DNA of 64,000 bases from Akkermansia muciniphila (lineage in GTDB: Bacteria > Verrucomicrobiota > Verrucomicrobiia > Verrucomicrobiales > Akkermansiaceae). The notes under the pieces were generated by a model. That model was given only the letters and a program-made list of their open reading frames with translations. It was not told where the DNA came from and did no database searches. Below are positions 1-64,000 of this stretch, one piece after another. The translations under genes were made by a program, and so were the position numbers. How positions within the stretch are numbered: position 1 is the stretch's first letter; each line of letters opens with the position of its first letter. The stretch lies in the NCBI GenBank assembly GCA_945888515.1, contig CAMDAD010000013.1, positions 1 to 64,000 on the forward strand, given 5' to 3'.

Positions 1-183
1 GGGCGGGAAATGGCTTCCGGGGCTACCTGCGGATGCCAGACTGATGCTGAGCGGGTAGAAAACCCCCGCCAAACTGCCCTCCGATGCCGCAACCAAACGC
101 CCCGAAATAGGCGCCCTAAAAACCACGCCCATTTTCCTTTTTAGGATAAGGCGGACCATCCCGCGCAAAAAGCCATTTTTTGC

Positions 184-211
184 TTGCCTTTTCAGCAGTT
201 TCCTGTTGTAA
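184..211 (+). promoter_or_regulatory. Possible sigma-70 promoter for nusA-infB-rbfA
   Basis: A TTGCCT hexamer (184-189) and a TTGTAA hexamer (206-211) are separated by 16 bases, reasonable -35 and -10 matches. They lie upstream of the hairpin at 244-263, so a transcript from here would carry the hairpin in its leader. This is inferred from sequence match only. Confidence 0.3.
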
Positions 212-243
212 CACGCGTCGAAGAAGCTTCCGACGTAAGAAAG

Positions 244-268
244 GAGTGGGTAATTACCCACTCTTTTG
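244..268 (+). terminator. Perfect 20-base palindrome with T-tract, attenuator or terminator before nusA
   Basis: GAGTGGGTAATTACCCACTC (244-263) is a perfect palindrome that would fold into a stem of about eight base pairs with an AATT loop. It is followed directly by TTTT (264-267), the form of an intrinsic terminator. It sits 57 bases before nusA. It could end an upstream transcript or attenuate the operon. NusA itself binds terminator hairpins, so feedback is an attractive inference. Confidence 0.6.
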
Positions 269-324
269 TGTCTCGGCATGCTTCGTGTATGTGATAGATT
301 CAACTGCCAAGCGAAAAGACGACC

Positions 325-1590
325 ATGACAAATGACATCGAAGCCTTGATCGATTATTACGAGAGGGAGAAAGCCATCGACCGCAGTCGGGTGATCGCGG
401 CATTGGAATACGCATTCTGTGCGGCCTATCGAAAAATGGTTCCAGGAGCTGAGCACATCGAGGCCCTACGCGCTGACATCAACGTCAAAAAAGGCGAAAC
501 AAAAATTTTCGCCACTCTCACTGTGGTGGCTGATGATGACTATCAGGACAAATTCAACGAGGTGCCGCTCAAGGTGGCATGCAAGAAAAATCCGGAAGCT
601 GTCGTCGATGATAAAATCGATTTCAACGTCACCCCGAAAGATTTCGGCCGCATCGCCGTCCAAACCGCTAAGCAAACCATGCAGCAACGCTTGCGCATGG
701 CCGAAAAAGAGATGCTGTTTGAGGAATTCAAGGACCGCGCTGGCGAGATTGTCTCGGGCGTGGTGCATCGCTTCGAGCGCTCGGATGTTTTTGTCGATCT
801 CGGCAAGTTCGAAGCCATCATGCCATCACGCGAACGTGTGCCGACCGAAGAATACAACATCAACGATCGCATCCGCGCCTATGTGGTCGCGGTAGAGAAC
901 GAAGGCCGCGGCCCAGAGGTCATCCTTTCGCGCAGTCATCCGCATTTTGTGCGCCGCTTGTTTGAAGCAGAGGTGAGTGAAATCGCCGACCGCACCGTGG
1001 AGATCCGCGCCATTGCTCGCGAGGCAGGTCACCGCACTAAGATTGCCGTCTGGAGCAAGGATGACAAAGTCGACCCCGTGGGTGCCTGTGTCGGACTTCG
1101 TGGTGCGCGCGTGAAAAATATCGTTCGCGAACTCAATAACGAAAAAGTTGATATCATCCGTTGGAGCGACGATCCAAAACAACTGGTGGAAGAAGCGCTG
1201 AAGCCCGCCGTGATCCGCTCCATCACTCTCGATCCAGAGAAAAAAATCGTGCACGTCACCGTTTCGGAGGAAGACCTCAGCAAGGCGATCGGCCGCCGTG
1301 GCCAAAACGCACGCCTTACCTCGCGACTGATCGATTGGGACGTGCAGGTACGCCGCGATGAATCGCAGCAGAAGATGTTTGATGATCGCATTAATAATGC
1401 CGCACACAGCCTCGGCGAGCAACTGGGCCTCAATGACGATCTGGCGGCAAAACTTTTCCGCGCTGGTGGCATCACACTCGAATTGGTGGTAGAAATGCCG
1501 ACCGATTACATCGCAGAGTCCCTGGAAATTTCCGAAGACGAAGCCGCTGCGATCCTCACCAAGGCCCAGGCATTGACCTCCGCCCCATAA
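325..1590 (+). CDS. nusA: Transcription termination/antitermination factor NusA
   Basis: NusA binds RNA polymerase and modulates pausing, termination and antitermination. Visible domains in order are the N-terminal polymerase-binding domain (about 1-130), an S1 RNA-binding domain (about 137-205) and two KH domains (about 225-350), the second containing an IGRRGQNARL signature. A C-terminal helical region of about 70 residues follows. At 421 residues it is slightly longer than the minimal form and shorter than E. coli NusA, which has two acidic repeats. The ATG at 325 follows the hairpin leader. infB starts 30 bases after the stop, so the two are probably cotranscribed. Identification is secure. 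Confidence 0.96.
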   Translation: MTNDIEALIDYYEREKAIDRSRVIAALEYAFCAAYRKMVPGAEHIEALRADINVKKGETKIFATLTVVADDDYQDKFNEVPLKVACKKNPEAVVDDKIDFNVTPKDFGRIAVQTAKQTMQQRLRMAEKEMLFEEFKDRAGEIVSGVVHRFERSDVFVDLGKFEAIMPSRERVPTEEYNINDRIRAYVVAVENEGRGPEVILSRSHPHFVRRLFEAEVSEIADRTVEIRAIAREAGHRTKIAVWSKDDKVDPVGACVGLRGARVKNIVRELNNEKVDIIRWSDDPKQLVEEALKPAVIRSITLDPEKKIVHVTVSEEDLSKAIGRRGQNARLTSRLIDWDVQVRRDESQQKMFDDRINNAAHSLGEQLGLNDDLAAKLFRAGGITLELVVEMPTDYIAESLEISEDEAAAILTKAQALTSAP

Positions 1591-1620
1591 GCCCCCACCG
1601 AAACGTCGCCACTACCACTG

Positions 1621-3804
1621 ATGCCATCCGATAGCGAAAGCAAACCACCGAAGAAAAAAGTGCTGGACCTGATTGAGGACCAGCCCAAAACCTCGCGCCG
1701 TGAACGGCAACGGGAGGCTGCCGCCAAACAAGTCGCCCCCACGCCCCCGCCGGCACCGGCGAAAAAAGCGGCGCTCGATATTTTTGAAGACAAGGGCGAG
1801 AAGAAAAAAAGCACTGGCATTCGCAAAACAGAGCGATCCGGCAAATCTGTGGTTCCCACCATTTCCAAAGTCCTCGATAAGGAAGATACGGACTTGGCCA
1901 TGCCACCCCTGCCGCCACTTCCCGATCTGGCGGTGATTCTTCCCACCATCGGATCGCCTCTGCCCGCGGTACCTGCCGCAGCAACAGAGCCACTGGCCGC
2001 CGCCAGCGCGAATGCAGCCGACGATAAAGTCATTAGCATCAAGCCTCCCATCATCGTGGCCGAACTCGCCACACGCATGGGTCTGAAGTCGTTTTTGCTG
2101 ATGAAAGATCTGATCGATCTGAAAATTTTCGTTTCGCCCAATCAGGCGATCGAACCAGACATCGCAGCGAAAATTTGTGAAAAGCATGGATTTATTTTCG
2201 AGCGTGAAAAGCGCGAAAAAGGAGCAGGCGTTCACAAACCGGATGAAGTCGTGGTCGTTCCGGAAGCCCGAGTAGAAGAACCCGAAGAGTTACTCAAAGC
2301 ACGCGCGCCCATCATCACCATCATGGGTCACGTGGACCACGGAAAAACTACATTGCTCGATACCATTCGGAAAAGCCGCGTCGCTTCCTCCGAGGCCGGC
2401 GGCATCACTCAGCACGTGGGTGCCTATCAGGTTTTCCATAATGGCCAACCAATCACCTTTCTCGATACTCCGGGCCACGCCATTTTCTCAAACATGCGCG
2501 CGCGCGGTGCTGATGTCACAGACATCGTAGTAATCGTGGTCGCCGCGAATGACGGCGTGATGCCGCAGACCAAAGAAGCGATCGCTCATGCGAAAAAAGC
2601 CGGTCGCACGATCGTTGTCGCCTTCACCAAGTGTGACCTACCCGCCGCTAACGTGATGCGCGCCAAAACGCAACTCGCGGAGCTTGGATTGCAAACGACC
2701 GACTTTGGTGGTGATACGGAATTTGCCGAAGTGTCCGCCTACACCGGCGAGGGCATGGAGCATTTGCTAGAGCTCTTGCTTTTGCAGGCGGAGGTGATGG
2801 AGCTCAAGGCGAACCCGAAAGGCAATGCGCGCGCGAACATTATCGAAGCACGCGTGGTAGCTGGTCGCGGTGCTACGGCGACAGCCATCATTGAAGGCGG
2901 TACACTAAAAGTGGGAACACCCTTCATCTGCGGACCCTTTGCAGGTAAAGTGCGCAGCTTGTCTAACGATCTTGGCCAGCCGATCAAGGAAGCGGGTCCG
3001 GGCACTCCTGTCGAAATCATCGGCTTCGAGGACATGCCTCATGTCGGCGATGAGCTCGTAGAAATGGAAAGCGAACGCGATGCCAAACGCTTGGCCACGG
3101 AGCGTCAGGCCGAACGCCGCGCCGCCCGCTTGGTGAATCCACTGAAAGCGCGCATGGAGGATATTTTTTCCATGGTTAATGACAGCGCCGGTGCGCAGAA
3201 ACTCAAGATCGTTCTCAAATGCGATGTGCAGGGCTCGGTAGAGGCCATCAAGAACGCTCTCGAAGCCATCGAATCAAAAAAAGTCGAGTGCCAGATTCTG
3301 GTCGCTGGCGTGGGACCGATTTCCGAGTCGGATATTCTCATGGCCAGCTCGGCTAATGCGATCGTCATCGGCTTCAACGTGAAAGTCGAAGGAAAAGCCG
3401 TGAAGTCGATCAAAACCGAACACGTGCAGGTCAAACTCTACTCGGTGGTCTATGAATTGATCGATCAAGTGCGCGAAGCAATGAAAGGATTGCTCGAGCC
3501 TCTCAACCGCGAGCACATCGTTGGTCTGGCGGATGTGAAAAAAGTCTTCAAACTCACCAAAGGAGTGGCCGCTGGTTCCTACGTCAAACAAGGCAAGATC
3601 CTACGCAAAGCTCATGCGCGGGTGGTGCGCGGTGGTGTGCCTATTTTTGATGGCAAGATGTCTACCCTCCGACATTATCAGAACGAAGTCGATGAGATCA
3701 AAGTGGGTAGCGAATGCGGTATCCGCCTCGGCGACTTCGATGAATACTTAGAAGGTGACCTGATCGAGTGCTATACACTGGAGAAAGTGGCGCAGGATCT
3801 ATAA
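1621..3804 (+). CDS. infB: Translation initiation factor IF-2
   Basis: IF-2 is the GTPase that brings fMet-tRNA to the 30S subunit and promotes subunit joining. A lysine/alanine/proline-rich low-complexity N-terminal region (about 1-135) is followed by an IF-2 N-terminal module and then the G domain with the G1 motif GHVDHGKTT (about 235-243), DTPGH and the TKCD guanine motif. The beta-barrel domains II and III and the IF-2 C-terminal domain complete the protein. The 727-residue length is within the normal bacterial range. It lies between nusA and rbfA, the conserved operon order. Confidence 0.97.
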
Positions 3805-3830
3805 GGATTGTTAGTCAGAATTTTTTACCC

Positions 3831-4199
3831 ATGTCCCAGCGCCAAGATCGAGTCAACGAACTGCTGCGCCGCGAAATCAGCGCGGTGCTAGCCAGGGATT
3901 ATGAATGGCCCGGTCAATTGGTCACGGTTAGCGAAGTGGAGATCACTCAAGACTTCCGCGAAGCAAGGGTTTGGATGAGCATCCTTGGAGGACATGTGCC
4001 ACCCATACTGGACAAGCTCAATCGCGATCATGGCCGCATTCAGAGTCGGGTCATGAAGCGCGTGGTGCTCAAAACCACCCCGATTCTCAGCTTCCGCCAC
4101 GATAGCTCTGCGGCGAAAGGCGTCGATATGGTCAATCTCCTCCAAGAAGTCGACCGTATCCCCAAAGCCCTCGACAGCGAAGACGATCAACCCGCCTGA
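3831..4199 (+). CDS. rbfA: Ribosome-binding factor A
   Basis: RbfA is a KH-fold protein that binds the 30S subunit during late 16S rRNA processing. The 122-residue product has the family N-terminus (QDRVNELLRREISAVL), a central EVEITQDFREARVWMS strand-helix region and a C-terminal FRHDSS segment, near the usual 110-130 residues. The ATG at 3831 is preferred over an upstream in-frame codon inside infB because the family similarity starts there. It follows infB by 26 bases in the canonical nusA-infB-rbfA order. Confidence 0.93.
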   Translation: MSQRQDRVNELLRREISAVLARDYEWPGQLVTVSEVEITQDFREARVWMSILGGHVPPILDKLNRDHGRIQSRVMKRVVLKTTPILSFRHDSSAAKGVDMVNLLQEVDRIPKALDSEDDQPA

Positions 4200-4262
4200 T
4201 CAACGCATGTCGGCTAAGTGCCATCCGTGATGATGCGAATCGTGAAAAAAGCATCGGAGAAA

Positions 4263-4287
4263 ATCAAGAGAGGCATTTTTTCTTGAT
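4263..4287 (-). terminator. Weak hairpin downstream of the MATE gene
   Basis: Seven-base arms ATCAAGA (4263-4269) and TCTTGAT (4281-4287) flank an 11-base loop. Read on the minus strand the second arm is followed by TTTCTCC. It lies between the convergent ends of rbfA and the MATE gene and could end the minus-strand transcript, but the stem is AT-rich and weak. Confidence 0.28.
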
Positions 4288-4338
4288 GAGCATCAGCTCA
4301 AATCAATCGCGGCATCTGGACACCAGAAGGAGTTGCGC

Positions 4339-5751
4339 TCATACCCGCGCATCCAGCCATTTGCCGCGGAAGTGGAGCCATGAGAAAACCATGGCTTGCA
4401 CGGTGAGATCGATGGCGAAAATGGTCCACACCCCGATCAAGGTCAGCTGTCCGGATGATTTGAAATAAAAGAGCACGCCGATGCGGAAAAAAGCCATGAT
4501 GGAAAAAGCCCATTTCATCACCAGTGGCGTAGCGCCCGCACCACGCATCGTCGTTTTTAGCAAAATGCAGGTGGCGAATGCTGGTTGCGAGAACGCGCAG
4601 ACCACCAGCAACGGCGCGGCCATGCGCAGGTGCTCGTCACTACCTGCCGCGAGAATTCCGACCAAGGACTCGCGAAAAAGCACAAAGCAGAGCCCCAGAA
4701 AACTCATCACTACGATATTGAGCCTCCAGCTAAACCGCACCACGCGTATGGCCATTTCTTTTGAACCCGCGCCAAGGTATTGTCCAGTCAACGCGGCCGC
4801 GGCAGTGGCGATAGCAAAGCCAGGCATGAAACTCATCGACTCCACCCGAATCGCAATCATGTGAGCGCCCAGCGCACCATGCATGGGTAGTTGTGAGATC
4901 GTTTGGATGCCGAAATAATGGATCGTCCACATGCCAGCTACTTCCATCGATTGTGGGATGCCGATGCGCACAATCCGCGCCAACGTTTCGCGATGGAAGC
5001 GCAATGCCTCGCGCGACCAGTGCAGCACCAGATCACCGCCGCCCCGTCGAAACCACAGCACGCTCGAGACCGAAATCAGCCCCGCGACCCAGCCACAGAC
5101 CGTGCCCCATGCGATACCCGCAATGCCATGCCCGCCCCACGGCTCCGGGCCGAAGACAAACAACACGCTCAGAGAAAAATTGACCACGTTCACTACGATC
5201 ATCGAAAAAAACGGCGTCCGCGTATCGCCCGATCCACGCAATGCCGCATTGAGTGCCATCATCGCACCGCTGAAAGGGCCAGAGAATGCGAGAATGCCAA
5301 GATATTCTCCGGCAAACATCGAGGCCTGAGGCGACATCGCCATTTTCTGAATCAGCAAACTCGAGCCGAGTTTTAGCAATACCAATGAACCAAAGCCCGC
5401 CGCCACGCCCAACCAGAATCCCTGACACATCCCGCGCCGCGCTAACAAGCCATCGCGCGCACCGCAGGCCCGCGACACCAGCGCCATGACACCCACGGCG
5501 ACCGCTCCCTGTAGGATGTTGAAAAACCAGCCGACATAACCACCCAGCCCCATGGCATCCAGTAGCGCGACACGCGCCTCGCCCGTTTCCATGCGACTCG
5601 CCACCATAATGTCGGTCACGCCGACCAAAAAAGTCATAGCATTTTCCAACAGCGGCCAGATCGCCAACAATGCGACCTGACGTGACAACGTCAGCTTACC
5701 CAGTGGGCCCGCGAGAATGGGCTGGTGTGCAGGGCCATCACGATCCGCCAT
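4339..5751 (-). CDS. MATE family efflux transporter
   Basis: This 470-residue integral membrane protein has about 12 hydrophobic helices arranged as two halves. Features typical of the MATE multidrug/toxin extrusion family are the early WPLLENAMTFLVGVTDIMVASRM segment, split here over helices 1-2, and a GSGDTRTPF motif mid-protein. Such proteins export cationic compounds in exchange for sodium or protons; the substrate cannot be inferred. It starts 8 bases after the stop of the fatty acid hydroxylase gene on the same strand, so the two probably form one transcript. Confidence 0.88.
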   Translation of the reverse strand: MADRDGPAHQPILAGPLGKLTLSRQVALLAIWPLLENAMTFLVGVTDIMVASRMETGEARVALLDAMGLGGYVGWFFNILQGAVAVGVMALVSRACGARDGLLARRGMCQGFWLGVAAGFGSLVLLKLGSSLLIQKMAMSPQASMFAGEYLGILAFSGPFSGAMMALNAALRGSGDTRTPFFSMIVVNVVNFSLSVLFVFGPEPWGGHGIAGIAWGTVCGWVAGLISVSSVLWFRRGGGDLVLHWSREALRFHRETLARIVRIGIPQSMEVAGMWTIHYFGIQTISQLPMHGALGAHMIAIRVESMSFMPGFAIATAAAALTGQYLGAGSKEMAIRVVRFSWRLNIVVMSFLGLCFVLFRESLVGILAAGSDEHLRMAAPLLVVCAFSQPAFATCILLKTTMRGAGATPLVMKWAFSIMAFFRIGVLFYFKSSGQLTLIGVWTIFAIDLTVQAMVFSWLHFRGKWLDARV

Positions 5752-5759
5752 AGAAGGAC

Positions 5760-6335
5760 TTAAGACAGTGGTTGCACGTCCGGCACGGCGGGTCCCGTGG
5801 CCTGGGCGAATTGGATCTTGGAACGCAGCAGTAACGTGCCGAGACAGAGGTCGGCCAGAGGCAAAACAACGTTAAAATTTTTGTGCATATAGCGATGATG
5901 CAACAAATGATGACCATTGATGCGTTGAAAAAGACGAGGCTTTTCAACGCGGCGTTCTTTCGGCAAATGCATGCACCAGTGCAGGTATTCGTAGGTACCG
6001 TAATACCCAGCAAATGCCAGCAAACCACCCACCGTAAATGCCCATTCGCCGATCACCCAGGAGATGATAGCGAAGGGGATCATTCCAATCATGATCAACA
6101 CTGGACCATTCCACCAAGCCATCGGGATGGTCTCTTTGTCGCTATCCTTCTGCAAATGATATGTGTGATCGGCCTTAAACACCTGATGATGAACCACGGC
6201 ATGGGCTTGAAAAGCATAGCGGAATTTTCCTACCGGCCTGTGCATCACATACTTGTGCAGCGTCCATTCAAAAAACGAAGCAAAAACAATGCCCACCAAC
6301 AAACCAAACAAACCCCACAGTGCGAAAAATATCAT
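5760..6335 (-). CDS. Fatty acid hydroxylase / sterol desaturase superfamily membrane protein
   Basis: This 191-residue protein carries the histidine clusters of di-iron membrane hydroxylases: HKYVMHR near residue 29, a VVHHQVFKADH segment, and HHLLHHRYMHK near residue 145, separated by hydrophobic helices. Members of this superfamily oxidise lipids or carotenoids using oxygen; the substrate here is unknown. A longer open frame reaches 6482, but its first 49 residues look non-coding, so the start at 6335, which opens directly into a membrane helix, is preferred. It lies immediately upstream of the MATE gene. Confidence 0.82.
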   Translation of the reverse strand: MIFFALWGLFGLLVGIVFASFFEWTLHKYVMHRPVGKFRYAFQAHAVVHHQVFKADHTYHLQKDSDKETIPMAWWNGPVLIMIGMIPFAIISWVIGEWAFTVGGLLAFAGYYGTYEYLHWCMHLPKERRVEKPRLFQRINGHHLLHHRYMHKNFNVVLPLADLCLGTLLLRSKIQFAQATGPAVPDVQPLS

Positions 6336-6535
6336 AATGTCATAACGCGATCTAGTGCCGCGCCCGGAAGTGTCGTTCAGTTCCAAGAAAACACAAGAAG
6401 CGAATGCACCGTGAGCACAATCCGCTGGCCATGACGAAAACCGTGCAAGAGCCATGGGTGAAAAATGCATTTCTTCACGCACAGTCCTCTGAGAAATAGG
6501 ATTGCATCCGTTTTTGTTCCTGAGAAGGTGAAGGC

Positions 6536-7312
6536 ATGACTCATCTCGCGATTTTCCATTGCTGCTTTACTATCTTAAGCCTCACTTCCATGGCACTGGC
6601 TCAAATGAAACCGGAATCGTTCGAGGTCAACAGTCACATGGCTTACGTTCAATCGGCACCTACACCAGCGCCGGGCAAACCGTGGATTTGGTACGCACCG
6701 AATGTCAGCGGAAATTTCATCATCCTACAGCACAAGATGTATACCGATGCCTTCCTGCAAGCGGGCATCGCCATCGCCAGTTACGACCTCGGTGAGGTGC
6801 GTGGCGCGCCGGGCAGCACGGCGAAGTTTTCGCATTTTTATGATGCCATGGTAAAGCGCGGCTATGCGACCAAACCCATTCTGTTAGGTCAAAGCCGCGG
6901 CGGCCTCATGACGCTCGCCTGGGCCTGCCGGAATCCCGACAAAGTCACCGCCTGGGCTGGTGTTTATCCGGTGTGTAATCTCGATAGCTACCCGCTGCGG
7001 TTCTCGAAGAAAGAAACGCTTGCGGATTTCCGCATGGAAGAAGCGCAGCTCCGTGCAAAGCTCGAGGAATTGAATCCGATCTCACTGCTCGATGGTCTTG
7101 CCCAAAAAAAGGTCCCGCTGTTTTCCGTGCATGGCGATAAAGACGTCACGGTGCCTCTGGAGGAAAACACACAACTGCTGCAACAGCGCTATCAAGCAGC
7201 GGGAGGGACTTGTGAAGTGAAAATCATACCCGGACGCGGTCATGAAGTGAGTCCAGCATTTTTCCAATGCCAAGAGTTGATCGATTTCATACTCAAACAG
7301 GCCAAACGATGA
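6536..7312 (+). CDS. Secreted alpha/beta hydrolase
   Basis: The 258-residue product has a signal peptide (about 1-22, ending ALAQ) and an alpha/beta hydrolase core. The nucleophile elbow is GQSRGG with Ser120. A late HGDKDVTVP segment supplies the likely acid, and GRGHE near residue 234 the histidine. It resembles the prolyl oligopeptidase/dienelactone hydrolase group, and an esterase role, for example removing acyl groups from a polysaccharide, is inferred from the sulfatase neighbours. An AGAAGGTG ribosome-binding site lies five bases before the ATG. Its end overlaps the next gene by ATGA. Confidence 0.82.
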   Translation: MTHLAIFHCCFTILSLTSMALAQMKPESFEVNSHMAYVQSAPTPAPGKPWIWYAPNVSGNFIILQHKMYTDAFLQAGIAIASYDLGEVRGAPGSTAKFSHFYDAMVKRGYATKPILLGQSRGGLMTLAWACRNPDKVTAWAGVYPVCNLDSYPLRFSKKETLADFRMEEAQLRAKLEELNPISLLDGLAQKKVPLFSVHGDKDVTVPLEENTQLLQQRYQAAGGTCEVKIIPGRGHEVSPAFFQCQELIDFILKQAKR

Positions 7313-8619
7313 GAAGGTTTTTCATCCATCTGTCGGCGAGCTTGTTGATCGCCTCCGCACTGGCTACGGCAGAACAACGCCAGCCGAATATCGTGCTAAT
7401 CCTCGCCGACGATCTGGGCTATGGCTCGTTAGGTTGTTACGGCAATCAAGAGCTCAAGACGCCACACATCGATCAGCTAGCAGCAGGCGGAATGAAATTC
7501 ACCGACTTTCACAGCAACGGCGCAATGTGCACTCCCACCCGTGCGTCTTTGCTGACTGGACGCTACCAACAGCGCTGCGTATGGGTGCCCGACGAGGAAC
7601 TGTCGCCCATCTTCCGCAAGCAGCGCCAAGAAAATCCCATTCAGCGTTGGGCATGGGGATTGTCCACAGAGGAAGTCACCTTGCCGGCACTGTTACAAGA
7701 GGCGGGCTATCACACGGCACTGATCGGGAAATGGCATCTCGGCTACGATCGCAAGTTTCATCCGATGAACTACGGCTTTGATACCTTCCGCGGGTTCATC
7801 GGCGGCAATGTCGACTACCACACACACATCGCTGGCTATGGCACCAAAGAACTGGACTGGTGGCAGGATCGTGAAATACGCGATGAGCAAGGATATAGCA
7901 CCGATCTTTTAACGAAGTATGCCTGTGATTTCATCGGACAAAACAAAACGAAGCCGTTTTTTCTCTTTCTTGCTCACGGAGCTCCGCATCAGCCGTGGCA
8001 GGGGCGCGAGCCTAACAGAAAACAATCGCCTGTCGAAAACTACAGGGAAATGATCACCGCATTGGATGAATCTGTAGGCACTGTGATGCAGACGCTGCGG
8101 AAGCATCAACTGGAAACCAAGACGCTGGTCTTGTTTTGCTCTGACAATGGGCCGCAGGCGCCGCGGGATTTTGCGGCAAATGGTCCGCTCAAGGGCAACA
8201 AGAGTAGCCTGTGGGAAGGAGGGCATCGCGTGCCGATGATCGCACACTGGCCAGGGATGATAGCGGCAGCGACTTCCAGTGGCGAGGTCGCGATGACGAT
8301 GGACTTTCTGCCTACCTTCACCAAACTTGCTGGAGCTAAGATCCCCGAAGGACATACGATCGACGGCACCGATCTCATGCCCATCTTGAAGCAAGAGGGT
8401 GATATCAACAGTCGATCGATCCACTGGAAACACGGTGAGGCATGGGCCGTTCGACAGGGGCCGTGGAAACTCATCGGTCAAGGCAGAAAGACCATCGCCT
8501 TAGTCCATGTGGTCGATGATCCCAGCGAGACAACAAATCACATAGAGCAGAAACGCGATCTGATTCCATCCATGCGAAGGCTACACGAGAAATGGGAAGA
8601 CGAAGTAGGCGAGAGATGA
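7309..8619 (+). CDS. Secreted type I (formylglycine) sulfatase
   Basis: This is a 436-residue arylsulfatase-family (S1) enzyme that hydrolyses sulfate esters. A signal peptide (about 1-20) is followed by the metal-binding ADDLG motif and by CTPTR with Cys74, the residue converted to formylglycine, in the extended signature ending LLTGRY. GKWHLG and SDNGP, both typical, follow. The ATG at 7309 overlaps the upstream hydrolase stop as ATGA, implying coupled translation. A sulfated polysaccharide substrate is inferred from context; the exact sugar position cannot be read. Confidence 0.93.
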   Translation: MRRFFIHLSASLLIASALATAEQRQPNIVLILADDLGYGSLGCYGNQELKTPHIDQLAAGGMKFTDFHSNGAMCTPTRASLLTGRYQQRCVWVPDEELSPIFRKQRQENPIQRWAWGLSTEEVTLPALLQEAGYHTALIGKWHLGYDRKFHPMNYGFDTFRGFIGGNVDYHTHIAGYGTKELDWWQDREIRDEQGYSTDLLTKYACDFIGQNKTKPFFLFLAHGAPHQPWQGREPNRKQSPVENYREMITALDESVGTVMQTLRKHQLETKTLVLFCSDNGPQAPRDFAANGPLKGNKSSLWEGGHRVPMIAHWPGMIAAATSSGEVAMTMDFLPTFTKLAGAKIPEGHTIDGTDLMPILKQEGDINSRSIHWKHGEAWAVRQGPWKLIGQGRKTIALVHVVDDPSETTNHIEQKRDLIPSMRRLHEKWEDEVGER

Positions 8620-8682
8620 ATCATGCAAGATTGGTGATTACCATTTTCCTCAGACCAGAGTATAGAAGACGATTCCTTTACC

Positions 8683-10692
8683 ATGAAATTACCCCAATCC
8701 CTTGCGACCCTCTTGCTTGCCTCGATGCTCAGTTTTCTCTCACATGGCGCAGAGAGCAATCATAAAAATACGATAGATCCGAAAAAAACGATTGAAGCAA
8801 TATCTTCACAACAATATGAAAATACGACAGACCGTGAGCAGGCCATCATTCGTGCGGCGCTGGCTGACCTTGAGGCTGTCAAGCGTAGCCCATCTCCGAT
8901 GACCGGATGGACGGCGCAGTTGCTATTGAAATCTGGACGCAAAGAAGAAGGTTTGGCCATCGTTCGCAGCTACATGGCTGAGCGGATCAAAGAGGCTAAG
9001 GGGCGCATCGCCCATATGGAAAAGCAAAAACGCGAGGGAACATACAAACCGCTACTTTTGGCGAATGGCATGGAGTGGGGCGAACCACACGTCAATGGAT
9101 TCGGACTCTGGTCTATGATTCAAGTATATCTTCGCTACCACTCTCTCATGGACGATGCGCTCAAAGCGGATTTCGAGTGGTTGTTTACGAAAAACACAAG
9201 CTGGTTCGGCAGCACGGGAAATTTATCATTTCTCATTCCTCTCAATCTTTATCTAACGGAAAACACATGGGATCCCACCTTGCTGCCGCAGAATGGTCGC
9301 TACGGCGCGCGCGGCGAGGCGGCAGTAAAAATGTTTCACAAACGCATCGACTATACGGCAAGAAGAGGCTCGCCCGAGTTCGCCTCGCGTCCTTACATGC
9401 TCTACAACGTCGGAACCTTATTGAGTTTCGACAATTCGTTCACGGACAAAGAACTCGCGAGGCGAGCGAAGATGGCGTATGAGATGTCGATCGCCCATGC
9501 CGCAGGAACATGGCTCAAAGGCAACTGGGCAACGCCTGCCGGGCGAAGCTACCCCGGGTATCTCACGCAAGCTCCCAGTTCAGGGGCTGATCTGTTGTGG
9601 GCTTACTTCGGAGGTAAGACGCCGAAACTCGGAGGAAACACATCCGCAGTATTTGCTGTCGCCGAGCCCTGGCGCCCGCATCCGCTCATTGTGAAGGCGG
9701 CGACGGATCGCACCAAGGCTTATGTGCATCGCTCGCGTTTTGACGGAGATCGGCATTTCCAAACATCCTTCATCAATCAAAGCTACGCGCTATTCAGCAC
9801 GGCCATCACTCATCCTGCCACCGGAAGAAAAACAGCGATCTGGGGGCAGACCTATCCCTATGGCGTGATGTTCGATCAGCCCGATACGACAAAGGCAAGT
9901 ATTTGCTGGATGACTGTTCCGTGTTTCGATGACAAGCCGCTCACCAACTACACGCAGGGCGTGCAAAGCCGTTTTTGCGAGTATCTTCAACACCGTGGCT
10001 CCCTTTTGATGGTGTGCCATGATTTGAAAAATCCCACGCACCGACCGAAAGTGCGTGCAGACATCAAAGGGCATCAACCATACACCACAGACGCTTGGTA
10101 TGCTCTGGTCTATGTGCCCTTCGGTTATCAGGCGATGATCAATGATAGCCAATCGAGCGGTCGTGTGTATCTTGATTATGGCAGTGTGCTGATCGCCATT
10201 ACAGCGAGTCAAAAATTCCATTGGGATCCTGCAGCGAAAGTGTTTTCAGGGAAAGGTGGATTGCATCCGCAAGATTCAGAATTTCGGGTCTTTGGCGATC
10301 ATGTCGCTGTTGCCATGGAGACCGCTCACCCTGCAGAATTTACGGGTGATTCTCCCGCACAACGATTAGCGCAGTTCAAAGCGATGATAGAGAAAAAAAC
10401 AGCCATCCAATTGACGACTACGTCAGATCCCGCAATGACGTCGACGATGCTGGCGCGGGGTAGCTACGTAGACCGCTTTGGTGCGCGGCTGGATAAAACC
10501 TTTCAAGGCGACGCCATGGTCAACGGGCGTGTCATCGATTATGCCACATGGCCCCTGGTAGATAACCCTTGGATCCATCAGGAGTGGGAAGGCAACATGC
10601 GGATTTCCGACGGTGTCACAGAGCGAATCTATGACCTGTCCGATTGGACAATCACGGAAAGAAAAGTAGCGACCGAAAAGCTAACCAAATGA
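8683..10692 (+). CDS. Secreted protein of unknown function, candidate polysaccharide-active enzyme
   Basis: I do not recognise a family for this 669-residue protein. It has a signal peptide (about 1-22). Residues about 30-330 look mostly alpha-helical, with regularly spaced aromatic and glycine-rich turns as in an alpha/alpha toroid. Residues about 340-640 look beta-rich. That helical-plus-sheet layout is shared by several polysaccharide lyase and hydrolase families, but no catalytic motif can be assigned. It lies between a sulfatase and a GH-A glycosidase in a secreted polysaccharide-degradation run, so a lyase or hydrolase role is inferred only from shape and context. Confidence 0.75.
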   Translation: MKLPQSLATLLLASMLSFLSHGAESNHKNTIDPKKTIEAISSQQYENTTDREQAIIRAALADLEAVKRSPSPMTGWTAQLLLKSGRKEEGLAIVRSYMAERIKEAKGRIAHMEKQKREGTYKPLLLANGMEWGEPHVNGFGLWSMIQVYLRYHSLMDDALKADFEWLFTKNTSWFGSTGNLSFLIPLNLYLTENTWDPTLLPQNGRYGARGEAAVKMFHKRIDYTARRGSPEFASRPYMLYNVGTLLSFDNSFTDKELARRAKMAYEMSIAHAAGTWLKGNWATPAGRSYPGYLTQAPSSGADLLWAYFGGKTPKLGGNTSAVFAVAEPWRPHPLIVKAATDRTKAYVHRSRFDGDRHFQTSFINQSYALFSTAITHPATGRKTAIWGQTYPYGVMFDQPDTTKASICWMTVPCFDDKPLTNYTQGVQSRFCEYLQHRGSLLMVCHDLKNPTHRPKVRADIKGHQPYTTDAWYALVYVPFGYQAMINDSQSSGRVYLDYGSVLIAITASQKFHWDPAAKVFSGKGGLHPQDSEFRVFGDHVAVAMETAHPAEFTGDSPAQRLAQFKAMIEKKTAIQLTTTSDPAMTSTMLARGSYVDRFGARLDKTFQGDAMVNGRVIDYATWPLVDNPWIHQEWEGNMRISDGVTERIYDLSDWTITERKVATEKLTK

Positions 10693-10767
10693 ATGAAAAA
10701 TGGCGCAGCCATGAGCCATGGCAAACATGAAAGATCATATCGTTGTCTCCTGTATGTTCCCCTACCC

Positions 10768-12186
10768 ATGAACTGGCTATTTCCCAAGGCACTGAGAAAT
10801 CGACGCTCTCTGACCTCGGTTGCCACTGGGCTCTTGGTGGGATTATCATCACTGGCATGGGGGCAGAACTCGGCACGCAACGTGGATGTGGCAAGCAAGC
10901 CGGGTGGCAAATGGACGTCAATGAAGACACAAAGCGTCGCTGACATTTCCACTGCGCGCCCTTTCCCTGTCGATGAGAATCTCAATCGCTATGGGGGAAT
11001 GACTCAGCGCAAGGAGAAAACAACTGGGTTTTTTCATACGGCAAAAATTGATGGCCGCTGGTGGTTGATCGATCCTGAGGGATGCCTGTTTGTGCATCGG
11101 GCGGTCAATTCCGTTAGCATCTTACGCCCTTCTGCGGCTCAGGCTGCATGGAAAAAACAATTTGCGAGCGAATTGGCATGGGCAGAGCAGACCACTGCGA
11201 TGCTGCGAAGCCATGGCTTCAACGGCCTGGGAGCGTGGTCGGATACGGAAAAATTGCGTTCGGTGTCTCATCCGCTGGCCTACACTCGAATCTGGAACTT
11301 CATGTCGGCATATGGTAAAAAACGTGGCGGCATCTATCAGAAATCCGGACATACAGGTTATCCGAGCGATTGTATTTTTGTCTTTGATCCTGAGTTCGAG
11401 TCTTTTTGTGAGGAGCATGCGAAGCAATTGGCAAAAGACAAAAATGACCCTTATCTGCTAGGGCATTTTTCCGATAACGAGCTACCTCTGCGCGAAGATG
11501 CCCTGAAGCGCTATCTCTCGCTGCCCGCGTCCGATCACGGGCATCGGGCCGCGCTACAATGGCTTCGCGCCAGAAACGGCAAGGATGCGGAGGCTAAAAA
11601 CATCGAATCATCGGACTGCGCGGCCTTTCTGGAATTCATGGCAGAGCGCTACTTCCGCATAGTAGGCGCAGCGATCAAACGCCATGATCCGAATCATTTG
11701 TATCTTGGTGCCCGCTTCCACGGCAGTGCATTGCGACTGCCAGAACTCTTTCGCGCCGCGGGGAAAATGGTAGATGTGGTATCGGTGAATTACTACCATG
11801 CTTGGACGCCAGATCCAAAACGCATGGCGATGTGGGCCAAAGAAGCGGGGAAGCCATTTCTCATTACGGAGTGGTATGCTAAAGCAGAGGACTCTGGCAT
11901 GGGCAATACCAGCGGTGCGGGTTGGCTAGTGAAAACCCAGCGCGATCGCGGGCTGTTTTATGAAAATTTCACGTTAGGTTTGTTGGCATCGAAACATTGC
12001 GTGGGCTGGCACTGGTTTAAGTATATTGATAACGACCCTACTGATACTCGCGCAGATCCCTCAAACAAAGACTCGAATAAAGGGATCCTAAATAACCGTT
12101 ACGCTCCTTATACTCCAGTGCTGGACTCGATGAAATTGCTGAACCTGCGCGCATACGGGCTGATTGATCATTTTGCAAAAGATTGA
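10768..12186 (+). CDS. Secreted GH-A clan glycoside hydrolase, agarase/GH50-like
   Basis: From the ATG at 10768 the 472-residue product begins with a signal peptide ending near LAWGQ. A DGRWWLIDPEG segment, seen near the start of agarase-like TIM-barrel glycosidases, follows. A DNEL motif supplies the probable acid/base Glu238 and TEWY the probable nucleophile Glu368, the spacing expected of clan GH-A. The open frame extends to an ATG at 10693 touching the previous stop; that start would put 25 extra residues before the signal peptide. The match to agarase-like enzymes is by motif, so family and substrate need profile confirmation. Confidence 0.75.
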   Translation: MNWLFPKALRNRRSLTSVATGLLVGLSSLAWGQNSARNVDVASKPGGKWTSMKTQSVADISTARPFPVDENLNRYGGMTQRKEKTTGFFHTAKIDGRWWLIDPEGCLFVHRAVNSVSILRPSAAQAAWKKQFASELAWAEQTTAMLRSHGFNGLGAWSDTEKLRSVSHPLAYTRIWNFMSAYGKKRGGIYQKSGHTGYPSDCIFVFDPEFESFCEEHAKQLAKDKNDPYLLGHFSDNELPLREDALKRYLSLPASDHGHRAALQWLRARNGKDAEAKNIESSDCAAFLEFMAERYFRIVGAAIKRHDPNHLYLGARFHGSALRLPELFRAAGKMVDVVSVNYYHAWTPDPKRMAMWAKEAGKPFLITEWYAKAEDSGMGNTSGAGWLVKTQRDRGLFYENFTLGLLASKHCVGWHWFKYIDNDPTDTRADPSNKDSNKGILNNRYAPYTPVLDSMKLLNLRAYGLIDHFAKD

Positions 12187-12360
12187 TACGGACCTGTCAT
12201 TCGCTGCGTATTTTTTCCAATGAGTGAATGGAACCTATCATTATCACGCTCAAGTCGTCCACGCACGGCCTGCCTGCTTTTTTGCATGAAGTCCGCAACA
12301 CGCGCGTGTCGCACTCTTTTTTCGTCGCATCGTCGGCGCGAACGCACGAAACAGAGTGTG

Positions 12361-13932
12361 ATGAACGTAACGCTTCTTCTGACTTTGGTTTTTTGCTGGA
12401 TGAGCCACGCGGTGAATCGACCAAATATTTTACTACTCTTCGCCGATGATTTGGGCCGCTACGCTTCTGCTTACTCGGATCCAGCGCAACCATCGCCGAA
12501 CGATATCATTCGTACACCAGTGTTTGATCGCATGGCGCGCGAAGGTGTCTTGTTCCAGCACGCTTTTGTCGCAGTCCCTTCCTGCACCCCTTCACGCGCG
12601 GCCCTTGTCACGGGCAGATATTTTTTCCGTAACGGATCGCATTCCCAGTTGCATTCCCCGTGGCAGAAAAACGCGGCACCTGATCCATTTGAGAAAATCA
12701 AGGCTCTACCGCTTATCTTGCGTGATGGAGGCTATCACATCGGTCACAGCCTCAAGTTGCACATGCGCGATAGCATCATCGGCGGTAAAGGAAACCTCTA
12801 CAACAGCGCGGGACAAAAGATCAACGAATACTCCGAGATTCTGACCAAAACCACCGACAAGGAAGCGGCCAAAAAACAAATTTTTAACGAGGTGAAAGCC
12901 AATTTCCGCAATTTCCTCGCCAAACGCCAAAAGGATCAACCGTTCTATTATTCGTTCAATCCCACGAATACGCACCGCAAGTGGGTGCAAGGTTCTGGCA
13001 AGGCGCTGTGGGGCTTGAACCCAGATGATCTGAAAGGAAAAATGCCACCCGTCATGCCCGATGTGCCAGAAATCCGAGAAGACTTGGCCGATTACCTCGG
13101 TGAAGCGATGGCATTCGATGCTGCTTGTGGCGTCCTGATCGAAATCCTTGAACAATCCGGGGAGCTCGACAACACCATCGTCGTGATCTCCGGTGATCAC
13201 GGCGTGCCTGGGTTTCCCCGCGGTAAAACCAACGTGCACGATCTCGGCTCGGAAGTTTTGCTCTCGATTCGTTGGCCGAAAAAAATCGTATCTCATCGGG
13301 TCGTCAAAGTCCCTGTCTCTCTCATTGATCTGACACCAACTTTTCTTGATGCAGTGGGTCTGACATCGCCCGATGATCCTAACGGACAAAGTCTTTTACC
13401 TGCACTGATCAAAGGCGGTGACGACCGCAAACTACGCGGCTGGGCACTGATTGGTCGCGAGCGCCATGCTGGCAGCGCGCGCGCCGGAGAATTGCCGTAT
13501 CCCGTTCGGGCTCTGCGCACGCCTGACTTTCTCTACGTGAAAAATTTCAAACCCGACCGCTGGCCCATGGGTGATCCTTTTCAAGTCACCGACTCCTCCG
13601 AGCCAAACTATGAGTCATTGACGAATCATACTTACGCTGCGTTTCCTGACATGGACATGTCCCCCACCAAGGCCTGGCTAGTGAAACATCGTAAGGATGC
13701 CGGCATGGCACCATTCATTGACTTTGCTTGGGGCAAACGTCCCGGGGAAGAGCTCTACGACCTAAGCACCGATCCGCACCAAACCAAAAACCTAGCCAGC
13801 GATCCAGCCTACGCCGCCACGCTGAAACAGCTGCGTGAGCAACTCATGAGCGAGCTCAAGGTGAATGCGGATCCGCGTCTCGCTGACGATGCCTTTGATC
13901 GCTCACCCTACCATGCCAAAGAACATAGATGA
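12361..13932 (+). CDS. Secreted type I sulfatase
   Basis: This 523-residue sulfatase has a short signal peptide (about 1-17), the metal motif FADDLG, and CTPSR with Cys75 as the predicted formylglycine. A second metal-site region, SGDHG, follows. A longer open frame begins at 12220, but its extra 47 residues have no signal-peptide character, so the ATG at 12361 is chosen. The protein is longer than the sulfatase at 7309 and diverges strongly from it, so the two are not a recent duplication. It probably acts on a different sulfate position of the same polymer. Confidence 0.92.
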   Translation: MNVTLLLTLVFCWMSHAVNRPNILLLFADDLGRYASAYSDPAQPSPNDIIRTPVFDRMAREGVLFQHAFVAVPSCTPSRAALVTGRYFFRNGSHSQLHSPWQKNAAPDPFEKIKALPLILRDGGYHIGHSLKLHMRDSIIGGKGNLYNSAGQKINEYSEILTKTTDKEAAKKQIFNEVKANFRNFLAKRQKDQPFYYSFNPTNTHRKWVQGSGKALWGLNPDDLKGKMPPVMPDVPEIREDLADYLGEAMAFDAACGVLIEILEQSGELDNTIVVISGDHGVPGFPRGKTNVHDLGSEVLLSIRWPKKIVSHRVVKVPVSLIDLTPTFLDAVGLTSPDDPNGQSLLPALIKGGDDRKLRGWALIGRERHAGSARAGELPYPVRALRTPDFLYVKNFKPDRWPMGDPFQVTDSSEPNYESLTNHTYAAFPDMDMSPTKAWLVKHRKDAGMAPFIDFAWGKRPGEELYDLSTDPHQTKNLASDPAYAATLKQLREQLMSELKVNADPRLADDAFDRSPYHAKEHR

Positions 13933-13973
13933 TCCATCCATCGCTTGCTTTCTCACTCTAGCAAAAAACTATC

Positions 13974-15425
13974 GTGCCCGCTCTCGCCGCCTGCCTATTC
14001 CTATTTACTGCCGCGCTTTTTCTTCCTGCAAATGCCGCGCCGAAGCATACCAACATCATACTGATCTTTGCCGATGACCTCGGCTGGAATGATGTCGGCT
14101 ACAATGATGATGGCGATTTCATCGAGACACCGCATCTCGACAAGCTCGCCAGCGAGGGCATGGTATTCACCAATGCCTACTCTGCCATGGGAAACTGCGC
14201 ACCCTCTCGCGCCTGCCTGCTTTCCGGAAACTATAGCCCTCGTCATGGTGTCTACGCCGTGGGTCATACCGAGCGCGGACAAAAAAACCTCATGCGGCTC
14301 AAGCCGATTCCTAATGTGGGAGGTCTCACCAAAGAACACGTTACCTTTGCCGATGAGTTAAAAGCCGCAGGCTACACGACGGGTATTTTTGGCAAATGGC
14401 ACTTCGACGCTAACCCTAATGAATTGGGTTTTGATGTCGCCCCTAAGCCGCCCATACCGGGCTGGAATCCCAAGCATCTCGAATCCACAGGCAAGGAAGA
14501 CCCCAAGGGCATCTACTCGATGACAGAGGCAGCCTGTGCGTTCATGGAACAAAACAAGGATAAACCTTTTCTGCTTTATGTGCCACACAACGCCATTCAC
14601 GTCGCCTTGCAAGCACGTAAGTCCACATTGGATCGCTTTACTGCGAAAAAGCCTGACCTCCGCCAACGCAGCGCTGTCTACGGCGCTTGCGTCTATGATC
14701 TTGATGACGGAATTGGTGTCTTGATGAAAAAACTAAAAGACCTTGGTTTGGATGAAAACACGATGGTTGTGTTTACTTCTGACAATGGCGCCACGCAGAA
14801 ATCATCGCAAGAACCACTCCGCGGCAGCAAAGGTGGCTATTACGAAGGTGGCATCCGCGAACCCATGATCATACGCTGGCCCGGCAAAGTAAAACCGAGC
14901 ACCAAGTGCGACATTCCCGTAATAAATATCGATCTCTTCCCCACTTTCCTTGCTGTGGCAGGAGCAAAATCGAAAAAAAGGCTCGATGGCGAAAGTCTGT
15001 TGCCCCTGTTGACAGAAGAAAGCCCACTGAAACGACAATCGATCTTTTGGCATTTCCCAGGTTACATTGATGACCCAGTCAATCGCGGACGCGAATTCGA
15101 TGTCCGTACCGGCTTTCGCTCTCGTCCTGTCTCCGTAATCCGAAAAGGTGACTGGAAGCTGCATCTTTTCCTCGAAGAATGGCAACTTGATGGCGGCCGT
15201 GAAAAGCTTGCGACCAACAATGCAACGGAGCTGTATGATTTGGGAAAAGACATCGGTGAACGAGAGAATCTATCTAGCAAAAATACGGCGAAACGTGACG
15301 AGTTGTTAGACGAATTGCTCGCTTGGCACAAAGCCACTCACGCTAAGATTCCGCATATTCCGAATCCACAATTTGACCCTAAGGCCAATTTTCGCAGCGA
15401 GACCCGGAACGAAAAACCACATTGA
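13974..15425 (+). CDS. Secreted type I sulfatase
   Basis: The 483-residue product starts at GTG 13974 with a hydrophobic signal peptide ending near NAAP. It has the FADDLG metal motif, CAPSR with Cys75 as the predicted formylglycine, GKWHF, and SDNGATQ further on. The alanine after the cysteine is allowed in the C-x-P-x-R signature. It lies 41 bases after the previous sulfatase on the same strand. The late EEWQLDGGREK region and the C-terminal tail are typical of sulfatases with endogenous polysaccharide substrates. Confidence 0.92.
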   Translation: MPALAACLFLFTAALFLPANAAPKHTNIILIFADDLGWNDVGYNDDGDFIETPHLDKLASEGMVFTNAYSAMGNCAPSRACLLSGNYSPRHGVYAVGHTERGQKNLMRLKPIPNVGGLTKEHVTFADELKAAGYTTGIFGKWHFDANPNELGFDVAPKPPIPGWNPKHLESTGKEDPKGIYSMTEAACAFMEQNKDKPFLLYVPHNAIHVALQARKSTLDRFTAKKPDLRQRSAVYGACVYDLDDGIGVLMKKLKDLGLDENTMVVFTSDNGATQKSSQEPLRGSKGGYYEGGIREPMIIRWPGKVKPSTKCDIPVINIDLFPTFLAVAGAKSKKRLDGESLLPLLTEESPLKRQSIFWHFPGYIDDPVNRGREFDVRTGFRSRPVSVIRKGDWKLHLFLEEWQLDGGREKLATNNATELYDLGKDIGERENLSSKNTAKRDELLDELLAWHKATHAKIPHIPNPQFDPKANFRSETRNEKPH

Positions 15426-15530
15426 TTCACCATGGGTCATTCGGTTTTGCGAAAATTGTAGTTTCATTCGCTAGCCTTTCGGATCTCTCACTGACAGACG
15501 TCAAATATCGCGCGCGTAAAGGTGGCTATG

Positions 15531-16346
15531 ATGCGCTTTTTTCTCTTATGCTTATTGATCTTAAGCTCGCACTTTGCCAATTCCGCTCCACCACTTTATC
15601 CGTTTCAAAATTCTGTTCGCTCTCTCAGCGTGGATGAAGGAGTGACGCTAATCAAGGAACTTGGATATCCCGGTATTGGTTCGGTTTACCCGCAAGACTT
15701 AGCGGCATACCAAGCGGCATGCAGCAAAACTGGGCTCAAGGTTTTTAGTATTTATTGCAGCGCAAAAGTTCATAGCACTGGTTACACTTACGATGCTAAG
15801 ATCAGCAAAGCCATTGCGCTTCTGAAAGGTACAGATGCGATTGTCGAACTCAATGTGCAGCGCGGTGACGATCCGCTGGAGGCACACGCGATAGCCTTGG
15901 TGAAACAAGTGGCTGCTGATGCAAAGGCTGCTGGACTTAGAGTAATTCTTTATCCTCACACGAATGATTACATCGAACGCATTGACCACGCGCTGCGTAT
16001 CGCCAAGGCTACCGGATGCGACAATGTGGGCATTGCTTTCAATCTTTGTCATTTCCTTAAAGTCCAACCCAAGGATAATCTCACGGAAATAGTATGTGAG
16101 GCAAAGGATAGACTCTGGAGCGTCAGTCTTTGCGGTGCCGATATCGATGGTAACGATTGGAACACACTGATCAGACCGCTCGATGAGGGAACTTTCGATC
16201 AAACTAAATTCCTGAGCTTACTCAGAAAGCAAGGCTACGACGGTGCCATTGGTCTGCAATGCTTCGGTATCCGCTTAGCTCCGCGTCAGCACCTTAGCCG
16301 TTCATTACATGCATGGGAAAAACTGCACTCTAAAAAGACGTTCTGA
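15531..16346 (+). CDS. Secreted sugar isomerase/epimerase-like TIM-barrel protein
   Basis: The 271-residue product has a clear signal peptide (about 1-19, cleaved near NSAP) and then the alternating strands and helices of the xylose-isomerase-like / AP-endonuclease-2 superfamily. Examples are a KELGYPGIGSVYP start, a VILYPHTN strand and a conserved IAFNLCH histidine segment. Such domains bind a metal and act on sugars or inositols. The start at 15531 follows an AAAGGTGG ribosome-binding site; ATG 15528 and GTG 15522 are alternatives. It ends the sulfatase run and may process a released sugar in the periplasm, which is inference. Confidence 0.75.
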   Translation: MRFFLLCLLILSSHFANSAPPLYPFQNSVRSLSVDEGVTLIKELGYPGIGSVYPQDLAAYQAACSKTGLKVFSIYCSAKVHSTGYTYDAKISKAIALLKGTDAIVELNVQRGDDPLEAHAIALVKQVAADAKAAGLRVILYPHTNDYIERIDHALRIAKATGCDNVGIAFNLCHFLKVQPKDNLTEIVCEAKDRLWSVSLCGADIDGNDWNTLIRPLDEGTFDQTKFLSLLRKQGYDGAIGLQCFGIRLAPRQHLSRSLHAWEKLHSKKTF

Positions 16347-16401
16347 AGTTTGATTTGCAAATGTCACGACTAAACGAGCGTGTGTCTGTCTAGCCATACA
16401 C

Positions 16402-16776
16402 TCACATGACGAACCAATCGCCCGATGGAATTTTTGTTAGGCATTCTGTGGGTAACCGATACTGCCAAGCCCAGCATTCGAATTGTTGTTTTGTTCGTAT
16501 GCTTACGACGATTCTAATGCGCTCGTATTCATGACCTTCGAAATCGTCTAGTTGACGCAACGTATCGTCAGGAACCGTATATAACTCCCCAATGATTGTC
16601 GTTCCTGTGGTCCGATCAAAAATGGCACCAGGATACCAGTCAACTCGATAAAGGTGTCCCAGAGTCGTAGCGCAATCGACGAACTCCGCTTTTTCCATTC
16701 GCCAAGCATTGCTTCCATCTTGTCGCAAGGTTCCATAAACAAACACTGATTCGCTTTTTATCGTTTCTTCATGCAT
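16402..16776 (-). CDS. Gamma-glutamylcyclotransferase-like (GGCT/AIG2) protein
   Basis: This 124-residue protein starts, after a short lead, with VFVYGTLRQDG, the signature of the GGCT-like fold. It continues with a PGAIFD loop, a GELYTVPDDTLRQLDDFEG segment and a YERIRIVV strand. Family members cleave gamma-glutamyl amines or peptides by cyclisation through an acidic residue; the glutamates in the DDFEGHEYER stretch are candidates. The bacterial YtfP-type function is not firmly known. It faces the sulfatase run tail-to-tail. Confidence 0.8.
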   Translation of the reverse strand: MHEETIKSESVFVYGTLRQDGSNAWRMEKAEFVDCATTLGHLYRVDWYPGAIFDRTTGTTIIGELYTVPDDTLRQLDDFEGHEYERIRIVVSIRTKQQFECWAWQYRLPTECLTKIPSGDWFVM

Positions 16777-16801
16777 GCACTGTGAACAAATCGTTTTATT
16801 T

Positions 16802-17015
16802 GGGGAATAACTTAAGAATATCTCTGTAACAAGTGGAAAGCGTTGACCTTGGTCAAGCTCATGCTGATTCTATAAGCGACGAATTCACAACTTATTCATC
16901 CCATGGAACGCTTTTGCAGCAAGTGGGGAACACCGTTTTTCGGAGTTTATTCACATGAAGAAGAAGATGAATTTAGTTTATTATTTTAAAAAGAATTCTT
17001 AGAGCGTGTGAATAA
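16802..17015. other. Candidate replication origin: DnaA-box cluster around an AT-rich stretch
   Basis: The gene-free region 16777-17163 contains TTATTCACA (16947-16955, plus) and TGTGAATAA (17007-17015, the same box on the minus strand), both exact matches to the DnaA consensus TTATNCACA. Three 7-of-9 matches lie upstream: 16802-16810 on the minus strand, and 16881-16889 and 16892-16900 on the plus strand. Between the two perfect boxes, 16956-17000 is about 80 percent A+T and could act as an unwinding element. Two perfect parS sites and mnmG lie within 5 kb. Function as oriC is inference. Confidence 0.45.
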
Positions 17016-17105
17016 TAAAGCCACGGAGCCATTTTCGTTTCGCCAGGGAGAGATGCAGTGGCCAATCACGCTAATAGAGATTTTCCCAACGACACGTTCG
17101 GAAAC

Positions 17106-17137
17106 AAAAACCGCCTGCTTCGTCAAAAGAGGCGGTT
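17106..17137 (-). terminator. Rho-independent terminator of rplU-rpmA
   Basis: Arms AACCGCCT (17109-17116) and AGGCGGTT (17130-17137) form an eight-base stem. Read on the minus strand, the last arm runs into a TTTTT tract (17110-17106). It sits 27 bases past the rpmA stop and is well placed to end the operon. Confidence 0.8.
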
Positions 17138-17163
17138 GAGTGGATCAGATGGTAGGCTTGTTA

Positions 17164-17412
17164 TCAGTTGGCAGCCACTACGTTGACGCGTGTGCCATCT
17201 TTGTCGAAAAGCACTCTACCATCGCTCAGGGCGAACAAGGTGTGGTCCTTGCCCATCCCTACGTTCGTGCCAGCGGTCCAGCGAGTGCCACGCTGACGGA
17301 TGATGATGTTTCCCGCGATAACAGCTTGGCTGCCGAATTTTTTCACACCAAGGCGCTTGCTGCGCGAGTCGCGTCCGTTTTTAACTGATCCTTGTCCTTT
17401 TTTATGGGCCAT
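17164..17412 (-). CDS. rpmA: 50S ribosomal protein bL27
   Basis: The 82-residue protein begins MAHKKGQGS and has the [19 protein letters not shown] and [13 protein letters not shown] segments that define bL27. It lies near the peptidyl transferase centre and its N-terminus contacts the tRNA acceptor end. No N-terminal propeptide is present. It follows rplU by 27 bases, the conserved order. Confidence 0.97.
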
Positions 17413-17439
17413 AACAAATGAGTGGTTAAGAAGTGTAAA

Positions 17440-17751
17440 TTAGGCGTTGATGCCGGTGATTTCGAGTTTGGTGAGATGACGGCGGAAACCGATTTTCTTG
17501 TGGAATCCTTTGCGACGCTTGAATTTAAAAGCCACACCTTTGTCACCGCGAAATTGTTCTACGACTTTGGCAGTGACAGAGGCACCAGCTACCGTCGGAG
17601 TTCCAACAGTCACGGATGCGCCTTCGCCTACCAAAAGGACGTCGAATTTGGTTTCACTGCCGACTTCGAGTGCGAGTTTTTCCACATCGATTTTATCGCC
17701 TTGTTGGACGCGGTATTGTTTACCGCCTGTTTTGATGACTGCGTAGCCCAT
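17440..17751 (-). CDS. rplU: 50S ribosomal protein bL21
   Basis: The 103-residue product begins [15 protein letters not shown], the standard bL21 opening, and ends with the [17 protein letters not shown] basic segment that binds 23S rRNA. A longer open frame reaches 17817, but homology starts at the ATG at 17751. It heads the rplU-rpmA operon, which ends at the terminator at 17106-17137. A stem-loop lies in its upstream region (17795-17814). Confidence 0.96.
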
Positions 17752-17794
17752 GATCGTTAGAAGGTTATGCTCTTGCGAGCGGGGGCGAAGTTCA

Positions 17795-17826
17795 CCACAA
17801 AAGAAACTTTGTGGCAAGTTTTTTTT
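17795..17826. repeat. Inverted repeat with T-tract between rplU and tsaE
   Basis: CCACAAA (17795-17801) and TTTGTGG (17808-17814) form a perfect seven-base stem with a six-base loop; on the plus strand an eight-base T-run follows (17819-17826). On the minus strand the same stem lies in the probable rplU leader, 44 bases before the start. Because no plus-strand gene ends here, a leader structure is more likely than a terminator. Some bacteria have an L21 leader RNA, but no match is claimed. Confidence 0.4.
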
Positions 17827-17895
17827 GAAAAAATATTCGTGGCTTTTTATCGCAATGACCTAGTCTCTCATGCTATCGTGCATCTGCAACAGATC

Positions 17896-18312
17896 ATGCA
17901 AGAAGAATGGTTACTTCAAACTGCTAAAGAGACAGAAGACTGCGCGGAGTCTCTCGGCCAGGGAATCACGCTACCAACTATGATTGCGCTGACTGGTCCC
18001 ATGGGTGCTGGCAAAACACACTTCGCCAAAGGCCTAGCGCGAGGACTTGGTTACGCAGGCGACGTAACTAGTCCAACGTTTTCGATTGTCCAGGAATACC
18101 ATGGTGGGCGATTTCCTTTATTTCACTTCGACCTCTATCGAATGAAAAGCGCCGATGAAATCATCGCGCTGGGCTGGGATGATTATTTGGACCAAAACGG
18201 CGTTCTAATCGTGGAATGGGCAGATTTATTTCCTCGATTATGGCCCAGCTCAGTGCAACTGGTTGAAATAAAGATTTGGGAAAATGGCCGCAAGATTCTG
18301 TACCAAAAGTAA
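17896..18312 (+). CDS. tsaE: tRNA threonylcarbamoyladenosine biosynthesis ATPase TsaE
   Basis: TsaE is the P-loop ATPase that works with TsaB and TsaD to make t6A37 in ANN-reading tRNAs. The 138-residue product shows the Walker A motif GPMGAGKTHFAKGLA, then SPTFSIVQEY and HFDLYRM with the conserved aspartate, and a late VEWAD segment. The open frame starts at 17767, but homology begins at the ATG at 17896. It is the only plus-strand gene in this minus-strand block. tsaB and tsaD are not in the window. Confidence 0.92.
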   Translation: MQEEWLLQTAKETEDCAESLGQGITLPTMIALTGPMGAGKTHFAKGLARGLGYAGDVTSPTFSIVQEYHGGRFPLFHFDLYRMKSADEIIALGWDDYLDQNGVLIVEWADLFPRLWPSSVQLVEIKIWENGRKILYQK

Positions 18313-18314
18313 TA

Positions 18315-18443
18315 TCAGAATACGGTGCGTCCCACCGATTGCAAAGTTCGCTGAGCAGTCTGAGCAACACTTTGCGCCATTCCGCAAGACGAGACTGCGA
18401 TCGCGAAAACAATCAGAATGCTGGCAAAAAATAAGATTCTCAT
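18315..18443 (-). CDS. Small lipoprotein, entericidin-like in form
   Basis: A 42-residue open frame begins MRILFFASILIVFAIAV and reaches a lipobox-like VSSC with Cys20, followed by a 22-residue glutamine- and threonine-rich tail. This is the layout of tiny entericidin-like lipoproteins common in Gram-negative bacteria. It begins 14 bases after the stop of the SDR gene on the same strand and so probably shares its transcript. No function is claimed. Its small size and the absence of a clear ribosome-binding site keep confidence moderate. Confidence 0.6.
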   Translation of the reverse strand: MRILFFASILIVFAIAVSSCGMAQSVAQTAQRTLQSVGRTVF

Positions 18444-18457
18444 GCGCTTGACAGTAA

Positions 18458-19129
18458 TTAAAAGAGAACGCGACTGTCGAGATTAAAAATTTGCCCTGAT
18501 GTATGAGGCAATTGAGTATGCAGCGAATGAATAAAAGCAGCTACGGACTCTTCGTTATTGAATCGTGACAGGCAGTGTGCTTGTCGAATTTCTTCCCGAC
18601 GCTTTGGGGAGACAGTAGCAGTCATACGATTTTCCAGAAATCCTGGTAGAACAAGATTCACGCGAATGTTGGCGCCACCCCATTCTTTCGCGAGTGACTG
18701 GGTAAGACCAACGAGCGCCGCTTTGGCACTAGCGTAGGCGATCTGACCCAGCGGTGGATGAAAAGCAGAGTAGCTTCCCAAAAATATCACATGTCCTCCG
18801 CATTCTTTTATCATATGCTTGGCTGCGTATTTTGCGGCAAAAGCTGCTCCGCGCAGATTGCTTCGCAACAAACGATTCCAGTCATTAACAGACGTGCGGA
18901 GTAGCAATTCATCCTGTATTTCCCCAGCGGCGGCAATCAGAAGATCACAGGTATGAAGGGAAAAGTAGTTTCGTAACGAATCATTGCAAGTTACGTCCAG
19001 CTCCTGCCGAGATGGACACAAAATCGTCCAGCCCGGCTCATACTTTTGCCAGCAGATTCGCAATTTCTGGGCCAAAGAACCCTTCCCGCCTGTGATTACT
19101 ACTGTTTGAGCCATCGATACGGTAGTCAT
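18458..19129 (-). CDS. Short-chain dehydrogenase/reductase, FabG-like
   Basis: The 223-residue protein has a Rossmann nucleotide site of the form TGGKGSL, an IAAAGE strand, catalytic Ser in GSYSAF and the YASAK catalytic Tyr-Lys pair. This makes it a classical SDR using NAD(P)H. The glycine motif departs slightly from TGxxxGxG. The substrate is unknown. The ATG at 19129 overlaps the stop of the upstream TPR gene as ATGA, and a small lipoprotein gene follows. Confidence 0.85.
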   Translation of the reverse strand: MTTVSMAQTVVITGGKGSLAQKLRICWQKYEPGWTILCPSRQELDVTCNDSLRNYFSLHTCDLLIAAAGEIQDELLLRTSVNDWNRLLRSNLRGAAFAAKYAAKHMIKECGGHVIFLGSYSAFHPPLGQIAYASAKAALVGLTQSLAKEWGGANIRVNLVLPGFLENRMTATVSPKRREEIRQAHCLSRFNNEESVAAFIHSLHTQLPHTSGQIFNLDSRVLF

Positions 19130-19659
19130 TTGGCGTCGATCACAATCGCATGCTCTTCATAGATAATAGAGCATTGAATGGTCGTGGCGATATATTGAAG
19201 CACCTGACTGGCAGGTATGTTGGCGAGTTGCAAATTGATGGTTTTGTTTGTTAAGCGGCCAGCCGGGTCTTTGATGATAAAATTGGGTGAGAATTTTTGT
19301 GCAGTCGCTCTCTTGATTTGAATCGTAAGATTTTCCATGCATTCGGCTACGCTCGCATCGGCATACTCAACCTTAGCGATTTTGGTTTGTTTCATCATGT
19401 TTTCGCGATACCGCGCGGCAAATGCTTCACGGTTCAAGAGCAATTTGTTGAGCGCATAGCGGGCATGCGGATGTTGCGGTTGTGCTTGAAGAACGGCACG
19501 CAGATCTCTTTCTGCTGCGATGACGTCACCGCGATTCATGGCAGAAACGCCGCGATTATAGAGTGCTTGGGGGCTTGATACCGTATTGGATACAGCTTGG
19601 TTTTGTTGAGCCATGCCAAGCGTGCTCATCAGGACTAGGCTAAGGATGGTAGTTTTCAT
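19126..19659 (-). CDS. Secreted TPR protein with C-terminal STN/secretin-like domain
   Basis: The 177-residue product has a signal peptide (about 1-17), one or two TPR-type helices (ALYNRGVSAMNRGDVIAAE...), and a C-terminal stretch with the strand-helix-strand pattern of the short domain found at the N-terminus of secretins and TonB receptors. The start at 19659 is preferred to 19680 because it opens directly into the signal peptide. A periplasmic scaffold role is plausible but not shown. It overlaps the SDR gene. Confidence 0.62.
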   Translation of the reverse strand: MKTTILSLVLMSTLGMAQQNQAVSNTVSSPQALYNRGVSAMNRGDVIAAERDLRAVLQAQPQHPHARYALNKLLLNREAFAARYRENMMKQTKIAKVEYADASVAECMENLTIQIKRATAQKFSPNFIIKDPAGRLTNKTINLQLANIPASQVLQYIATTIQCSIIYEEHAIVIDAK

Positions 19660-19755
19660 ATGCATGGGTTTACACGTCATTCGTGTATTACATAAAGTGA
19701 ATGAATCCCCTCAAAAGACAAGAAAAAAGCGTAACGCAGGTCGACTTTTCAATGA

Positions 19756-21630
19756 TTACGATGTTTCTTGTCCACTTTTTTCTATCCAGATGGCGAGCAG
19801 GGCTAGGTCGGCGGGAGTGATACCGCTGATACGACCTGCTTGTCCGAGAGTTCGTGGCTTGATTTGTGCTAGGCGGAATTTTGCCTCCGTTTTCATCCCG
19901 CGAATCATTTGATAATCGACCCAGTCGGGTATGAGTTTTTCTTCTTGTCGAGCCATTCGGTCAATTTGCACCTGTTGGCGATCGAGGTGTCCCGCGTATT
20001 TTACTTCGGTTTCAATAAGAGGCCAAAGGGTTTGCGGGTAGCGAGAGAGAATTTCTGCGGGTAGATCCGTCCAGGTGTTTTCCATACGCCGAAACCACAG
20101 ATCGAGCTTAATGCCTTCGTGATTGGTTTTCGTAACCCATTGCTGTGCATCAGTGAGTAGCGAAATTTTTTCCGTAGCTCGTCGACTGCGCTCGCCGGCA
20201 ACGAGTCCTATTTCCGCGGCTAACGGAGTGAGGCGAAGATCGGCGTTGTCTTGTCGAAGCAGCAAGCGATATTCCGCCCGACTGGTAAACATACGATAAG
20301 GTTCGGTACATCCACGCGTGACGAGGTCATCGATCATGACACCGAGATACGCCTGATTCCGGCCGAGAACTAGTGCTGGGCGACCAAGGATCTTTAGCGC
20401 AGCATTTGCTCCTGCGAGAAGCCCCTGCCCTGCTGCTTCTTCGTAACCGGAGGTGCCATTGATCTGGCCGGCGAAGTATAAGCCTGCGACTTTTTTTGTC
20501 TCTAGCGTCGGCTTTAGTTGGGTCGGTGGGCAATAATCGTATTCCACCGCATAACCAGGTCGGATGATTTCGCAGCGCTCGAGGCCTGGAATGGTGCGAA
20601 GGAAAGCAAGCTGTATTTCGTAAGGCAGCGATGTCGACACGCCGTTGACGTAAAATTCGTTCGTGTGACGTCCTTCCGGTTCAAGAAAAATCTGGTGCCT
20701 TTCTTTTTCGGCGAAGCGCACAACCTTATCTTCAATCGATGGACAATAGCGCGGCCCTACTCCTTCGATGATGCCGCAATACATGGGAGACTGGTCGAGA
20801 TTGTTGCGGATGATTTCATGTGTCGTGGAGTTGGTATACGTCATGAAACACGGCATTTGTTCCACGTGGAACATCTTATCAGCCCATGGGTTTAGAGTGA
20901 AGATGTCGTTTTCTCCCCTTTCCATGGTATCGTAGAGATAGCTAAAATGCGGAATCGTTTCATCGCCCCCTTGGATTTCGCAACGGTCCAGATCCAACGA
21001 ACGGCCGTTGAGTCGGCATGGGGTACCGGTTTTGAAGCGCTCGACGGTGAACCCTAGGTCCTTGAGGCTATCGCTGACGGTAGAGCTAGCATCGCCCATG
21101 CGACCGCCTTTTTCATTGCGCAGTCCGACGTGCATGAGGCCGCGCATGAAAGTCCCAGCGCTGAGCACGACCGACTTGGCGCGAAACTGCATACCTAGGC
21201 TAGTGGTGATGCCGGTGATTTGGTTATTTTCGACAAGTAGCGTCCCAACATTCCCTTGGTGGATGTCTAGTCCCGGAGTATTTTCCAGAAGCCACTTCAT
21301 GCGGAATTGGTATGCTTTTTTGTCACACTGGGCTCGGGGCGCGCGGGCGCTGGGACCTTTGCTGGAATTAAGCATGCGCCATTGGATGGCTGTGGCATCG
21401 GTATTAAGCGCCATGGCTCCGCCGAGTGCGTCGATCTCTCGAACCATATGCCCTTTGGCTAAGCCGCCGATGGCTGGGTTGCAGCTCATTTGTCCGATCG
21501 TGTCCAGATTTTGCGTGAGCATGGCTACAGAGCAGCCAAGTCGTGCGGCGGCGAGAGCTGCTTCTATACCGGCATGACCGGCTCCTATGACGAGGACATC
21601 ATACTCTTTCGGGTAAACAAACATAGACAA
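19756..21630 (-). CDS. mnmG: tRNA uridine-5-carboxymethylaminomethyl modification enzyme MnmG (GidA)
   Basis: MnmG and MnmE together install the cmnm5 group on U34 of several tRNAs. The 624-residue protein has the FAD-binding [12 protein letters not shown] motif near residue 14 and the conserved [26 protein letters not shown] block, split here over residues about 46-71. A GTPCRL segment, [15 protein letters not shown] and a C-terminal helical domain follow. Codons for residues about 253-258 form a perfect parS palindrome (20858-20873). mnmG is often near oriC, which matters for the origin argument. MnmE is not in the window. Confidence 0.97.
20858..20873. other. parS centromere site inside mnmG
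   Basis: TGTTCCACGTGGAACA is an exact 16-base palindrome identical to a well-known chromosomal parS form bound by ParB. It is embedded in mnmG codons reading MFHVEQ on the minus strand, with no frame disruption. parS sites cluster close to oriC in most bacteria that carry ParABS. parA and parB are not in the window. Confidence 0.9.
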
Positions 21631-21689
21631 AGTGGAGCGCAGTGTAGCACGGACTCCTAGTATCGACCACTGAATTTTTTATCAGCTGA

Positions 21690-21709
21690 TTTGTTCCACG
21701 TGGAACAAA
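21690..21709. other. parS centromere site between mnmG and cdd
   Basis: The 16-base parS palindrome at 21692-21707 is extended to a perfect 20-base palindrome, TTTGTTCCACGTGGAACAAA. It lies in the 80-base gap between cdd and mnmG, 834 bases from the parS inside mnmG and identical to it in the core. Two perfect copies this close are very unlikely by chance. Confidence 0.92.
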
Positions 21710-21710
21710 G

Positions 21711-22097
21711 TCATCGATTGAGGATACCCGCGCTGGGGCGCGGGAGCAATTGTTCCAAAGTAAAGTCGAGATGCTCCCGTCGATTGCAAAGACGTATTTC
21801 TGTGATACCGAACTCTGCCATGACTTGTCGACACGCCCCACACGGTGAGATGGGAGTCTCGGTATCAGCTACGACGACGACGGCGCGCAGCTTGCGTGAG
21901 CCAGCGGCAATGGCGGTCGCGATGGCGGTGCGCTCTGCGCAGATGGTGAGACCAAAGGAGAGATTCTCGACATTGCAGCCGGCAAAAGTGTTTCCTACGT
22001 CATCGATGACGGCAGCGCCGACCAAAAACTGCGAGTAGGGCGCGTAGGCGAGATCGCGCGTTTGCCAGGCAAGTGTTGTGAGCTGTGACCAGTCCAT
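21711..22097 (-). CDS. cdd: Cytidine deaminase
   Basis: The 128-residue enzyme hydrolyses cytidine and deoxycytidine to uridine forms in pyrimidine salvage. The zinc site is complete: CAERTA supplies one cysteine and the catalytic glutamate, and PCGACR supplies two more cysteines, the homotetrameric three-cysteine type. An APYSQFLVGAAV start and NVEN substrate-binding segment are also typical. It lies upstream of mnmG on the same strand, separated by parS. Confidence 0.94.
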   Translation of the reverse strand: MDWSQLTTLAWQTRDLAYAPYSQFLVGAAVIDDVGNTFAGCNVENLSFGLTICAERTAIATAIAAGSRKLRAVVVVADTETPISPCGACRQVMAEFGITEIRLCNRREHLDFTLEQLLPRPSAGILNR

Positions 22098-22423
22098 AGG
22101 TCGACGCTAGCGGAAAACGCTGAGTAGGCAAATGAGAAACTCCAGGAGTTTTAGCCGGGCGGTCAAGTGGTGTCATGAGTTTGAGACGATTCCTCCGTCA
22201 TGGCGGCCAAAGAGAAAAGAATGGCAGAATAGGAGGTATTCTGTTCTCACCGGTCAATTTCAGTAATCTTAGTGGAAACCTGCGGCCTGAGTGGATCGCA
22301 GAGAAATTGGCATTATGAGCATTTGGCGTGACACCTCCGTTTTATCCATCGTATTTTTTGATGCATTTTGATCGAAGCAAATTTCGCTGGCAGAACGGGT
22401 GATTTTGTGGCACATGAGGTTCC
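22098..22423. other. Gene-free region with one hairpin
   Basis: No open frame here looks coding. CAGAATA (22225-22231) and TATTCTG (22237-22243) form a perfect seven-base stem with GGAGG as the loop; there is no T-tract. The region lies between the divergent starts of cdd (minus) and the DUF6580 gene (plus), so it should hold promoters for both, but none stands out. Confidence 0.4.
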
Positions 22424-22993
22424 ATGCATCGGTGGATGAGTTTTGCGGCATTGTTAGTGGTTTTGATGGCATTCCGTTTGGTGGGTGCTTGGCAGGGATG
22501 GATGAATGTCTCTCCGTTACCTGCTTTGTTTTTGCTGAGCATGGTTTGTTTTCACGGGCGTGAGCGTTGGTTGTTGCCATTGTCCGCCTGGGTGATCACC
22601 GACCCGCTGCTGAATGTGTTTTATGGTCATGCGATGTTGGCCTGGGATCAGCTTGGAATCTTGTTTGGTCTTGCAGCTACCCTGTTCTTAGTGCCGTGGT
22701 TGAAAAACTCTTTTTCGTGGTCCAGAGCTCTGACGGCTTCCTTGGTCGCAGCCGTTTTATTTTATCTGGTGACAAACACCGTCTCCTTTTTTGGGCTTCC
22801 CGACTTTTATGAACGCAGTTGGCAGGGCTTTTGGCAGGCGCAATGGTCTGGGCCTGTGGGACTGGGACCGACTTGGGTGTTTTTGCGCAATGCATGCGTG
22901 TCTCACCTGCTATTTACCACACTTTTTCTGCTTGCGCTCCGTCCACTTTACGCGTATCACCCTGCGCCTCTTGCAGGCACGACACTCCGTTGA
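22424..22993 (+). CDS. Multi-pass membrane protein, DUF6580-like
   Basis: The 189-residue protein has about six hydrophobic helices and the pattern of the DUF6580 family: an early NVSPLPALFLL helix, then a polar turn and a WVITDPLLNVFYG segment. No function is known for the family. It lies 24 bases before pdhA on the same strand, but that may be only proximity. Confidence 0.65.
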   Translation: MHRWMSFAALLVVLMAFRLVGAWQGWMNVSPLPALFLLSMVCFHGRERWLLPLSAWVITDPLLNVFYGHAMLAWDQLGILFGLAATLFLVPWLKNSFSWSRALTASLVAAVLFYLVTNTVSFFGLPDFYERSWQGFWQAQWSGPVGLGPTWVFLRNACVSHLLFTTLFLLALRPLYAYHPAPLAGTTLR

Positions 22994-23017
22994 TTCCATT
23001 CACTGAATTTTTTGCTT

Positions 23018-24100
23018 ATGTCCTTTTCCGCCGCTCCTTCGCATCATCTGGATTTCGCATCGTCACCGATCAACCGCGCTTTGACCGCTGAACAAAAAGT
23101 GGAACTTTTGCGCAAGATGATTCGTATTCGCCGTTTTGAGAACGCCTGCTCCAAGTATTACACTTTGGGTCGGATCGGGGGCTTTCTTCACTTATATATC
23201 GGACAAGAATCGGTAGCTGTGGGGACAATCTCCTTGTGCGGAGAAAACGATCATAACATCACGGCGTATCGTTGTCATGGACATGCCTTAGCGAGTGGGA
23301 TGAACATGAATGAGTGTATGGCGGAGCTTTTTGGCAAATATACGGGAAGCGCCAAGGGCAAAGGCGGATCGATGCATTTGTTTGCGCCAGACAAAAATTT
23401 CTGGGGTGGCCACGGCATTGTGGGTGGTCAGACGCCACTGGGCTTGGGCTTGGCATATGGTCTAAAATACAAAGGTCTCCAGGGTGCGGCGTTGTGTTAC
23501 ATGGGCGACGGTGCGGTCAACCAAGGTGCGTTCCATGAATCGCTGAACTTGGCTGCGCTTTTTGAACTGCCCGTTGTCTACATCATCGAGAACAATGGCT
23601 ATTCGATGGGAACCTCTCAGAAGCGTTCTTCCGCCTATCGTGGTTGTCTCGCCCAGCGTGCGGAAGCCTATGACATGGAGTGGGACTTGATCAACGGTTC
23701 CGACATTTACGAAGTGCGCGCAAAAACTCACATCGCCATGGAGCGCGCGCGGAAGGAGTCACGGCCTACCGTTTTGGAAATCACCACCTATCGCTACTAT
23801 GGTCATAGTGTAGCCGATGCGAATGCAAAAAAATATCGTTCTCCTGAGGAAATTGAGAATTACAAAAACAACTATGACCCCATCAACACCTTCCGCAATC
23901 GATTGCTGCAAGAGGGTGTGATCACTCAGGAACAAGCTGATGAGATCAATAAGGAAGCGGGTGATGAAGCAGCGGCAGCGGTGGAATTTGCCGATGCCTC
24001 TCCCGCGCCCAGCATCGAATCAATTATGGACGATGTTTATTGGGAAGTGGATCATAAGACAGCGGCGGGACACACTGGACGTCATTTCTTCAACGACTGA
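23018..24100 (+). CDS. pdhA: Pyruvate dehydrogenase E1 component, alpha subunit
   Basis: This subunit binds thiamine diphosphate and decarboxylates pyruvate. The 360-residue protein shows RRFENACSKYY, GQESVAVG, an RCHGHALASG segment, and the ThDP motif GDGAVNQGAFHESLNLAALF leading to ENNGYSMGT. The phosphorylation-loop-like YRYYGHSVAD segment follows. The start at ATG 23018 is preferred to an in-frame TTG at 23012. pdhB follows after 61 bases. E2 and E3 genes are not adjacent, so they must be elsewhere if the complex is complete. A related branched-chain or acetoin E1 is a less likely alternative. Confidence 0.93.
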   Translation: MSFSAAPSHHLDFASSPINRALTAEQKVELLRKMIRIRRFENACSKYYTLGRIGGFLHLYIGQESVAVGTISLCGENDHNITAYRCHGHALASGMNMNECMAELFGKYTGSAKGKGGSMHLFAPDKNFWGGHGIVGGQTPLGLGLAYGLKYKGLQGAALCYMGDGAVNQGAFHESLNLAALFELPVVYIIENNGYSMGTSQKRSSAYRGCLAQRAEAYDMEWDLINGSDIYEVRAKTHIAMERARKESRPTVLEITTYRYYGHSVADANAKKYRSPEEIENYKNNYDPINTFRNRLLQEGVITQEQADEINKEAGDEAAAAVEFADASPAPSIESIMDDVYWEVDHKTAAGHTGRHFFND

Positions 24101-24161
24101 AGCAAGTACGAGAAACGTAGTATTTTACCCTCATCAATCAATTACACTCAAGCAACTGGAT

Positions 24162-25145
24162 ATGCGCACATTGACCTACAGAGAAGCACTTCGCGAAGGC
24201 ATGGATGAAGAACTGGCCCGCGATGAAAACGTCGTGCTGATGGGCGAGGAAGTCGCCCAATACAATGGTGCCTACAAAGTGACAGAAGGCCTATGGAAAA
24301 AATGGGGAGACAAGCGAATTGTTGACACACCGATTTCCGAGGCCGGTTTCATAGGCATGGGCATTGGTGCCTCGATGCTAGGTGTGCGTCCTGTGATGGA
24401 GCTGATGTTCTGGTCTTTTCATTCGGTTGCCTTTGACCAGCTGGTGAGTAATGCGGCTTGCGTGCGCTACATGTCCGGTGGTTTGATCCATTGCCCGATT
24501 GTGGTGCGTGGTCCTGCCAACGGTGGCACAAATGTAGGCGCCACACACTCCCACATTCCCGAGGGCCTGTTTGCTGCATTTCCAGGTTTGAAAGTTGTCG
24601 CTCCCGCGACTCCTGCCGACGCGAAGGGGTTGATCAAAGCATCCATCCGCGACAACGATCCCGTATTTTTCATGGAAAATACCATACTTTACGGAACAAC
24701 TGGCCCCGTGCCAGATCCGGCGGAGGGAGACTTCGTGATTCCCTTGGGCGTGGCCGATCTGAAGCGCGAGGGTTCCGACCTTTCCTTGATTGCTCATGGT
24801 CGCTCGGTAATTCATTGCTTGGAAGCCGCGGAAACCTTGCAACGCGATCACGGTATTTCCTGTGATGTTCTCGACCTTCGCACCATCCGTCCGCTCGATC
24901 AGGAAGCCATTCTCAAAACCGTGCGCAAAACTCACCGTGTCGTGCTCGTGGATGAGTCGAAAGCCTTTGGTGGAGTATCGGCGATGGTGGCGACCTTGAT
25001 TCAAGACCATTGTTTCGATGATTTGGACGCACCGATCAAGCGAGTGACTTCCCTTGACGCGCCTGCGATTTACTCCAAGCATGTGGAGAACGATCAGCTG
25101 CCGAATCCGAAGCGTATCGTGGAGAAAGTATTGACCATCGCCTAA
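24162..25145 (+). CDS. pdhB: Pyruvate dehydrogenase E1 component, beta subunit
   Basis: The 327-residue transketolase-like subunit completes the heterotetrameric E1. It opens RTLTYREALREGMDEELARD and has the conserved GEEVAQYNGAYKVT, DTPISEAGFIGMGIGA, HSHIPEGLFAAFPGLKVV and DLRTIRPLD segments. A longer frame reaches back into pdhA (23940), but the ATG at 24162 starts the homologous region. It pairs with pdhA directly upstream. Confidence 0.93.
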   Translation: MRTLTYREALREGMDEELARDENVVLMGEEVAQYNGAYKVTEGLWKKWGDKRIVDTPISEAGFIGMGIGASMLGVRPVMELMFWSFHSVAFDQLVSNAACVRYMSGGLIHCPIVVRGPANGGTNVGATHSHIPEGLFAAFPGLKVVAPATPADAKGLIKASIRDNDPVFFMENTILYGTTGPVPDPAEGDFVIPLGVADLKREGSDLSLIAHGRSVIHCLEAAETLQRDHGISCDVLDLRTIRPLDQEAILKTVRKTHRVVLVDESKAFGGVSAMVATLIQDHCFDDLDAPIKRVTSLDAPAIYSKHVENDQLPNPKRIVEKVLTIA

Positions 25146-25220
25146 GGCAAAGAATCTTTATCACAAACGCATTTTCTGTTTGACCTACCCCCTGCACTCT
25201 CGATTACCTTAATGTCCGTT

Positions 25221-25595
25221 ATGAAAAACCTTTTTCTGTCTTCTCTGTGCGCTGTGACCGCTCTCGGTCTTTCTTCCTGCTGCTGTCTGTTCGGTAGCAA
25301 CAACACTTATAGAACTAAGCAAACCTATGTAGCTCGTTATAAAACAGTAACGAAGGAAGTTCAGGTTGCCACTGGATCCAAAGGTGGGATTGAGACGAAG
25401 ACGGTTAAAGAAAAAGTGCCAGTTTATAAAGCACGTTACGTGGCGCATCGCGTGGATTGCGTGCGCACTTATAGCCCACGAGATGGTGCTTGTGGAACGA
25501 CCAGTGAAACCGTCATCAAAATGTCCTCCAGCCAAGGCAGCGTGGGCAGCCCACACATTGGTTTGGTACCGACCATGAAGCCTTTGGCTCCTTGA
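25221..25595 (+). CDS. Small lipoprotein of unknown function
   Basis: The protein (124 residues from 25221; 127 from the alternative ATG 25212) has a lipoprotein signal ending in an LSSC lipobox, then CC. A basic, threonine/valine-rich stretch with repeated YK/VTK motifs follows, and a serine-rich tail. Five cysteines in all are present. A TTGACC hexamer lies at 25180-25185, only about 40 bases upstream. A strong terminator follows at 25616-25647. No family recognised. Confidence 0.72.
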   Translation: MKNLFLSSLCAVTALGLSSCCCLFGSNNTYRTKQTYVARYKTVTKEVQVATGSKGGIETKTVKEKVPVYKARYVAHRVDCVRTYSPRDGACGTTSETVIKMSSSQGSVGSPHIGLVPTMKPLAP

Positions 25596-25609
25596 TTGGT
25601 TTTTCTCAA

Positions 25610-25647
25610 AAAACAAGCGCACGGGTGATTCCTGTGCGCTTTTTTTT
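25610..25647 (+). terminator. Bidirectional intrinsic terminator
   Basis: AGCGCAC (25616-25622) pairs with GTGCGCT (25634-25640) around an 11-base loop, followed by an eight-base T-run (25640-25647). An A-rich stretch upstream gives a similar T-tract on the minus strand. It lies between the convergent lipoprotein and outer-membrane genes and probably serves both. Confidence 0.88.
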
Positions 25648-25666
25648 GATACGTTTCGGAATGGGA

Positions 25667-26311
25667 TCAGAACTTGTACGCGTAGGACAAGCCGATGCTG
25701 TTGAAGCCGCCTACGTCAAAAATACCGAAACCGCCCGAGTGATGTGCAATGTATAGATTCACTTGTTGTTCCGGAGCGCTGGGAAGAGCGAAGGTGAATT
25801 GAATGGGTAGGTTGAATTTCAAATTCGAACGGTTTTCGTTAGGGTGGCGCTGTTTGTCCATAGCATAAATTTCCGTTGCATAGGAGAGCCCCAAGCCTGC
25901 GGCAAAGCTAGTTTGAACCCATGCATTCCATGGGAAATCCACCCAGCGCAATTGCAAAGCGCCATTATATGTCAGAAATGGATCATTCGCATTTTCATCA
26001 ACCAACTCTAGGCACAGAGGCATTTCCAATAAAGGATGATATTGCTTACCGAACAGTTCGATGTTCCATTCCGTTAGCGTCTTGGTTGCCGTGAATTGAT
26101 AGATTTCAGCACCAGCATCACCATCTTCAACAGTGATATTTCCCTCCAAGAAATCATCGATTTCGTTTTTGGTCATCAGCGAAACGCCGAACTCAAAGGT
26201 CCATCCTTCTAGTGCTTCGGTGTGATCAAAAGTAACCAGGGCTTGCGTCTCCGCCTGTGCGTGGGAGAGAGCGATCACACAGCCCAACATAGCGAGTGAA
26301 AAACGTTTCAT
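25667..26311 (-). CDS. Outer-membrane beta-barrel protein, possibly PagL-like
   Basis: The 214-residue product has a signal peptide (about 1-20, cleaved near AQA), alternating amphipathic strands and a C-terminal phenylalanine (SYAYKF), as in outer-membrane barrels. Near the end, IAHHSGGFGIFDVGGFNSIG has a His-Ser pair followed by a glycine-rich loop, reminiscent of the active site of the lipid A deacylase PagL. The match is weak and is offered only as a lead. A good promoter (26322-26349) lies just upstream. Confidence 0.62.
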   Translation of the reverse strand: MKRFSLAMLGCVIALSHAQAETQALVTFDHTEALEGWTFEFGVSLMTKNEIDDFLEGNITVEDGDAGAEIYQFTATKTLTEWNIELFGKQYHPLLEMPLCLELVDENANDPFLTYNGALQLRWVDFPWNAWVQTSFAAGLGLSYATEIYAMDKQRHPNENRSNLKFNLPIQFTFALPSAPEQQVNLYIAHHSGGFGIFDVGGFNSIGLSYAYKF

Positions 26312-26321
26312 GACGACGCGT

Positions 26322-26349
26322 TTTATGGAAAATTAAGAATTTATGTCAA
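26322..26349 (-). promoter_or_regulatory. Sigma-70 type promoter for the outer-membrane protein
   Basis: On the minus strand a perfect TTGACA (26349-26344) is followed after 16 bases by CATAAA (26327-26322). The start codon at 26311 lies about 10 bases downstream of the -10, so the transcript would have almost no leader. Confidence 0.6.
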
Positions 26350-26446
26350 GATTTGAACCCCTTAAAATCTGTGCGGCGAAATGTTTCGCTGAAAAAAATT
26401 TGGAACTCCCTCGAGTTGTGCGGGAGGATTCCTGTGAGGCGATTTC

Positions 26447-27142
26447 TCAAGACGCTTGATCCTGTGACCACACTTTTTTGCGAAGTGCTTCGAGTGCTGC
26501 CCGCACTTCGGCCTCTTTTTTGCTTTTCCCGCGCCCCTGTGCTAACACCATGTCGCGCCAGAGAACTTGTGCGTGAAATACCTTACGATGATCCGGACCA
26601 CTTTCTCCCGTGATCTGGTAGCGCGGTGCTTGCGTGTCTAATGATTGCAATATTTCCTGCAGAGTGCCTTTGGGATTTCCGACTTCTGTATTTTCCTCTA
26701 CCACGCCTATGCCTTGTTCAAATAAACGCAGAACCAGCTCCTTTGCCGATTGATAACCGGAGTCCAGATAAATGGCACCCACCAACGCTTCCATCGCATC
26801 AGCTAATGTTGACGGCCGTTTTCGTCCCCCACTGGCTTCTTCCCCTTTGCCTAACAAAATATAATGCCCCAGTTGCACCGTTAGGGCAAACTGAGATAGG
26901 GCCTGTCGCGATACCAACTGCGCCCGCAGCTTGGTCATCTGACCCTCGGGAGCCTCCGGGAATTTGCGGAACAGGTGTTCGGTCAAGATCAATTGCAATA
27001 CGGCATCACCGAGAAACTCCAAGCGTTGGTTGTCAAAATGCGCTTTTTGCGATTCATAGGCTAAGCTCGGATGCGTCAAAGCCTCCGCAAGCAACAACGG
27101 ATTGCGAAATTTGTAACCCAGTCTGACTTCGATGCTTTCCAT
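26447..27142 (-). CDS. rnc: Ribonuclease III
   Basis: RNase III cuts double-stranded RNA in rRNA and mRNA processing. The 231-residue product has LGYKFRNPLLLAEALTHPS, the signature NQRLEFLGDAVLQL with catalytic acidic residues, DAMEALVGAIYLDSG, and a C-terminal double-stranded RNA-binding domain (about 155-225). The open frame extends to 27235, but that would overlap tRNA-His. Starts at 27142 (chosen, about eight residues before the LGYKF motif) or 27181 avoid this. Confidence 0.93.
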   Translation of the reverse strand: MESIEVRLGYKFRNPLLLAEALTHPSLAYESQKAHFDNQRLEFLGDAVLQLILTEHLFRKFPEAPEGQMTKLRAQLVSRQALSQFALTVQLGHYILLGKGEEASGGRKRPSTLADAMEALVGAIYLDSGYQSAKELVLRLFEQGIGVVEENTEVGNPKGTLQEILQSLDTQAPRYQITGESGPDHRKVFHAQVLWRDMVLAQGRGKSKKEAEVRAALEALRKKVWSQDQAS

Positions 27143-27202
27143 GCCGTGCGCGTTTTCCTTCTCTCCCGCCCGATACGCCATAGCGCTATCCGACAGGAAA
27201 GA

Positions 27203-27278
27203 TGGGGTGATCGACGGGATTCGAACCCGCAACAACCAGAATCACAATCTGGGGCTCTACCATTGAACTACGACCACC
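27203..27278 (-). tRNA. tRNA-His (GTG anticodon)
   Basis: The minus strand folds into a complete cloverleaf. The acceptor stem pairs 27277-27271 with 27213-27207, the anticodon stem CCAGA/TCTGG encloses a TTGTGAT loop with anticodon GTG at 27245-27243, and the T arm has the TTCGAAT loop. The additional G at -1 (27278) faces C73 (27206), the identity feature of tRNA-His, and CCA is encoded (27205-27203). Confidence 0.96.
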
Positions 27279-27367
27279 ATCTCTCGTTGGGGGGAGGGCA
27301 TCGTAATGAATTTCCTGTCGATAGCAAGACAAAAGTTGCAATTTATTCCCCGAACCGCGGTCTAAAC

Positions 27368-27487
27368 ATGAAGAAATTCACAAGCCCTTTTTTCGCAGCG
27401 CTGCTATTGGCTTTGTCTAAGATTTGCAACTGCGATGATACTGAAGTGCGAGGAAAGATTCGCTCGGCAAAGGAAGCGATTTCCTGA
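27368..27487 (+). CDS. Possible small secreted or membrane peptide
   Basis: A 39-residue open frame begins MKKFTSPFFAALLLALS, a good signal-peptide or membrane-anchor profile, then a short charged tail. Its stop overlaps the next small frame as TGATG. It lies between tRNA-His and the PVC dehydrogenase. No family recognised; it may be a degraded signal sequence or a leader peptide. Confidence 0.35.
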   Translation: MKKFTSPFFAALLLALSKICNCDDTEVRGKIRSAKEAIS

Positions 27488-27600
27488 TGAGAGAAATCCG
27501 ATGGTTTTCTTTTTTAGTCATGTCGGTCCTTTTCTTCATGCCTCTTTGCTGTATGTTTCTCGCATGGCAAAAACTCACTGCTACCTGCTATCGCTCATGA
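27487..27600 (+). CDS. Possible small membrane peptide
   Basis: A 37-residue open frame, starting in a TGATG overlap with the previous one, encodes a single strongly hydrophobic helix (FSFLVMSVLFFMPLCCMFLAW is split by cysteines). It overlaps the dehydrogenase start (27564) by 37 bases in another frame. It could instead be chance reading of leader sequence. Confidence 0.25.
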   Translation: MREIRWFSFLVMSVLFFMPLCCMFLAWQKLTATCYRS

Positions 27601-30600
27601 TGTTTGGCATCGCCGCTGCTCAGTCCAATGCGCCGACGATGAAATTGCAGGGCATCGAATGGGCGAACGATTCGCTGCTCGGCAGCCCGGTTGCCATTTC
27701 GATGGACCATCAAGGCCGAGCCTATGTGACACAAACCATGCGGCGCAAGGAGAGCGAGCTCGATATCCGAGCGCACACGAATTGGGTCACTGATACGCTT
27801 TCGTTTGAGAGTGTGGCCGATCGAGAGGCATTTTATCGGAGAGAATTGAGCACCGAACGTAGCGAGAAAAACAGGAGCTGGCTGAAAGATCGAAACAACG
27901 ATGGTATTTCCGATTTCCGTGACTTGGCCGTCATTTCAGAAAAAATCCATCGCGTCTATGACAGGGCGGGAAAGGGAGTCGCGGACACCAGCGAGGTATT
28001 TGTCGATGGTCTCAATGATGCCATGACAGGCGTAGCCGCTGGCGTTATGAGCTATGGCGATGATGTCTATCTCGCCGCCATCCCGCGTGTCTGGAAATTT
28101 TCCGCGAACCGCAAACCAGGTGCCGCGGACTTTGCAAAAGAAATTCTGTTAGAAGGGTTCGGTGTGCGCATCGCCTACTCGGGACATGACATGCACGGTT
28201 TGACCATGGGACCTGATGGGCGTGTGTATTGGACCATCGGCGATAAAGGACTCAACGTCACTGATGCGAATGGCATCGTGCACAAAAAAGCCAGCGAAGG
28301 CGCGGTGCTGCGCTGCGAGCCCGATGGGAGTGGCTTTGAAATTTTCGCGCGTGGCTTGCGCAATCCACAAGAGATTGCCTTTGACCAATGGGGCAATCTT
28401 TTCAGCGTCGATAACGATGGCGACTTCAAAGGTGAGCGCGAACGCATCGTTTATATCACGGAGCGCAGTGACTCCGGTTGGCGTTGCAATTGGCAGTATC
28501 GTGGCAGTGGCTATAATCCATGGATGGACGAAAAGCTTTCCGTGCCGCAGTGGGCCGGTCAGGCCGGCTATATCACACCACCACTGGCTAACTACCTCGA
28601 TGGCCCCAGTGGTTTCCTTTATAATCCCGGCACCGCTCTCGGTGATGCGTGGAAGGACACGTTTTTCGTTACATTATTTCCCGGTCGGAAATTGGCGGCC
28701 TTTCAGTTGGAACCATCTGGTGCGAGCTTTCGTATGACCCACGACCGACTCGCTTTCAGCGGTCCGATGATGACCGGTCTGTCATGGGGGCCCGATGGAG
28801 CCATTTACGTTGCCGACTGGAATAGCGCTGCGTGGGATCCGCACGATAAAGGGAAAATTTGGAGACTCGACGTCGATGCCAAAGACAAAAATCCGCAACG
28901 TCTCCTCACACAGTCTCTCCTGCGCGAAGGGATGGCGAAACAACCGGTCGCAGAGTTGACGAAGTTGTTAGGTCACGACGATCAGCGCATTCGACGCGAT
29001 GCTCAATTTTCTTTGGTCGCGCGCGGCGAAGTAACCATTCTGTTAGATGCAGCGCAAAATCATAAATCGCTTCTCGCGCGCGTCCACGCGATCTGGGGAC
29101 TCGGCCAACTCGGGCGCAAAGACTCCAACGCTGTCGCTCCCCTGCTGCCCTTGTTGAAAGATCGGCAACCCGAAGTGCGCGCGCAAGCAGCCAAGGCAAT
29201 TGGCGATGCCGCTTACCAACCCGCCGCGGCCGATCTTGCTACTTTGCTGCAAGATTCCGAAGTGCGTGTGAGTTACCACGCTGCCATAGCGCTCTCTAAA
29301 ACGGGCTCTGACAAGCATACAAATGCCATCACAGAAATGCTGGCTAACCGCGCGAATGACGACGTCTTTCTCCGCCACGCCGCCATTACCGCGTTGGCGG
29401 GTGTGTGTGCTAAACATCCTAGCGTCCTTGTCGGCATGCGTGAGCACAAAAGCTCCACTGTGCGCATCGCTTCCGTGGTGGCACTGCGCCGCTTGGCTGA
29501 TGCGGGAGTCGTTACCTTTCTTAACGACTTCGATCCTCTTGTCTCCGCTGAAGCTGCTCGAGCCATCCATGATGACGATTCCATCACAGCCGCCCTTCCC
29601 GCACTCGCAAAATTTCTCACAATCTATTCCGGCGCAGATCCTGTGATCCTTCGTCGTGCCATATCGGCTAACCTTCGCATAGGCGGCAGCGAGTCCGCCC
29701 AGCGTCTTTCCGATTACGCAGCGCGCACCAGCGCCCCCGAATCCATGCGCAAAGAAGCGCTCGATAGCCTCATCACCTGGCTGAAGCCAATACCACTCGA
29801 CCGCGTGGAAGGACGCTATCGCCCTCTAGCCCCCCGCTCCGCCAGCGAATTGCATGGAGCCCTCGTCAAGACTGCCGAGTCTCTTCTCGCGGATGCCTCC
29901 GCCCCGGTTCGTCAAAGCACTTGTGAGCTGATCAAAATTGCCGGCTTTGACAAAAGCAATCAGACTCTGCATCGCCTCGTAGCAAATGAAAAAGAAAATG
30001 CCACCGTGCGTGCTGCTGCCTTGCAAACCCTCGCTGCACTCAAGGACCTCGACCTCGCGCGCGCCAACGAGGCCGCTCTCTCGTCCAACGATGCCAGTTT
30101 GCGCAATTCCGCTCTGCAACTACTCTCCCGCGCGGGTGGTGCCAGCGAAAAAGTAGTTCCACTGCTCGAAAAAGTGTTAGAAAAAGGTAAGCCTGCCGAA
30201 ATGCAGGATGCCTTCGCCACACTTGGAAGTATGAAGAGCCCCGCCGCAAAAAAAACGCTCCTTTCGTGGATGAAAAAACTTTTATCAAATGCTGTGCCTG
30301 AGGCTGCGCGTCTTGATCTGTTAGAAGCATCCCGCGCTCAGAACGATGACGCATTGAATAAAGCCATCGCTGCTTATGAGAAGGGTAGATCGTCCGATGA
30401 CAAACTCGCTGTTTTCCGTGAAACTCTGCAAGGTGGCAATGCCGCGCGCGGCAAACAAATCGCGCTCGAACATCTCGCCGCCCAATGTACTCGCTGCCAC
30501 AAGATCGGTAAAGAGGGTGCCGAGGTAGGCCCTGATCTATCGAAAATCGGCAAACGCATGAACCGCGAGCAACTGCTAGAAGCGATCGTCTTGCCTAATG

Positions 30601-30848
30601 CTACCATTGCCAAAGGATATGATATCATCGTAATCACGCTAAAAGATGGCAAAACGCTCAGTGGTTGCGTTGAAAAAGAAAATGCCACGGAACTGCAATT
30701 GCGTGGTGCCGACAAATCAGTTGCTGCCGTGCGCCTCGACCAAATTGCGAACCGCACGATTCCCCAGTCCATGATGCCTCCCATGGATGCATTACTCAAC
30801 AAGCGTGAACTTCGTGACCTGATCGAATACATGTCGACGCTGAAATAA
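27564..30848 (+). CDS. PVC-type membrane-bound dehydrogenase with HEAT repeats and c-type haem domain
   Basis: The 1094-residue protein has a signal peptide (about 1-20), a beta-propeller like that of soluble glucose dehydrogenases (about 30-430, with HDMHGLTMGPDG and GLRNPQEIAFDQWG segments), a HEAT-repeat solenoid (about 450-930) and a C-terminal haem-binding domain with CTRCH (975-979) and MMPPM near the end. This combination is characteristic of Planctomycetes and Verrucomicrobia, where such proteins are thought to oxidise sugars in the periplasm. Upstream in-frame starts at 27435 and 27501 lack a signal peptide directly at the N-terminus. Confidence 0.88.
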   Translation: MAKTHCYLLSLMMFGIAAAQSNAPTMKLQGIEWANDSLLGSPVAISMDHQGRAYVTQTMRRKESELDIRAHTNWVTDTLSFESVADREAFYRRELSTERSEKNRSWLKDRNNDGISDFRDLAVISEKIHRVYDRAGKGVADTSEVFVDGLNDAMTGVAAGVMSYGDDVYLAAIPRVWKFSANRKPGAADFAKEILLEGFGVRIAYSGHDMHGLTMGPDGRVYWTIGDKGLNVTDANGIVHKKASEGAVLRCEPDGSGFEIFARGLRNPQEIAFDQWGNLFSVDNDGDFKGERERIVYITERSDSGWRCNWQYRGSGYNPWMDEKLSVPQWAGQAGYITPPLANYLDGPSGFLYNPGTALGDAWKDTFFVTLFPGRKLAAFQLEPSGASFRMTHDRLAFSGPMMTGLSWGPDGAIYVADWNSAAWDPHDKGKIWRLDVDAKDKNPQRLLTQSLLREGMAKQPVAELTKLLGHDDQRIRRDAQFSLVARGEVTILLDAAQNHKSLLARVHAIWGLGQLGRKDSNAVAPLLPLLKDRQPEVRAQAAKAIGDAAYQPAAADLATLLQDSEVRVSYHAAIALSKTGSDKHTNAITEMLANRANDDVFLRHAAITALAGVCAKHPSVLVGMREHKSSTVRIASVVALRRLADAGVVTFLNDFDPLVSAEAARAIHDDDSITAALPALAKFLTIYSGADPVILRRAISANLRIGGSESAQRLSDYAARTSAPESMRKEALDSLITWLKPIPLDRVEGRYRPLAPRSASELHGALVKTAESLLADASAPVRQSTCELIKIAGFDKSNQTLHRLVANEKENATVRAAALQTLAALKDLDLARANEAALSSNDASLRNSALQLLSRAGGASEKVVPLLEKVLEKGKPAEMQDAFATLGSMKSPAAKKTLLSWMKKLLSNAVPEAARLDLLEASRAQNDDALNKAIAAYEKGRSSDDKLAVFRETLQGGNAARGKQIALEHLAAQCTRCHKIGKEGAEVGPDLSKIGKRMNREQLLEAIVLPNATIAKGYDIIVITLKDGKTLSGCVEKENATELQLRGADKSVAAVRLDQIANRTIPQSMMPPMDALLNKRELRDLIEYMSTLK

Positions 30849-31012
30849 TTCCAGCTGATACGATGCAACGATGAGTCACCTCGCTTGTAGGGCGTCTTTG
30901 CTGCGCCGACGCGTATGTTGACGATGCATGGCGCCAAACTAGATACTGGAGTTGATCGACAAGTGCCGCAAACAGTGCCTATTTTTCCGACCATGCTGAC
31001 ACGAATTTTTTG

Positions 31013-31041
31013 TTGACAATTAATTCGGTTCATGGCAATCT
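31013..31041 (+). promoter_or_regulatory. Possible promoter with short leader
   Basis: A perfect TTGACA (31013-31018) is followed after 17 bases by a weak CAATCT (31036-31041), nine bases before the ATG at 31051. The -35 is strong but the -10 is poor. The close spacing to the start resembles the promoter at 26322-26349. Confidence 0.35.
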
Positions 31042-31050
31042 CACGTCGCT

Positions 31051-31737
31051 ATGAAGCTAACAAAACTAATTATTATTGCTGCTGCCTCTGCTGTTGCTCA
31101 CGCACAACAGGCTACCACAACCACCAGTGCCATCTCAGAAAACGATGCATACCTTGACGTAAGCGGAGTTTACAATGAGTTTTCCGGCAACGTTGACGCC
31201 GAAGGCTTCCGCGTAAACGGTGGCTTCGCCTTTGGCAATGGCCTGTCCTTGGATGGTCGTTTCGAAAATGCTTATCTTGATTTAACCGGTTTTGGACCAG
31301 GCGGACCTGGAGAGCCAGCTGCAGCAACTGAAGTCAAATTCAATGAACTGCGTGCCCTTGTTCACTACACTCACCAAGTCAATGACGGCGCTGCCCTCAT
31401 TGGTGGTCTGGGTTATGGTAAACTCGGATTCAACTACGGCGGCAGTGAATTGATTTCCACCGAAGGCCTCTTGGCTGACATCGGTGTGCAAATCAAATCG
31501 GATCGTGTATCCGCTGCTTTGACATACACCCATCTTTTCGCATTCCACACCGCTAGCTTCGCTTTTGGTGGTGGTGAGCAACTGCAAGATGAAGACCTCG
31601 GCTTTCTTGAAGGATCCTTGGGCTATCAAGTAAACGACAACGTTTCCGCTATTCTTTCCGTGCAAACCCAAGTTTTGGGCGACACGGAGATTGAGAAGGA
31701 GCTGAGCGTTGCTCTTGGCTTGCGCTACAACTTCTAA
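31051..31737 (+). CDS. Outer-membrane beta-barrel protein
   Basis: The 228-residue product has a signal peptide (about 1-19, cleaved near AHAQ), then alternating strands rich in glycine and aromatics, and ends LRYNF with a C-terminal phenylalanine for BAM recognition. The size and layout fit an eight-stranded OmpA-like or porin-family barrel. No ligand can be inferred. A strong terminator follows at 31763-31791. Confidence 0.82.
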   Translation: MKLTKLIIIAAASAVAHAQQATTTTSAISENDAYLDVSGVYNEFSGNVDAEGFRVNGGFAFGNGLSLDGRFENAYLDLTGFGPGGPGEPAAATEVKFNELRALVHYTHQVNDGAALIGGLGYGKLGFNYGGSELISTEGLLADIGVQIKSDRVSAALTYTHLFAFHTASFAFGGGEQLQDEDLGFLEGSLGYQVNDNVSAILSVQTQVLGDTEIEKELSVALGLRYNF

Positions 31738-31762
31738 TTGTAACGGAGTTATCTAATTTTAA

Positions 31763-31791
31763 GGCATGAGCGAGAGCTCATGCCTTTTTTT
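31763..31791 (+). terminator. Intrinsic terminator of the outer-membrane protein gene
   Basis: GGCATGAGC (31763-31771) and GCTCATGCC (31776-31784) form a perfect nine-base stem with a GAGA tetraloop, followed by seven T residues (31785-31791). A textbook terminator 25 bases past the stop. Confidence 0.93.
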
Positions 31792-31895
31792 ACGCCCCCT
31801 ACGAAGGCAAAACAATGTCCGATGTCATGGTGGAGACGTGCTGGACAGCTGCAACAAAATCATGCACATTGTCGCAGTCCCCAGCGAGAATGCCC

Positions 31896-32393
31896 ATGGA
31901 ATCTATCGTAAATCTCATTTCCGAACCATTTGTCATCGGACTGATCGTCGGGCTACTGCCAGCGGCTCTGGCGTGCAAGAGTGCCTTGGCCACCAAATTT
32001 CTCTGTAAAAAAGAACGCCAAAAACACGAGAAGGAAGTTGCCGAGCTCAAGACGCACTTGCAAACGCAGTTGCAAATCAATGCGAGCGGTAATGACTCGC
32101 TCCAAAAGGAGTTAGAGCAGCTGCGTTCACAAAATGAGACCCTGCGCATCAATCTCGCAGCCGCCCAGCAAAAGCCCGGTCGCGCGGAAATGCGGCATTT
32201 GCAAATCACCGAGGCTGCTGTGCGCTCGATGCGTGAGCAGGCACCAGGCTTCGCGCAAGCGTGGGAGCGGGCGATGCGCGATGCCGAAAAAATCGCTGAA
32301 CAACAAGAGAGCGGACTGGTGAGAATGGTTCGCCGCATGATCCCTTCGTTAGGCCCGAGCCAATCGAAGACGGAAAAAGATTCAGAACCATGA
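31896..32393 (+). CDS. Membrane-anchored coiled-coil protein of unknown function
   Basis: From the ATG at 31896 the 165-residue protein has one N-terminal transmembrane helix (FVIGLIVGLLPAALACKSAL) and then a long coiled coil rich in Lys, Glu and Gln (about 40-100). A charged helical C-terminal half follows. RmuC-like or Smc-like fragments can look similar, but no conserved motif is seen. The open frame extends to 31815 without added features. Confidence 0.55.
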   Translation: MESIVNLISEPFVIGLIVGLLPAALACKSALATKFLCKKERQKHEKEVAELKTHLQTQLQINASGNDSLQKELEQLRSQNETLRINLAAAQQKPGRAEMRHLQITEAAVRSMREQAPGFAQAWERAMRDAEKIAEQQESGLVRMVRRMIPSLGPSQSKTEKDSEP

Positions 32394-32477
32394 TGGGCGG
32401 CTGGCGATGAAGACTCTCGGATCTCTTTTTGAAACAAAACGGTGACGTTTTTGATCTAAGTCGTGACTTCGGAGAGG

Positions 32478-32912
32478 ATGTCGGTTAAAAAAATGCCTGC
32501 CTTTTTTCAATCCATCCCTCACGGAACTATGTGGACAGAATACAACGGAATTTTTGGAGTCGGCTGCCTGAGTATGCTAGTCTTAGCGATCCTTTGGTTT
32601 GTTTTGGAGAGGAAACTGGGTCGGCATGGATGGAAATACCGAGGCGCCGTCAGTACAGCAGTCGCCGCACTCATCGTGGCTGGAACATGGTTCGTTGATG
32701 ATCTTCCTTGGATTTGGTTGATCCCACAGGTTACGATCTTACTATGGCTAGCCACATTTGTTTTGATGATTACCAGTATCGTTTCTGCATGGTGCATCAA
32801 AAAAAACAATCGATGGCCTTTGGTCACTGTTGGATTATTATCGCTCGGGTGTAATGCCTGTTCATTTTTGGTATTTTTGTGGATGGCTACGGTATCGCCC
32901 GCTGGTGTTTGA
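32478..32912 (+). CDS. Small multi-pass membrane protein of unknown function
   Basis: The product, 144 residues from ATG 32478, has about four transmembrane helices with short charged loops. No family is recognised. Alternative starts are GTG 32463 and ATG 32493. It lies between the coiled-coil protein and alr; no shared function is evident. Confidence 0.55.
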   Translation: MSVKKMPAFFQSIPHGTMWTEYNGIFGVGCLSMLVLAILWFVLERKLGRHGWKYRGAVSTAVAALIVAGTWFVDDLPWIWLIPQVTILLWLATFVLMITSIVSAWCIKKNNRWPLVTVGLLSLGCNACSFLVFLWMATVSPAGV

Positions 32913-33032
32913 GATTTCTGTTTGCCAGCGCAGGATGGGGCGGTGATTGTTGAAACCAAGTGATGAAAATCTGCTTTTGATCTGTTCCATCTCTGTGCTT
33001 GTCAGCGGCAGCGCGCGCGTTAGGCTGAAGCA

Positions 33033-34142
33033 GTGGAATCGTTTGGGCATACATCGCCGCCCAGAGCATGGGCGGAAATTGATCGTGAGGCATTGCGTCA
33101 CAATTTGGAAGTGGCGCGTGCGGTATGGCCCGGCATGGCAATGATGGCTGTCGTGAAGGCTGGGGCTTATGGGCATGGCCTAGAGGAGGTTGCACGCGTG
33201 TTTGCGCAGGCAGGTGTGGCTTTTTTGGGTGTGGCGAATGTAGGGGAGGCCCGGCGTATTGCACATGCGGGTATCAAGTGTCGGATCTATCTCCTCGGAG
33301 CTACGTGGCGGGAGGAGCGCGAGGAAATACTCGATCGCGACTGGACGCCGTGCATTTCCTCGATGGAGGAGGCAAGGCATTTTGATGCCTTGGCGCGGGC
33401 GCGCGGCAAGTCGCTCGCGGTTCACTTGGCGGTCGATACGGGTATGGGGCGCGGTGGTTTTGTGGCGGAGCATTTGCCGGATATTTTGGCGGAGTTGCAA
33501 GAGTTGGAAGGTTTGCAGATCGAAGGCATCGGCTCGCATTTGCCCTCTGCGGATGAAGATGAGGAATTCACGCGGGCACAGTTTGCACAGTTTGCGGGTA
33601 TCATCGATGAGTTAGGAGGAGAGAAGACATTTGCCTGGCGGCATCTGGCGAACAGTGCGGGTTTGCTTGGTTATGAACCGCGCGATTGCAACCTGGCGCG
33701 ACCTGGGCTGATGTTGTATGGCATTTCGCCATTACCGAGCTATCAGGATGCATTGCGACCAGCGATGACATTGAAATCGCGTGTGACATTGATCCGAACT
33801 CTGCCCACGGGGCACGGGGTTTCGTATGGTCGTAGTTTCGTGACGAAAAGGCCTACGCGGGTGGCTACGATTGGCATGGGCTATGGCGATGGCTATCCGC
33901 GCCATGTCTCTGGTCATGCACCGCGGGTATATCTGCGTGGACAGTATTTTCCGATTCTGGGACGTGTGACGATGGATCAAATGATGATCGATGTTACCGA
34001 TGCCGCTGAGGTGAGCGAGGGCGATGAGGTGGAACTATTCGGTTCGCACATTTCCGTGAATGAAGTGGCACAAAAAGCGGATACCATTTCATGGCATGTA
34101 TTGACAGGCATTACGGCACGGGTAGTACGGTTGTATCTGTGA
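33033..34142 (+). CDS. alr: Alanine racemase
   Basis: Alanine racemase makes D-alanine for peptidoglycan, using pyridoxal phosphate. The 369-residue enzyme starts at GTG 33033, then AWAEIDREALRHNL. The PLP lysine is Lys42 in MAVVKAGAYGHG, and RPGLMLYGISP, GVSYGR and a late GRVTMDQMMIDVT segment with the second-subunit residues follow. Length and motifs are normal. No ddl or other wall gene is adjacent. Confidence 0.95.
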   Translation: MESFGHTSPPRAWAEIDREALRHNLEVARAVWPGMAMMAVVKAGAYGHGLEEVARVFAQAGVAFLGVANVGEARRIAHAGIKCRIYLLGATWREEREEILDRDWTPCISSMEEARHFDALARARGKSLAVHLAVDTGMGRGGFVAEHLPDILAELQELEGLQIEGIGSHLPSADEDEEFTRAQFAQFAGIIDELGGEKTFAWRHLANSAGLLGYEPRDCNLARPGLMLYGISPLPSYQDALRPAMTLKSRVTLIRTLPTGHGVSYGRSFVTKRPTRVATIGMGYGDGYPRHVSGHAPRVYLRGQYFPILGRVTMDQMMIDVTDAAEVSEGDEVELFGSHISVNEVAQKADTISWHVLTGITARVVRLYL

Positions 34143-34188
34143 CGGCTGTGGTCTTGCGTTATACGTGGTGGCGATGTAGGGTTCGGGC

Positions 34189-34818
34189 GTGAGATTGCTG
34201 GCATGGTTGATGGGATTTTCGCTCAGCATCCTCTTGATTTGGATGATCTGGGGCGGGCATTGGGCGCAGTGGACGAATGCACAGGTGGTCAGTGAAGCGC
34301 TACAAGGCTATGGCGTTTCCGCAGGGTTCGCGGGCGTGGTGTTACTGGTGCTCGATCTTGTCCTACCAGTGCCGGGCACGGTGGTGATGTCGGCGTTGGG
34401 TTTTTTGTATGGCACATTATTGGGTGCAGCGTTGGGATTCGTCGGATCGTTTATCGCGGGAATGATCGGTTATGGTGTGGGGCGATTGTTTACCGAAAAA
34501 ACCGCGCGTTGGTTTCTTGGCGAAAAGGACTTTGTGCGAGGTAAGGCCATCTTTGCCCGTGGCGGTGGCTGGGTGATCGCGCTCTCGCGTGCGGTGCCAA
34601 TTTTACCAGAGGCACTGGCGGTAACGGCGGGTCTGTTGCGCATGCCGGTTTCGGCTTTTGTCTTATCACTGACTTGCGGCAGCTTGCCGATGGCAGTGCT
34701 TTTCGCGTGGATTGGTGCTTCGGGGCATGATAGGCCGGTGATGATGCTGGGGCTCAGTTTTGCCGTGCCTGCCGTATTGTGGACCTGCGCCTCGTGGGGG
34801 CAGCGACGCAATCATTGA
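34189..34818 (+). CDS. VTT domain (TVP38/TMEM64/DedA-type) membrane protein
   Basis: The 209-residue protein, from GTG 34189, has about five to six helices and the family signature of a VTT protein: a LPVPGTVVMSALGFLYG re-entrant-like segment, GSFIAGMIGYGVGR, and a later SRAVPILPEALAVTAGLLRM segment. Such proteins are linked to lipid scrambling and envelope stress. The gene lies directly before the pst/pho cluster but has its own spacing of 92 bases. Confidence 0.83.
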   Translation: MRLLAWLMGFSLSILLIWMIWGGHWAQWTNAQVVSEALQGYGVSAGFAGVVLLVLDLVLPVPGTVVMSALGFLYGTLLGAALGFVGSFIAGMIGYGVGRLFTEKTARWFLGEKDFVRGKAIFARGGGWVIALSRAVPILPEALAVTAGLLRMPVSAFVLSLTCGSLPMAVLFAWIGASGHDRPVMMLGLSFAVPAVLWTCASWGQRRNH

Positions 34819-34829
34819 TGATTGCATTT

Positions 34830-34847
34830 CTGTGACGGAATCGTCAC
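34830..34847 (+). promoter_or_regulatory. Candidate Pho box / inverted repeat upstream of pstB
   Basis: CTGTGAC-GGAA-TCGTCAC (34830-34847) has the 7+4+7 layout of a PhoB box, with 5 and 4 of 7 matches to CTGTCAT. It also reads as an inverted repeat, TGTGAC(6)GTCACA (34831-34848), so a different dimeric regulator is possible. It lies 63 bases before pstB. Confidence 0.4.
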
Positions 34848-34910
34848 AATCGGCCTGTCGTGCGGGTAAAATGATGATGTCATACTAACAACTTTATCCG
34901 ATTGCGAAAG

Positions 34911-35714
34911 ATGACAGACCTAGCCCCTACCACGGAATGCACCACCTTGACTCCAGTTGCCACAGCGGTAGCGGTGGAGGAAGTCGATTTTTGTTATGGC
35001 TCATCACGTGTGCTGAAAAACATTAGTTTACCGATCGAAGCAAACAAAGTCACCGCATTCATTGGGCCTTCGGGTTGCGGTAAGTCCACATTGTTGCGCT
35101 GCATCAATCGTATGAACGATGAGATACCTGGTGCGCGCATTACGAAAGGTCGGATTTGCTTGCATGGGGAAGACATTCACGGTCCAGACGTGGATGTGGT
35201 TAAACTGCGCAGTGAAGTGGGCATGGTGTTTCAGAAGTCCAATGTATTTCCGCGCAGCATTTTCGAAAATGTGGCTTACGGTTTGCGGGTGCGGGGCGAA
35301 CGTGATGGGTCAGTCATCGAGCGCAGCGTGGAGGAGGCTTTGAAGCAATCGGCACTGTGGGATGAGGTGAAAGATCGTTTGCACGAGTCGGGTTTGGGAT
35401 TGTCCGGCGGTCAGCAGCAGCGCTTGTGCATTGCGCGCGCCATTGCGGTGAAGCCGAACGTCGTGCTTATGGACGAGCCGTGCAGCGCGCTGGATCCGAT
35501 TGCGACACTCAAAGTGGAGGAGCTGTTGTGGGAGCTACGTAGCAGCTATACCTTTATCGTGGTGACACACAGCATGCAGCAAGCATCACGCATTTCAGAC
35601 CGCACCGCCTTTTTTTACATGGGGGAAGTCGTAGAATATGATCTCACCAACAAAATGTTTACCAATCCACGCGAGAAACGCACAGAAGAATACATCAGTG
35701 GCCGCTTCGGCTGA
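34911..35714 (+). CDS. pstB: Phosphate ABC transporter ATP-binding protein PstB
   Basis: PstB hydrolyses ATP for the PstSCAB phosphate importer. The 267-residue protein has Walker [10 protein letters not shown], the PstB-typical LRCINRMND, a Q-loop [23 protein letters not shown] signature LSGGQQQR, Walker [13 protein letters not shown] and the H-loop VVTHSM. The start is ATG 34911. pstS, pstC and pstA are not in the window. It is followed 17 bases later by phoU. Confidence 0.93.
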
Positions 35715-35731
35715 TTTTAGAAAAAAAGACT

Positions 35732-36439
35732 ATGAATGGACCCCATATTTTCCGCGACTTCGATAACGCCATCCGCACATTGAAAGATGAAGTATTGCTC
35801 ATGGCCAGTCTCACGCGGCAAAACTTGGAGCGTGCGATGCGTTCGTTGCTGGAGCGCGATATTGAACTGTCGCGTGTGGTCATCGGCGATGACAGCGATG
35901 TGGATGACTTGGAAATCCGTGTGGATCAAACGGGAATGGAAATTCTCGTGCGTCACCATCCAGTGGCCACGGATCTGCGATTGGTGATCTCTTCGATGAA
36001 AATTTCGACCTGCCTGGAACGCATTTCCGATCATGCGGTGAATATCGCCAAGCGTTCGAAAAAAATCTGTCGAGGCCCAGAGTTGCCCGATGTCGCTTTG
36101 GTCGAGCCGCTCTATGTGATGGCGGACAACCTATTGCGCGATGCGATGATTTCCTTCACGGATCAGAACATCGAGATTGCGGAGGGATTGAAGGCTCGCG
36201 ATAGAGAACTGGATGCTTTGCACAAAAAGCTCATCGCATCGCTCAGCGAACGCCTCGAGCATCCCGAGGGTAAATCCGAGTCGCTGTTGCATTTGATTTT
36301 CGTGATTCGTTCACTGGAGCGGGTGGGTGACTTAGCGGTTAATATTGGCGAAGATGCGGTGTTTTTGGGCAACGCACAGGACATCCGACATACCAGCAAA
36401 AATGGCTCGAAAGCTTCTCTCAGTGACTTAGATGAATGA
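35732..36439 (+). CDS. phoU: Phosphate-specific transport regulator PhoU
   Basis: PhoU links PstSCAB to the PhoR kinase and represses the Pho response when phosphate is ample. The 235-residue all-helical protein has two repeats, each with a conserved acidic metal-binding motif (ERISDHAVNIAKR and ERVGDLAVNIGED). It follows pstB closely and its stop overlaps phoB as ATGA. Confidence 0.94.
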   Translation: MNGPHIFRDFDNAIRTLKDEVLLMASLTRQNLERAMRSLLERDIELSRVVIGDDSDVDDLEIRVDQTGMEILVRHHPVATDLRLVISSMKISTCLERISDHAVNIAKRSKKICRGPELPDVALVEPLYVMADNLLRDAMISFTDQNIEIAEGLKARDRELDALHKKLIASLSERLEHPEGKSESLLHLIFVIRSLERVGDLAVNIGEDAVFLGNAQDIRHTSKNGSKASLSDLDE

Positions 36440-37182
36440 AACGATTTTGTCACAGGAGGAAACTTTCGCATCGTCACTCAATCTCTACGTTGGAAAGTGT
36501 GCAGACAGTATTAGTGATCGAAGACGAGGCGGATATCACCGACTTGGTGGCATTCAATTTGGAACGAGTAGGATGTCGTGTGTTGAAGGCGTATGATGGA
36601 CAGGTGGGTCTTGAACTTGCCTTGAAAGAGCGCCCAGACATCATCGTGCTCGATCTGATGTTACCGACCTTGAATGGTCTCGGTGTTCTTAAAGGTCTGC
36701 GACGTGATGCGCGGACGCAGCAAATTCCCGTGATCTTGTTGACTGCGAGGGCGCAGACAGAAGATCGCATTGCCGGCTTGGCCGCAGGAGCGGATGATTA
36801 CGTGACGAAGCCGTTTTCGCCGAAAGAACTAGTACTTCGCGTTCAGGCGGTGCTAAAGCGTATGCAGATCAGTTCCGGATCGACGGATTTTACTGTCGGG
36901 TCATTTCGGTTTGATAAAAATTCACTGAAGTTTTATATTGATAGCGAACCAGTGGAATTAACTGCTACGGAGTTCAAATTACTACTATTTTTGTGCGAGC
37001 GGGTCAATCATCCGCAACAACGCAATGATATGTTGCGCAGTGTGTGGGGTTATAGTGACGATGTGATCAGTCGCACCTTAGATACGCACATGAAACGCCT
37101 GCGGCAAAAATTAGGCAGTCATGCGGATAAGGTTGAAACGATACGCGGTGTGGGCTATCGTTTTGTCAATCCTGCTCCATGA
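36436..37182 (+). CDS. phoB: Response regulator PhoB (OmpR family)
   Basis: The 248-residue protein has a receiver domain (about 23-140) with acidic pocket IEDEAD, phospho-acceptor Asp73 in VLDLMLP, and a late TKPFSP lysine. A winged-helix DNA-binding domain (about 150-245) ends RGVGYRF. The ATG at 36436 overlaps the phoU stop; in-frame TTG 36490 or GTG 36499 would give a more typical N-terminus, so the true start is uncertain. Its own stop overlaps phoR as ATGA. Confidence 0.9.
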   Translation: MKRFCHRRKLSHRHSISTLESVQTVLVIEDEADITDLVAFNLERVGCRVLKAYDGQVGLELALKERPDIIVLDLMLPTLNGLGVLKGLRRDARTQQIPVILLTARAQTEDRIAGLAAGADDYVTKPFSPKELVLRVQAVLKRMQISSGSTDFTVGSFRFDKNSLKFYIDSEPVELTATEFKLLLFLCERVNHPQQRNDMLRSVWGYSDDVISRTLDTHMKRLRQKLGSHADKVETIRGVGYRFVNPAP

Positions 37183-38405
37183 CGATCGAATTATCCATCC
37201 TCTGCATAGCCATACTCATCATTGGGTGGCTGTGGGCGGATCGGATCAAAAAACAAAAACGATTCTATCAAGAAATTCAGCAGGTGAAAGTCATCCATAA
37301 CGAGGCACTAGAAGCCGAGAGAAAACGCCACGAGCTGCTGCTGGATGGTTTATCGGATGCGTTGTTTCTCGTCGATCAACAGGGCTTGGTCTGCTATGCG
37401 AATATTGCCGCGCGCAAGATGTTTGCGGAGCGCAATGTGATTGGCCAATCGCCGCAGGCGGTTTTTCCTGATGCTCGTTTCATTGAGGCGATCCATCAGT
37501 GCGAGCATAACAAGCAGCCCGTGGTGCAGCGATTGGTATTACCGCAGCAACTATCACCCCTCGGCGCGCGGGAAAACCGAGGCGTGAATGCGTGGCTGTT
37601 AGACGTCGCACCATTGCCGCCCGAGGCTTATCCGCAAGCAAAGTTGCGCGTATTGCTGCGCGACCTAACTGCCGAATTCCAGAGCGAGCAGGTGCGAAAG
37701 GACTTTGTTGCCAACGCCTCGCATGAACTGCGGACTCCGCTGGCGATCATTCAGGGATATTTGGAAAACTTGTTAGAAGCAGGGGCACTGCGCGATCAAC
37801 AACAGGCTGCGCGGTTTTTGGGCATCATGTCGAAGCACACGGATCGGGTTTCTCGCATTGTGGAGGATATGCTCGTGATCTCGCGATTGGAGTCCGGTGA
37901 GGCGGCGGCATTGAGCATCGAGCCTTTTGAGTTTTTCAGTTGTGTTCAGGATGTGTTAGAGCGACTGGAACATTTGATCGTGAGCCAACAGGCGCAAGTG
38001 GATTTCGGCGGTGTGGAACGTGGATTGATGATCACGGGCGACCGTTTTTATTGGACGCAGGTTTTATTCAATTTGATTGAAAACGCGCTAAAACAAAATC
38101 CACGACCTGGCTTGCATGTGACCGTTACCGCGACGGCACAAGCGGATGGCATTCATGTGGATGTGGCCGATGACGGCATAGGGATTCCCAGCAGCCACTT
38201 GCCATTTGTCTTCAAACGTTTTTACAGAGTGGATCAAAATCACACAAACTCTTCCATCAAGGGTACGGGGCTGGGGCTCTCGATCGTCAAGCGAGCGATC
38301 GAAGCTCATGGTGGTCAAATTTCGGTAAGCTCTACGCCAGGTCGCGAAACGAAGTTTTCCATCTTGCTGCCCGTGGATCGGACGGTCATGGATCAGGTCG
38401 GCTGA
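37179..38405 (+). CDS. phoR: Phosphate regulon sensor histidine kinase PhoR
   Basis: The 408-residue kinase has one N-terminal membrane helix (about 4-20), a PAS-like domain (about 52-165), the HisKA helix with SHELRTPL and phospho-acceptor His182, and an HATPase domain with N box LFNLIENALKQ, DDGIGI, and GTGLGLSIVKR. The short membrane anchor fits PhoR, which senses through PhoU/Pst. It overlaps phoB, completing the pstB-phoU-phoB-phoR operon. Confidence 0.9.
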   Translation: MTIELSILCIAILIIGWLWADRIKKQKRFYQEIQQVKVIHNEALEAERKRHELLLDGLSDALFLVDQQGLVCYANIAARKMFAERNVIGQSPQAVFPDARFIEAIHQCEHNKQPVVQRLVLPQQLSPLGARENRGVNAWLLDVAPLPPEAYPQAKLRVLLRDLTAEFQSEQVRKDFVANASHELRTPLAIIQGYLENLLEAGALRDQQQAARFLGIMSKHTDRVSRIVEDMLVISRLESGEAAALSIEPFEFFSCVQDVLERLEHLIVSQQAQVDFGGVERGLMITGDRFYWTQVLFNLIENALKQNPRPGLHVTVTATAQADGIHVDVADDGIGIPSSHLPFVFKRFYRVDQNHTNSSIKGTGLGLSIVKRAIEAHGGQISVSSTPGRETKFSILLPVDRTVMDQVG

Positions 38406-38461
38406 GCGTGACATGCGGTTTTTTTCTTTTGCGCTTTATCTCGTCGCATCGCTGCGACACG

Positions 38462-40177
38462 ATGGACGCTGTTGCGATGAATGTTTCTAACATCCTGATG
38501 GCAAGTGGCGCGTCGGATATTTCGCCCTTGTTTGGTTTGCTGACGATGGTGCTGCTATTAGCGGTATTTGTATCGTTAGTGATGGCGCGGCTGCGGCAGA
38601 GTTTGTTGGTTGGCTATTTTCTCTGTGGCATTCTCATAGCGAATAGTGGCGTACCGGAGTGGTTGGGCATGGATACCAAGGGAGCCATCATCCCACAACT
38701 CGCGGAGCTGGGTATCGTGCTATTGATGTTCACGCTCGGCGTGGAGTTTTCGATCCGCGAGCTGCGTCATTTGTGGCGATTGGCTTTGTTTGGTGGCGGA
38801 TTGCAAGTGGGGATCACGGCGTCGCTTGCAGGAGGCATCGCGGCGATTTACGGATGCCCTTGGGAGGAATGTTTGCTGATTGGCATCATCTTTGCGTTGA
38901 GCTCCACAGCGGTGTCGTTGAAGTCCTTTCAGGATCAGGGCATCAGCGGCAGCCCTGGTGCGAAGGCGGCCTTGGGAATCGCTCTGTTTCAGGACATACT
39001 CGTGATTGGTTTGTTCTTGGTGTTGCCGGCGTTGTTAGGTAACTCCGCTCAGTCAATGGGGCGGGAAATTGTGATTGCACTGCTCAAAGGGTCTGCCTTT
39101 CTTGCAGGCGCGGCTTTGTTAGGAAGATTTGGCATCAATCCACTTTTGCATGCGGTGGCGAAAACCCGTAGCCGTGAGCTGTTTACTCTAACGATTATCG
39201 GCATGAGTGCCGGGGTGGCATACGCTGGGGGAGCCATGGATTTGAGCCTAGCGCTGGGTGCTTTTGCTGGTGGGCTGATGGTGAGTGAATCGATCTATAG
39301 CCATCGCATCATGACGGACATTCTGCCGTTCAAGGACTTATTCCTCACGATATTTTTTGTTTCGGTGGGACTGATGATCGATACGAATGAGGTTTGGGCG
39401 AATTTGTGGATCATTCTCGCGGGAACACTGGTGATTTTTTCCGTTAAGTTCATCACGGTATTCGGTGTGGTGCGGCTGCTCCGACTCCCATTGCGCCCTG
39501 CGTTGCTGGCGGCGGCTAGCCTTGCGAGCGTGGGTGAGTTTTCGTTAGTGTTGATTCAAAAATCGAAAGAATACCGACCTTTTGATCCGTGGTTGGAGCA
39601 AACGATTTTGATCTGCACGGCGTTGGGTATGGCGATGATTCCCGGCACGATGATTGCCACCGGTCCCTTCAGTGCTTGGTTGGAACGCAAGGGCTGGTTT
39701 CGTAGCAAACGCGTAACGCCTGGCACGCTCGACCTGAGTAGTTCGATCAAGGGGTTAGAGGATCATGCGATTATTTGTGGCTATGGTCCCGTGGGACAAG
39801 CGCTGCATCAGGCAATGCTCGGTGCGGGCGTAGAGTGCGTGGTTGTAGACCTCAATGCTGACACCGTAAGACAGCTGAAAAAACAAGGCTATCCTGTCTT
39901 ATTTGGCGATGTCACTCATCCGGAGGCCCTAGCGCTGGCGAAAATCAAGCGCGCCCGTTTGATTGCCTTCACTTTCCCGCAGGTCCATGTCACTAAGCTG
40001 GCCATTCCTCTGGTGCAACAGGAAAATCCCACGATTCTCGTCCTGGCGCGCGCGAAATTTTCTACGGAGGCACTGGAGCTGAGCCTGATGGGCGCGCGGG
40101 TGATTCACGATGAAAATGAAAGCGCTCAGGCGATGGTCGATCTCGGCATGTGCGCCTATGAAAAACCACTGGTGTGA
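38462..40177 (+). CDS. Kef-type potassium/proton antiporter (CPA2) with RCK domain
   Basis: From ATG 38462 the 571-residue protein has about 12 helices of the CPA2 exchanger fold (with MFTLGVEFS, LSSTAVSLKS and FQDILVI motifs). A C-terminal cytoplasmic TrkA-N/RCK domain follows (about 435-555; ICGYGPVGQALH nucleotide motif and DLNADT acidic residue). It resembles KefB/KefC and YbaL-type transporters. GTG 38408 is an alternative start. It begins close after phoR but is not a Pho gene elsewhere. Confidence 0.88.
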   Translation: MDAVAMNVSNILMASGASDISPLFGLLTMVLLLAVFVSLVMARLRQSLLVGYFLCGILIANSGVPEWLGMDTKGAIIPQLAELGIVLLMFTLGVEFSIRELRHLWRLALFGGGLQVGITASLAGGIAAIYGCPWEECLLIGIIFALSSTAVSLKSFQDQGISGSPGAKAALGIALFQDILVIGLFLVLPALLGNSAQSMGREIVIALLKGSAFLAGAALLGRFGINPLLHAVAKTRSRELFTLTIIGMSAGVAYAGGAMDLSLALGAFAGGLMVSESIYSHRIMTDILPFKDLFLTIFFVSVGLMIDTNEVWANLWIILAGTLVIFSVKFITVFGVVRLLRLPLRPALLAAASLASVGEFSLVLIQKSKEYRPFDPWLEQTILICTALGMAMIPGTMIATGPFSAWLERKGWFRSKRVTPGTLDLSSSIKGLEDHAIICGYGPVGQALHQAMLGAGVECVVVDLNADTVRQLKKQGYPVLFGDVTHPEALALAKIKRARLIAFTFPQVHVTKLAIPLVQQENPTILVLARAKFSTEALELSLMGARVIHDENESAQAMVDLGMCAYEKPLV

Positions 40178-40184
40178 TGTTGTT

Positions 40185-40808
40185 TTATCGCGCGAAGAGT
40201 TCGCGGCAGAGCATGCAGGTTTTGCCATTGCACCCACGGGCGGTGCAGTGTTCACGGCCGGCAAAAATGATTTGCAGGTGCAGTTGGTTCCATTTTTCGC
40301 GAGGAAACAGTTTTTTTAAATCCGCTTCTGTTTGCTCTACGGATTTGCCCGACGATAATTTCCAGCGCTTGGCGAGGCGGTGAATGTGGGTATCCACGGG
40401 AAACGCAGGCACGCCGAAAGCTTGTGCCATGACGACCGATGCTGTTTTGTGTCCCACACCGGGTAATGATTCCAATGCCGCAAAGTCTTGAGGTACGACA
40501 CCGTCGTGATGTTCCACCAGCAAGCGCGATAGCTCAACAATGGCGTGACTCTTGCGCGGCGATAATCCACAGGGGCGGATGATTTCTCTGACTTTCTCTA
40601 CGGGCACGCATCTCATGTCATGAGGGTTGTCGGCTAACGCAAACAGAGCGGGAGTGACGGTGTTCACTCGGGCATCTGTACACTGTGCCGAGAGCAAGAC
40701 CGCGACTAAGAGGGTGTATGGGTCCTTGTGATCCAGCGGGATCGGTGTTTCCGGATACAGTTGCTCGAGGCGGTGGAGCAAGTAGGAAGCACGTTCTTTT
40801 TTGTTCAT
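40185..40808 (-). CDS. nth: Endonuclease III (DNA glycosylase/AP lyase)
   Basis: Nth removes oxidised pyrimidines. The 207-residue enzyme has LLSAQCTDARVN, the helix-hairpin-helix LPGVGHKTA with catalytic lysine, and VDTHIHRLAKR with the catalytic aspartate. The C-terminal iron-sulfur cysteines are at 188, 193, 198 and 201, spaced C-x4-C-x4-C-x2-C instead of the usual C-x6-C-x2-C-x5-C. Its start overlaps the cstA stop as ATGA. Confidence 0.93.
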   Translation of the reverse strand: MNKKERASYLLHRLEQLYPETPIPLDHKDPYTLLVAVLLSAQCTDARVNTVTPALFALADNPHDMRCVPVEKVREIIRPCGLSPRKSHAIVELSRLLVEHHDGVVPQDFAALESLPGVGHKTASVVMAQAFGVPAFPVDTHIHRLAKRWKLSSGKSVEQTEADLKKLFPREKWNQLHLQIIFAGREHCTARGCNGKTCMLCRELFAR

Positions 40809-42847
40809 GAGGGATGAGTCTGATAGGCGCTTTCTTGAAGTTGCGCCACTTTTTTACCCGTCAATAGCAACCACCACTCGCGCGCGCAGCCGAGGATGAT
40901 GGCGGTGACGAGAATCAAGAACAATCCCGTGATGCCGATGTCCACCCATGCGTTGGTGATCGCTTGCTCGCTGTAGTTCCTCTTCTCGGCACTCAGTGCC
41001 GTGCCAAGGAGAGTGCGGTGTTTTTCAATTTCTGGCAAAAATCCTGCCGCTTTGGGCGAAAAGATTTTCATCCATCCCGCAATGAACGTGACGCAGGTCA
41101 GAAAGATCATGGGAACTACGGTGACAAGGCAATACTTGACCTTGCCCATCTTGATCAGAATGGTCGTGCCGAGGCAAAACGCGATGACGGCGAGCAGCTG
41201 ATTCGAGATACCAAAAATCGGCCACAAGCTCTTGGCAATACCCTCAGGATCCTTCGCTCCCTGATAGAGTAGATAACCCCATGCCGAGACTAACAGAAAA
41301 GTCGAAATCACATTCGCGCCCCACGAGCCGGTTTCTTTGAGTTTTGGCACAAAAGTACCTAGAAAATCCTGTAATATAAAACGACCTACCCGCGTGCCGG
41401 CATCCAGTGTGGTGAGAATGAACAAAGCTTCGAACATGATGGCGAAGTGATACCACAGCGCCAGAGCGTCTTTTCCTTTGAAGACTTTCTCAAACATCAC
41501 GGCCATGCCAACGGCAAAAGTAGGCGCTCCTCCGGCCTTGCCTATCATCGTCGGTTCCCGCAACTGCGTGGCAAGAGCGTTCATCTCATCCAGTGTCACG
41601 GCATAAGTTGGTCCGTAAGCGTTGATCTTGGCGAGTTGCATTTCCACTGCGATGGGGTCAGTAGGATCGATGGGTGAGTTGATGGCAAAATACTGACCGG
41701 GCGGCAAGGTGGAAGCGGCGATAATCGCCATCAGTGCCACCAGCATTTCTACCACCATGGCACCATATCCCACGAGCTTGATTTCCTTCTCGCGGGCTAA
41801 CAATTTCGGTGTCGTGCCGGAAGAAATCAACGCATGAAAGCCACTTATGGCACCACAAGCAATGGTGATACAAACAAAGGGAAACACGGGGCCCGGCACA
41901 ACAAACCCCGTGCCATTGATGAAGGGCGTGACCGCCGGCATCTGTAGCGGCGGTGCGAGAAAAACAATAAAAATCGCCAGCACTGCGACGGTGCCGAGTT
42001 TCATGAAGGTGCTGAGATAGTCGCGCGGTGCGAGAAGTAACCACACTGGCAGGACAGCCGCTGCGAATCCGTAAATCATAATCGCCCAGGCAACCGATGT
42101 CGTACTAAGCGTCAGTGCCGCATTCCACGAGTCAGGCAAAAATTTTCCACCCACCACGGCGAAAAGCAAACCGATGACGCCAGCGATCGACACCGGAGTC
42201 ACTCCCACTTTTCCCGACTTGATGGCCAATCCCATGAGCATCGCTAGCGGAATCGTGCAAGTGATGGTGAACAACCCCCACGGCGAATGCGCCAGGGCTT
42301 TTGCGACCACTAGGCCCAGCACTGCGAGGATAATCGTCATGATGGCAAGCAGGCTAAACATCGCAATCAGTCCGACCACTGGATTGATTTCCTCTTTCAG
42401 CATTTGCCCTAATGACTTGCCGTCGCGGCGCATGGAGGCAAACAGAACGATCGCATCATGTACGCCGCCGCCGAGCGCCGCTCCGATCAAAATCCACAAG
42501 GTGCCCGGTAAGTATCCGAATTGCGCGGCGAGGACCGGCCCCACCAGCGGTCCAGGACCAGCGATAGCGGCGAAATGGTGGCCGAAGACGACCCACTTCG
42601 GTGTTGGCACGAAGTCCTTTCCATCCGCTCGGGTCACTGCTGCGGGAGCGCGCAGGTCATCGACAGTGAGCACTTTCGCGATCAGCCATGACGCATAGAA
42701 CCGATATGCCACCGCAAAAGTACATACTCCTGCGATCACCAACCACAGCGAATTCACAGGCTCGCCGCGTGAAAATGCCGCTACCGCAACCGCCGCCGCA
42801 CCCAGTAAGGAAATGCACAGCCACATCAGGAATTTCGCCAAGCGCAT
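40805..42847 (-). CDS. cstA: Carbon starvation protein CstA family transporter
   Basis: CstA-family proteins import pyruvate or peptides. The 680-residue membrane protein has about 16-18 helices and the conserved blocks FGHHFAAIAGPGPLVGPVLA, GALGGGVHDAIVLFASMRRDGKSL, ACGAISGFHALISSGTTPK and LDAGTRVGRFILQD, some broken across helices here. The open frame extends to 42943, but homology begins at the ATG at 42847. It is translated coupled with nth, an unusual pairing. Confidence 0.9.
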   Translation of the reverse strand: MRLAKFLMWLCISLLGAAAVAVAAFSRGEPVNSLWLVIAGVCTFAVAYRFYASWLIAKVLTVDDLRAPAAVTRADGKDFVPTPKWVVFGHHFAAIAGPGPLVGPVLAAQFGYLPGTLWILIGAALGGGVHDAIVLFASMRRDGKSLGQMLKEEINPVVGLIAMFSLLAIMTIILAVLGLVVAKALAHSPWGLFTITCTIPLAMLMGLAIKSGKVGVTPVSIAGVIGLLFAVVGGKFLPDSWNAALTLSTTSVAWAIMIYGFAAAVLPVWLLLAPRDYLSTFMKLGTVAVLAIFIVFLAPPLQMPAVTPFINGTGFVVPGPVFPFVCITIACGAISGFHALISSGTTPKLLAREKEIKLVGYGAMVVEMLVALMAIIAASTLPPGQYFAINSPIDPTDPIAVEMQLAKINAYGPTYAVTLDEMNALATQLREPTMIGKAGGAPTFAVGMAVMFEKVFKGKDALALWYHFAIMFEALFILTTLDAGTRVGRFILQDFLGTFVPKLKETGSWGANVISTFLLVSAWGYLLYQGAKDPEGIAKSLWPIFGISNQLLAVIAFCLGTTILIKMGKVKYCLVTVVPMIFLTCVTFIAGWMKIFSPKAAGFLPEIEKHRTLLGTALSAEKRNYSEQAITNAWVDIGITGLFLILVTAIILGCAREWWLLLTGKKVAQLQESAYQTHPS

Positions 42848-42964
42848 GGCGCACCCTAAGAATTCTCTCTTCTTCAAGCAAGAAGGAAAGATGCCATGCT
42901 GCTTGCTTGGCAGGTGAGTGGAAATGTCGTAGTTTGTCTGCAATTAGTAACTCCCATCACTTCC

Positions 42965-44035
42965 ATGAGCCGATCCTTTTCACCGTCCTTAGCTCTTTGC
43001 CTCGCTGGCCTTTTCCTGGCCTCTCTCGTTCCGGCTTGCGCTGCAGGCGGTGCGGCGGAATGGCTCAAAAAACCCGCTGCATGGTTCGCCACAAAGGAGG
43101 CTCAAACCATCGCCTCACACATTCTCACTTATCAAAGTGAACACGGTGGGTGGCCGAAAAATACCGACACAGTGAAGCGCCCGTATCAAGGAAAACGAAA
43201 AGATCTTAAGCCGACTTTCGACAACGGAGCCACCACGGATGAATTGCGTTTTCTAGGCCGCTGTCATCACGCGACTCCCAACGCAAGCTATCTGAAAGCC
43301 TTCCAGAGCGGGCTCGACTATATTTTGATAGCCCAATACGCCAATGGCGGCTGGCCGCAGTATTATCCACTCAGCCATCAGTATCACCGCTATATCACTT
43401 TTAATGATGGATCGATGGTGCGCGTCATGGAATTTTTGCGCGAAGTCAGTCGCGATCCGATCTACGGATTTCTCAGCGAGGCCTATCGGGAAAAAGCCGC
43501 CACCGCTTTTGATAAGGGAATCGCTTGCATCCTGCGCTGCCAGATTCGTATCGACGGCAAACTTACCGTTTGGTGTGCTCAGCACGATGAAGTGACGCTT
43601 CAGCCGCGCATCGCTCGGTCATACGAGCTGGCGACTCTGAGCGGATCGGAATCCGTAGGCATCACACGATTGTTGATGAGTCTCGATAAACCCTCTGCCG
43701 AAGTGGTCCATGCGGTGGAGTCCGCCATCGCCTGGTTCAAGTATTCCGCGCAACGCGGCATCCGCATTGAGACCATAAGCGATCCCAAGGCTCCTGGTGG
43801 CAAAGATAAAGTTGTGGTCAAAGATCCGAAAGCACCGCTGCTGTGGGCACGATTTTATGATTTGAAAAAGCAGCAACCCCTTTTCTGTGATCGAGACGGT
43901 ATCCCGAAAAGCTCCTATTCCGCCATCGGTCATGAACGTCGTAATGGTTATGCATGGTATGGAAACTGGGCAAAATCATTAATCGAAAAAGACTATCCAA
44001 TCTGGAAAAAAGAAGTATCAAAGGCGCGTCCTTGA
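42965..44035 (+). CDS. Secreted pectate lyase, family PL10
   Basis: The 356-residue enzyme cleaves polygalacturonate by beta-elimination. A signal peptide (about 1-28, ending ACAA) is followed by the PL10 motifs GGWPKN, TFDNGATTDELRFL, NGGWPQYYP, TVWCAQHDEVTL, and a late LWARFYDL...CDRDG...RRNGYAWYG block with substrate-binding arginines. The start is ATG 42965; the frame is open from 42896. It is divergent from cstA. No sugar transporter or regulator is adjacent. Confidence 0.88.
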   Translation: MSRSFSPSLALCLAGLFLASLVPACAAGGAAEWLKKPAAWFATKEAQTIASHILTYQSEHGGWPKNTDTVKRPYQGKRKDLKPTFDNGATTDELRFLGRCHHATPNASYLKAFQSGLDYILIAQYANGGWPQYYPLSHQYHRYITFNDGSMVRVMEFLREVSRDPIYGFLSEAYREKAATAFDKGIACILRCQIRIDGKLTVWCAQHDEVTLQPRIARSYELATLSGSESVGITRLLMSLDKPSAEVVHAVESAIAWFKYSAQRGIRIETISDPKAPGGKDKVVVKDPKAPLLWARFYDLKKQQPLFCDRDGIPKSSYSAIGHERRNGYAWYGNWAKSLIEKDYPIWKKEVSKARP

Positions 44036-44137
44036 CTGTGGTATGTGTGCTTCGGCGATAGTTCCATAATCTACTCTTATTTTTCGTTTCCGCATTCTCC
44101 ATTGCACATCCGTCATTTGCAGTTACTTTGAACGGAC

Positions 44138-44797
44138 GTGGAAAAGCATAGCGAACAGTCGCGCCTCGTGGTGCCAGAATGGTTGGATGAACTGCCTGCC
44201 AACGATCCGCGTGCCATCCGTTCGCGAAAGGAGCTGCGCTGGATCAATGCTCTGATGGGCAATGAGCGCTGGATTCTCACGCAACTGCAAAAACATCCTG
44301 ATGCTGCGGCGAAGGGTGTGCTGGAACTGGGGGCGGGGGACGGGCACTTGTTACGGAAAATCCATGAGCGCTTTCCTCGCTATCGTGTCTGTGGCGCGGA
44401 TCTGTTAGATCGACCGCTGCACCTACCGCAGGATATCGAATGGCGCACGGGCGACCTCACCACATTGACTCCGACGCAGGATTACGGCGTACTCGTAGCG
44501 AATTTATTTTTGCATCATTTTTGTGATGAGTCACTCGCATGGTTTGCTGCGTGGTTGCCGCATGTTTCGCTGGTGATCCTGAATGAGCCGCTGCGCAGTA
44601 GCCGTTCGCACTTTTGGGGGCGCTTGCTGCGCCCGTGGTTGCATGAGGTGACGCGGCATGACATGCATGTCAGTATCGATGCCGGATTTCTCCCAGGTGA
44701 ATTACCACGCCTCTGGCATGCTCAACTGGGAGACTGGCACATCGAGGAAACAGAATCATGGCCGGGAGCCTGTCGCGGGGTATGGAGCAGGAAATGA
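44138..44797 (+). CDS. SAM-dependent class I methyltransferase in a type III PKS cluster
   Basis: The 219-residue protein starts at GTG 44138. SAM motif I is VLELGAGDGHLL near residue 68, followed by a CGADLLDRP acidic strand and a LVANLFLHHF motif. This is a class I, seven-strand methyltransferase. Its stop overlaps the flavoprotein gene as ATGA, and the PKS gene follows, so O- or C-methylation of a polyketide product is inferred. The substrate cannot be read. Confidence 0.82.
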   Translation: MEKHSEQSRLVVPEWLDELPANDPRAIRSRKELRWINALMGNERWILTQLQKHPDAAAKGVLELGAGDGHLLRKIHERFPRYRVCGADLLDRPLHLPQDIEWRTGDLTTLTPTQDYGVLVANLFLHHFCDESLAWFAAWLPHVSLVILNEPLRSSRSHFWGRLLRPWLHEVTRHDMHVSIDAGFLPGELPRLWHAQLGDWHIEETESWPGACRGVWSRK

Positions 44798-45810
44798 AAT
44801 CTATTACCATCGCTGGCGGTGGTCTCGCGGGATTGGCTTTGGGCATTGCTCTGCGCCGCGTGGGTGTGCCGGTGACGCTGCATGAAGCACTGCGCTACCC
44901 GCGGCATCGCGTCTGTGGCGAGTTTATCTCGGGAGTGAGCGATGAAACTTTGGCCTTGTTAGGCATTGATGCGGCTCTGGCTCCCGCTCACAGACCGCAA
45001 GAGGTGCGCTGGTGGAGTGGGTCGGAGTTTCTCGGTCGATTTTCGCTTCCAGAACCAGCGCGCGCCATTTCCCGCTTCGCGTTGGATGAAGTGCTCAGTC
45101 GGCAATTGCGTGCGCATGGGGGCGTGATTTGCCAAAATTCCCGCGTCACTCCCGTGCCAGCGGTCGGTCTGGTGTGGACCGCTGGACGTCGGCCCGCGAA
45201 GGGACCATGGATTGGCTTGAAGGCGCATGTGCGCGCTGAGAAGCTCGATCATTCGTTAGAAATGCACCTCGGCTCTCAGGGCTACATCGGCCTCGTGGCT
45301 GTGGAAGATGGCTGGGTCAATGTCTGTGGTCTTTTTCGCGTAATCCCAGAACTTGCGCGCGGTTCGGAGCCACTGCTACTTTCCTACCTGCGGCACAATG
45401 GGCTGGAGGATCTCGCCACACGCTTGCAGCGGGTGACATGGCGGCAGCATTCAGAGAGTGCTGTTGCAGGATTTCGCCTTGGGCTTCAGTCGCCACTTCC
45501 CGGACTCATGAGTCTGGGAGACGCGCACAGCATTATTGCGCCGTTTACGGGAAATGGCATGAGCATGGCGTTGGAGGCTGCCGCGCTTGCCGTCGGTCCT
45601 CTGCATCGCTACGCCAGTGGGGAGATTGATTGGGAATCGGCGTGCGCACTCGTGCAGCAAACGACCCGAAGCTCTTTTGCCAAGCGGCTTTCACTCGCCG
45701 GCACTTGCCAAAGTCTGCTTCTGGCACCATGGTTCCGCAGACCACTCGAAATCCTCGCCCGCGAACAATTGCTGCCGTTTTCTCTTCTCTTTTCTCACAC
45801 CCGCCGCTGA
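44794..45810 (+). CDS. FAD-dependent oxidoreductase / monooxygenase in a type III PKS cluster
   Basis: From ATG 44794 the 338-residue protein has the FAD dinucleotide-binding [17 protein letters not shown] start and [10 protein letters not shown], a geranylgeranyl-reductase-like motif. A later [26 protein letters not shown] segment contacts FAD. It resembles aromatic-ring hydroxylases and the geranylgeranyl reductase group. It overlaps the methyltransferase upstream (ATGA) and the PKS downstream (TGATG). Confidence 0.85.
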
Positions 45811-46829
45811 TGTATCTGCTCTCACTCGCCTCCGCCACACCTGCCACGACCTTATCACAAGTCGATTGTTTTTCGCTCATACGGAATAGCGACTGGTTCG
45901 CCGCTTGCTCGTCAAAAGCTCAGCAGTTGTTAGAAAAAGTCATGCTCGGACCATCGGGCATCCAGACCCGTCATTACGCTACGGACGACCTTGTGCGGTT
46001 GTTTTCGTCGGATGCCCAGCAGCTAAACGAAACCTTCGAACGCGAGGCCCCTCGCCTAGCAGTAGCCGCGCTTGAGAGTGCGCTCAGCCGCGCAGGTCTG
46101 CATGCTACGGATCTCGATGCCGTCTTTCTCTGCACCTGTACCGGGTATCTCTGTCCCGGCGTCAGTTCTCATGTCGCGGAGCTCGGAGGATTGCGCGATG
46201 ATGTTTATCTATGTGATCTCGTCGGTCTCGGATGCGGTGCGGCCATTCCCACCATGCGTGCGGCCCATGGCTACCTCGCTGCTCACCCGCAGGCGAAGGT
46301 GGCGGTGATTGCAGTGGAAATTTGTTCCGCTGCCTTTTTTGTCAACCATGATCCTGGCGTGCTGATCAGTCTGTGTCTTTTCGGCGATGGCGCCTCTGCT
46401 TCGATTTGGACAGGAGAAGGGAGCCCCGGCCAATGGCAGGCCGGTCACTTTACTACGATGCATCGACCAGAACATCGGGAAAAAATCCGTTTTCGCAATG
46501 ATCAGGGGAAACTGAAAAACCAGCTGCATCGGACGGTGCCACAGCTCGCTGGGGAAGCAGTCGCGGCGCTCTATCATCGCCGCAGCGCCGATCCCGATCA
46601 GGTCATCGCTCATTCCGGTGGCCGCGATGTTATCGAGGCTCTCGAAAATGTGTTGCCTTTTACGTTAGATGAGACACGTGCTGTTTTCGCTCGCTGTGGC
46701 AATATGAGCAGCCCCTCCGTTCTGATGGCCCTCGAGCAGCGCCTTGCTAGCCCGCAGCCGGATCAGCGCTATTGGCTTACCGCCTTCGGTGCCGGCTTCG
46801 CCGCTCACGCCTGTGAGCTCTGGCGTTGA
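45810..46829 (+). CDS. Type III polyketide synthase (chalcone/stilbene synthase-like)
   Basis: The 339-residue homodimeric synthase condenses malonyl-CoA onto an acyl starter. The full catalytic triad is present: Cys142 in [13 protein letters not shown], His268 in AHSGG and Asn298 in CGNMSS. A thiolase-like fold is clear, with FGDGASA near residue 192 and FGAGFAA near the end. The ATG at 45810 shares a base with the flavoprotein stop. Alkylresorcinol or alkylpyrone synthesis is the likeliest type, inferred from the class and cluster. Confidence 0.9.
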
Positions 46830-46924
46830 AGAGAGCGGATGGCAGCAAGACGTCTTTTTACGTGATGGAAAACAGGTATGATTCCTCGACAAATCTGCAT
46901 GAAACCTGCTTACCCTGAGGGCGG

Positions 46925-49630
46925 ATGACAGCGGAGCACCAGAGATTGAGGGAAGATCACGAGCGCCGGGCGAACTGGAAGCGTTGGGGGTCGTATCTCA
47001 GCGAGCGACAGTGGGGCACGGTGCGGGAGGATGATTCTGATCACGGTAACAGTTGGTTGACGGTGCCACACGATCACGCCCGTTCCCGCACGTATCGCTG
47101 GGGCGAGGATGGATTGCAAGGCTGGTGCAACCGCAAAGGGCAACTCTGTTTCGCCCCTTCGTTGTGGAATGGTCGCGATGCGATTTTGAAAGAGCGATTG
47201 TTCGGATTAGGCGGTAATGAGGGCAATCACGGCGAGGATGTGAAGGAGTGCTACTACTATCTCGATGCCACACCCACGCATTCCTACACAAAAGCCTTAT
47301 ACAAGTATCCACAAGTCGCTTATCCCTACGCCGCCATCATCGCGGAAAATCAGAAACTCGGGCGTGATGGACCCGAGTTGGAAATTGCGGATATGGGAGT
47401 CTTCGCTGCCGGGCGCTACTTCGATGTCATGCAGGAAGTAGCGAAACGCTCGCCCGAAGATTTATTGTGGCGCATTACCATCACTAACCATGGGCCTGAG
47501 GCGGCAGCCATCGATGTCCTACCGACCTTGTGGTTCCGCAATACTTGGTCCTGGGGTAACGAGCGTGAGGCTCCTTTGGAAAAACCATCCATCGTGCGCG
47601 AAGGCGATTTCTTGCGGGTGCGTCATGAGAGTGTGGGAAACTATCGCTTCTACGCCGATGCCGATGCAACTGCGCGCGCATCGCAATGGTTGTTCACGGA
47701 GAACGAGAGCAATTGGCAGGCGATGGGTGCGGGGAAAAATGAGGTCCCCTACGTGAAAGATGCTTTTCACCGTTACTTGATTCAAGGAGAACTGGATGCG
47801 GTCAATCCCGTTCCTCAAGGCACCAAGTCGGCCGCTTTGTTCCGTTTTGTGGTTCCCGCTGGTCAGTCGGTCACGGTGCGGTGTCGTCTTCATGCCGAGC
47901 GTGAGCAGAACGGGTGCGATGGACTAACAGATTTTGAGGAGACCTTCCTTACACGCATCGCTGAGGCTGATGCCTTTTACGACGCGATCATCCCCCGACA
48001 TATCCCCGCGAGCGAGCGCCTGATCTGTCGACAAGGCTACGCTGGGTTACTGTGGACGAAGCAATTTTTTTATTACGTCGTTGAGGATTGGTTGCTTGGC
48101 GATTCGAATGGCCCACCGCCGAGCGAGCGCCGTCTGCACGGGCGCAATGCCGATTGGAAACACTTTTTTGCGCGCGATATTTTGTCTATGCCCGACAAGT
48201 GGGAATACCCGTGGTTTGCGGCATGGGACACCGCATTTCACATGATTCCCTTCGCGACGCTGGATCCTGATTTTGCCAAAGACCAGCTTTTGCTGCTGCT
48301 GCGCGAGTGGTATATGCATCCGAATGGTCAGCTTCCTGCGTACGAGTGGAATTTTTCTGATGTCAATCCACCCGTGCATGCTTGGGCAGTGTGGCGCGTT
48401 TATAAAATCGCGGATCCCAAGGGTGAGCGTGACCTGTTGTTTCTGGAGCGCGCCTTTCAAAAGCTGCTCGTGAATTTCACTTGGTGGGTCAACCGCAAGG
48501 ATGCGGAAGGCAGGCATGTGTTTGGCGGAGGATTCCTCGGACTGGATAACATCGGAGTCTTTGATCGCTCGCACGCTCTGCCCGGCGGCGGACACTTGCA
48601 TCAAGCCGATGGCACCGCGTGGATGGCCTCCTATTGCCTGACAATGCTTACGATGGCTCTCGAACTCGCGCTTGAAAAACCTGCCTATGAGGATATCGCG
48701 TCGAAATTTTTCGAGCACTACGTCAACATCACCGATGCCATCAACAGCCTCGGTGGTACTGGGTTATGGGATGAGCAGGATGGTTTTTATTATGATCAGC
48801 TCATTATCAATCACGAAAGCCCTATCCCACTCCGCATCCGCTCGCTAGTCGGGTTACTACCCCTGTGCGCGGTGACGGTGTTAAAGCAAAAAACCATCGA
48901 TGCTCTGCCTGGTTTCCGCAAGCGGCTCGATTGGTTTTTAAGCAATCGCCCGGATTTGCTGAAATACATCCGCGTGCGTCGAGCTCAGGGATCGAAAAAT
49001 CCCGGACGTTGTTTGCTGGCTTTACCGACAGAGGAGCGCCTGCGCAAAACCCTAGAGCGTATGCTTGCGAGTGAGGAATTCCTTTCGCCCTTCGGCATCC
49101 GCTCCATGAGCAAGATTCATGAAACGCAGCCCTTCGTTTTCGAGCACAGCGGCAACCGCAATGAGGTGCGTTACACGCCAGGAGAATCGAACACGGATAT
49201 GTTCGGTGGCAATTCGAATTGGCGGGGCCCGATTTGGTTTCCGACAAATTTCCTCATCATCGAGGCACTCGAACGCTATCATTATTTCTTCGGCGATTCC
49301 CTCACTGTCGAATATCCCACTGGATCCGGAAACAAAAAAACCTTGATCGAAGTAGCGATCGATCTGTGCGATCGGTTGATTGCTTTATTCGTGCCAAATG
49401 AAAAAGGATATCGTCCCTGTTTCGGCAATGCACCGCGTTACGCTGATGTCCCGCATTGGCAGAATTTGTTGTTATTCCACGAGTATTTCCATGCTGAGAC
49501 AGGAGAGGGCCTGGGCGCATCGCATCAGACGGGCTGGACCTCACTCGTCATACGCTTGGTGCGCGAGCGCAGGGAAAAATTGATTCACTACTCCGATGGC
49601 AACGACGGCCCAGACGAGTTGCTGCTATGA
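46925..49630 (+). CDS. GH63-like / MGH1-type glucosidase family protein, cytoplasmic
   Basis: The 901-residue protein has no signal peptide. Its opening (RRANWKRWGSYLSERQWGTV, then DHARSRTYRWGEDG and ERLFGLGGNEGNHGEDVKE) matches a widespread bacterial family of GH63/mannosylglycerate-hydrolase-like enzymes of clan GH-G. The catalytic (alpha/alpha)6 barrel spans about 380-880, with WDTAFHMIPFATLDPDF and GGNSNWRGPIWFPTN. Substrate is likely an alpha-glucoside or glucosyl/mannosyl-glycerate, unproven. It follows the PKS gene by 95 bases. Confidence 0.85.
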   Translation: MTAEHQRLREDHERRANWKRWGSYLSERQWGTVREDDSDHGNSWLTVPHDHARSRTYRWGEDGLQGWCNRKGQLCFAPSLWNGRDAILKERLFGLGGNEGNHGEDVKECYYYLDATPTHSYTKALYKYPQVAYPYAAIIAENQKLGRDGPELEIADMGVFAAGRYFDVMQEVAKRSPEDLLWRITITNHGPEAAAIDVLPTLWFRNTWSWGNEREAPLEKPSIVREGDFLRVRHESVGNYRFYADADATARASQWLFTENESNWQAMGAGKNEVPYVKDAFHRYLIQGELDAVNPVPQGTKSAALFRFVVPAGQSVTVRCRLHAEREQNGCDGLTDFEETFLTRIAEADAFYDAIIPRHIPASERLICRQGYAGLLWTKQFFYYVVEDWLLGDSNGPPPSERRLHGRNADWKHFFARDILSMPDKWEYPWFAAWDTAFHMIPFATLDPDFAKDQLLLLLREWYMHPNGQLPAYEWNFSDVNPPVHAWAVWRVYKIADPKGERDLLFLERAFQKLLVNFTWWVNRKDAEGRHVFGGGFLGLDNIGVFDRSHALPGGGHLHQADGTAWMASYCLTMLTMALELALEKPAYEDIASKFFEHYVNITDAINSLGGTGLWDEQDGFYYDQLIINHESPIPLRIRSLVGLLPLCAVTVLKQKTIDALPGFRKRLDWFLSNRPDLLKYIRVRRAQGSKNPGRCLLALPTEERLRKTLERMLASEEFLSPFGIRSMSKIHETQPFVFEHSGNRNEVRYTPGESNTDMFGGNSNWRGPIWFPTNFLIIEALERYHYFFGDSLTVEYPTGSGNKKTLIEVAIDLCDRLIALFVPNEKGYRPCFGNAPRYADVPHWQNLLLFHEYFHAETGEGLGASHQTGWTSLVIRLVRERREKLIHYSDGNDGPDELLL

Positions 49631-49655
49631 TCTGTCTCGCTTGCGTGAGATGCCT

Positions 49656-51215
49656 TCACTCCTTTTCTGCGATGAGCTCACTGAGAAGAATCTTTTGGAA
49701 GACCAGATCCGCTTGAGAGGATTCATAGAGAATGCCGAGAGTCTGCGCATCGATCATGACTAACGTAGAATAAGAACCACCTTTGCTATCTAGCAGCATT
49801 CGATATTTTTCTGGCCAAGTTTTTCCGTCATCTAGGGAAAGCTGAATGGTCATGTCGCGGCGGGAATTTTTGTGATGCGGGTTGGAGAAGAGTAGCGCGT
49901 GGCGGCCATCGGGCAGGGTGTGGGAGATCATGGATGCCATGCACACCGGTTCTGGTAGGGCGCTGCGATCGGCAGGGTGCACGGTCCAGGTTTTGCCAAG
50001 ATCGCGCGTGATGGAGATCGCGCGACCATTGGTGGCGGCATTCGCAGCGCGGTTGCGGTTGTCGCGCATGTTGAGCAAAAGGGAGCCATCGGAGAGCGTG
50101 GCCACGGCGCATTCGGTGGTATCGGAGCGGGCGGGGGAGGACACGCTCCATGTGGCACCGTGATCGCGACTGAACATGATGTTGGAAAATGGTTTTCCCT
50201 GCGCGTCACGTCCTTGGGTGGGCATGACGAGCGTGCCATCGCTCAGAGCGATGCCATTGCCGGGTGCGGGTGCGAAGAGATGCCAGGTGGGGTCTTTTAG
50301 TTGGGTTGTGCGGTTCTCTGGTGCGGACCAGGTTTTGCCATGATCTTTGGAGCGGACGATCAGGAATTGTGAACTACGGGTCAGATCATGTCCCGGCTCC
50401 GAGCCCTTGCCTGTCCATTGATGCGAGCCCGGCTTGCCGTGGGTCCAGACCGCTGAGACAAAAATCTCGCCGGTCTGGGGATCGACCAAAATGTTCGGAT
50501 CCGAGCAGCCGTTTTCCGTCTGAGGTTTTCCGCCGAATTCTCCCATGTCCATGATGGGCACAGGATCAGCCCAAGTTTGCCCGCCATCGGTGGAGCGCGA
50601 GAGCCCGATATCCATGTGCCCTTGCAGGTCGCGCGCGGAGAGATAGCGCATGTCGTAGACGGCGAGCAATGAGCCATCCTTGGCGCGGGCGATGGCGGGG
50701 ATACGAAAGGTATGGCACTGGAATTGTCCGCGTTTGTGCAGAGAATATGCGGGGCGCAGTGGCGGCAGTGGCTTGTCCTCGGGATGGAGTGGCGCGCCAT
50801 CGGCAAAAGTCAGTTCGATGCAACGCGGGTGCAAACGAGCGAGCAAGTTCAGGCCGGGCGTGGCACGACCATAGAGGGAAAACCGATGTTTGCCTGCGGG
50901 AAGTGTGACCTCGCCATGAAAGGTGATGACTGGCCCTTTTTCTGGTTCCGCTTTCCACGCACCAGGAAGATCGAGCGAGAGATCGGTGAGATCAGCTGCC
51001 TCGGCACCTTTGAGAATCTTGACGGAACGCAAGGTATATGCACGATCGATGACTAAATCCACGTGCACTAAGGTTCGGCGCTCGCCATCAGTCAAAAGCG
51101 GAATGTTGGGGCGCGACTGCGTGACTCCGGACAATAATAGCTCGGGTGTTTCGACCGCTAGTGCGGAGTTGATCCAGAGCACGGCGGAACAAAATGCAAT
51201 CAAACGGCGAGACAT
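49656..51215 (-). CDS. Secreted exo-alpha-sialidase, GH33
   Basis: The 519-residue enzyme releases terminal sialic acid. A signal peptide (about 1-20) precedes a beta-sandwich N-terminal domain (about 25-150). The six-bladed propeller starts with RIPAIARAKDGSLLAVYD, the RIP arginine motif, and carries five Asp boxes of the form S/T-x-D-x-G-x-T-W. It is divergent from the kelch-symporter fusion gene, and the shared upstream region holds an inverted repeat (51257-51307). Confidence 0.93.
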   Translation of the reverse strand: MSRRLIAFCSAVLWINSALAVETPELLLSGVTQSRPNIPLLTDGERRTLVHVDLVIDRAYTLRSVKILKGAEAADLTDLSLDLPGAWKAEPEKGPVITFHGEVTLPAGKHRFSLYGRATPGLNLLARLHPRCIELTFADGAPLHPEDKPLPPLRPAYSLHKRGQFQCHTFRIPAIARAKDGSLLAVYDMRYLSARDLQGHMDIGLSRSTDGGQTWADPVPIMDMGEFGGKPQTENGCSDPNILVDPQTGEIFVSAVWTHGKPGSHQWTGKGSEPGHDLTRSSQFLIVRSKDHGKTWSAPENRTTQLKDPTWHLFAPAPGNGIALSDGTLVMPTQGRDAQGKPFSNIMFSRDHGATWSVSSPARSDTTECAVATLSDGSLLLNMRDNRNRAANAATNGRAISITRDLGKTWTVHPADRSALPEPVCMASMISHTLPDGRHALLFSNPHHKNSRRDMTIQLSLDDGKTWPEKYRMLLDSKGGSYSTLVMIDAQTLGILYESSQADLVFQKILLSELIAEKE

Positions 51216-51256
51216 ATCGTTAGGGTAGTTGGAATGGATTACGTGATCCTAGTAGG

Positions 51257-51307
51257 AAAGGTCTGAGAAAGATAACGTAAATCAACCGGTTGGTATTTCA
51301 GACCTTT
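51257..51307. promoter_or_regulatory. Inverted repeats between sialidase and kelch-symporter genes, probable operator
   Basis: AAAGGTCTGA (51257-51266) and TCAGACCTTT (51298-51307) are perfect 10-base inverted arms 31 bases apart. Between them lies CAACCGGTTG (51283-51292), another perfect 10-base palindrome. The right arm overlaps a possible -35 (TTTACT, 51305-51310) for the symporter gene, whose -10 could be TAAGAT (51329-51334). A shared regulator for both genes is inferred. Confidence 0.55.
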
Positions 51308-51353
51308 ACTCCCTCCCACTCATGAAGATAAGATAATGTAACATCAGCCACTC

Positions 51354-53888
51354 ATGATTATGTTCTATCGCGTTCTCATTTTGTTAGGTCTGCTCACCAT
51401 GCGGGTCATGGCGACGTTTTCCTGGACCACGTTGCCGGATTTGCCGGATCAGCATGGTTTCGCGGGGGCGTATGCTGGGGTGTCGCACGATACCTTGCTT
51501 GTCGCGGGTGGTGCGAATTTTCCTGAGCGGCCGCCGTGGGAGGGTGGAGCCAAGGTGTGGCATGATCGGGTGTTTGCCCTTGCTGCGGATCAGAGTGGCT
51601 GGACAGAAGTGGCGAGGCTACCAAAGGCCTTGGGCTATGGAGTTTCGATCACTACGCCAGAGGGAGTGGTGTGCATCGGTGGCTCCCATGCGGCGGGACA
51701 TGAGGCCGGTGTGTTTCGCCTGCGTTGGGATGGCAGCAAGGTGGAGATCGAGCCCCTGCCGCCCTTGCCCATCGCTCTGGCAAACATGGCGGGAGCGCTG
51801 GTGGGCGGACGAATTCACGTCATCGGAGGAAGCACCAGTCCCGAGTCAGTGGTGGCATCCAACCGACATTTTTGTCTGGAAGGTGGGGTGTGGAAAGAAC
51901 TGGCAGCCTTGCCTGCCGAAGGTCGCATCTTACCCGTAGCAGGAGCGAAAAACGGAGCGTTTTTTGTGTTTTCCGGTGCGTCTCTGCACGCGGATGCTGA
52001 TGGCAAACCGATGCGGACATACTTGCGCGATGCTTGGAAATACCAAGCTTCAGGAGAATGGAAACGTCTCACAGATTTGCCACGTGCGGCGGAAGCGGCA
52101 CCTTCTCCTGCTATCAGCGCCGGGGCTTCTCATTTGTTGATTCTCGGTGGTGATGACGGCACGTTCACGACTTTCGAGCCGAAGTCCGCTCATCCCGGAT
52201 TTGCGCGAGATGTTCTCGGCTACGATGTGGTGACCGATACATGGAATGTGGTGGAAACCATGCCTGCTTCTGCTTCCGCCGCTGTGACTGCTCCCGTAGT
52301 GTCATGGCGCGGCAGCGACTGGGTGATCAGCGGAGAGCTCCGACCAGCCGTGCGAACTAGGGCGGTGACTGGGCTGACCATCAAGCCTGCTAAGTCAGCC
52401 TTCGGCCTACTGAACTGGAGCGTGGTGATTGTCTATCTGGCGGCGATGATTGGCATTGGTGTGTATTTCATGAAACGCGAGGCGGCTTCCACGACCGAAG
52501 CTTACTTCCGCGGCGGCCAACGCGTGCCTGCCTGGGTGGCGGGCTTGTCGATTTTTGCGACCATGCTCAGCGCGCTGACTTTCATGGGCATTCCCGCGCG
52601 TGCTTATCATACTGACATCTCTTGGTATTTGGGACAATTGCCGATTTTACTCATCGTGCCGCTGGTCATGCGTTGCTATCTGCCGTTTTTTCGCAAGCTC
52701 GATCTGACCTCCGCGTATGAGTATCTAGAACGTCGTTTTTCTTTATCCTGTCGTTTATTTGCATCTATCGCATTTACCGCATTTCATCTCGGCCGCATCG
52801 CCATTGTGCTTTATCTTCCTGCGCTGGCTCTGGCGACGGTGTCGGACATCGGTGTCATCACGGCGATTCTAGTAATCGGCCTTCTGTGCTTGGTCTACAC
52901 CGTGATGGGTGGGATCGAAGCGGTGGTTTGGACGGATGCGGTGCAGGCAATTGTCCTGATGGCGGGCGCTGTCCTGTGCTTTGTGCTGGCTGTGTGGCAG
53001 GTGGACGGCGGGCTGGTGGGTGTGACCAAAATTGCGCTAACGGATCACAAGATGTTCGAGAGCCTGCGATGGGATTCGTTTGACATCACCGATGGTACTA
53101 ATGCCGCACTGGTGTTGTTTGTGGCATTCTTTTTCAACTCATTGATTCCTTACACGTCGAGCCAGGATGTGGTGCAGCGTTACGTAACAACTGCGAACAT
53201 CGATGCCGCGAAACGTTCGCTTCGGGTGACGATGTGGATGTCCTTAGTCGGTAGCCTCGTGTTCTTTTTGTTAGGTACGGCGATATACGCTTTTTATAAA
53301 ACGCATCCGGGTAGGCTCGATCCCTCGCTCGTTGCCGGTGATTCGATTTTGCCGTTTTATATTTTCCGCGAGCTTCCTGCGGGCGTCTCGGGCCTGATCA
53401 TCGCCGCTATTTTTGCCGCCGCGCAATCAACCGTATCCTCCTCACTCAACAGTGTGGCGACAACATACGTGAAGGACATCGATGCACGTTTGTTACGGCC
53501 CGGGCGCGAGGATAGGAGTTATTTGCGCGTGGCGCAGATCGTTGTGGTGATCGCGGGACTTTTCGGCACCGGCATCGCGGTCTTGATGGCGCGATCGAAT
53601 ATCGAGTCCGCCTTTGCCACTTTCAATACCATGATCGGTCTCACGGCGGGTTCATTGGGGGGATTGTTTGCGCTGGGAATTTTTACACGAAGCACGCACG
53701 GCTTGGGCGCGCTTGTCGGTGCGATCGCCGGCTTTGCCAGCGTGGTAATTCTTCATCTTACCAAAGCACCAGTAAGCGGGCTGCTCTACGCAGCCATTGG
53801 TTTCATCGTTTGTTACGCAGTTGGGATTCTCGCAAGCCGACTATGCTCCGGCCTCGGAGATGCGACTTTATCTCTGCGTGGTCGGTAG
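51354..53888 (+). CDS. Fusion of NanM-like kelch propeller and sodium:solute symporter
   Basis: The 844-residue protein has a signal-like start (about 1-20), a kelch-repeat beta-propeller (about 20-340, repeated GGs such as LVAGGANFP, VCIGGSHA, HVIGGSTS, LILGGDDG) similar to N-acetylneuraminate epimerase NanM, and a sodium:solute symporter (about 352-840, about 13 helices). Divergent from a GH33 sialidase, it may convert alpha-Neu5Ac to the beta form at the outer face of its own transporter. No nanA, nanE or nanK is nearby. The roles are inferred. Confidence 0.85.
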   Translation: MIMFYRVLILLGLLTMRVMATFSWTTLPDLPDQHGFAGAYAGVSHDTLLVAGGANFPERPPWEGGAKVWHDRVFALAADQSGWTEVARLPKALGYGVSITTPEGVVCIGGSHAAGHEAGVFRLRWDGSKVEIEPLPPLPIALANMAGALVGGRIHVIGGSTSPESVVASNRHFCLEGGVWKELAALPAEGRILPVAGAKNGAFFVFSGASLHADADGKPMRTYLRDAWKYQASGEWKRLTDLPRAAEAAPSPAISAGASHLLILGGDDGTFTTFEPKSAHPGFARDVLGYDVVTDTWNVVETMPASASAAVTAPVVSWRGSDWVISGELRPAVRTRAVTGLTIKPAKSAFGLLNWSVVIVYLAAMIGIGVYFMKREAASTTEAYFRGGQRVPAWVAGLSIFATMLSALTFMGIPARAYHTDISWYLGQLPILLIVPLVMRCYLPFFRKLDLTSAYEYLERRFSLSCRLFASIAFTAFHLGRIAIVLYLPALALATVSDIGVITAILVIGLLCLVYTVMGGIEAVVWTDAVQAIVLMAGAVLCFVLAVWQVDGGLVGVTKIALTDHKMFESLRWDSFDITDGTNAALVLFVAFFFNSLIPYTSSQDVVQRYVTTANIDAAKRSLRVTMWMSLVGSLVFFLLGTAIYAFYKTHPGRLDPSLVAGDSILPFYIFRELPAGVSGLIIAAIFAAAQSTVSSSLNSVATTYVKDIDARLLRPGREDRSYLRVAQIVVVIAGLFGTGIAVLMARSNIESAFATFNTMIGLTAGSLGGLFALGIFTRSTHGLGALVGAIAGFASVVILHLTKAPVSGLLYAAIGFIVCYAVGILASRLCSGLGDATLSLRGR

Positions 53889-53960
53889 CTTCGGCCATCC
53901 GGTTAATCTGTCTCCGGTGCTTGCCAAAGCGAGGGTGGTGTGTAAGCTGGAGCCGCATTC

Positions 53961-55040
53961 ATGAGTTCGCTGAAGTCAACGTTGCATCTGAACGAAAACA
54001 TCACACGGTTGTTCGAAGCGGCTGGTTGTGGTGATCTCGGTGCGATTGCGGCGATGGAGGTAAATGAACTAGCCGCGATTTTGGCGAGGGCAAATCAACA
54101 GTTCCGGGTAGTGGAAGCAATGCCGGATACCGCGCAGCTCGATCAGTGGATCACGACCGCGCGCGGACTGTCGGATACCGCTACTTGGCACGCGGGGGAA
54201 ACATCCGCTGAGCCCGAGATCGTGAATTTTGAATTTGACCCAGATGTATTAGAGATGATCGCCATGTCACCGCTGGCGTTACCGTTGCCTGGTAAACTTC
54301 TCGCGTCAAAACAAGTACTTGTGCAGGAAATTCCCGAAGCTGTTTTGCTCACTGCGGCGAGAGGGGATGTGTCGATGCGTGTCGGCACGAAGTCTCCGGA
54401 AAAAGCTAAGCTGAGTCCCATCATCAAAACTCCCGTCACGCAGGGGAACTATGTAAACACAATTTCGTTCGGTTTGAAAAAAGAGGAGGTCAACCGCGCG
54501 CGCATCCGTTCGACGCAGGAATTTCTTGATCCGAATATCAAACAGCCCACGGTAGATCATAAGGCGCTCGCTGCCGAGCGGTTGCAACGCATGCGCGCGG
54601 CGGCTCCGGAGACGAATCGCGGTGTCGATCCCTCTTCGCGGCGATACATTCGCGGTGTGCTGCATTCGAATCCCAAAAAGATCTGGTGTGGCGCTCTGTT
54701 CACCTTGGCTTGTCATTTTCTGATTCCCACAGGCATTTTTGCTGCTTTCGCCCTGCTGCTCAAAGATAATGGTTTTTCTCTTTTTCAATGGGTGCCCTCA
54801 TGGTTTCTAGCATTTCCGTTAGGTGTCTTTGTCGCGGGACTGCTCTACTTGACAATCAGCTTTGGATGCAGTTGCCGCATCTGTGGGCAAAAATGTTTTG
54901 TGCCGCGGAACTGCTTGAAAAACAACAAAGCGCATCATCTGCCATTGCTCGGCAACGTTTTTGCCGTCGCATTGCACATCCTATTGTTTCGGTGGTTCCG
55001 CTGCAGCTTTTGTGGCACGCCGGTCCGTTTGAAAGAATGA
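53961..55040 (+). CDS. Membrane protein with N-terminal helical domain and C-terminal cysteine clusters
   Basis: The 359-residue protein starts with a helical region (about 1-70) resembling a DUF4332/helix-hairpin-helix DNA-binding module. A long polar linker (about 75-220), two membrane helices (about 238-310) and cysteine pairs follow: GCSCRICGQKC and a final CSFCG, possible zinc or metal knuckles on each side of a third helix. No family is recognised with confidence. Confidence 0.6.
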   Translation: MSSLKSTLHLNENITRLFEAAGCGDLGAIAAMEVNELAAILARANQQFRVVEAMPDTAQLDQWITTARGLSDTATWHAGETSAEPEIVNFEFDPDVLEMIAMSPLALPLPGKLLASKQVLVQEIPEAVLLTAARGDVSMRVGTKSPEKAKLSPIIKTPVTQGNYVNTISFGLKKEEVNRARIRSTQEFLDPNIKQPTVDHKALAAERLQRMRAAAPETNRGVDPSSRRYIRGVLHSNPKKIWCGALFTLACHFLIPTGIFAAFALLLKDNGFSLFQWVPSWFLAFPLGVFVAGLLYLTISFGCSCRICGQKCFVPRNCLKNNKAHHLPLLGNVFAVALHILLFRWFRCSFCGTPVRLKE

Positions 55041-55043
55041 GAT

Positions 55044-55496
55044 TCACTGGCGATCTCGACTGTCGATGACGATGGTCACCGGACCATCATTGCAGAGGCT
55101 CACCTGCATATCGGCACCGAATACACCGCATTTCACTGGCACGCCGGACATTTTTTCTAACAACTCGCAAGATTGCTCGATCATAAGAGCGGCTTGTGCG
55201 GGATCAGCGGAGCGGAGAAAAGACGGGCGATTGCCTTTTTTCGTGCTGGCGTGCAATGTGAACTGACTGACGACCAAGAGCGCGCCACCTGCCTCGGTGA
55301 CGTTGTGATTCATTTTCCCCTGCTCATCAGAAAAAATCCTAAGCTGCGCGATCTTTCCCATCAGCCACTCGCGATCCTCCGCACTGTCGCCCTGCTCCAC
55401 GCCTAACAACACCAATAAGCCATGCTGGATGCAGCTGTGCGGGAGACCCGCGATGTGCACCGAAGCCTCTGTGACACGCTGGATCACTGCTCGCAT
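55044..55496 (-). CDS. dtd: D-aminoacyl-tRNA deacylase
   Basis: Dtd frees tRNA mischarged with D-amino acids or glycine. The 150-residue enzyme begins MRAVIQRVTEASV and has the two defining motifs SQFTLHA and NDGPVTI, split between subunits of the dimer. The start at 55496 matches the family; an in-frame ATG at 55508 adds four residues. It faces the zinc-ribbon-like gene tail-to-tail, three bases apart. Confidence 0.94.
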   Translation of the reverse strand: MRAVIQRVTEASVHIAGLPHSCIQHGLLVLLGVEQGDSAEDREWLMGKIAQLRIFSDEQGKMNHNVTEAGGALLVVSQFTLHASTKKGNRPSFLRSADPAQAALMIEQSCELLEKMSGVPVKCGVFGADMQVSLCNDGPVTIVIDSRDRQ

Positions 55497-55511
55497 GACG
55501 TCATCCAAAAG

Positions 55512-56759
55512 TCAGAAGACGCCAGTGTCACGCAAAATTGTTGCAATGCGGCGTCGCTCGGTGAGCTTGATCTGCGGGAAGGCATCGTCGCTTTTCGTCG
55601 CGTCAACGACCGCCTTGAGCTTATGAATCACCCGCGTTTTCACCGCTGCTGGTAAACTACGAAAGGCTTCCGAGTAAATCATAAACGAGCAGCGGTTTTT
55701 GAATATGCGCGAGTTGAGCTGAAAGTCCGCTAGACTATCACCGTGTTTTGCACAAGGAAAAGCGGCACGGAATTGTTGTTGAAACGCCTCGCTACCAGAA
55801 ACACCATCGTCACCCAGCGCGGCTTCTCCTTGGAATAAAAACCACTCGACGATGCGTTGTGCCGCTTGCTCCGCTACACGCCCCGCTGAACCCTCATCGG
55901 GATCGCTATCAGGGTCGATCGAACGACTCAGAAACCGCGCGCGGTCGTAGTTCATTTTTGCTGCCGTGAGCAGGTTGTTTGCTTGGCATTGGTGCTCCAG
56001 CACGATCAGTGCGACAATATCACTGGTGGCGCAGGGATATTTTGTCACATCAATTTTTTCCGTTAGATCTTTCCCGTCGGAGGCCGCAGGCTCCGCACTG
56101 CGCGCGTCCGTATAGGTGCGGTTGCCTAAGTGCGGAAGGGCGATGTCACCCGTAACGTAATAGCCGCCCCAGCGCTGGGCGATGGGTGTGTCATGCATCA
56201 CTAGACCGGAACCGAAGGACAACAAGGCGTTGCCATGTTCATCGGGAAATACCGATCGCACCAGTACCCCCGGCACATTTTCCGTGCGACCCGTGCCGTG
56301 ACAGGAAAGGCAGTCGCTAGTGTCGCGCTCGATGGTTGGTATTTGGTTCGTTATTTTCAAATCAATCAAATAAAAAATAGGACCTAATTGGCGATCCTGA
56401 ATGATCACCTCCATCATTCCCCCCGGAACGAAGCCACAATAACAATCCCTCGAAAAATAGAGTGCACGTGGGTTTGCCGGATGAATAAGGCCATTTTGTT
56501 TACTGGTTCTAGAAAATACGAGCACTTGAGAAGATTCCGGCACGCGCAAGGCAGCCAGAATTTCTTTTAGCCGCGTGAGCTCGGTGGTGCCGCGGAATTT
56601 GTTTTTTCCGCTCTGCCAGTCTTGAGCTAATGTGGTGAGCGGATCTTTCGCCGCTGTGTCCGAATAGCGCAAGGGAGGCAGATCCCACAAGTCCACCTGT
56701 GCGGGCGCCGCAGTGGTCATGGTGATCGCCAGCAAAAGGAGTCGTATCATGAATGCCAA
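55512..56759 (-). CDS. Secreted single-haem c-type protein of unknown function
   Basis: The 415-residue product has a signal peptide (about 1-20) and one c-type haem site, CLSCH at Cys150. A conserved-looking YFSRDCYCGFVPGG segment lies before it. C-terminal helices are rich in acidic residues. The layout suggests a periplasmic oxidoreductase or electron carrier. An alternative start is 56750. It ends 16 bases upstream of the dtd start on the same strand. Confidence 0.65.
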   Translation of the reverse strand: MAFMIRLLLLAITMTTAAPAQVDLWDLPPLRYSDTAAKDPLTTLAQDWQSGKNKFRGTTELTRLKEILAALRVPESSQVLVFSRTSKQNGLIHPANPRALYFSRDCYCGFVPGGMMEVIIQDRQLGPIFYLIDLKITNQIPTIERDTSDCLSCHGTGRTENVPGVLVRSVFPDEHGNALLSFGSGLVMHDTPIAQRWGGYYVTGDIALPHLGNRTYTDARSAEPAASDGKDLTEKIDVTKYPCATSDIVALIVLEHQCQANNLLTAAKMNYDRARFLSRSIDPDSDPDEGSAGRVAEQAAQRIVEWFLFQGEAALGDDGVSGSEAFQQQFRAAFPCAKHGDSLADFQLNSRIFKNRCSFMIYSEAFRSLPAAVKTRVIHKLKAVVDATKSDDAFPQIKLTERRRIATILRDTGVF

Positions 56760-56828
56760 AGATACGGAAAAAATGAGTGCGATCTCTCTACTAATACTCG
56801 TTTATTCTCAGTATGCCTTGTGTCGACT

Positions 56829-57965
56829 TTACTGCTCCCTGAGTAACGAAATGAAGCGGGAAAACTGTGCAACGCCTGCCATCAGATCGTTGACACACAA
56901 AAATTCATCGGCTGTATGTGCCTGCTCGATCGAGCCGGGGCCAATGCAGACAGAGGAAATTCCCCCGCTACTGAGGTGCGCCGCATCCGAAAACCAAGGG
57001 GCGCCTACTGTGGCAGTGCCTTCGCGCGCTTGCTGAAGAAGCTTCAGGTAGCGATTGTCACAGGGCGTTTCCATGGGAGGATTTTCATGTGTGTTACGCA
57101 ACGCAATCGGAAGCGACAGTTCGTCGATGGTGGCTTGCAGTAACGCGAGCGCTCCGCCGTGATCTGCGAGAGCAGGCGTGATTCGGATGTCGAGCTGCGC
57201 CTCAGCGTGATCCGGTACGATGTTTGCTCTCGTGCCTCCGCGGAAAGTGCCGATATTCATCGTGGAGACTCCCAATACCTCATGGGAAAAACCTGTTAGT
57301 TTCGGCACCAGAATTTGCTCTAACCGATCGATCGCCCGGGCCAGCGTGAGAATTGCATTGCTACCGCGTTCTGGCATGGAGCTGTGCGCGGCTTTTCCTG
57401 TTGCCACCAGAGTTGCCCACAGCGAGCCTTTGGTGGTGTATACGATATCGAGCGAGGTCGGCTCACCCACCACGGCCAAGGCATAATCTTTTCCATAGTG
57501 CTGCGCAAAATGTTTCGAGCCCCACTGCCCGGATTCCTCGCCCATGAATGCCACAAAGTCGATCGCTACGGGTAGCGTTGCCAAATCAGCGGCATGCTCG
57601 CGCAGCGCCCAAAGCATCGCTGCCATCGAACCCTTCGTGTCACAGGCTCCGCGACCCCAGATTTTCCCTTCGCGCCATTCGGCAGCAAAAGGATCGATCG
57701 ACATATTCGCCACGCCCACAGTATCGAGATGCGGCCCGAACAATACGCGCGGCCGCCCATCCATCGGTGCGAAGCGAGCGATCAGGTTCGGGCGTTGCGG
57801 TTTGATTTCTTCCAATATCACCTCCGCGCCTAGCTCCGTCAGCCAAGTTTGGAGAAACGCAGCCAGTTGGGCCTCACCGCCATTGTCGAAACCCGACTGG
57901 TCATCGGGATTCACCGAGGGGATACGAATCAATTGCTGTAGTAGTTCGACGGCCGTTGTGATCAT
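56829..57965 (-). CDS. M20 family metallopeptidase (ArgE/DapE-like)
   Basis: The 378-residue hydrolase has the M20 zinc-site order: GPHLDTVG (His and Asp), GACDTKGSMAAML with the bridging Asp, FMGEESGQWGSKH with the catalytic Glu-Glu pair, and VGEPTS. The dimerisation domain (about 175-285) is present. Acetylornithine deacetylase, succinyl-diaminopimelate desuccinylase or a dipeptidase are all possible. The start at 57965 replaces ATG 57971. Confidence 0.88.
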   Translation of the reverse strand: MITTAVELLQQLIRIPSVNPDDQSGFDNGGEAQLAAFLQTWLTELGAEVILEEIKPQRPNLIARFAPMDGRPRVLFGPHLDTVGVANMSIDPFAAEWREGKIWGRGACDTKGSMAAMLWALREHAADLATLPVAIDFVAFMGEESGQWGSKHFAQHYGKDYALAVVGEPTSLDIVYTTKGSLWATLVATGKAAHSSMPERGSNAILTLARAIDRLEQILVPKLTGFSHEVLGVSTMNIGTFRGGTRANIVPDHAEAQLDIRITPALADHGGALALLQATIDELSLPIALRNTHENPPMETPCDNRYLKLLQQAREGTATVGAPWFSDAAHLSSGGISSVCIGPGSIEQAHTADEFLCVNDLMAGVAQFSRFISLLREQ

Positions 57966-58548
57966 ACACACACTTTGTGCGAGTCATGCCAAAGCAACAA
58001 CCAAAAAATCCCGTCAGAGGAACGATAGAAAAATCGTCGTGAAGTTTGTGTCGAACTTGCGTGCTACTTTCCCATCGCTAAACGAAGCTTCAACAAAGAG
58101 CCCATGATTTAAATCGCTGGTTCACATGCTAAAGATTTCCATGTCACAACGTGACACCTCCATTTTTTAGCCCTCACCGCCTCTTCTGCTTCTCGCCTCC
58201 TACTTTCTTTATTACAATCGTGTATTGGTCCGAAGATGCCCTCAGTATCTAGCTGTGGATGAGCCGGGGAGAAAAATCGCAGATCTATTGGTCTAACAAA
58301 AATGGAAATACGATCATGCGAGGATGACTCATAGGATCTCTCCAGCGGGGGCAGTGACGCGTGGCGATGGTGGGAAAAATGGTTACTCTCGATTGGCTCA
58401 ATGGCGGGTGCATGGCGAATCGTCAAAAAGGGGCGATGACCATCACGATTAACAGTGACACCGACAGTGAGCAATTTGTGGATTGTCGTAAGGTTTTCTA
58501 CCGGGCATGATCCTGCCGTAAGCAGATCACTCAAACAGGGGAAATTCA
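57966..58548. other. Long intergenic region with no firm gene
   Basis: This 583-base gap separates the divergent starts of the M20 and sulfatase genes. A 149-residue minus-strand frame (58109-58558) looks non-coding. A 43-codon plus-strand frame at 58379-58510 (opens MVTLDWLNGG) has plausible composition but no family. It may be a decayed gene. No clear promoter or repeat is seen. Confidence 0.4.
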
Positions 58549-60495
58549 ATGAAGCCATTCAGACAAAATGCGAAGAGTTACGGGAAATGTTATCACGCGC
58601 GGACGGACCTTGTCCTTGGTCTTTGGGCGTTTGTATTTTTCCAGTTGTTTGCTGTTCACGCTCTTGCTGCGCGGAAGCCGAATGTTCTTTTCATTCTCGC
58701 CGATGATCTGGGTTGGAGCGACACCACATTGTATGGAACCACGAAGTTCTATCAAACTCCGAACATCGAGCGACTCGCCAAACGAGGCGTTACCTTTACC
58801 CGCGCTTATTCCGCCAGTCCACTTTGCTCACCGACTCGGTCGGCGATTCTCACCGGACTCAGTCCCGCGCGCACTGGCATCACCGCGCCGAATGGCCACT
58901 TACCAGATGTCGTTTTGCAAGCAAAAGTCGGGAAAAAAGCAGCACCTAACGAAAAAACCATTTCGCCTATCGTGGTGACTCGGCTCAAGCCCAGCTACCC
59001 TACGCTGCCGCGCTTGTTAAAAGAAGCGGGCTATGCCACAGGACACTTTGGCAAATGGCATCTCGGCACAGAACCGTATTCGCCTTTGCAGCATGGCTTC
59101 GATGTCGATGTGCCGCACTGGCCCGGTCCAGGCCCAGCTGGAAGCTTTGTCGCTCCTTGGAAGTTCAAGGACTTCGATGCCGATGTCTCCACGCCAGATC
59201 AGCATATCGAAGACCGCATGGCGAAAGAGGCGGTCGCGTTCATCGAGAAACACAAGGATCGATCATTCTACTTAAACTACTGGATGTTCAGTGTGCACGC
59301 GCCCTTTGACGCCAAAAAAGCACTCATTGAAAAACACCGTGCGCGCACAGATCCAAGAGACCCGCAGCGCAGCCCGACCTACGCAGCGATGATCGAGAGT
59401 ATGGATGATGCCATCGGCACTCTGCTCGATGCACTGGATCGGCTCAAATTGGCAGACAGCACCATCATTATTTTCACATCCGACAACGGCGGGAACATGT
59501 ATAACAGCGTTGATAAGACGACTCCTACGAGCAATCTGCCTTTGCGTGGGGGGAAAGCGACGTTGTTTGAAGGCGGCACGCGTGTGCCTTGCGTAGCGGT
59601 GTGGCCAGGCATCACCCGACCCGGCTCCCGCAGCGATGCGATGATTCAGAGTGAGGACTACTTCCCCACACTACTGGCTGGGCTGGACTTATGTGCGACA
59701 CCCGATCACATCCTAGACGGCTCCAGCATTCTACCTGCGCTGAAAGGGGAAAAGCTAGACGGCACACCTAAGTTCCAATACTTCCCTCACAGCCCTGGTG
59801 TGCCCGATTGGTTACCTCCCGCCGTCTCTGTTCATCGTGAGGAATGGAAGTTGATTCGTATATTTCACGGGGGCGAAAAAGGAGTTCATCGTTATCTGCT
59901 TTATGATCTTGGGAAAGATCCTGGTGAGAGTAAGAACCTCGCTGATACCATGCCCGAACTCGTGACAGAAATGGATGCTCTGATCGAGAAATTTCTAACG
60001 GAAACGGGCGCCGTCCGCCCGGTCCGGAACCCTGCCTTTGATCCCGCGAAGTATCGCCTTGAGCAGGAGGGGATATCCACATTGCAGGAGAAAAGAAAAC
60101 CCACGCCGATAGAAAAACCAGCATCTCAAGGCTGGCGGGCTGCAGAGTGCCAGGGAGAGATGAGAGAAGGCATCATGCACCTCACTGGCATCGGTGATAC
60201 GAGTTTTCTCGGTCTCACCGCTGGCAATCTCAGGGGCGCTACATCTATTCGATTTCGCATCAAGGCCAAGAGTGGGCAATCTCATCTCGACTGGTTGCCG
60301 GATGGTCCCACGGGTAAAGCGCAACGTATTGATTTCATCATCAAGGGCGATGGATGGGAAGAAGTCTCCGTACAAGTGCCCGCCGTCGGCGCAGTCGCAA
60401 TCGTCCGCATCTACTTCCCGAAAGAGACCACTGCGGCGCAATTGGACTGGGTTGAAATGCAAAGCGAAAAAGCCCGCCTACAGCTGAAATTCTAG
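58549..60495 (+). CDS. Secreted type I sulfatase with C-terminal beta-rich extension
   Basis: The 648-residue sulfatase has a long signal peptide (about 1-41), the LADDLG metal site, CSPTR with Cys93 as predicted formylglycine, GKWHLG and SDNGG. After the core (ending near 510) comes a linker with KRKPTP and a domain of about 120 residues with predicted strands ([33 protein letters not shown]), resembling a carbohydrate-binding module. It may tether the enzyme to its polysaccharide. Confidence 0.9.
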
Positions 60496-60562
60496 TGCAA
60501 AGCAAGGAGTGCGTGGTATGCAGATGAGATTCCTTTTCCTATGGCACGAACGTTGCCGGTGC

Positions 60563-62563
60563 CTACTTTTCTGAGCAGATTTTCCGCCAAACGAGAGCGG
60601 TGCGACTGGGGAGATACAGTTTCATGATGCCACGACCGTCTGTGTCCGCTTTGACTTCGCAAACTTGTCCTGCCCTAACGCGACCGTGACCATCGAAGGG
60701 CGGGGCGTCGCTGTCTAATACAATTTGCCACGTTCCGGCGGGCACACGCAGTTGCCAATCCACGAGCGACTGATGGCCATGAAAGTTGAACGCAAACAAA
60801 AGATCACCGCGCTGCCAGGCGAGTGTTTTATCGACATTGTGTTCGGCGATCATTTCACAAGACTCGTTCATCCACTCCGCATCGCGCAGCAATGACATCA
60901 TCGCCCCATCGAAATCGCCCAGTGCCTGATAGCGCAGGTCAGCGCGGTCGCGAAGACTCCAGAGTCGGCGTGCATGAGCGTATGACCAGCCATTGCCCTC
61001 GCGCGGGAAATCAATCCACTCGGGATGACCGAATTCATTTCCCATGAAATTCAGATAACCATGACCAGCGGTCCCCAGCGTGGCGAGCCGCGCCATTTTG
61101 TGCAGAGCGATGGCGCGCTCCACTCGTAGATCGCCCGAGCCACGATGCATTGAGTGATAGATGGAGTCATCGGTGAGTGCGAAGAGAAAAGATTTTCCTC
61201 CCACCATTGCTTGGTCGTGGCTTTCCACGTAACTGATCACTCGCTCGTCCGCGCGACGTCCAGTGAGTTCGCCCCAGATCCACCCCATGTGCCAGTCTTC
61301 CTCGCGGATGTCCTGAGCGCACTTGAACCACAGATCGGGAATCCCCATGGCAAGCCGATAGTGGAAGCCACAACCGCCCTGCTCGCGCGGCGCGCAGAGC
61401 CCAGGTAAGCCGCTCACGTCTTCGGCGATCGCTAGCGCGCCGGGTTTCCATTCGTCGATGAGCTGCGTTGCGAGTGTGAGATAGGTGAGCGCGTCTTCAT
61501 CGGTGCGACCATGAAAATAATCGTCATAACTGCTGAAGCCCGCGCCGAAGCCGTGATCGTGATAGAGCATGGAAGTCACGCCATCGAAGCGGAAGCCATC
61601 GAACTGGAACTCTTCCAGCCAGTAGCGGATGTTCGAGAGCAGGAAGTGACGAACCTGTGGCTTGGCATAGTCGAAACAACGCGAGTCCCAGATAGCGTGA
61701 TGGCCGCGTGGTCCATCGTGAAAAAACTGATAGGGGGAGCCATCGTAGCAGGAAATGCCTTCGACTTCATTTTTTACGGCGTGTGAGTGGACGAGATCCA
61801 TGATCACTTGCAGGCCCATGCCGTGGGCGGTATCGACCAGTTCTTTGAGCTCGTTCGCAGTGCCGAAACGCGAGGACGGTGCAAAAAATGAACCGACGTG
61901 ATAACCAAAGGAACCGTAATAGGGATGTTCCTGCACGGCCATGAGTTGTAGCGTATTGTAGCCGGCACCAACGATCCGTGGTAGCATGTGTTGGCGAAAT
62001 TCCGCCCAAGTGGCGACTTTTTCCTCTTCGGATGACATCCCCACATGCGCTTCATAGATCATCGGTGGTGCATGCAGAACAGGCGTCTGGTGTTTCCAAC
62101 AATAGGCGGGCTCTTCCCAAATTTGCGCGGTGAAGGTTAAGGTGCGGGCATCTTGCACCACCCTGCGCCCCCAGGCCGGGAGTCGGTCGCCTTGTCCACC
62201 CTGCCAGTGCATGCGCACGCGATAGTGCTGACCGTGAAGCAGTGAAGTGCTGGGCAAGGTCAACTCCCAGCAGCCATCGCCGATGGAGCGCGCCTGGTAA
62301 GCCGCAGACTCCTGCCATTCGGAAAAATCCCCGATCAAGCACAGCGCCTGTGCGTGCGGGGCCCAGTCGCGATAGACCCAAGAGCCGTCAGCGTTGCGGT
62401 GTAGTCCGAAATACTTATGCCCTTGGGCGAAGTCCGCCAACGAGATACCGCAGGCGGCGGCGGTGCGCGAGGCTCGGGCTTGGCGCTCTTCAAACACCGC
62501 CCGCCAAGGGTCCAGCCAGGTGTCTCCGGCAAAGTCGAGTAGCGGAACACCAAGACGTTTCAT
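60563..62563 (-). CDS. glgB: 1,4-alpha-glucan branching enzyme
   Basis: The 666-residue GH13 enzyme makes alpha-1,6 branches in glycogen. A CBM48 domain (about 40-150) precedes the TIM barrel, with the four GH13 regions DLVHSHA, GFRFDGVTSM (nucleophile Asp), AEDVSG (acid Glu) and YVESHDQ. The sequence around MLYHDHG and GNEFGHPEWIDFP is like the eukaryotic/GH13_8 branching enzymes rather than the E. coli type. A C-terminal beta domain ends the protein. No other glycogen gene is adjacent. Confidence 0.94.
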   Translation of the reverse strand: MKRLGVPLLDFAGDTWLDPWRAVFEERQARASRTAAACGISLADFAQGHKYFGLHRNADGSWVYRDWAPHAQALCLIGDFSEWQESAAYQARSIGDGCWELTLPSTSLLHGQHYRVRMHWQGGQGDRLPAWGRRVVQDARTLTFTAQIWEEPAYCWKHQTPVLHAPPMIYEAHVGMSSEEEKVATWAEFRQHMLPRIVGAGYNTLQLMAVQEHPYYGSFGYHVGSFFAPSSRFGTANELKELVDTAHGMGLQVIMDLVHSHAVKNEVEGISCYDGSPYQFFHDGPRGHHAIWDSRCFDYAKPQVRHFLLSNIRYWLEEFQFDGFRFDGVTSMLYHDHGFGAGFSSYDDYFHGRTDEDALTYLTLATQLIDEWKPGALAIAEDVSGLPGLCAPREQGGCGFHYRLAMGIPDLWFKCAQDIREEDWHMGWIWGELTGRRADERVISYVESHDQAMVGGKSFLFALTDDSIYHSMHRGSGDLRVERAIALHKMARLATLGTAGHGYLNFMGNEFGHPEWIDFPREGNGWSYAHARRLWSLRDRADLRYQALGDFDGAMMSLLRDAEWMNESCEMIAEHNVDKTLAWQRGDLLFAFNFHGHQSLVDWQLRVPAGTWQIVLDSDAPPFDGHGRVRAGQVCEVKADTDGRGIMKLYLPSRTALVWRKICSEK

Positions 62564-62824
62564 ACGCGAATCATACTCGCTTTATCGCACGCTCACAATC
62601 AAAAGATGAGCAGGGAGCGTGGCAAAACCAAACGCAGTAATGGGATGGCGTTAGCGATGCCTTATGGTCACAGGGAAATGCGTCCGTCTAACGTCTCACC
62701 TAATACATCGAGAGCGCCACCGGCGTTGTTTCCTGCGTTTCTGAGCGTCCTCAGAAATATCTGGTTTTGGGAATGGCGGAGATGTGGGCTTGCGATCCTG
62801 TCAGCGGGCCACGTCATGCCATCG

Positions 62825-63859
62825 TCAAAGACCGAGTGATAGCATCGTGCGCAATGCCTTGTTGACATGCGTCCGCGTCTTGAAGTCAGGGACACGCAAG
62901 ATGGTGGCCATCGGTTTGCAAAAAATGCCTAACGCTTTTTCCCATGTTTTTGCCTCAAATGCAATCGGGTCTTCCCTCTCGATGTATTCCTCTAATTCCG
63001 CTCCGGCCGCACTACGGCAAATGCTTTCCGCATAAACTGCAATGGCTGCCATTTTCTGGTAGTTCAGTCGATCTGGCGTATCGGTCGCTTGGTGGTAGTG
63101 CTCCCATCGTCCGCAGGACAGAAACACATAAGGCACTCCTTTCCAGCGAAAAATCGCGTGATCGCTCATGTCGCCCACATAATCATTCAGCGTGGCAATC
63201 AACTTCATCCCGCTAGGAACCTCCACCTCATCAAGAAGTCCAGGCAAGGCCGGATGACTTTCCGCACCTGTCATGAAGGTCAGCGGTTTGAATGGCGAAG
63301 CGAGTTTTGCGATGGTGCCACCTAGGAAGTCGCTCGGCATGGTCACGTCATGCCCCACCAGATCCGAAATGAGTGCGAAATGAACGTCTCGGTCGTCGGT
63401 CTGATCCTCATAAAACCGGATGCTGCCCATCGCATCGGTCAGGAAATAGGGAGGCTCCTCGGCATCGAAGATTGCGATGATCAGGTCCCGCTCAAGTCCT
63501 CCCGATCGCGCAACCGCCTCACCCACTGCCAGAGTAATGGCAACAGCGGCACCATTGTCATCGGCACAGGGATGGGGAATCACACTATCGTAGTGGGCAC
63601 CGATAAGCACAGGCGGCAATGTGCGGTCAGCACCGGGAATCACACCGGCAAAATTCGTGAAATCGATTCCATCCACATGATAGGGAAGAGCAAAGCTGTC
63701 TCCGCGGTAGGGACTGCATCCGATCTCGCTGAGTCGGCGTTGGACCCAGGCCTCGGCACGGGCGTGTCCGTTAGTACCGACCATGCGACCACCCGGTTGG
63801 CAGAGTTCGTAGACGTCATTCTTGAGTGTTGTGGCGAGTGCTTTCATGTCTTGTTTCAT
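62825..63859 (-). CDS. M28 family metallopeptidase
   Basis: The 344-residue zinc peptidase has the M28 ligand order: GAHYDSV (His, Asp), ADDNGAA (bridging Asp), DAEEP (catalytic Glu-Glu), SDLVGHD and a late HYHQATDTPD histidine. No signal peptide is seen, so it is probably cytoplasmic, unlike most M28 enzymes. The start at 63859 is the first ATG. A possible promoter lies at 63970-63998. Confidence 0.88.
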   Translation of the reverse strand: MKQDMKALATTLKNDVYELCQPGGRMVGTNGHARAEAWVQRRLSEIGCSPYRGDSFALPYHVDGIDFTNFAGVIPGADRTLPPVLIGAHYDSVIPHPCADDNGAAVAITLAVGEAVARSGGLERDLIIAIFDAEEPPYFLTDAMGSIRFYEDQTDDRDVHFALISDLVGHDVTMPSDFLGGTIAKLASPFKPLTFMTGAESHPALPGLLDEVEVPSGMKLIATLNDYVGDMSDHAIFRWKGVPYVFLSCGRWEHYHQATDTPDRLNYQKMAAIAVYAESICRSAAGAELEEYIEREDPIAFEAKTWEKALGIFCKPMATILRVPDFKTRTHVNKALRTMLSLGL

Positions 63860-63969
63860 GCGTTGTGTGTGTTTGTGTTTGTGTTTGGTGGATGACCTTG
63901 TTACGGTTGCGGCATTCTGGAGACGAGGTGTCCGATTCCTGTCCAGTGATCCGCAGCGCGGTCGGAAAA

Positions 63970-63998
63970 ATTAATTGCAGTATTTTTTAACTTTGCAA
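63970..63998 (-). promoter_or_regulatory. Possible promoter for the M28 peptidase
   Basis: On the minus strand TTGCAA (63998-63993) and ATTAAT (63975-63970) are 17 bases apart, each matching four of six consensus bases. This would give a leader of about 105 bases, which includes a GTGTTT-repeat stretch near 63865-63890. Confidence 0.3.
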
Positions 63999-64000
63999 TA

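Follow-up and report, generated by a model that had tools for sequence, protein, structure and literature searches.

The gap between a gene of the GGACT family and rpmA holds DnaA boxes facing each other across AT-rich DNA, and a preliminary description had tentatively read it as a candidate oriC. The dnaA gene usually marks replication origins. Could this gap nevertheless be the place where replication of the chromosome starts? We approached the question through the sequence of the element, its conservation in relatives and its position with respect to GC skew, parS and dnaA. The window referred to below is the whole stretch of DNA analyzed, 64 kb in length.

Anatomy and surroundings of the element

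As delimited here by the genus alignment and the skew minimum at 16780, the element comprises the conserved blocks between the GGACT-family gene and rpmA (16781-17019, + strand). Two exact TTATTCACA boxes, one on the + strand (16947-16955) and one on the - strand (17007-17015), face each other across a spacer of 51 bases with 23.5% G+C, which bears out the inverted pair around some 50 AT-rich bases that had been noticed in this gene-free gap. The left box is the best conserved part of the element and reads TTRTTCACA in 10/10 genomes of the window's genus. In the right box the TGTG is invariant in the genus and the remainder is variable, and this second box is not kept in every genus. The pair represents the only exact TTATNCACA sites in the 64 kb. 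Two such sites per window are not rare by themselves (1.2 expected); an inward-facing exact pair within 100 bp appeared in none of 300 first-order Markov simulations of the window. Further boxes upstream had been described as partial, a term too modest for one of them, which is a full match to TTRTNCACA (TTGTTCACA, 16781-16789, - strand), with a TTRTTCACA box at the matching place in at least three other genomes of the genus. The three exact TTRTNCACA boxes span 235 bp of non-coding DNA (16781-17015), the densest 250 bp of the window in this respect. Judging from its sequence, the block TTGGGGAATAACTTAAG (16800-16816, + strand), which the genus alignment shows to be conserved as a G.GAATAACTTG type, is possibly a degenerate DnaA box.

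The core of the element covers 137 nt (16883-17019, + strand). It contains two short repeats on the + strand, TGGAAC (16904-16909), which is GTGGAAC in most relatives, and GTGGGGAAC (16923-16931), located 22 bp beyond the first. Past the left box comes a triplet tract, GAAGAAGAAGATGAA (16957-16971, + strand), represented in relatives by (GAA/GAT)n, and further on the motif TTCTTAGAG (16996-17004, + strand), kept in most of the genus. The AT-rich stretch between the boxes (16956-17006, no strand assigned) is a candidate unwinding element: the 60-mer that starts at 16944 and includes this stretch is the least stable in the window according to nearest-neighbour energies. An Rfam scan of 16300-17800 gave no match.

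Immediately to the left of the element lies the GGACT-family gene (AIG2-like, PF06094, E 4e-25), which the preliminary description had missed and which encodes 124 aa on the - strand (16402-16776), and on the other side rpmA and rplU are also encoded on the - strand. The flanking genes had been thought to converge, an arrangement considered unusual for an origin; this was mistaken, and the worry is unfounded because both neighbours run leftwards. The parS pair and mnmG were indeed found close by. One TGTTCCACGTGGAACA site (20858-20873) is inside mnmG and the other (21692-21707) between mnmG and a cytidine deaminase gene, neither with an assigned strand, and mnmG itself is 3-5 kb from the element, a proximity that can be likened to that of E. 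coli, in which gidA (mnmG) adjoins oriC. The window also carries an SDR gene and a PDH E1 pair (18458-25145), kinds of gene that adjoin the element in some other genera. The only ParB_N match of the genome was located on a contig other than that of parS and the element (C38:8711-8983), and the assembly shows no linkage of parAB to the origin.

Conservation in the Verrucomicrobiia

The rplU gene (L21) served as a handle to locate and read the corresponding DNA in nine further members of the genus. The intergenic DNA was divergent and the 137-nt block was near gap-free in 10/10 genomes (one lacks a base), with 40 invariant columns in the alignment. The order of the core is a TTCACA.GTTATT element, TGGAAC, GGAAC 22 bp on, TTRTTCACA, the GAA/GAT tract, the AT-rich stretch and TGTG, where the tract begins within a few bases of the TTRTTCACA box and TGTG starts the second box. 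More conserved blocks are found upstream of the core, reaching the box at 16781.

A sequence-only model of the 137-nt core (R1) was run on 193 relatives; most family members gave a single strong match each, and matches in the order were weaker. Based on translations, the matches in other genera adjoin pdhC, a short-chain dehydrogenase gene, ribD or a thioesterase gene, not rplU. This speaks against the idea that the boxes have a regulatory role only, in a promoter under DnaA control in front of the GGACT-family gene (16402-16776, - strand) or in a terminator region of rpmA. Its appeal is positional, as the element is upstream of the former and downstream of the latter; however, the same element stands away from rplU-rpmA in those genera, and in other families it does show the link to skew and parS, so we give this explanation practically no credence.

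Beyond these relatives, a degenerate pattern searched over 84,980 species genomes returned 62 records, all Verrucomicrobiota by title and with one match per stretch, among them Akkermansiaceae, Luteolibacter, Haloferula, Persicirhabdus, Rubritalea and others. A second model (R2), used for the class-wide search, matched at E < 0.001 in over a dozen additional families of the class, and several of its matches were full-length with E 1e-9 to 1e-16. Matches at E < 0.001 occurred in 59/285 class genomes, which leaves the majority without one, and many of those outside the family were weak. The R2 matches in Akkermansia-type genomes (E 0.005-0.04) are not significant alone, that is, without parS and skew. 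The genomes of this Akkermansia-type genus have a spacer extended by about one helical turn, within which there may be a degenerate second box. In G039, a member of another family of the order, two weak origin-model matches were detected on the same strand about 500 bp apart (C1:497143-497237 and 497651-497738); this is perhaps a two-part or duplicated origin. Conservation in related Verrucomicrobiota, which had been proposed as a check, extends far past the genus by R1, pattern and R2. Going by these comparisons, the module is widespread and single-copy with a changing gene neighbourhood, as expected of an origin.

Position relative to GC skew, parS and dnaA

On the 86-kb contig that contains the window, cumulative GC skew is lowest at 16780, at the very edge of the element. 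Skew was also calculated in twenty 20-kb stretches for each of five single-contig relatives (G066, G039, G075, G027 and G119). In G066 (Akkermansia-type, 2.65 Mb), 9/10 stretches to the left of the site were negative and 10/10 to the right positive, with the switch within 22 kb of the site; in G039 (3.5 Mb) the figures were 10/10 and 10/10, with the switch within 20 kb; and in G075 they were 8/10 and 10/10. In all three, dividing the circle into halves gives the best split at the site. Since the model matches of G066 (E 0.04) and G039 (E 0.004) were weak, their landing on the skew switch amounts to a prediction borne out. In G027 (C1, 2.8-3.2 Mb) the far arms have the right sign but the signs are inverted up to about 200 kb to either side of the site, which we assume to reflect a symmetrical inversion round the origin. 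The skew of G119 was noisy, and on contig 31 of G006 the minimum was 21 kb from the site within the 120 kb read. The skew test, which had been named beforehand as one that could refute the reading, favours the element, both by the minimum on its own contig and by the -/+ switch at the homologous site in single-contig relatives.

An exact parS was present in 10 genomes, always 2-13 kb from the element and never elsewhere. The distance is 4-5 kb in the window's genus, 5-7 kb in G064, G075 and G105, 13 kb in G018 and about 2 kb in three Akkermansia-type genomes. These positions bear on the possibility that the element is a DnaA-binding regulatory site of the datA or DARS kind, near the origin without being the origin. 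Such sites hold DnaA boxes too, and the window element has only two or three strong boxes, a number found per genome throughout the genus and low for an oriC. But in distant genera the element remains at the skew minimum and near parS despite changed gene neighbours, and extreme AT-rich instability adjoins its boxes, which makes a purely regulatory role very improbable.

The element lies far from dnaA: 0.48 Mb in G119, 0.65 Mb in G064, 2.0 Mb in G027 and 2.6 Mb in G075. In the window's genome dnaA is on another contig of 135 kb with uniformly positive skew, and the adjacency to dnaA that characterizes origins of the dnaA-dnaN type is not found. A stronger box cluster beside dnaA had been named as an observation that would speak against the element; no exact TTATNCACA box is present in the 3.5 kb around that gene. 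With no boxes nearby and a uniform skew on its contig, we rejected an origin at dnaA. The DnaA protein is intact and the signature of its box-reading domain, GGRDHGTVIHA, is present. The chromosome of G075 measures 5.68 Mb, and its dnaA (C1:5471254), about 2.6 Mb away from the origin, is near the terminus, an unusual gene dosage for dnaA.

A second group of boxes is located upstream of icd (C5:4746-5052), with three exact boxes in 306 bp. In most of the genus this place has two + strand TTATTCACA boxes at a distance of about 300 bp, frequently enclosing a reverse box, and the spaced + pair was found in 23/145 family genomes; a reversed-pattern control found none. An icd promoter alone would not account for the pair, which in G006 is located away from icd on the contig that carries dnaA. 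Were this cluster the true origin, the window element would be a secondary DnaA site, and the number and conservation of the icd boxes agree with that reading. Nevertheless, none of the single-contig genomes tested has such a pair, the two Akkermansia-type genomes have no boxes of this kind at icd, and in G066 (2.65 Mb) icd is about 1.26 Mb from the skew switch. Moreover, contig C5 has no parS, and its skew is positive throughout the 100 kb that were read, of which just 4.7 kb lie to the left of the cluster. Lacking the origin signature in skew, parS and relatives, the icd cluster was rejected as the origin, a role that seems most unlikely for it; it is a candidate titration or reactivation locus of the datA/DARS kind.

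A probable origin apart from dnaA and its relation to known systems

Because of the conserved core, the skew switch, the nearby parS and a dnaA gene 0.5-2.6 Mb away, we conclude with high confidence that 16781-17019 represents oriC, where replication of the chromosome starts, and that it is unlinked from dnaA. With skew, conservation and the search around dnaA all favourable, this goes further than the tentative reading from which we started. The element combines what is expected of a DnaA-dependent oriC: a box cluster in a non-coding gap, an AT-rich neighbour, the skew minimum and a single conserved copy. Boxes, instability, conservation, copy number, skew switch and parS linkage were computed; since the steps of its working are taken from DnaA biology, and the anatomy alone is established here, we infer DnaA binding, opening, helicase loading and ParB action at the element. 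DnaA, made elsewhere, would bind the boxes at 16781, 16947 and 17007 plus the weaker motifs between them, and an oligomer would assemble, starting at the box at 16947 and extending over the neighbouring triplets. The AT-rich DNA (16956-17006) would then open, starting at the GAA/GAT triplets, and helicase would load on both strands, while parS 4-5 kb away would recruit ParB for the segregation of the new origins.

An origin defined by its sequence, in a class to which Akkermansia belongs, could be used as a marker when growth rates are estimated from read depth, or to orient genomes in which dnaA is a misleading guide, as in the genome with dnaA near the terminus. The origin of A. muciniphila YL44 was placed via skew, parS and read coverage in a study which also noted no systematic coincidence of origins with dnaA (PMC10197239); that work gave an approximate place without a sequence element, unlike the present one. 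In Methylacidiphilum infernorum, of another verrucomicrobial lineage, GC skew put the origin 250 nt upstream of dnaA (PMC2474590). In the library of papers searched, no verrucomicrobial oriC sequence was found, Akkermansia included.

The origin is a known kind of thing, and the class-wide module appears to be new. As in oriC of the E. coli and B. subtilis kind, DnaA boxes point at unstable AT-rich DNA, there is a skew switch, one copy per chromosome is present and parS is near. In contrast to these, the element is away from dnaA, has few strong boxes and possesses its own class-wide core, GTGGAAC repeats and GAA/GAT tract. The apparently new part is the (GAA/GAT)n tract by the box, on the strand opposite to that of classical DnaA-trios, together with the repeats. 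GTGGAAC is half a parS site, and in Pseudomonas aeruginosa ParB has been reported to bind half-sites (PMC10419367); direct ParB contact with the repeats inside oriC is therefore possible. A broader proposal is that the Verrucomicrobiia have in common a single ancestral origin module, off dnaA and shifted from one gene neighbourhood to another, with a variant of basal unwinding in which DnaA would engage (GAA/GAT)n of a polarity opposite to that of DnaA-trios, and with GTGGAAC repeats that would let ParB or non-canonical DnaA act in oriC. We put this forward tentatively, as something we would sooner doubt than back.

The basal unwinding system with DnaA-trios (PMC8287927, PMC6669920) is the closest parallel for the tract, as both have a box, a repeated triplet a few bases on and AT-rich DNA. 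The strict and loose trio definitions follow PMC8287927 and PMC7561715, and the orientation of the box with respect to the trios follows the C. difficile sequence and general background on the system. The strict rule (on the complement of the TTATNCACA strand, three or more 3'-[G/A]A[T/A]-5' triplets no farther than 16 bp from a box) held at the left box for 0/10 genus and 0/3 Akkermansia-type sequences and at the right box for 0/10 genus sequences, and with this failure in all 13 sequences classical trio membership was rejected. The loose NAN rule is not decisive because 37% of random AT-rich sequence satisfies it. The difference from DnaA-trios lies in the strand: after TTATTCACA the element has 5'-GAA/GAT-3' on the top strand, whereas C. 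difficile has 5'-CTACTACTA-3' (PMC7561715), and a triplet tract conserved on the 'wrong' strand offers a direct test of the generality of the DnaA-trio rule.
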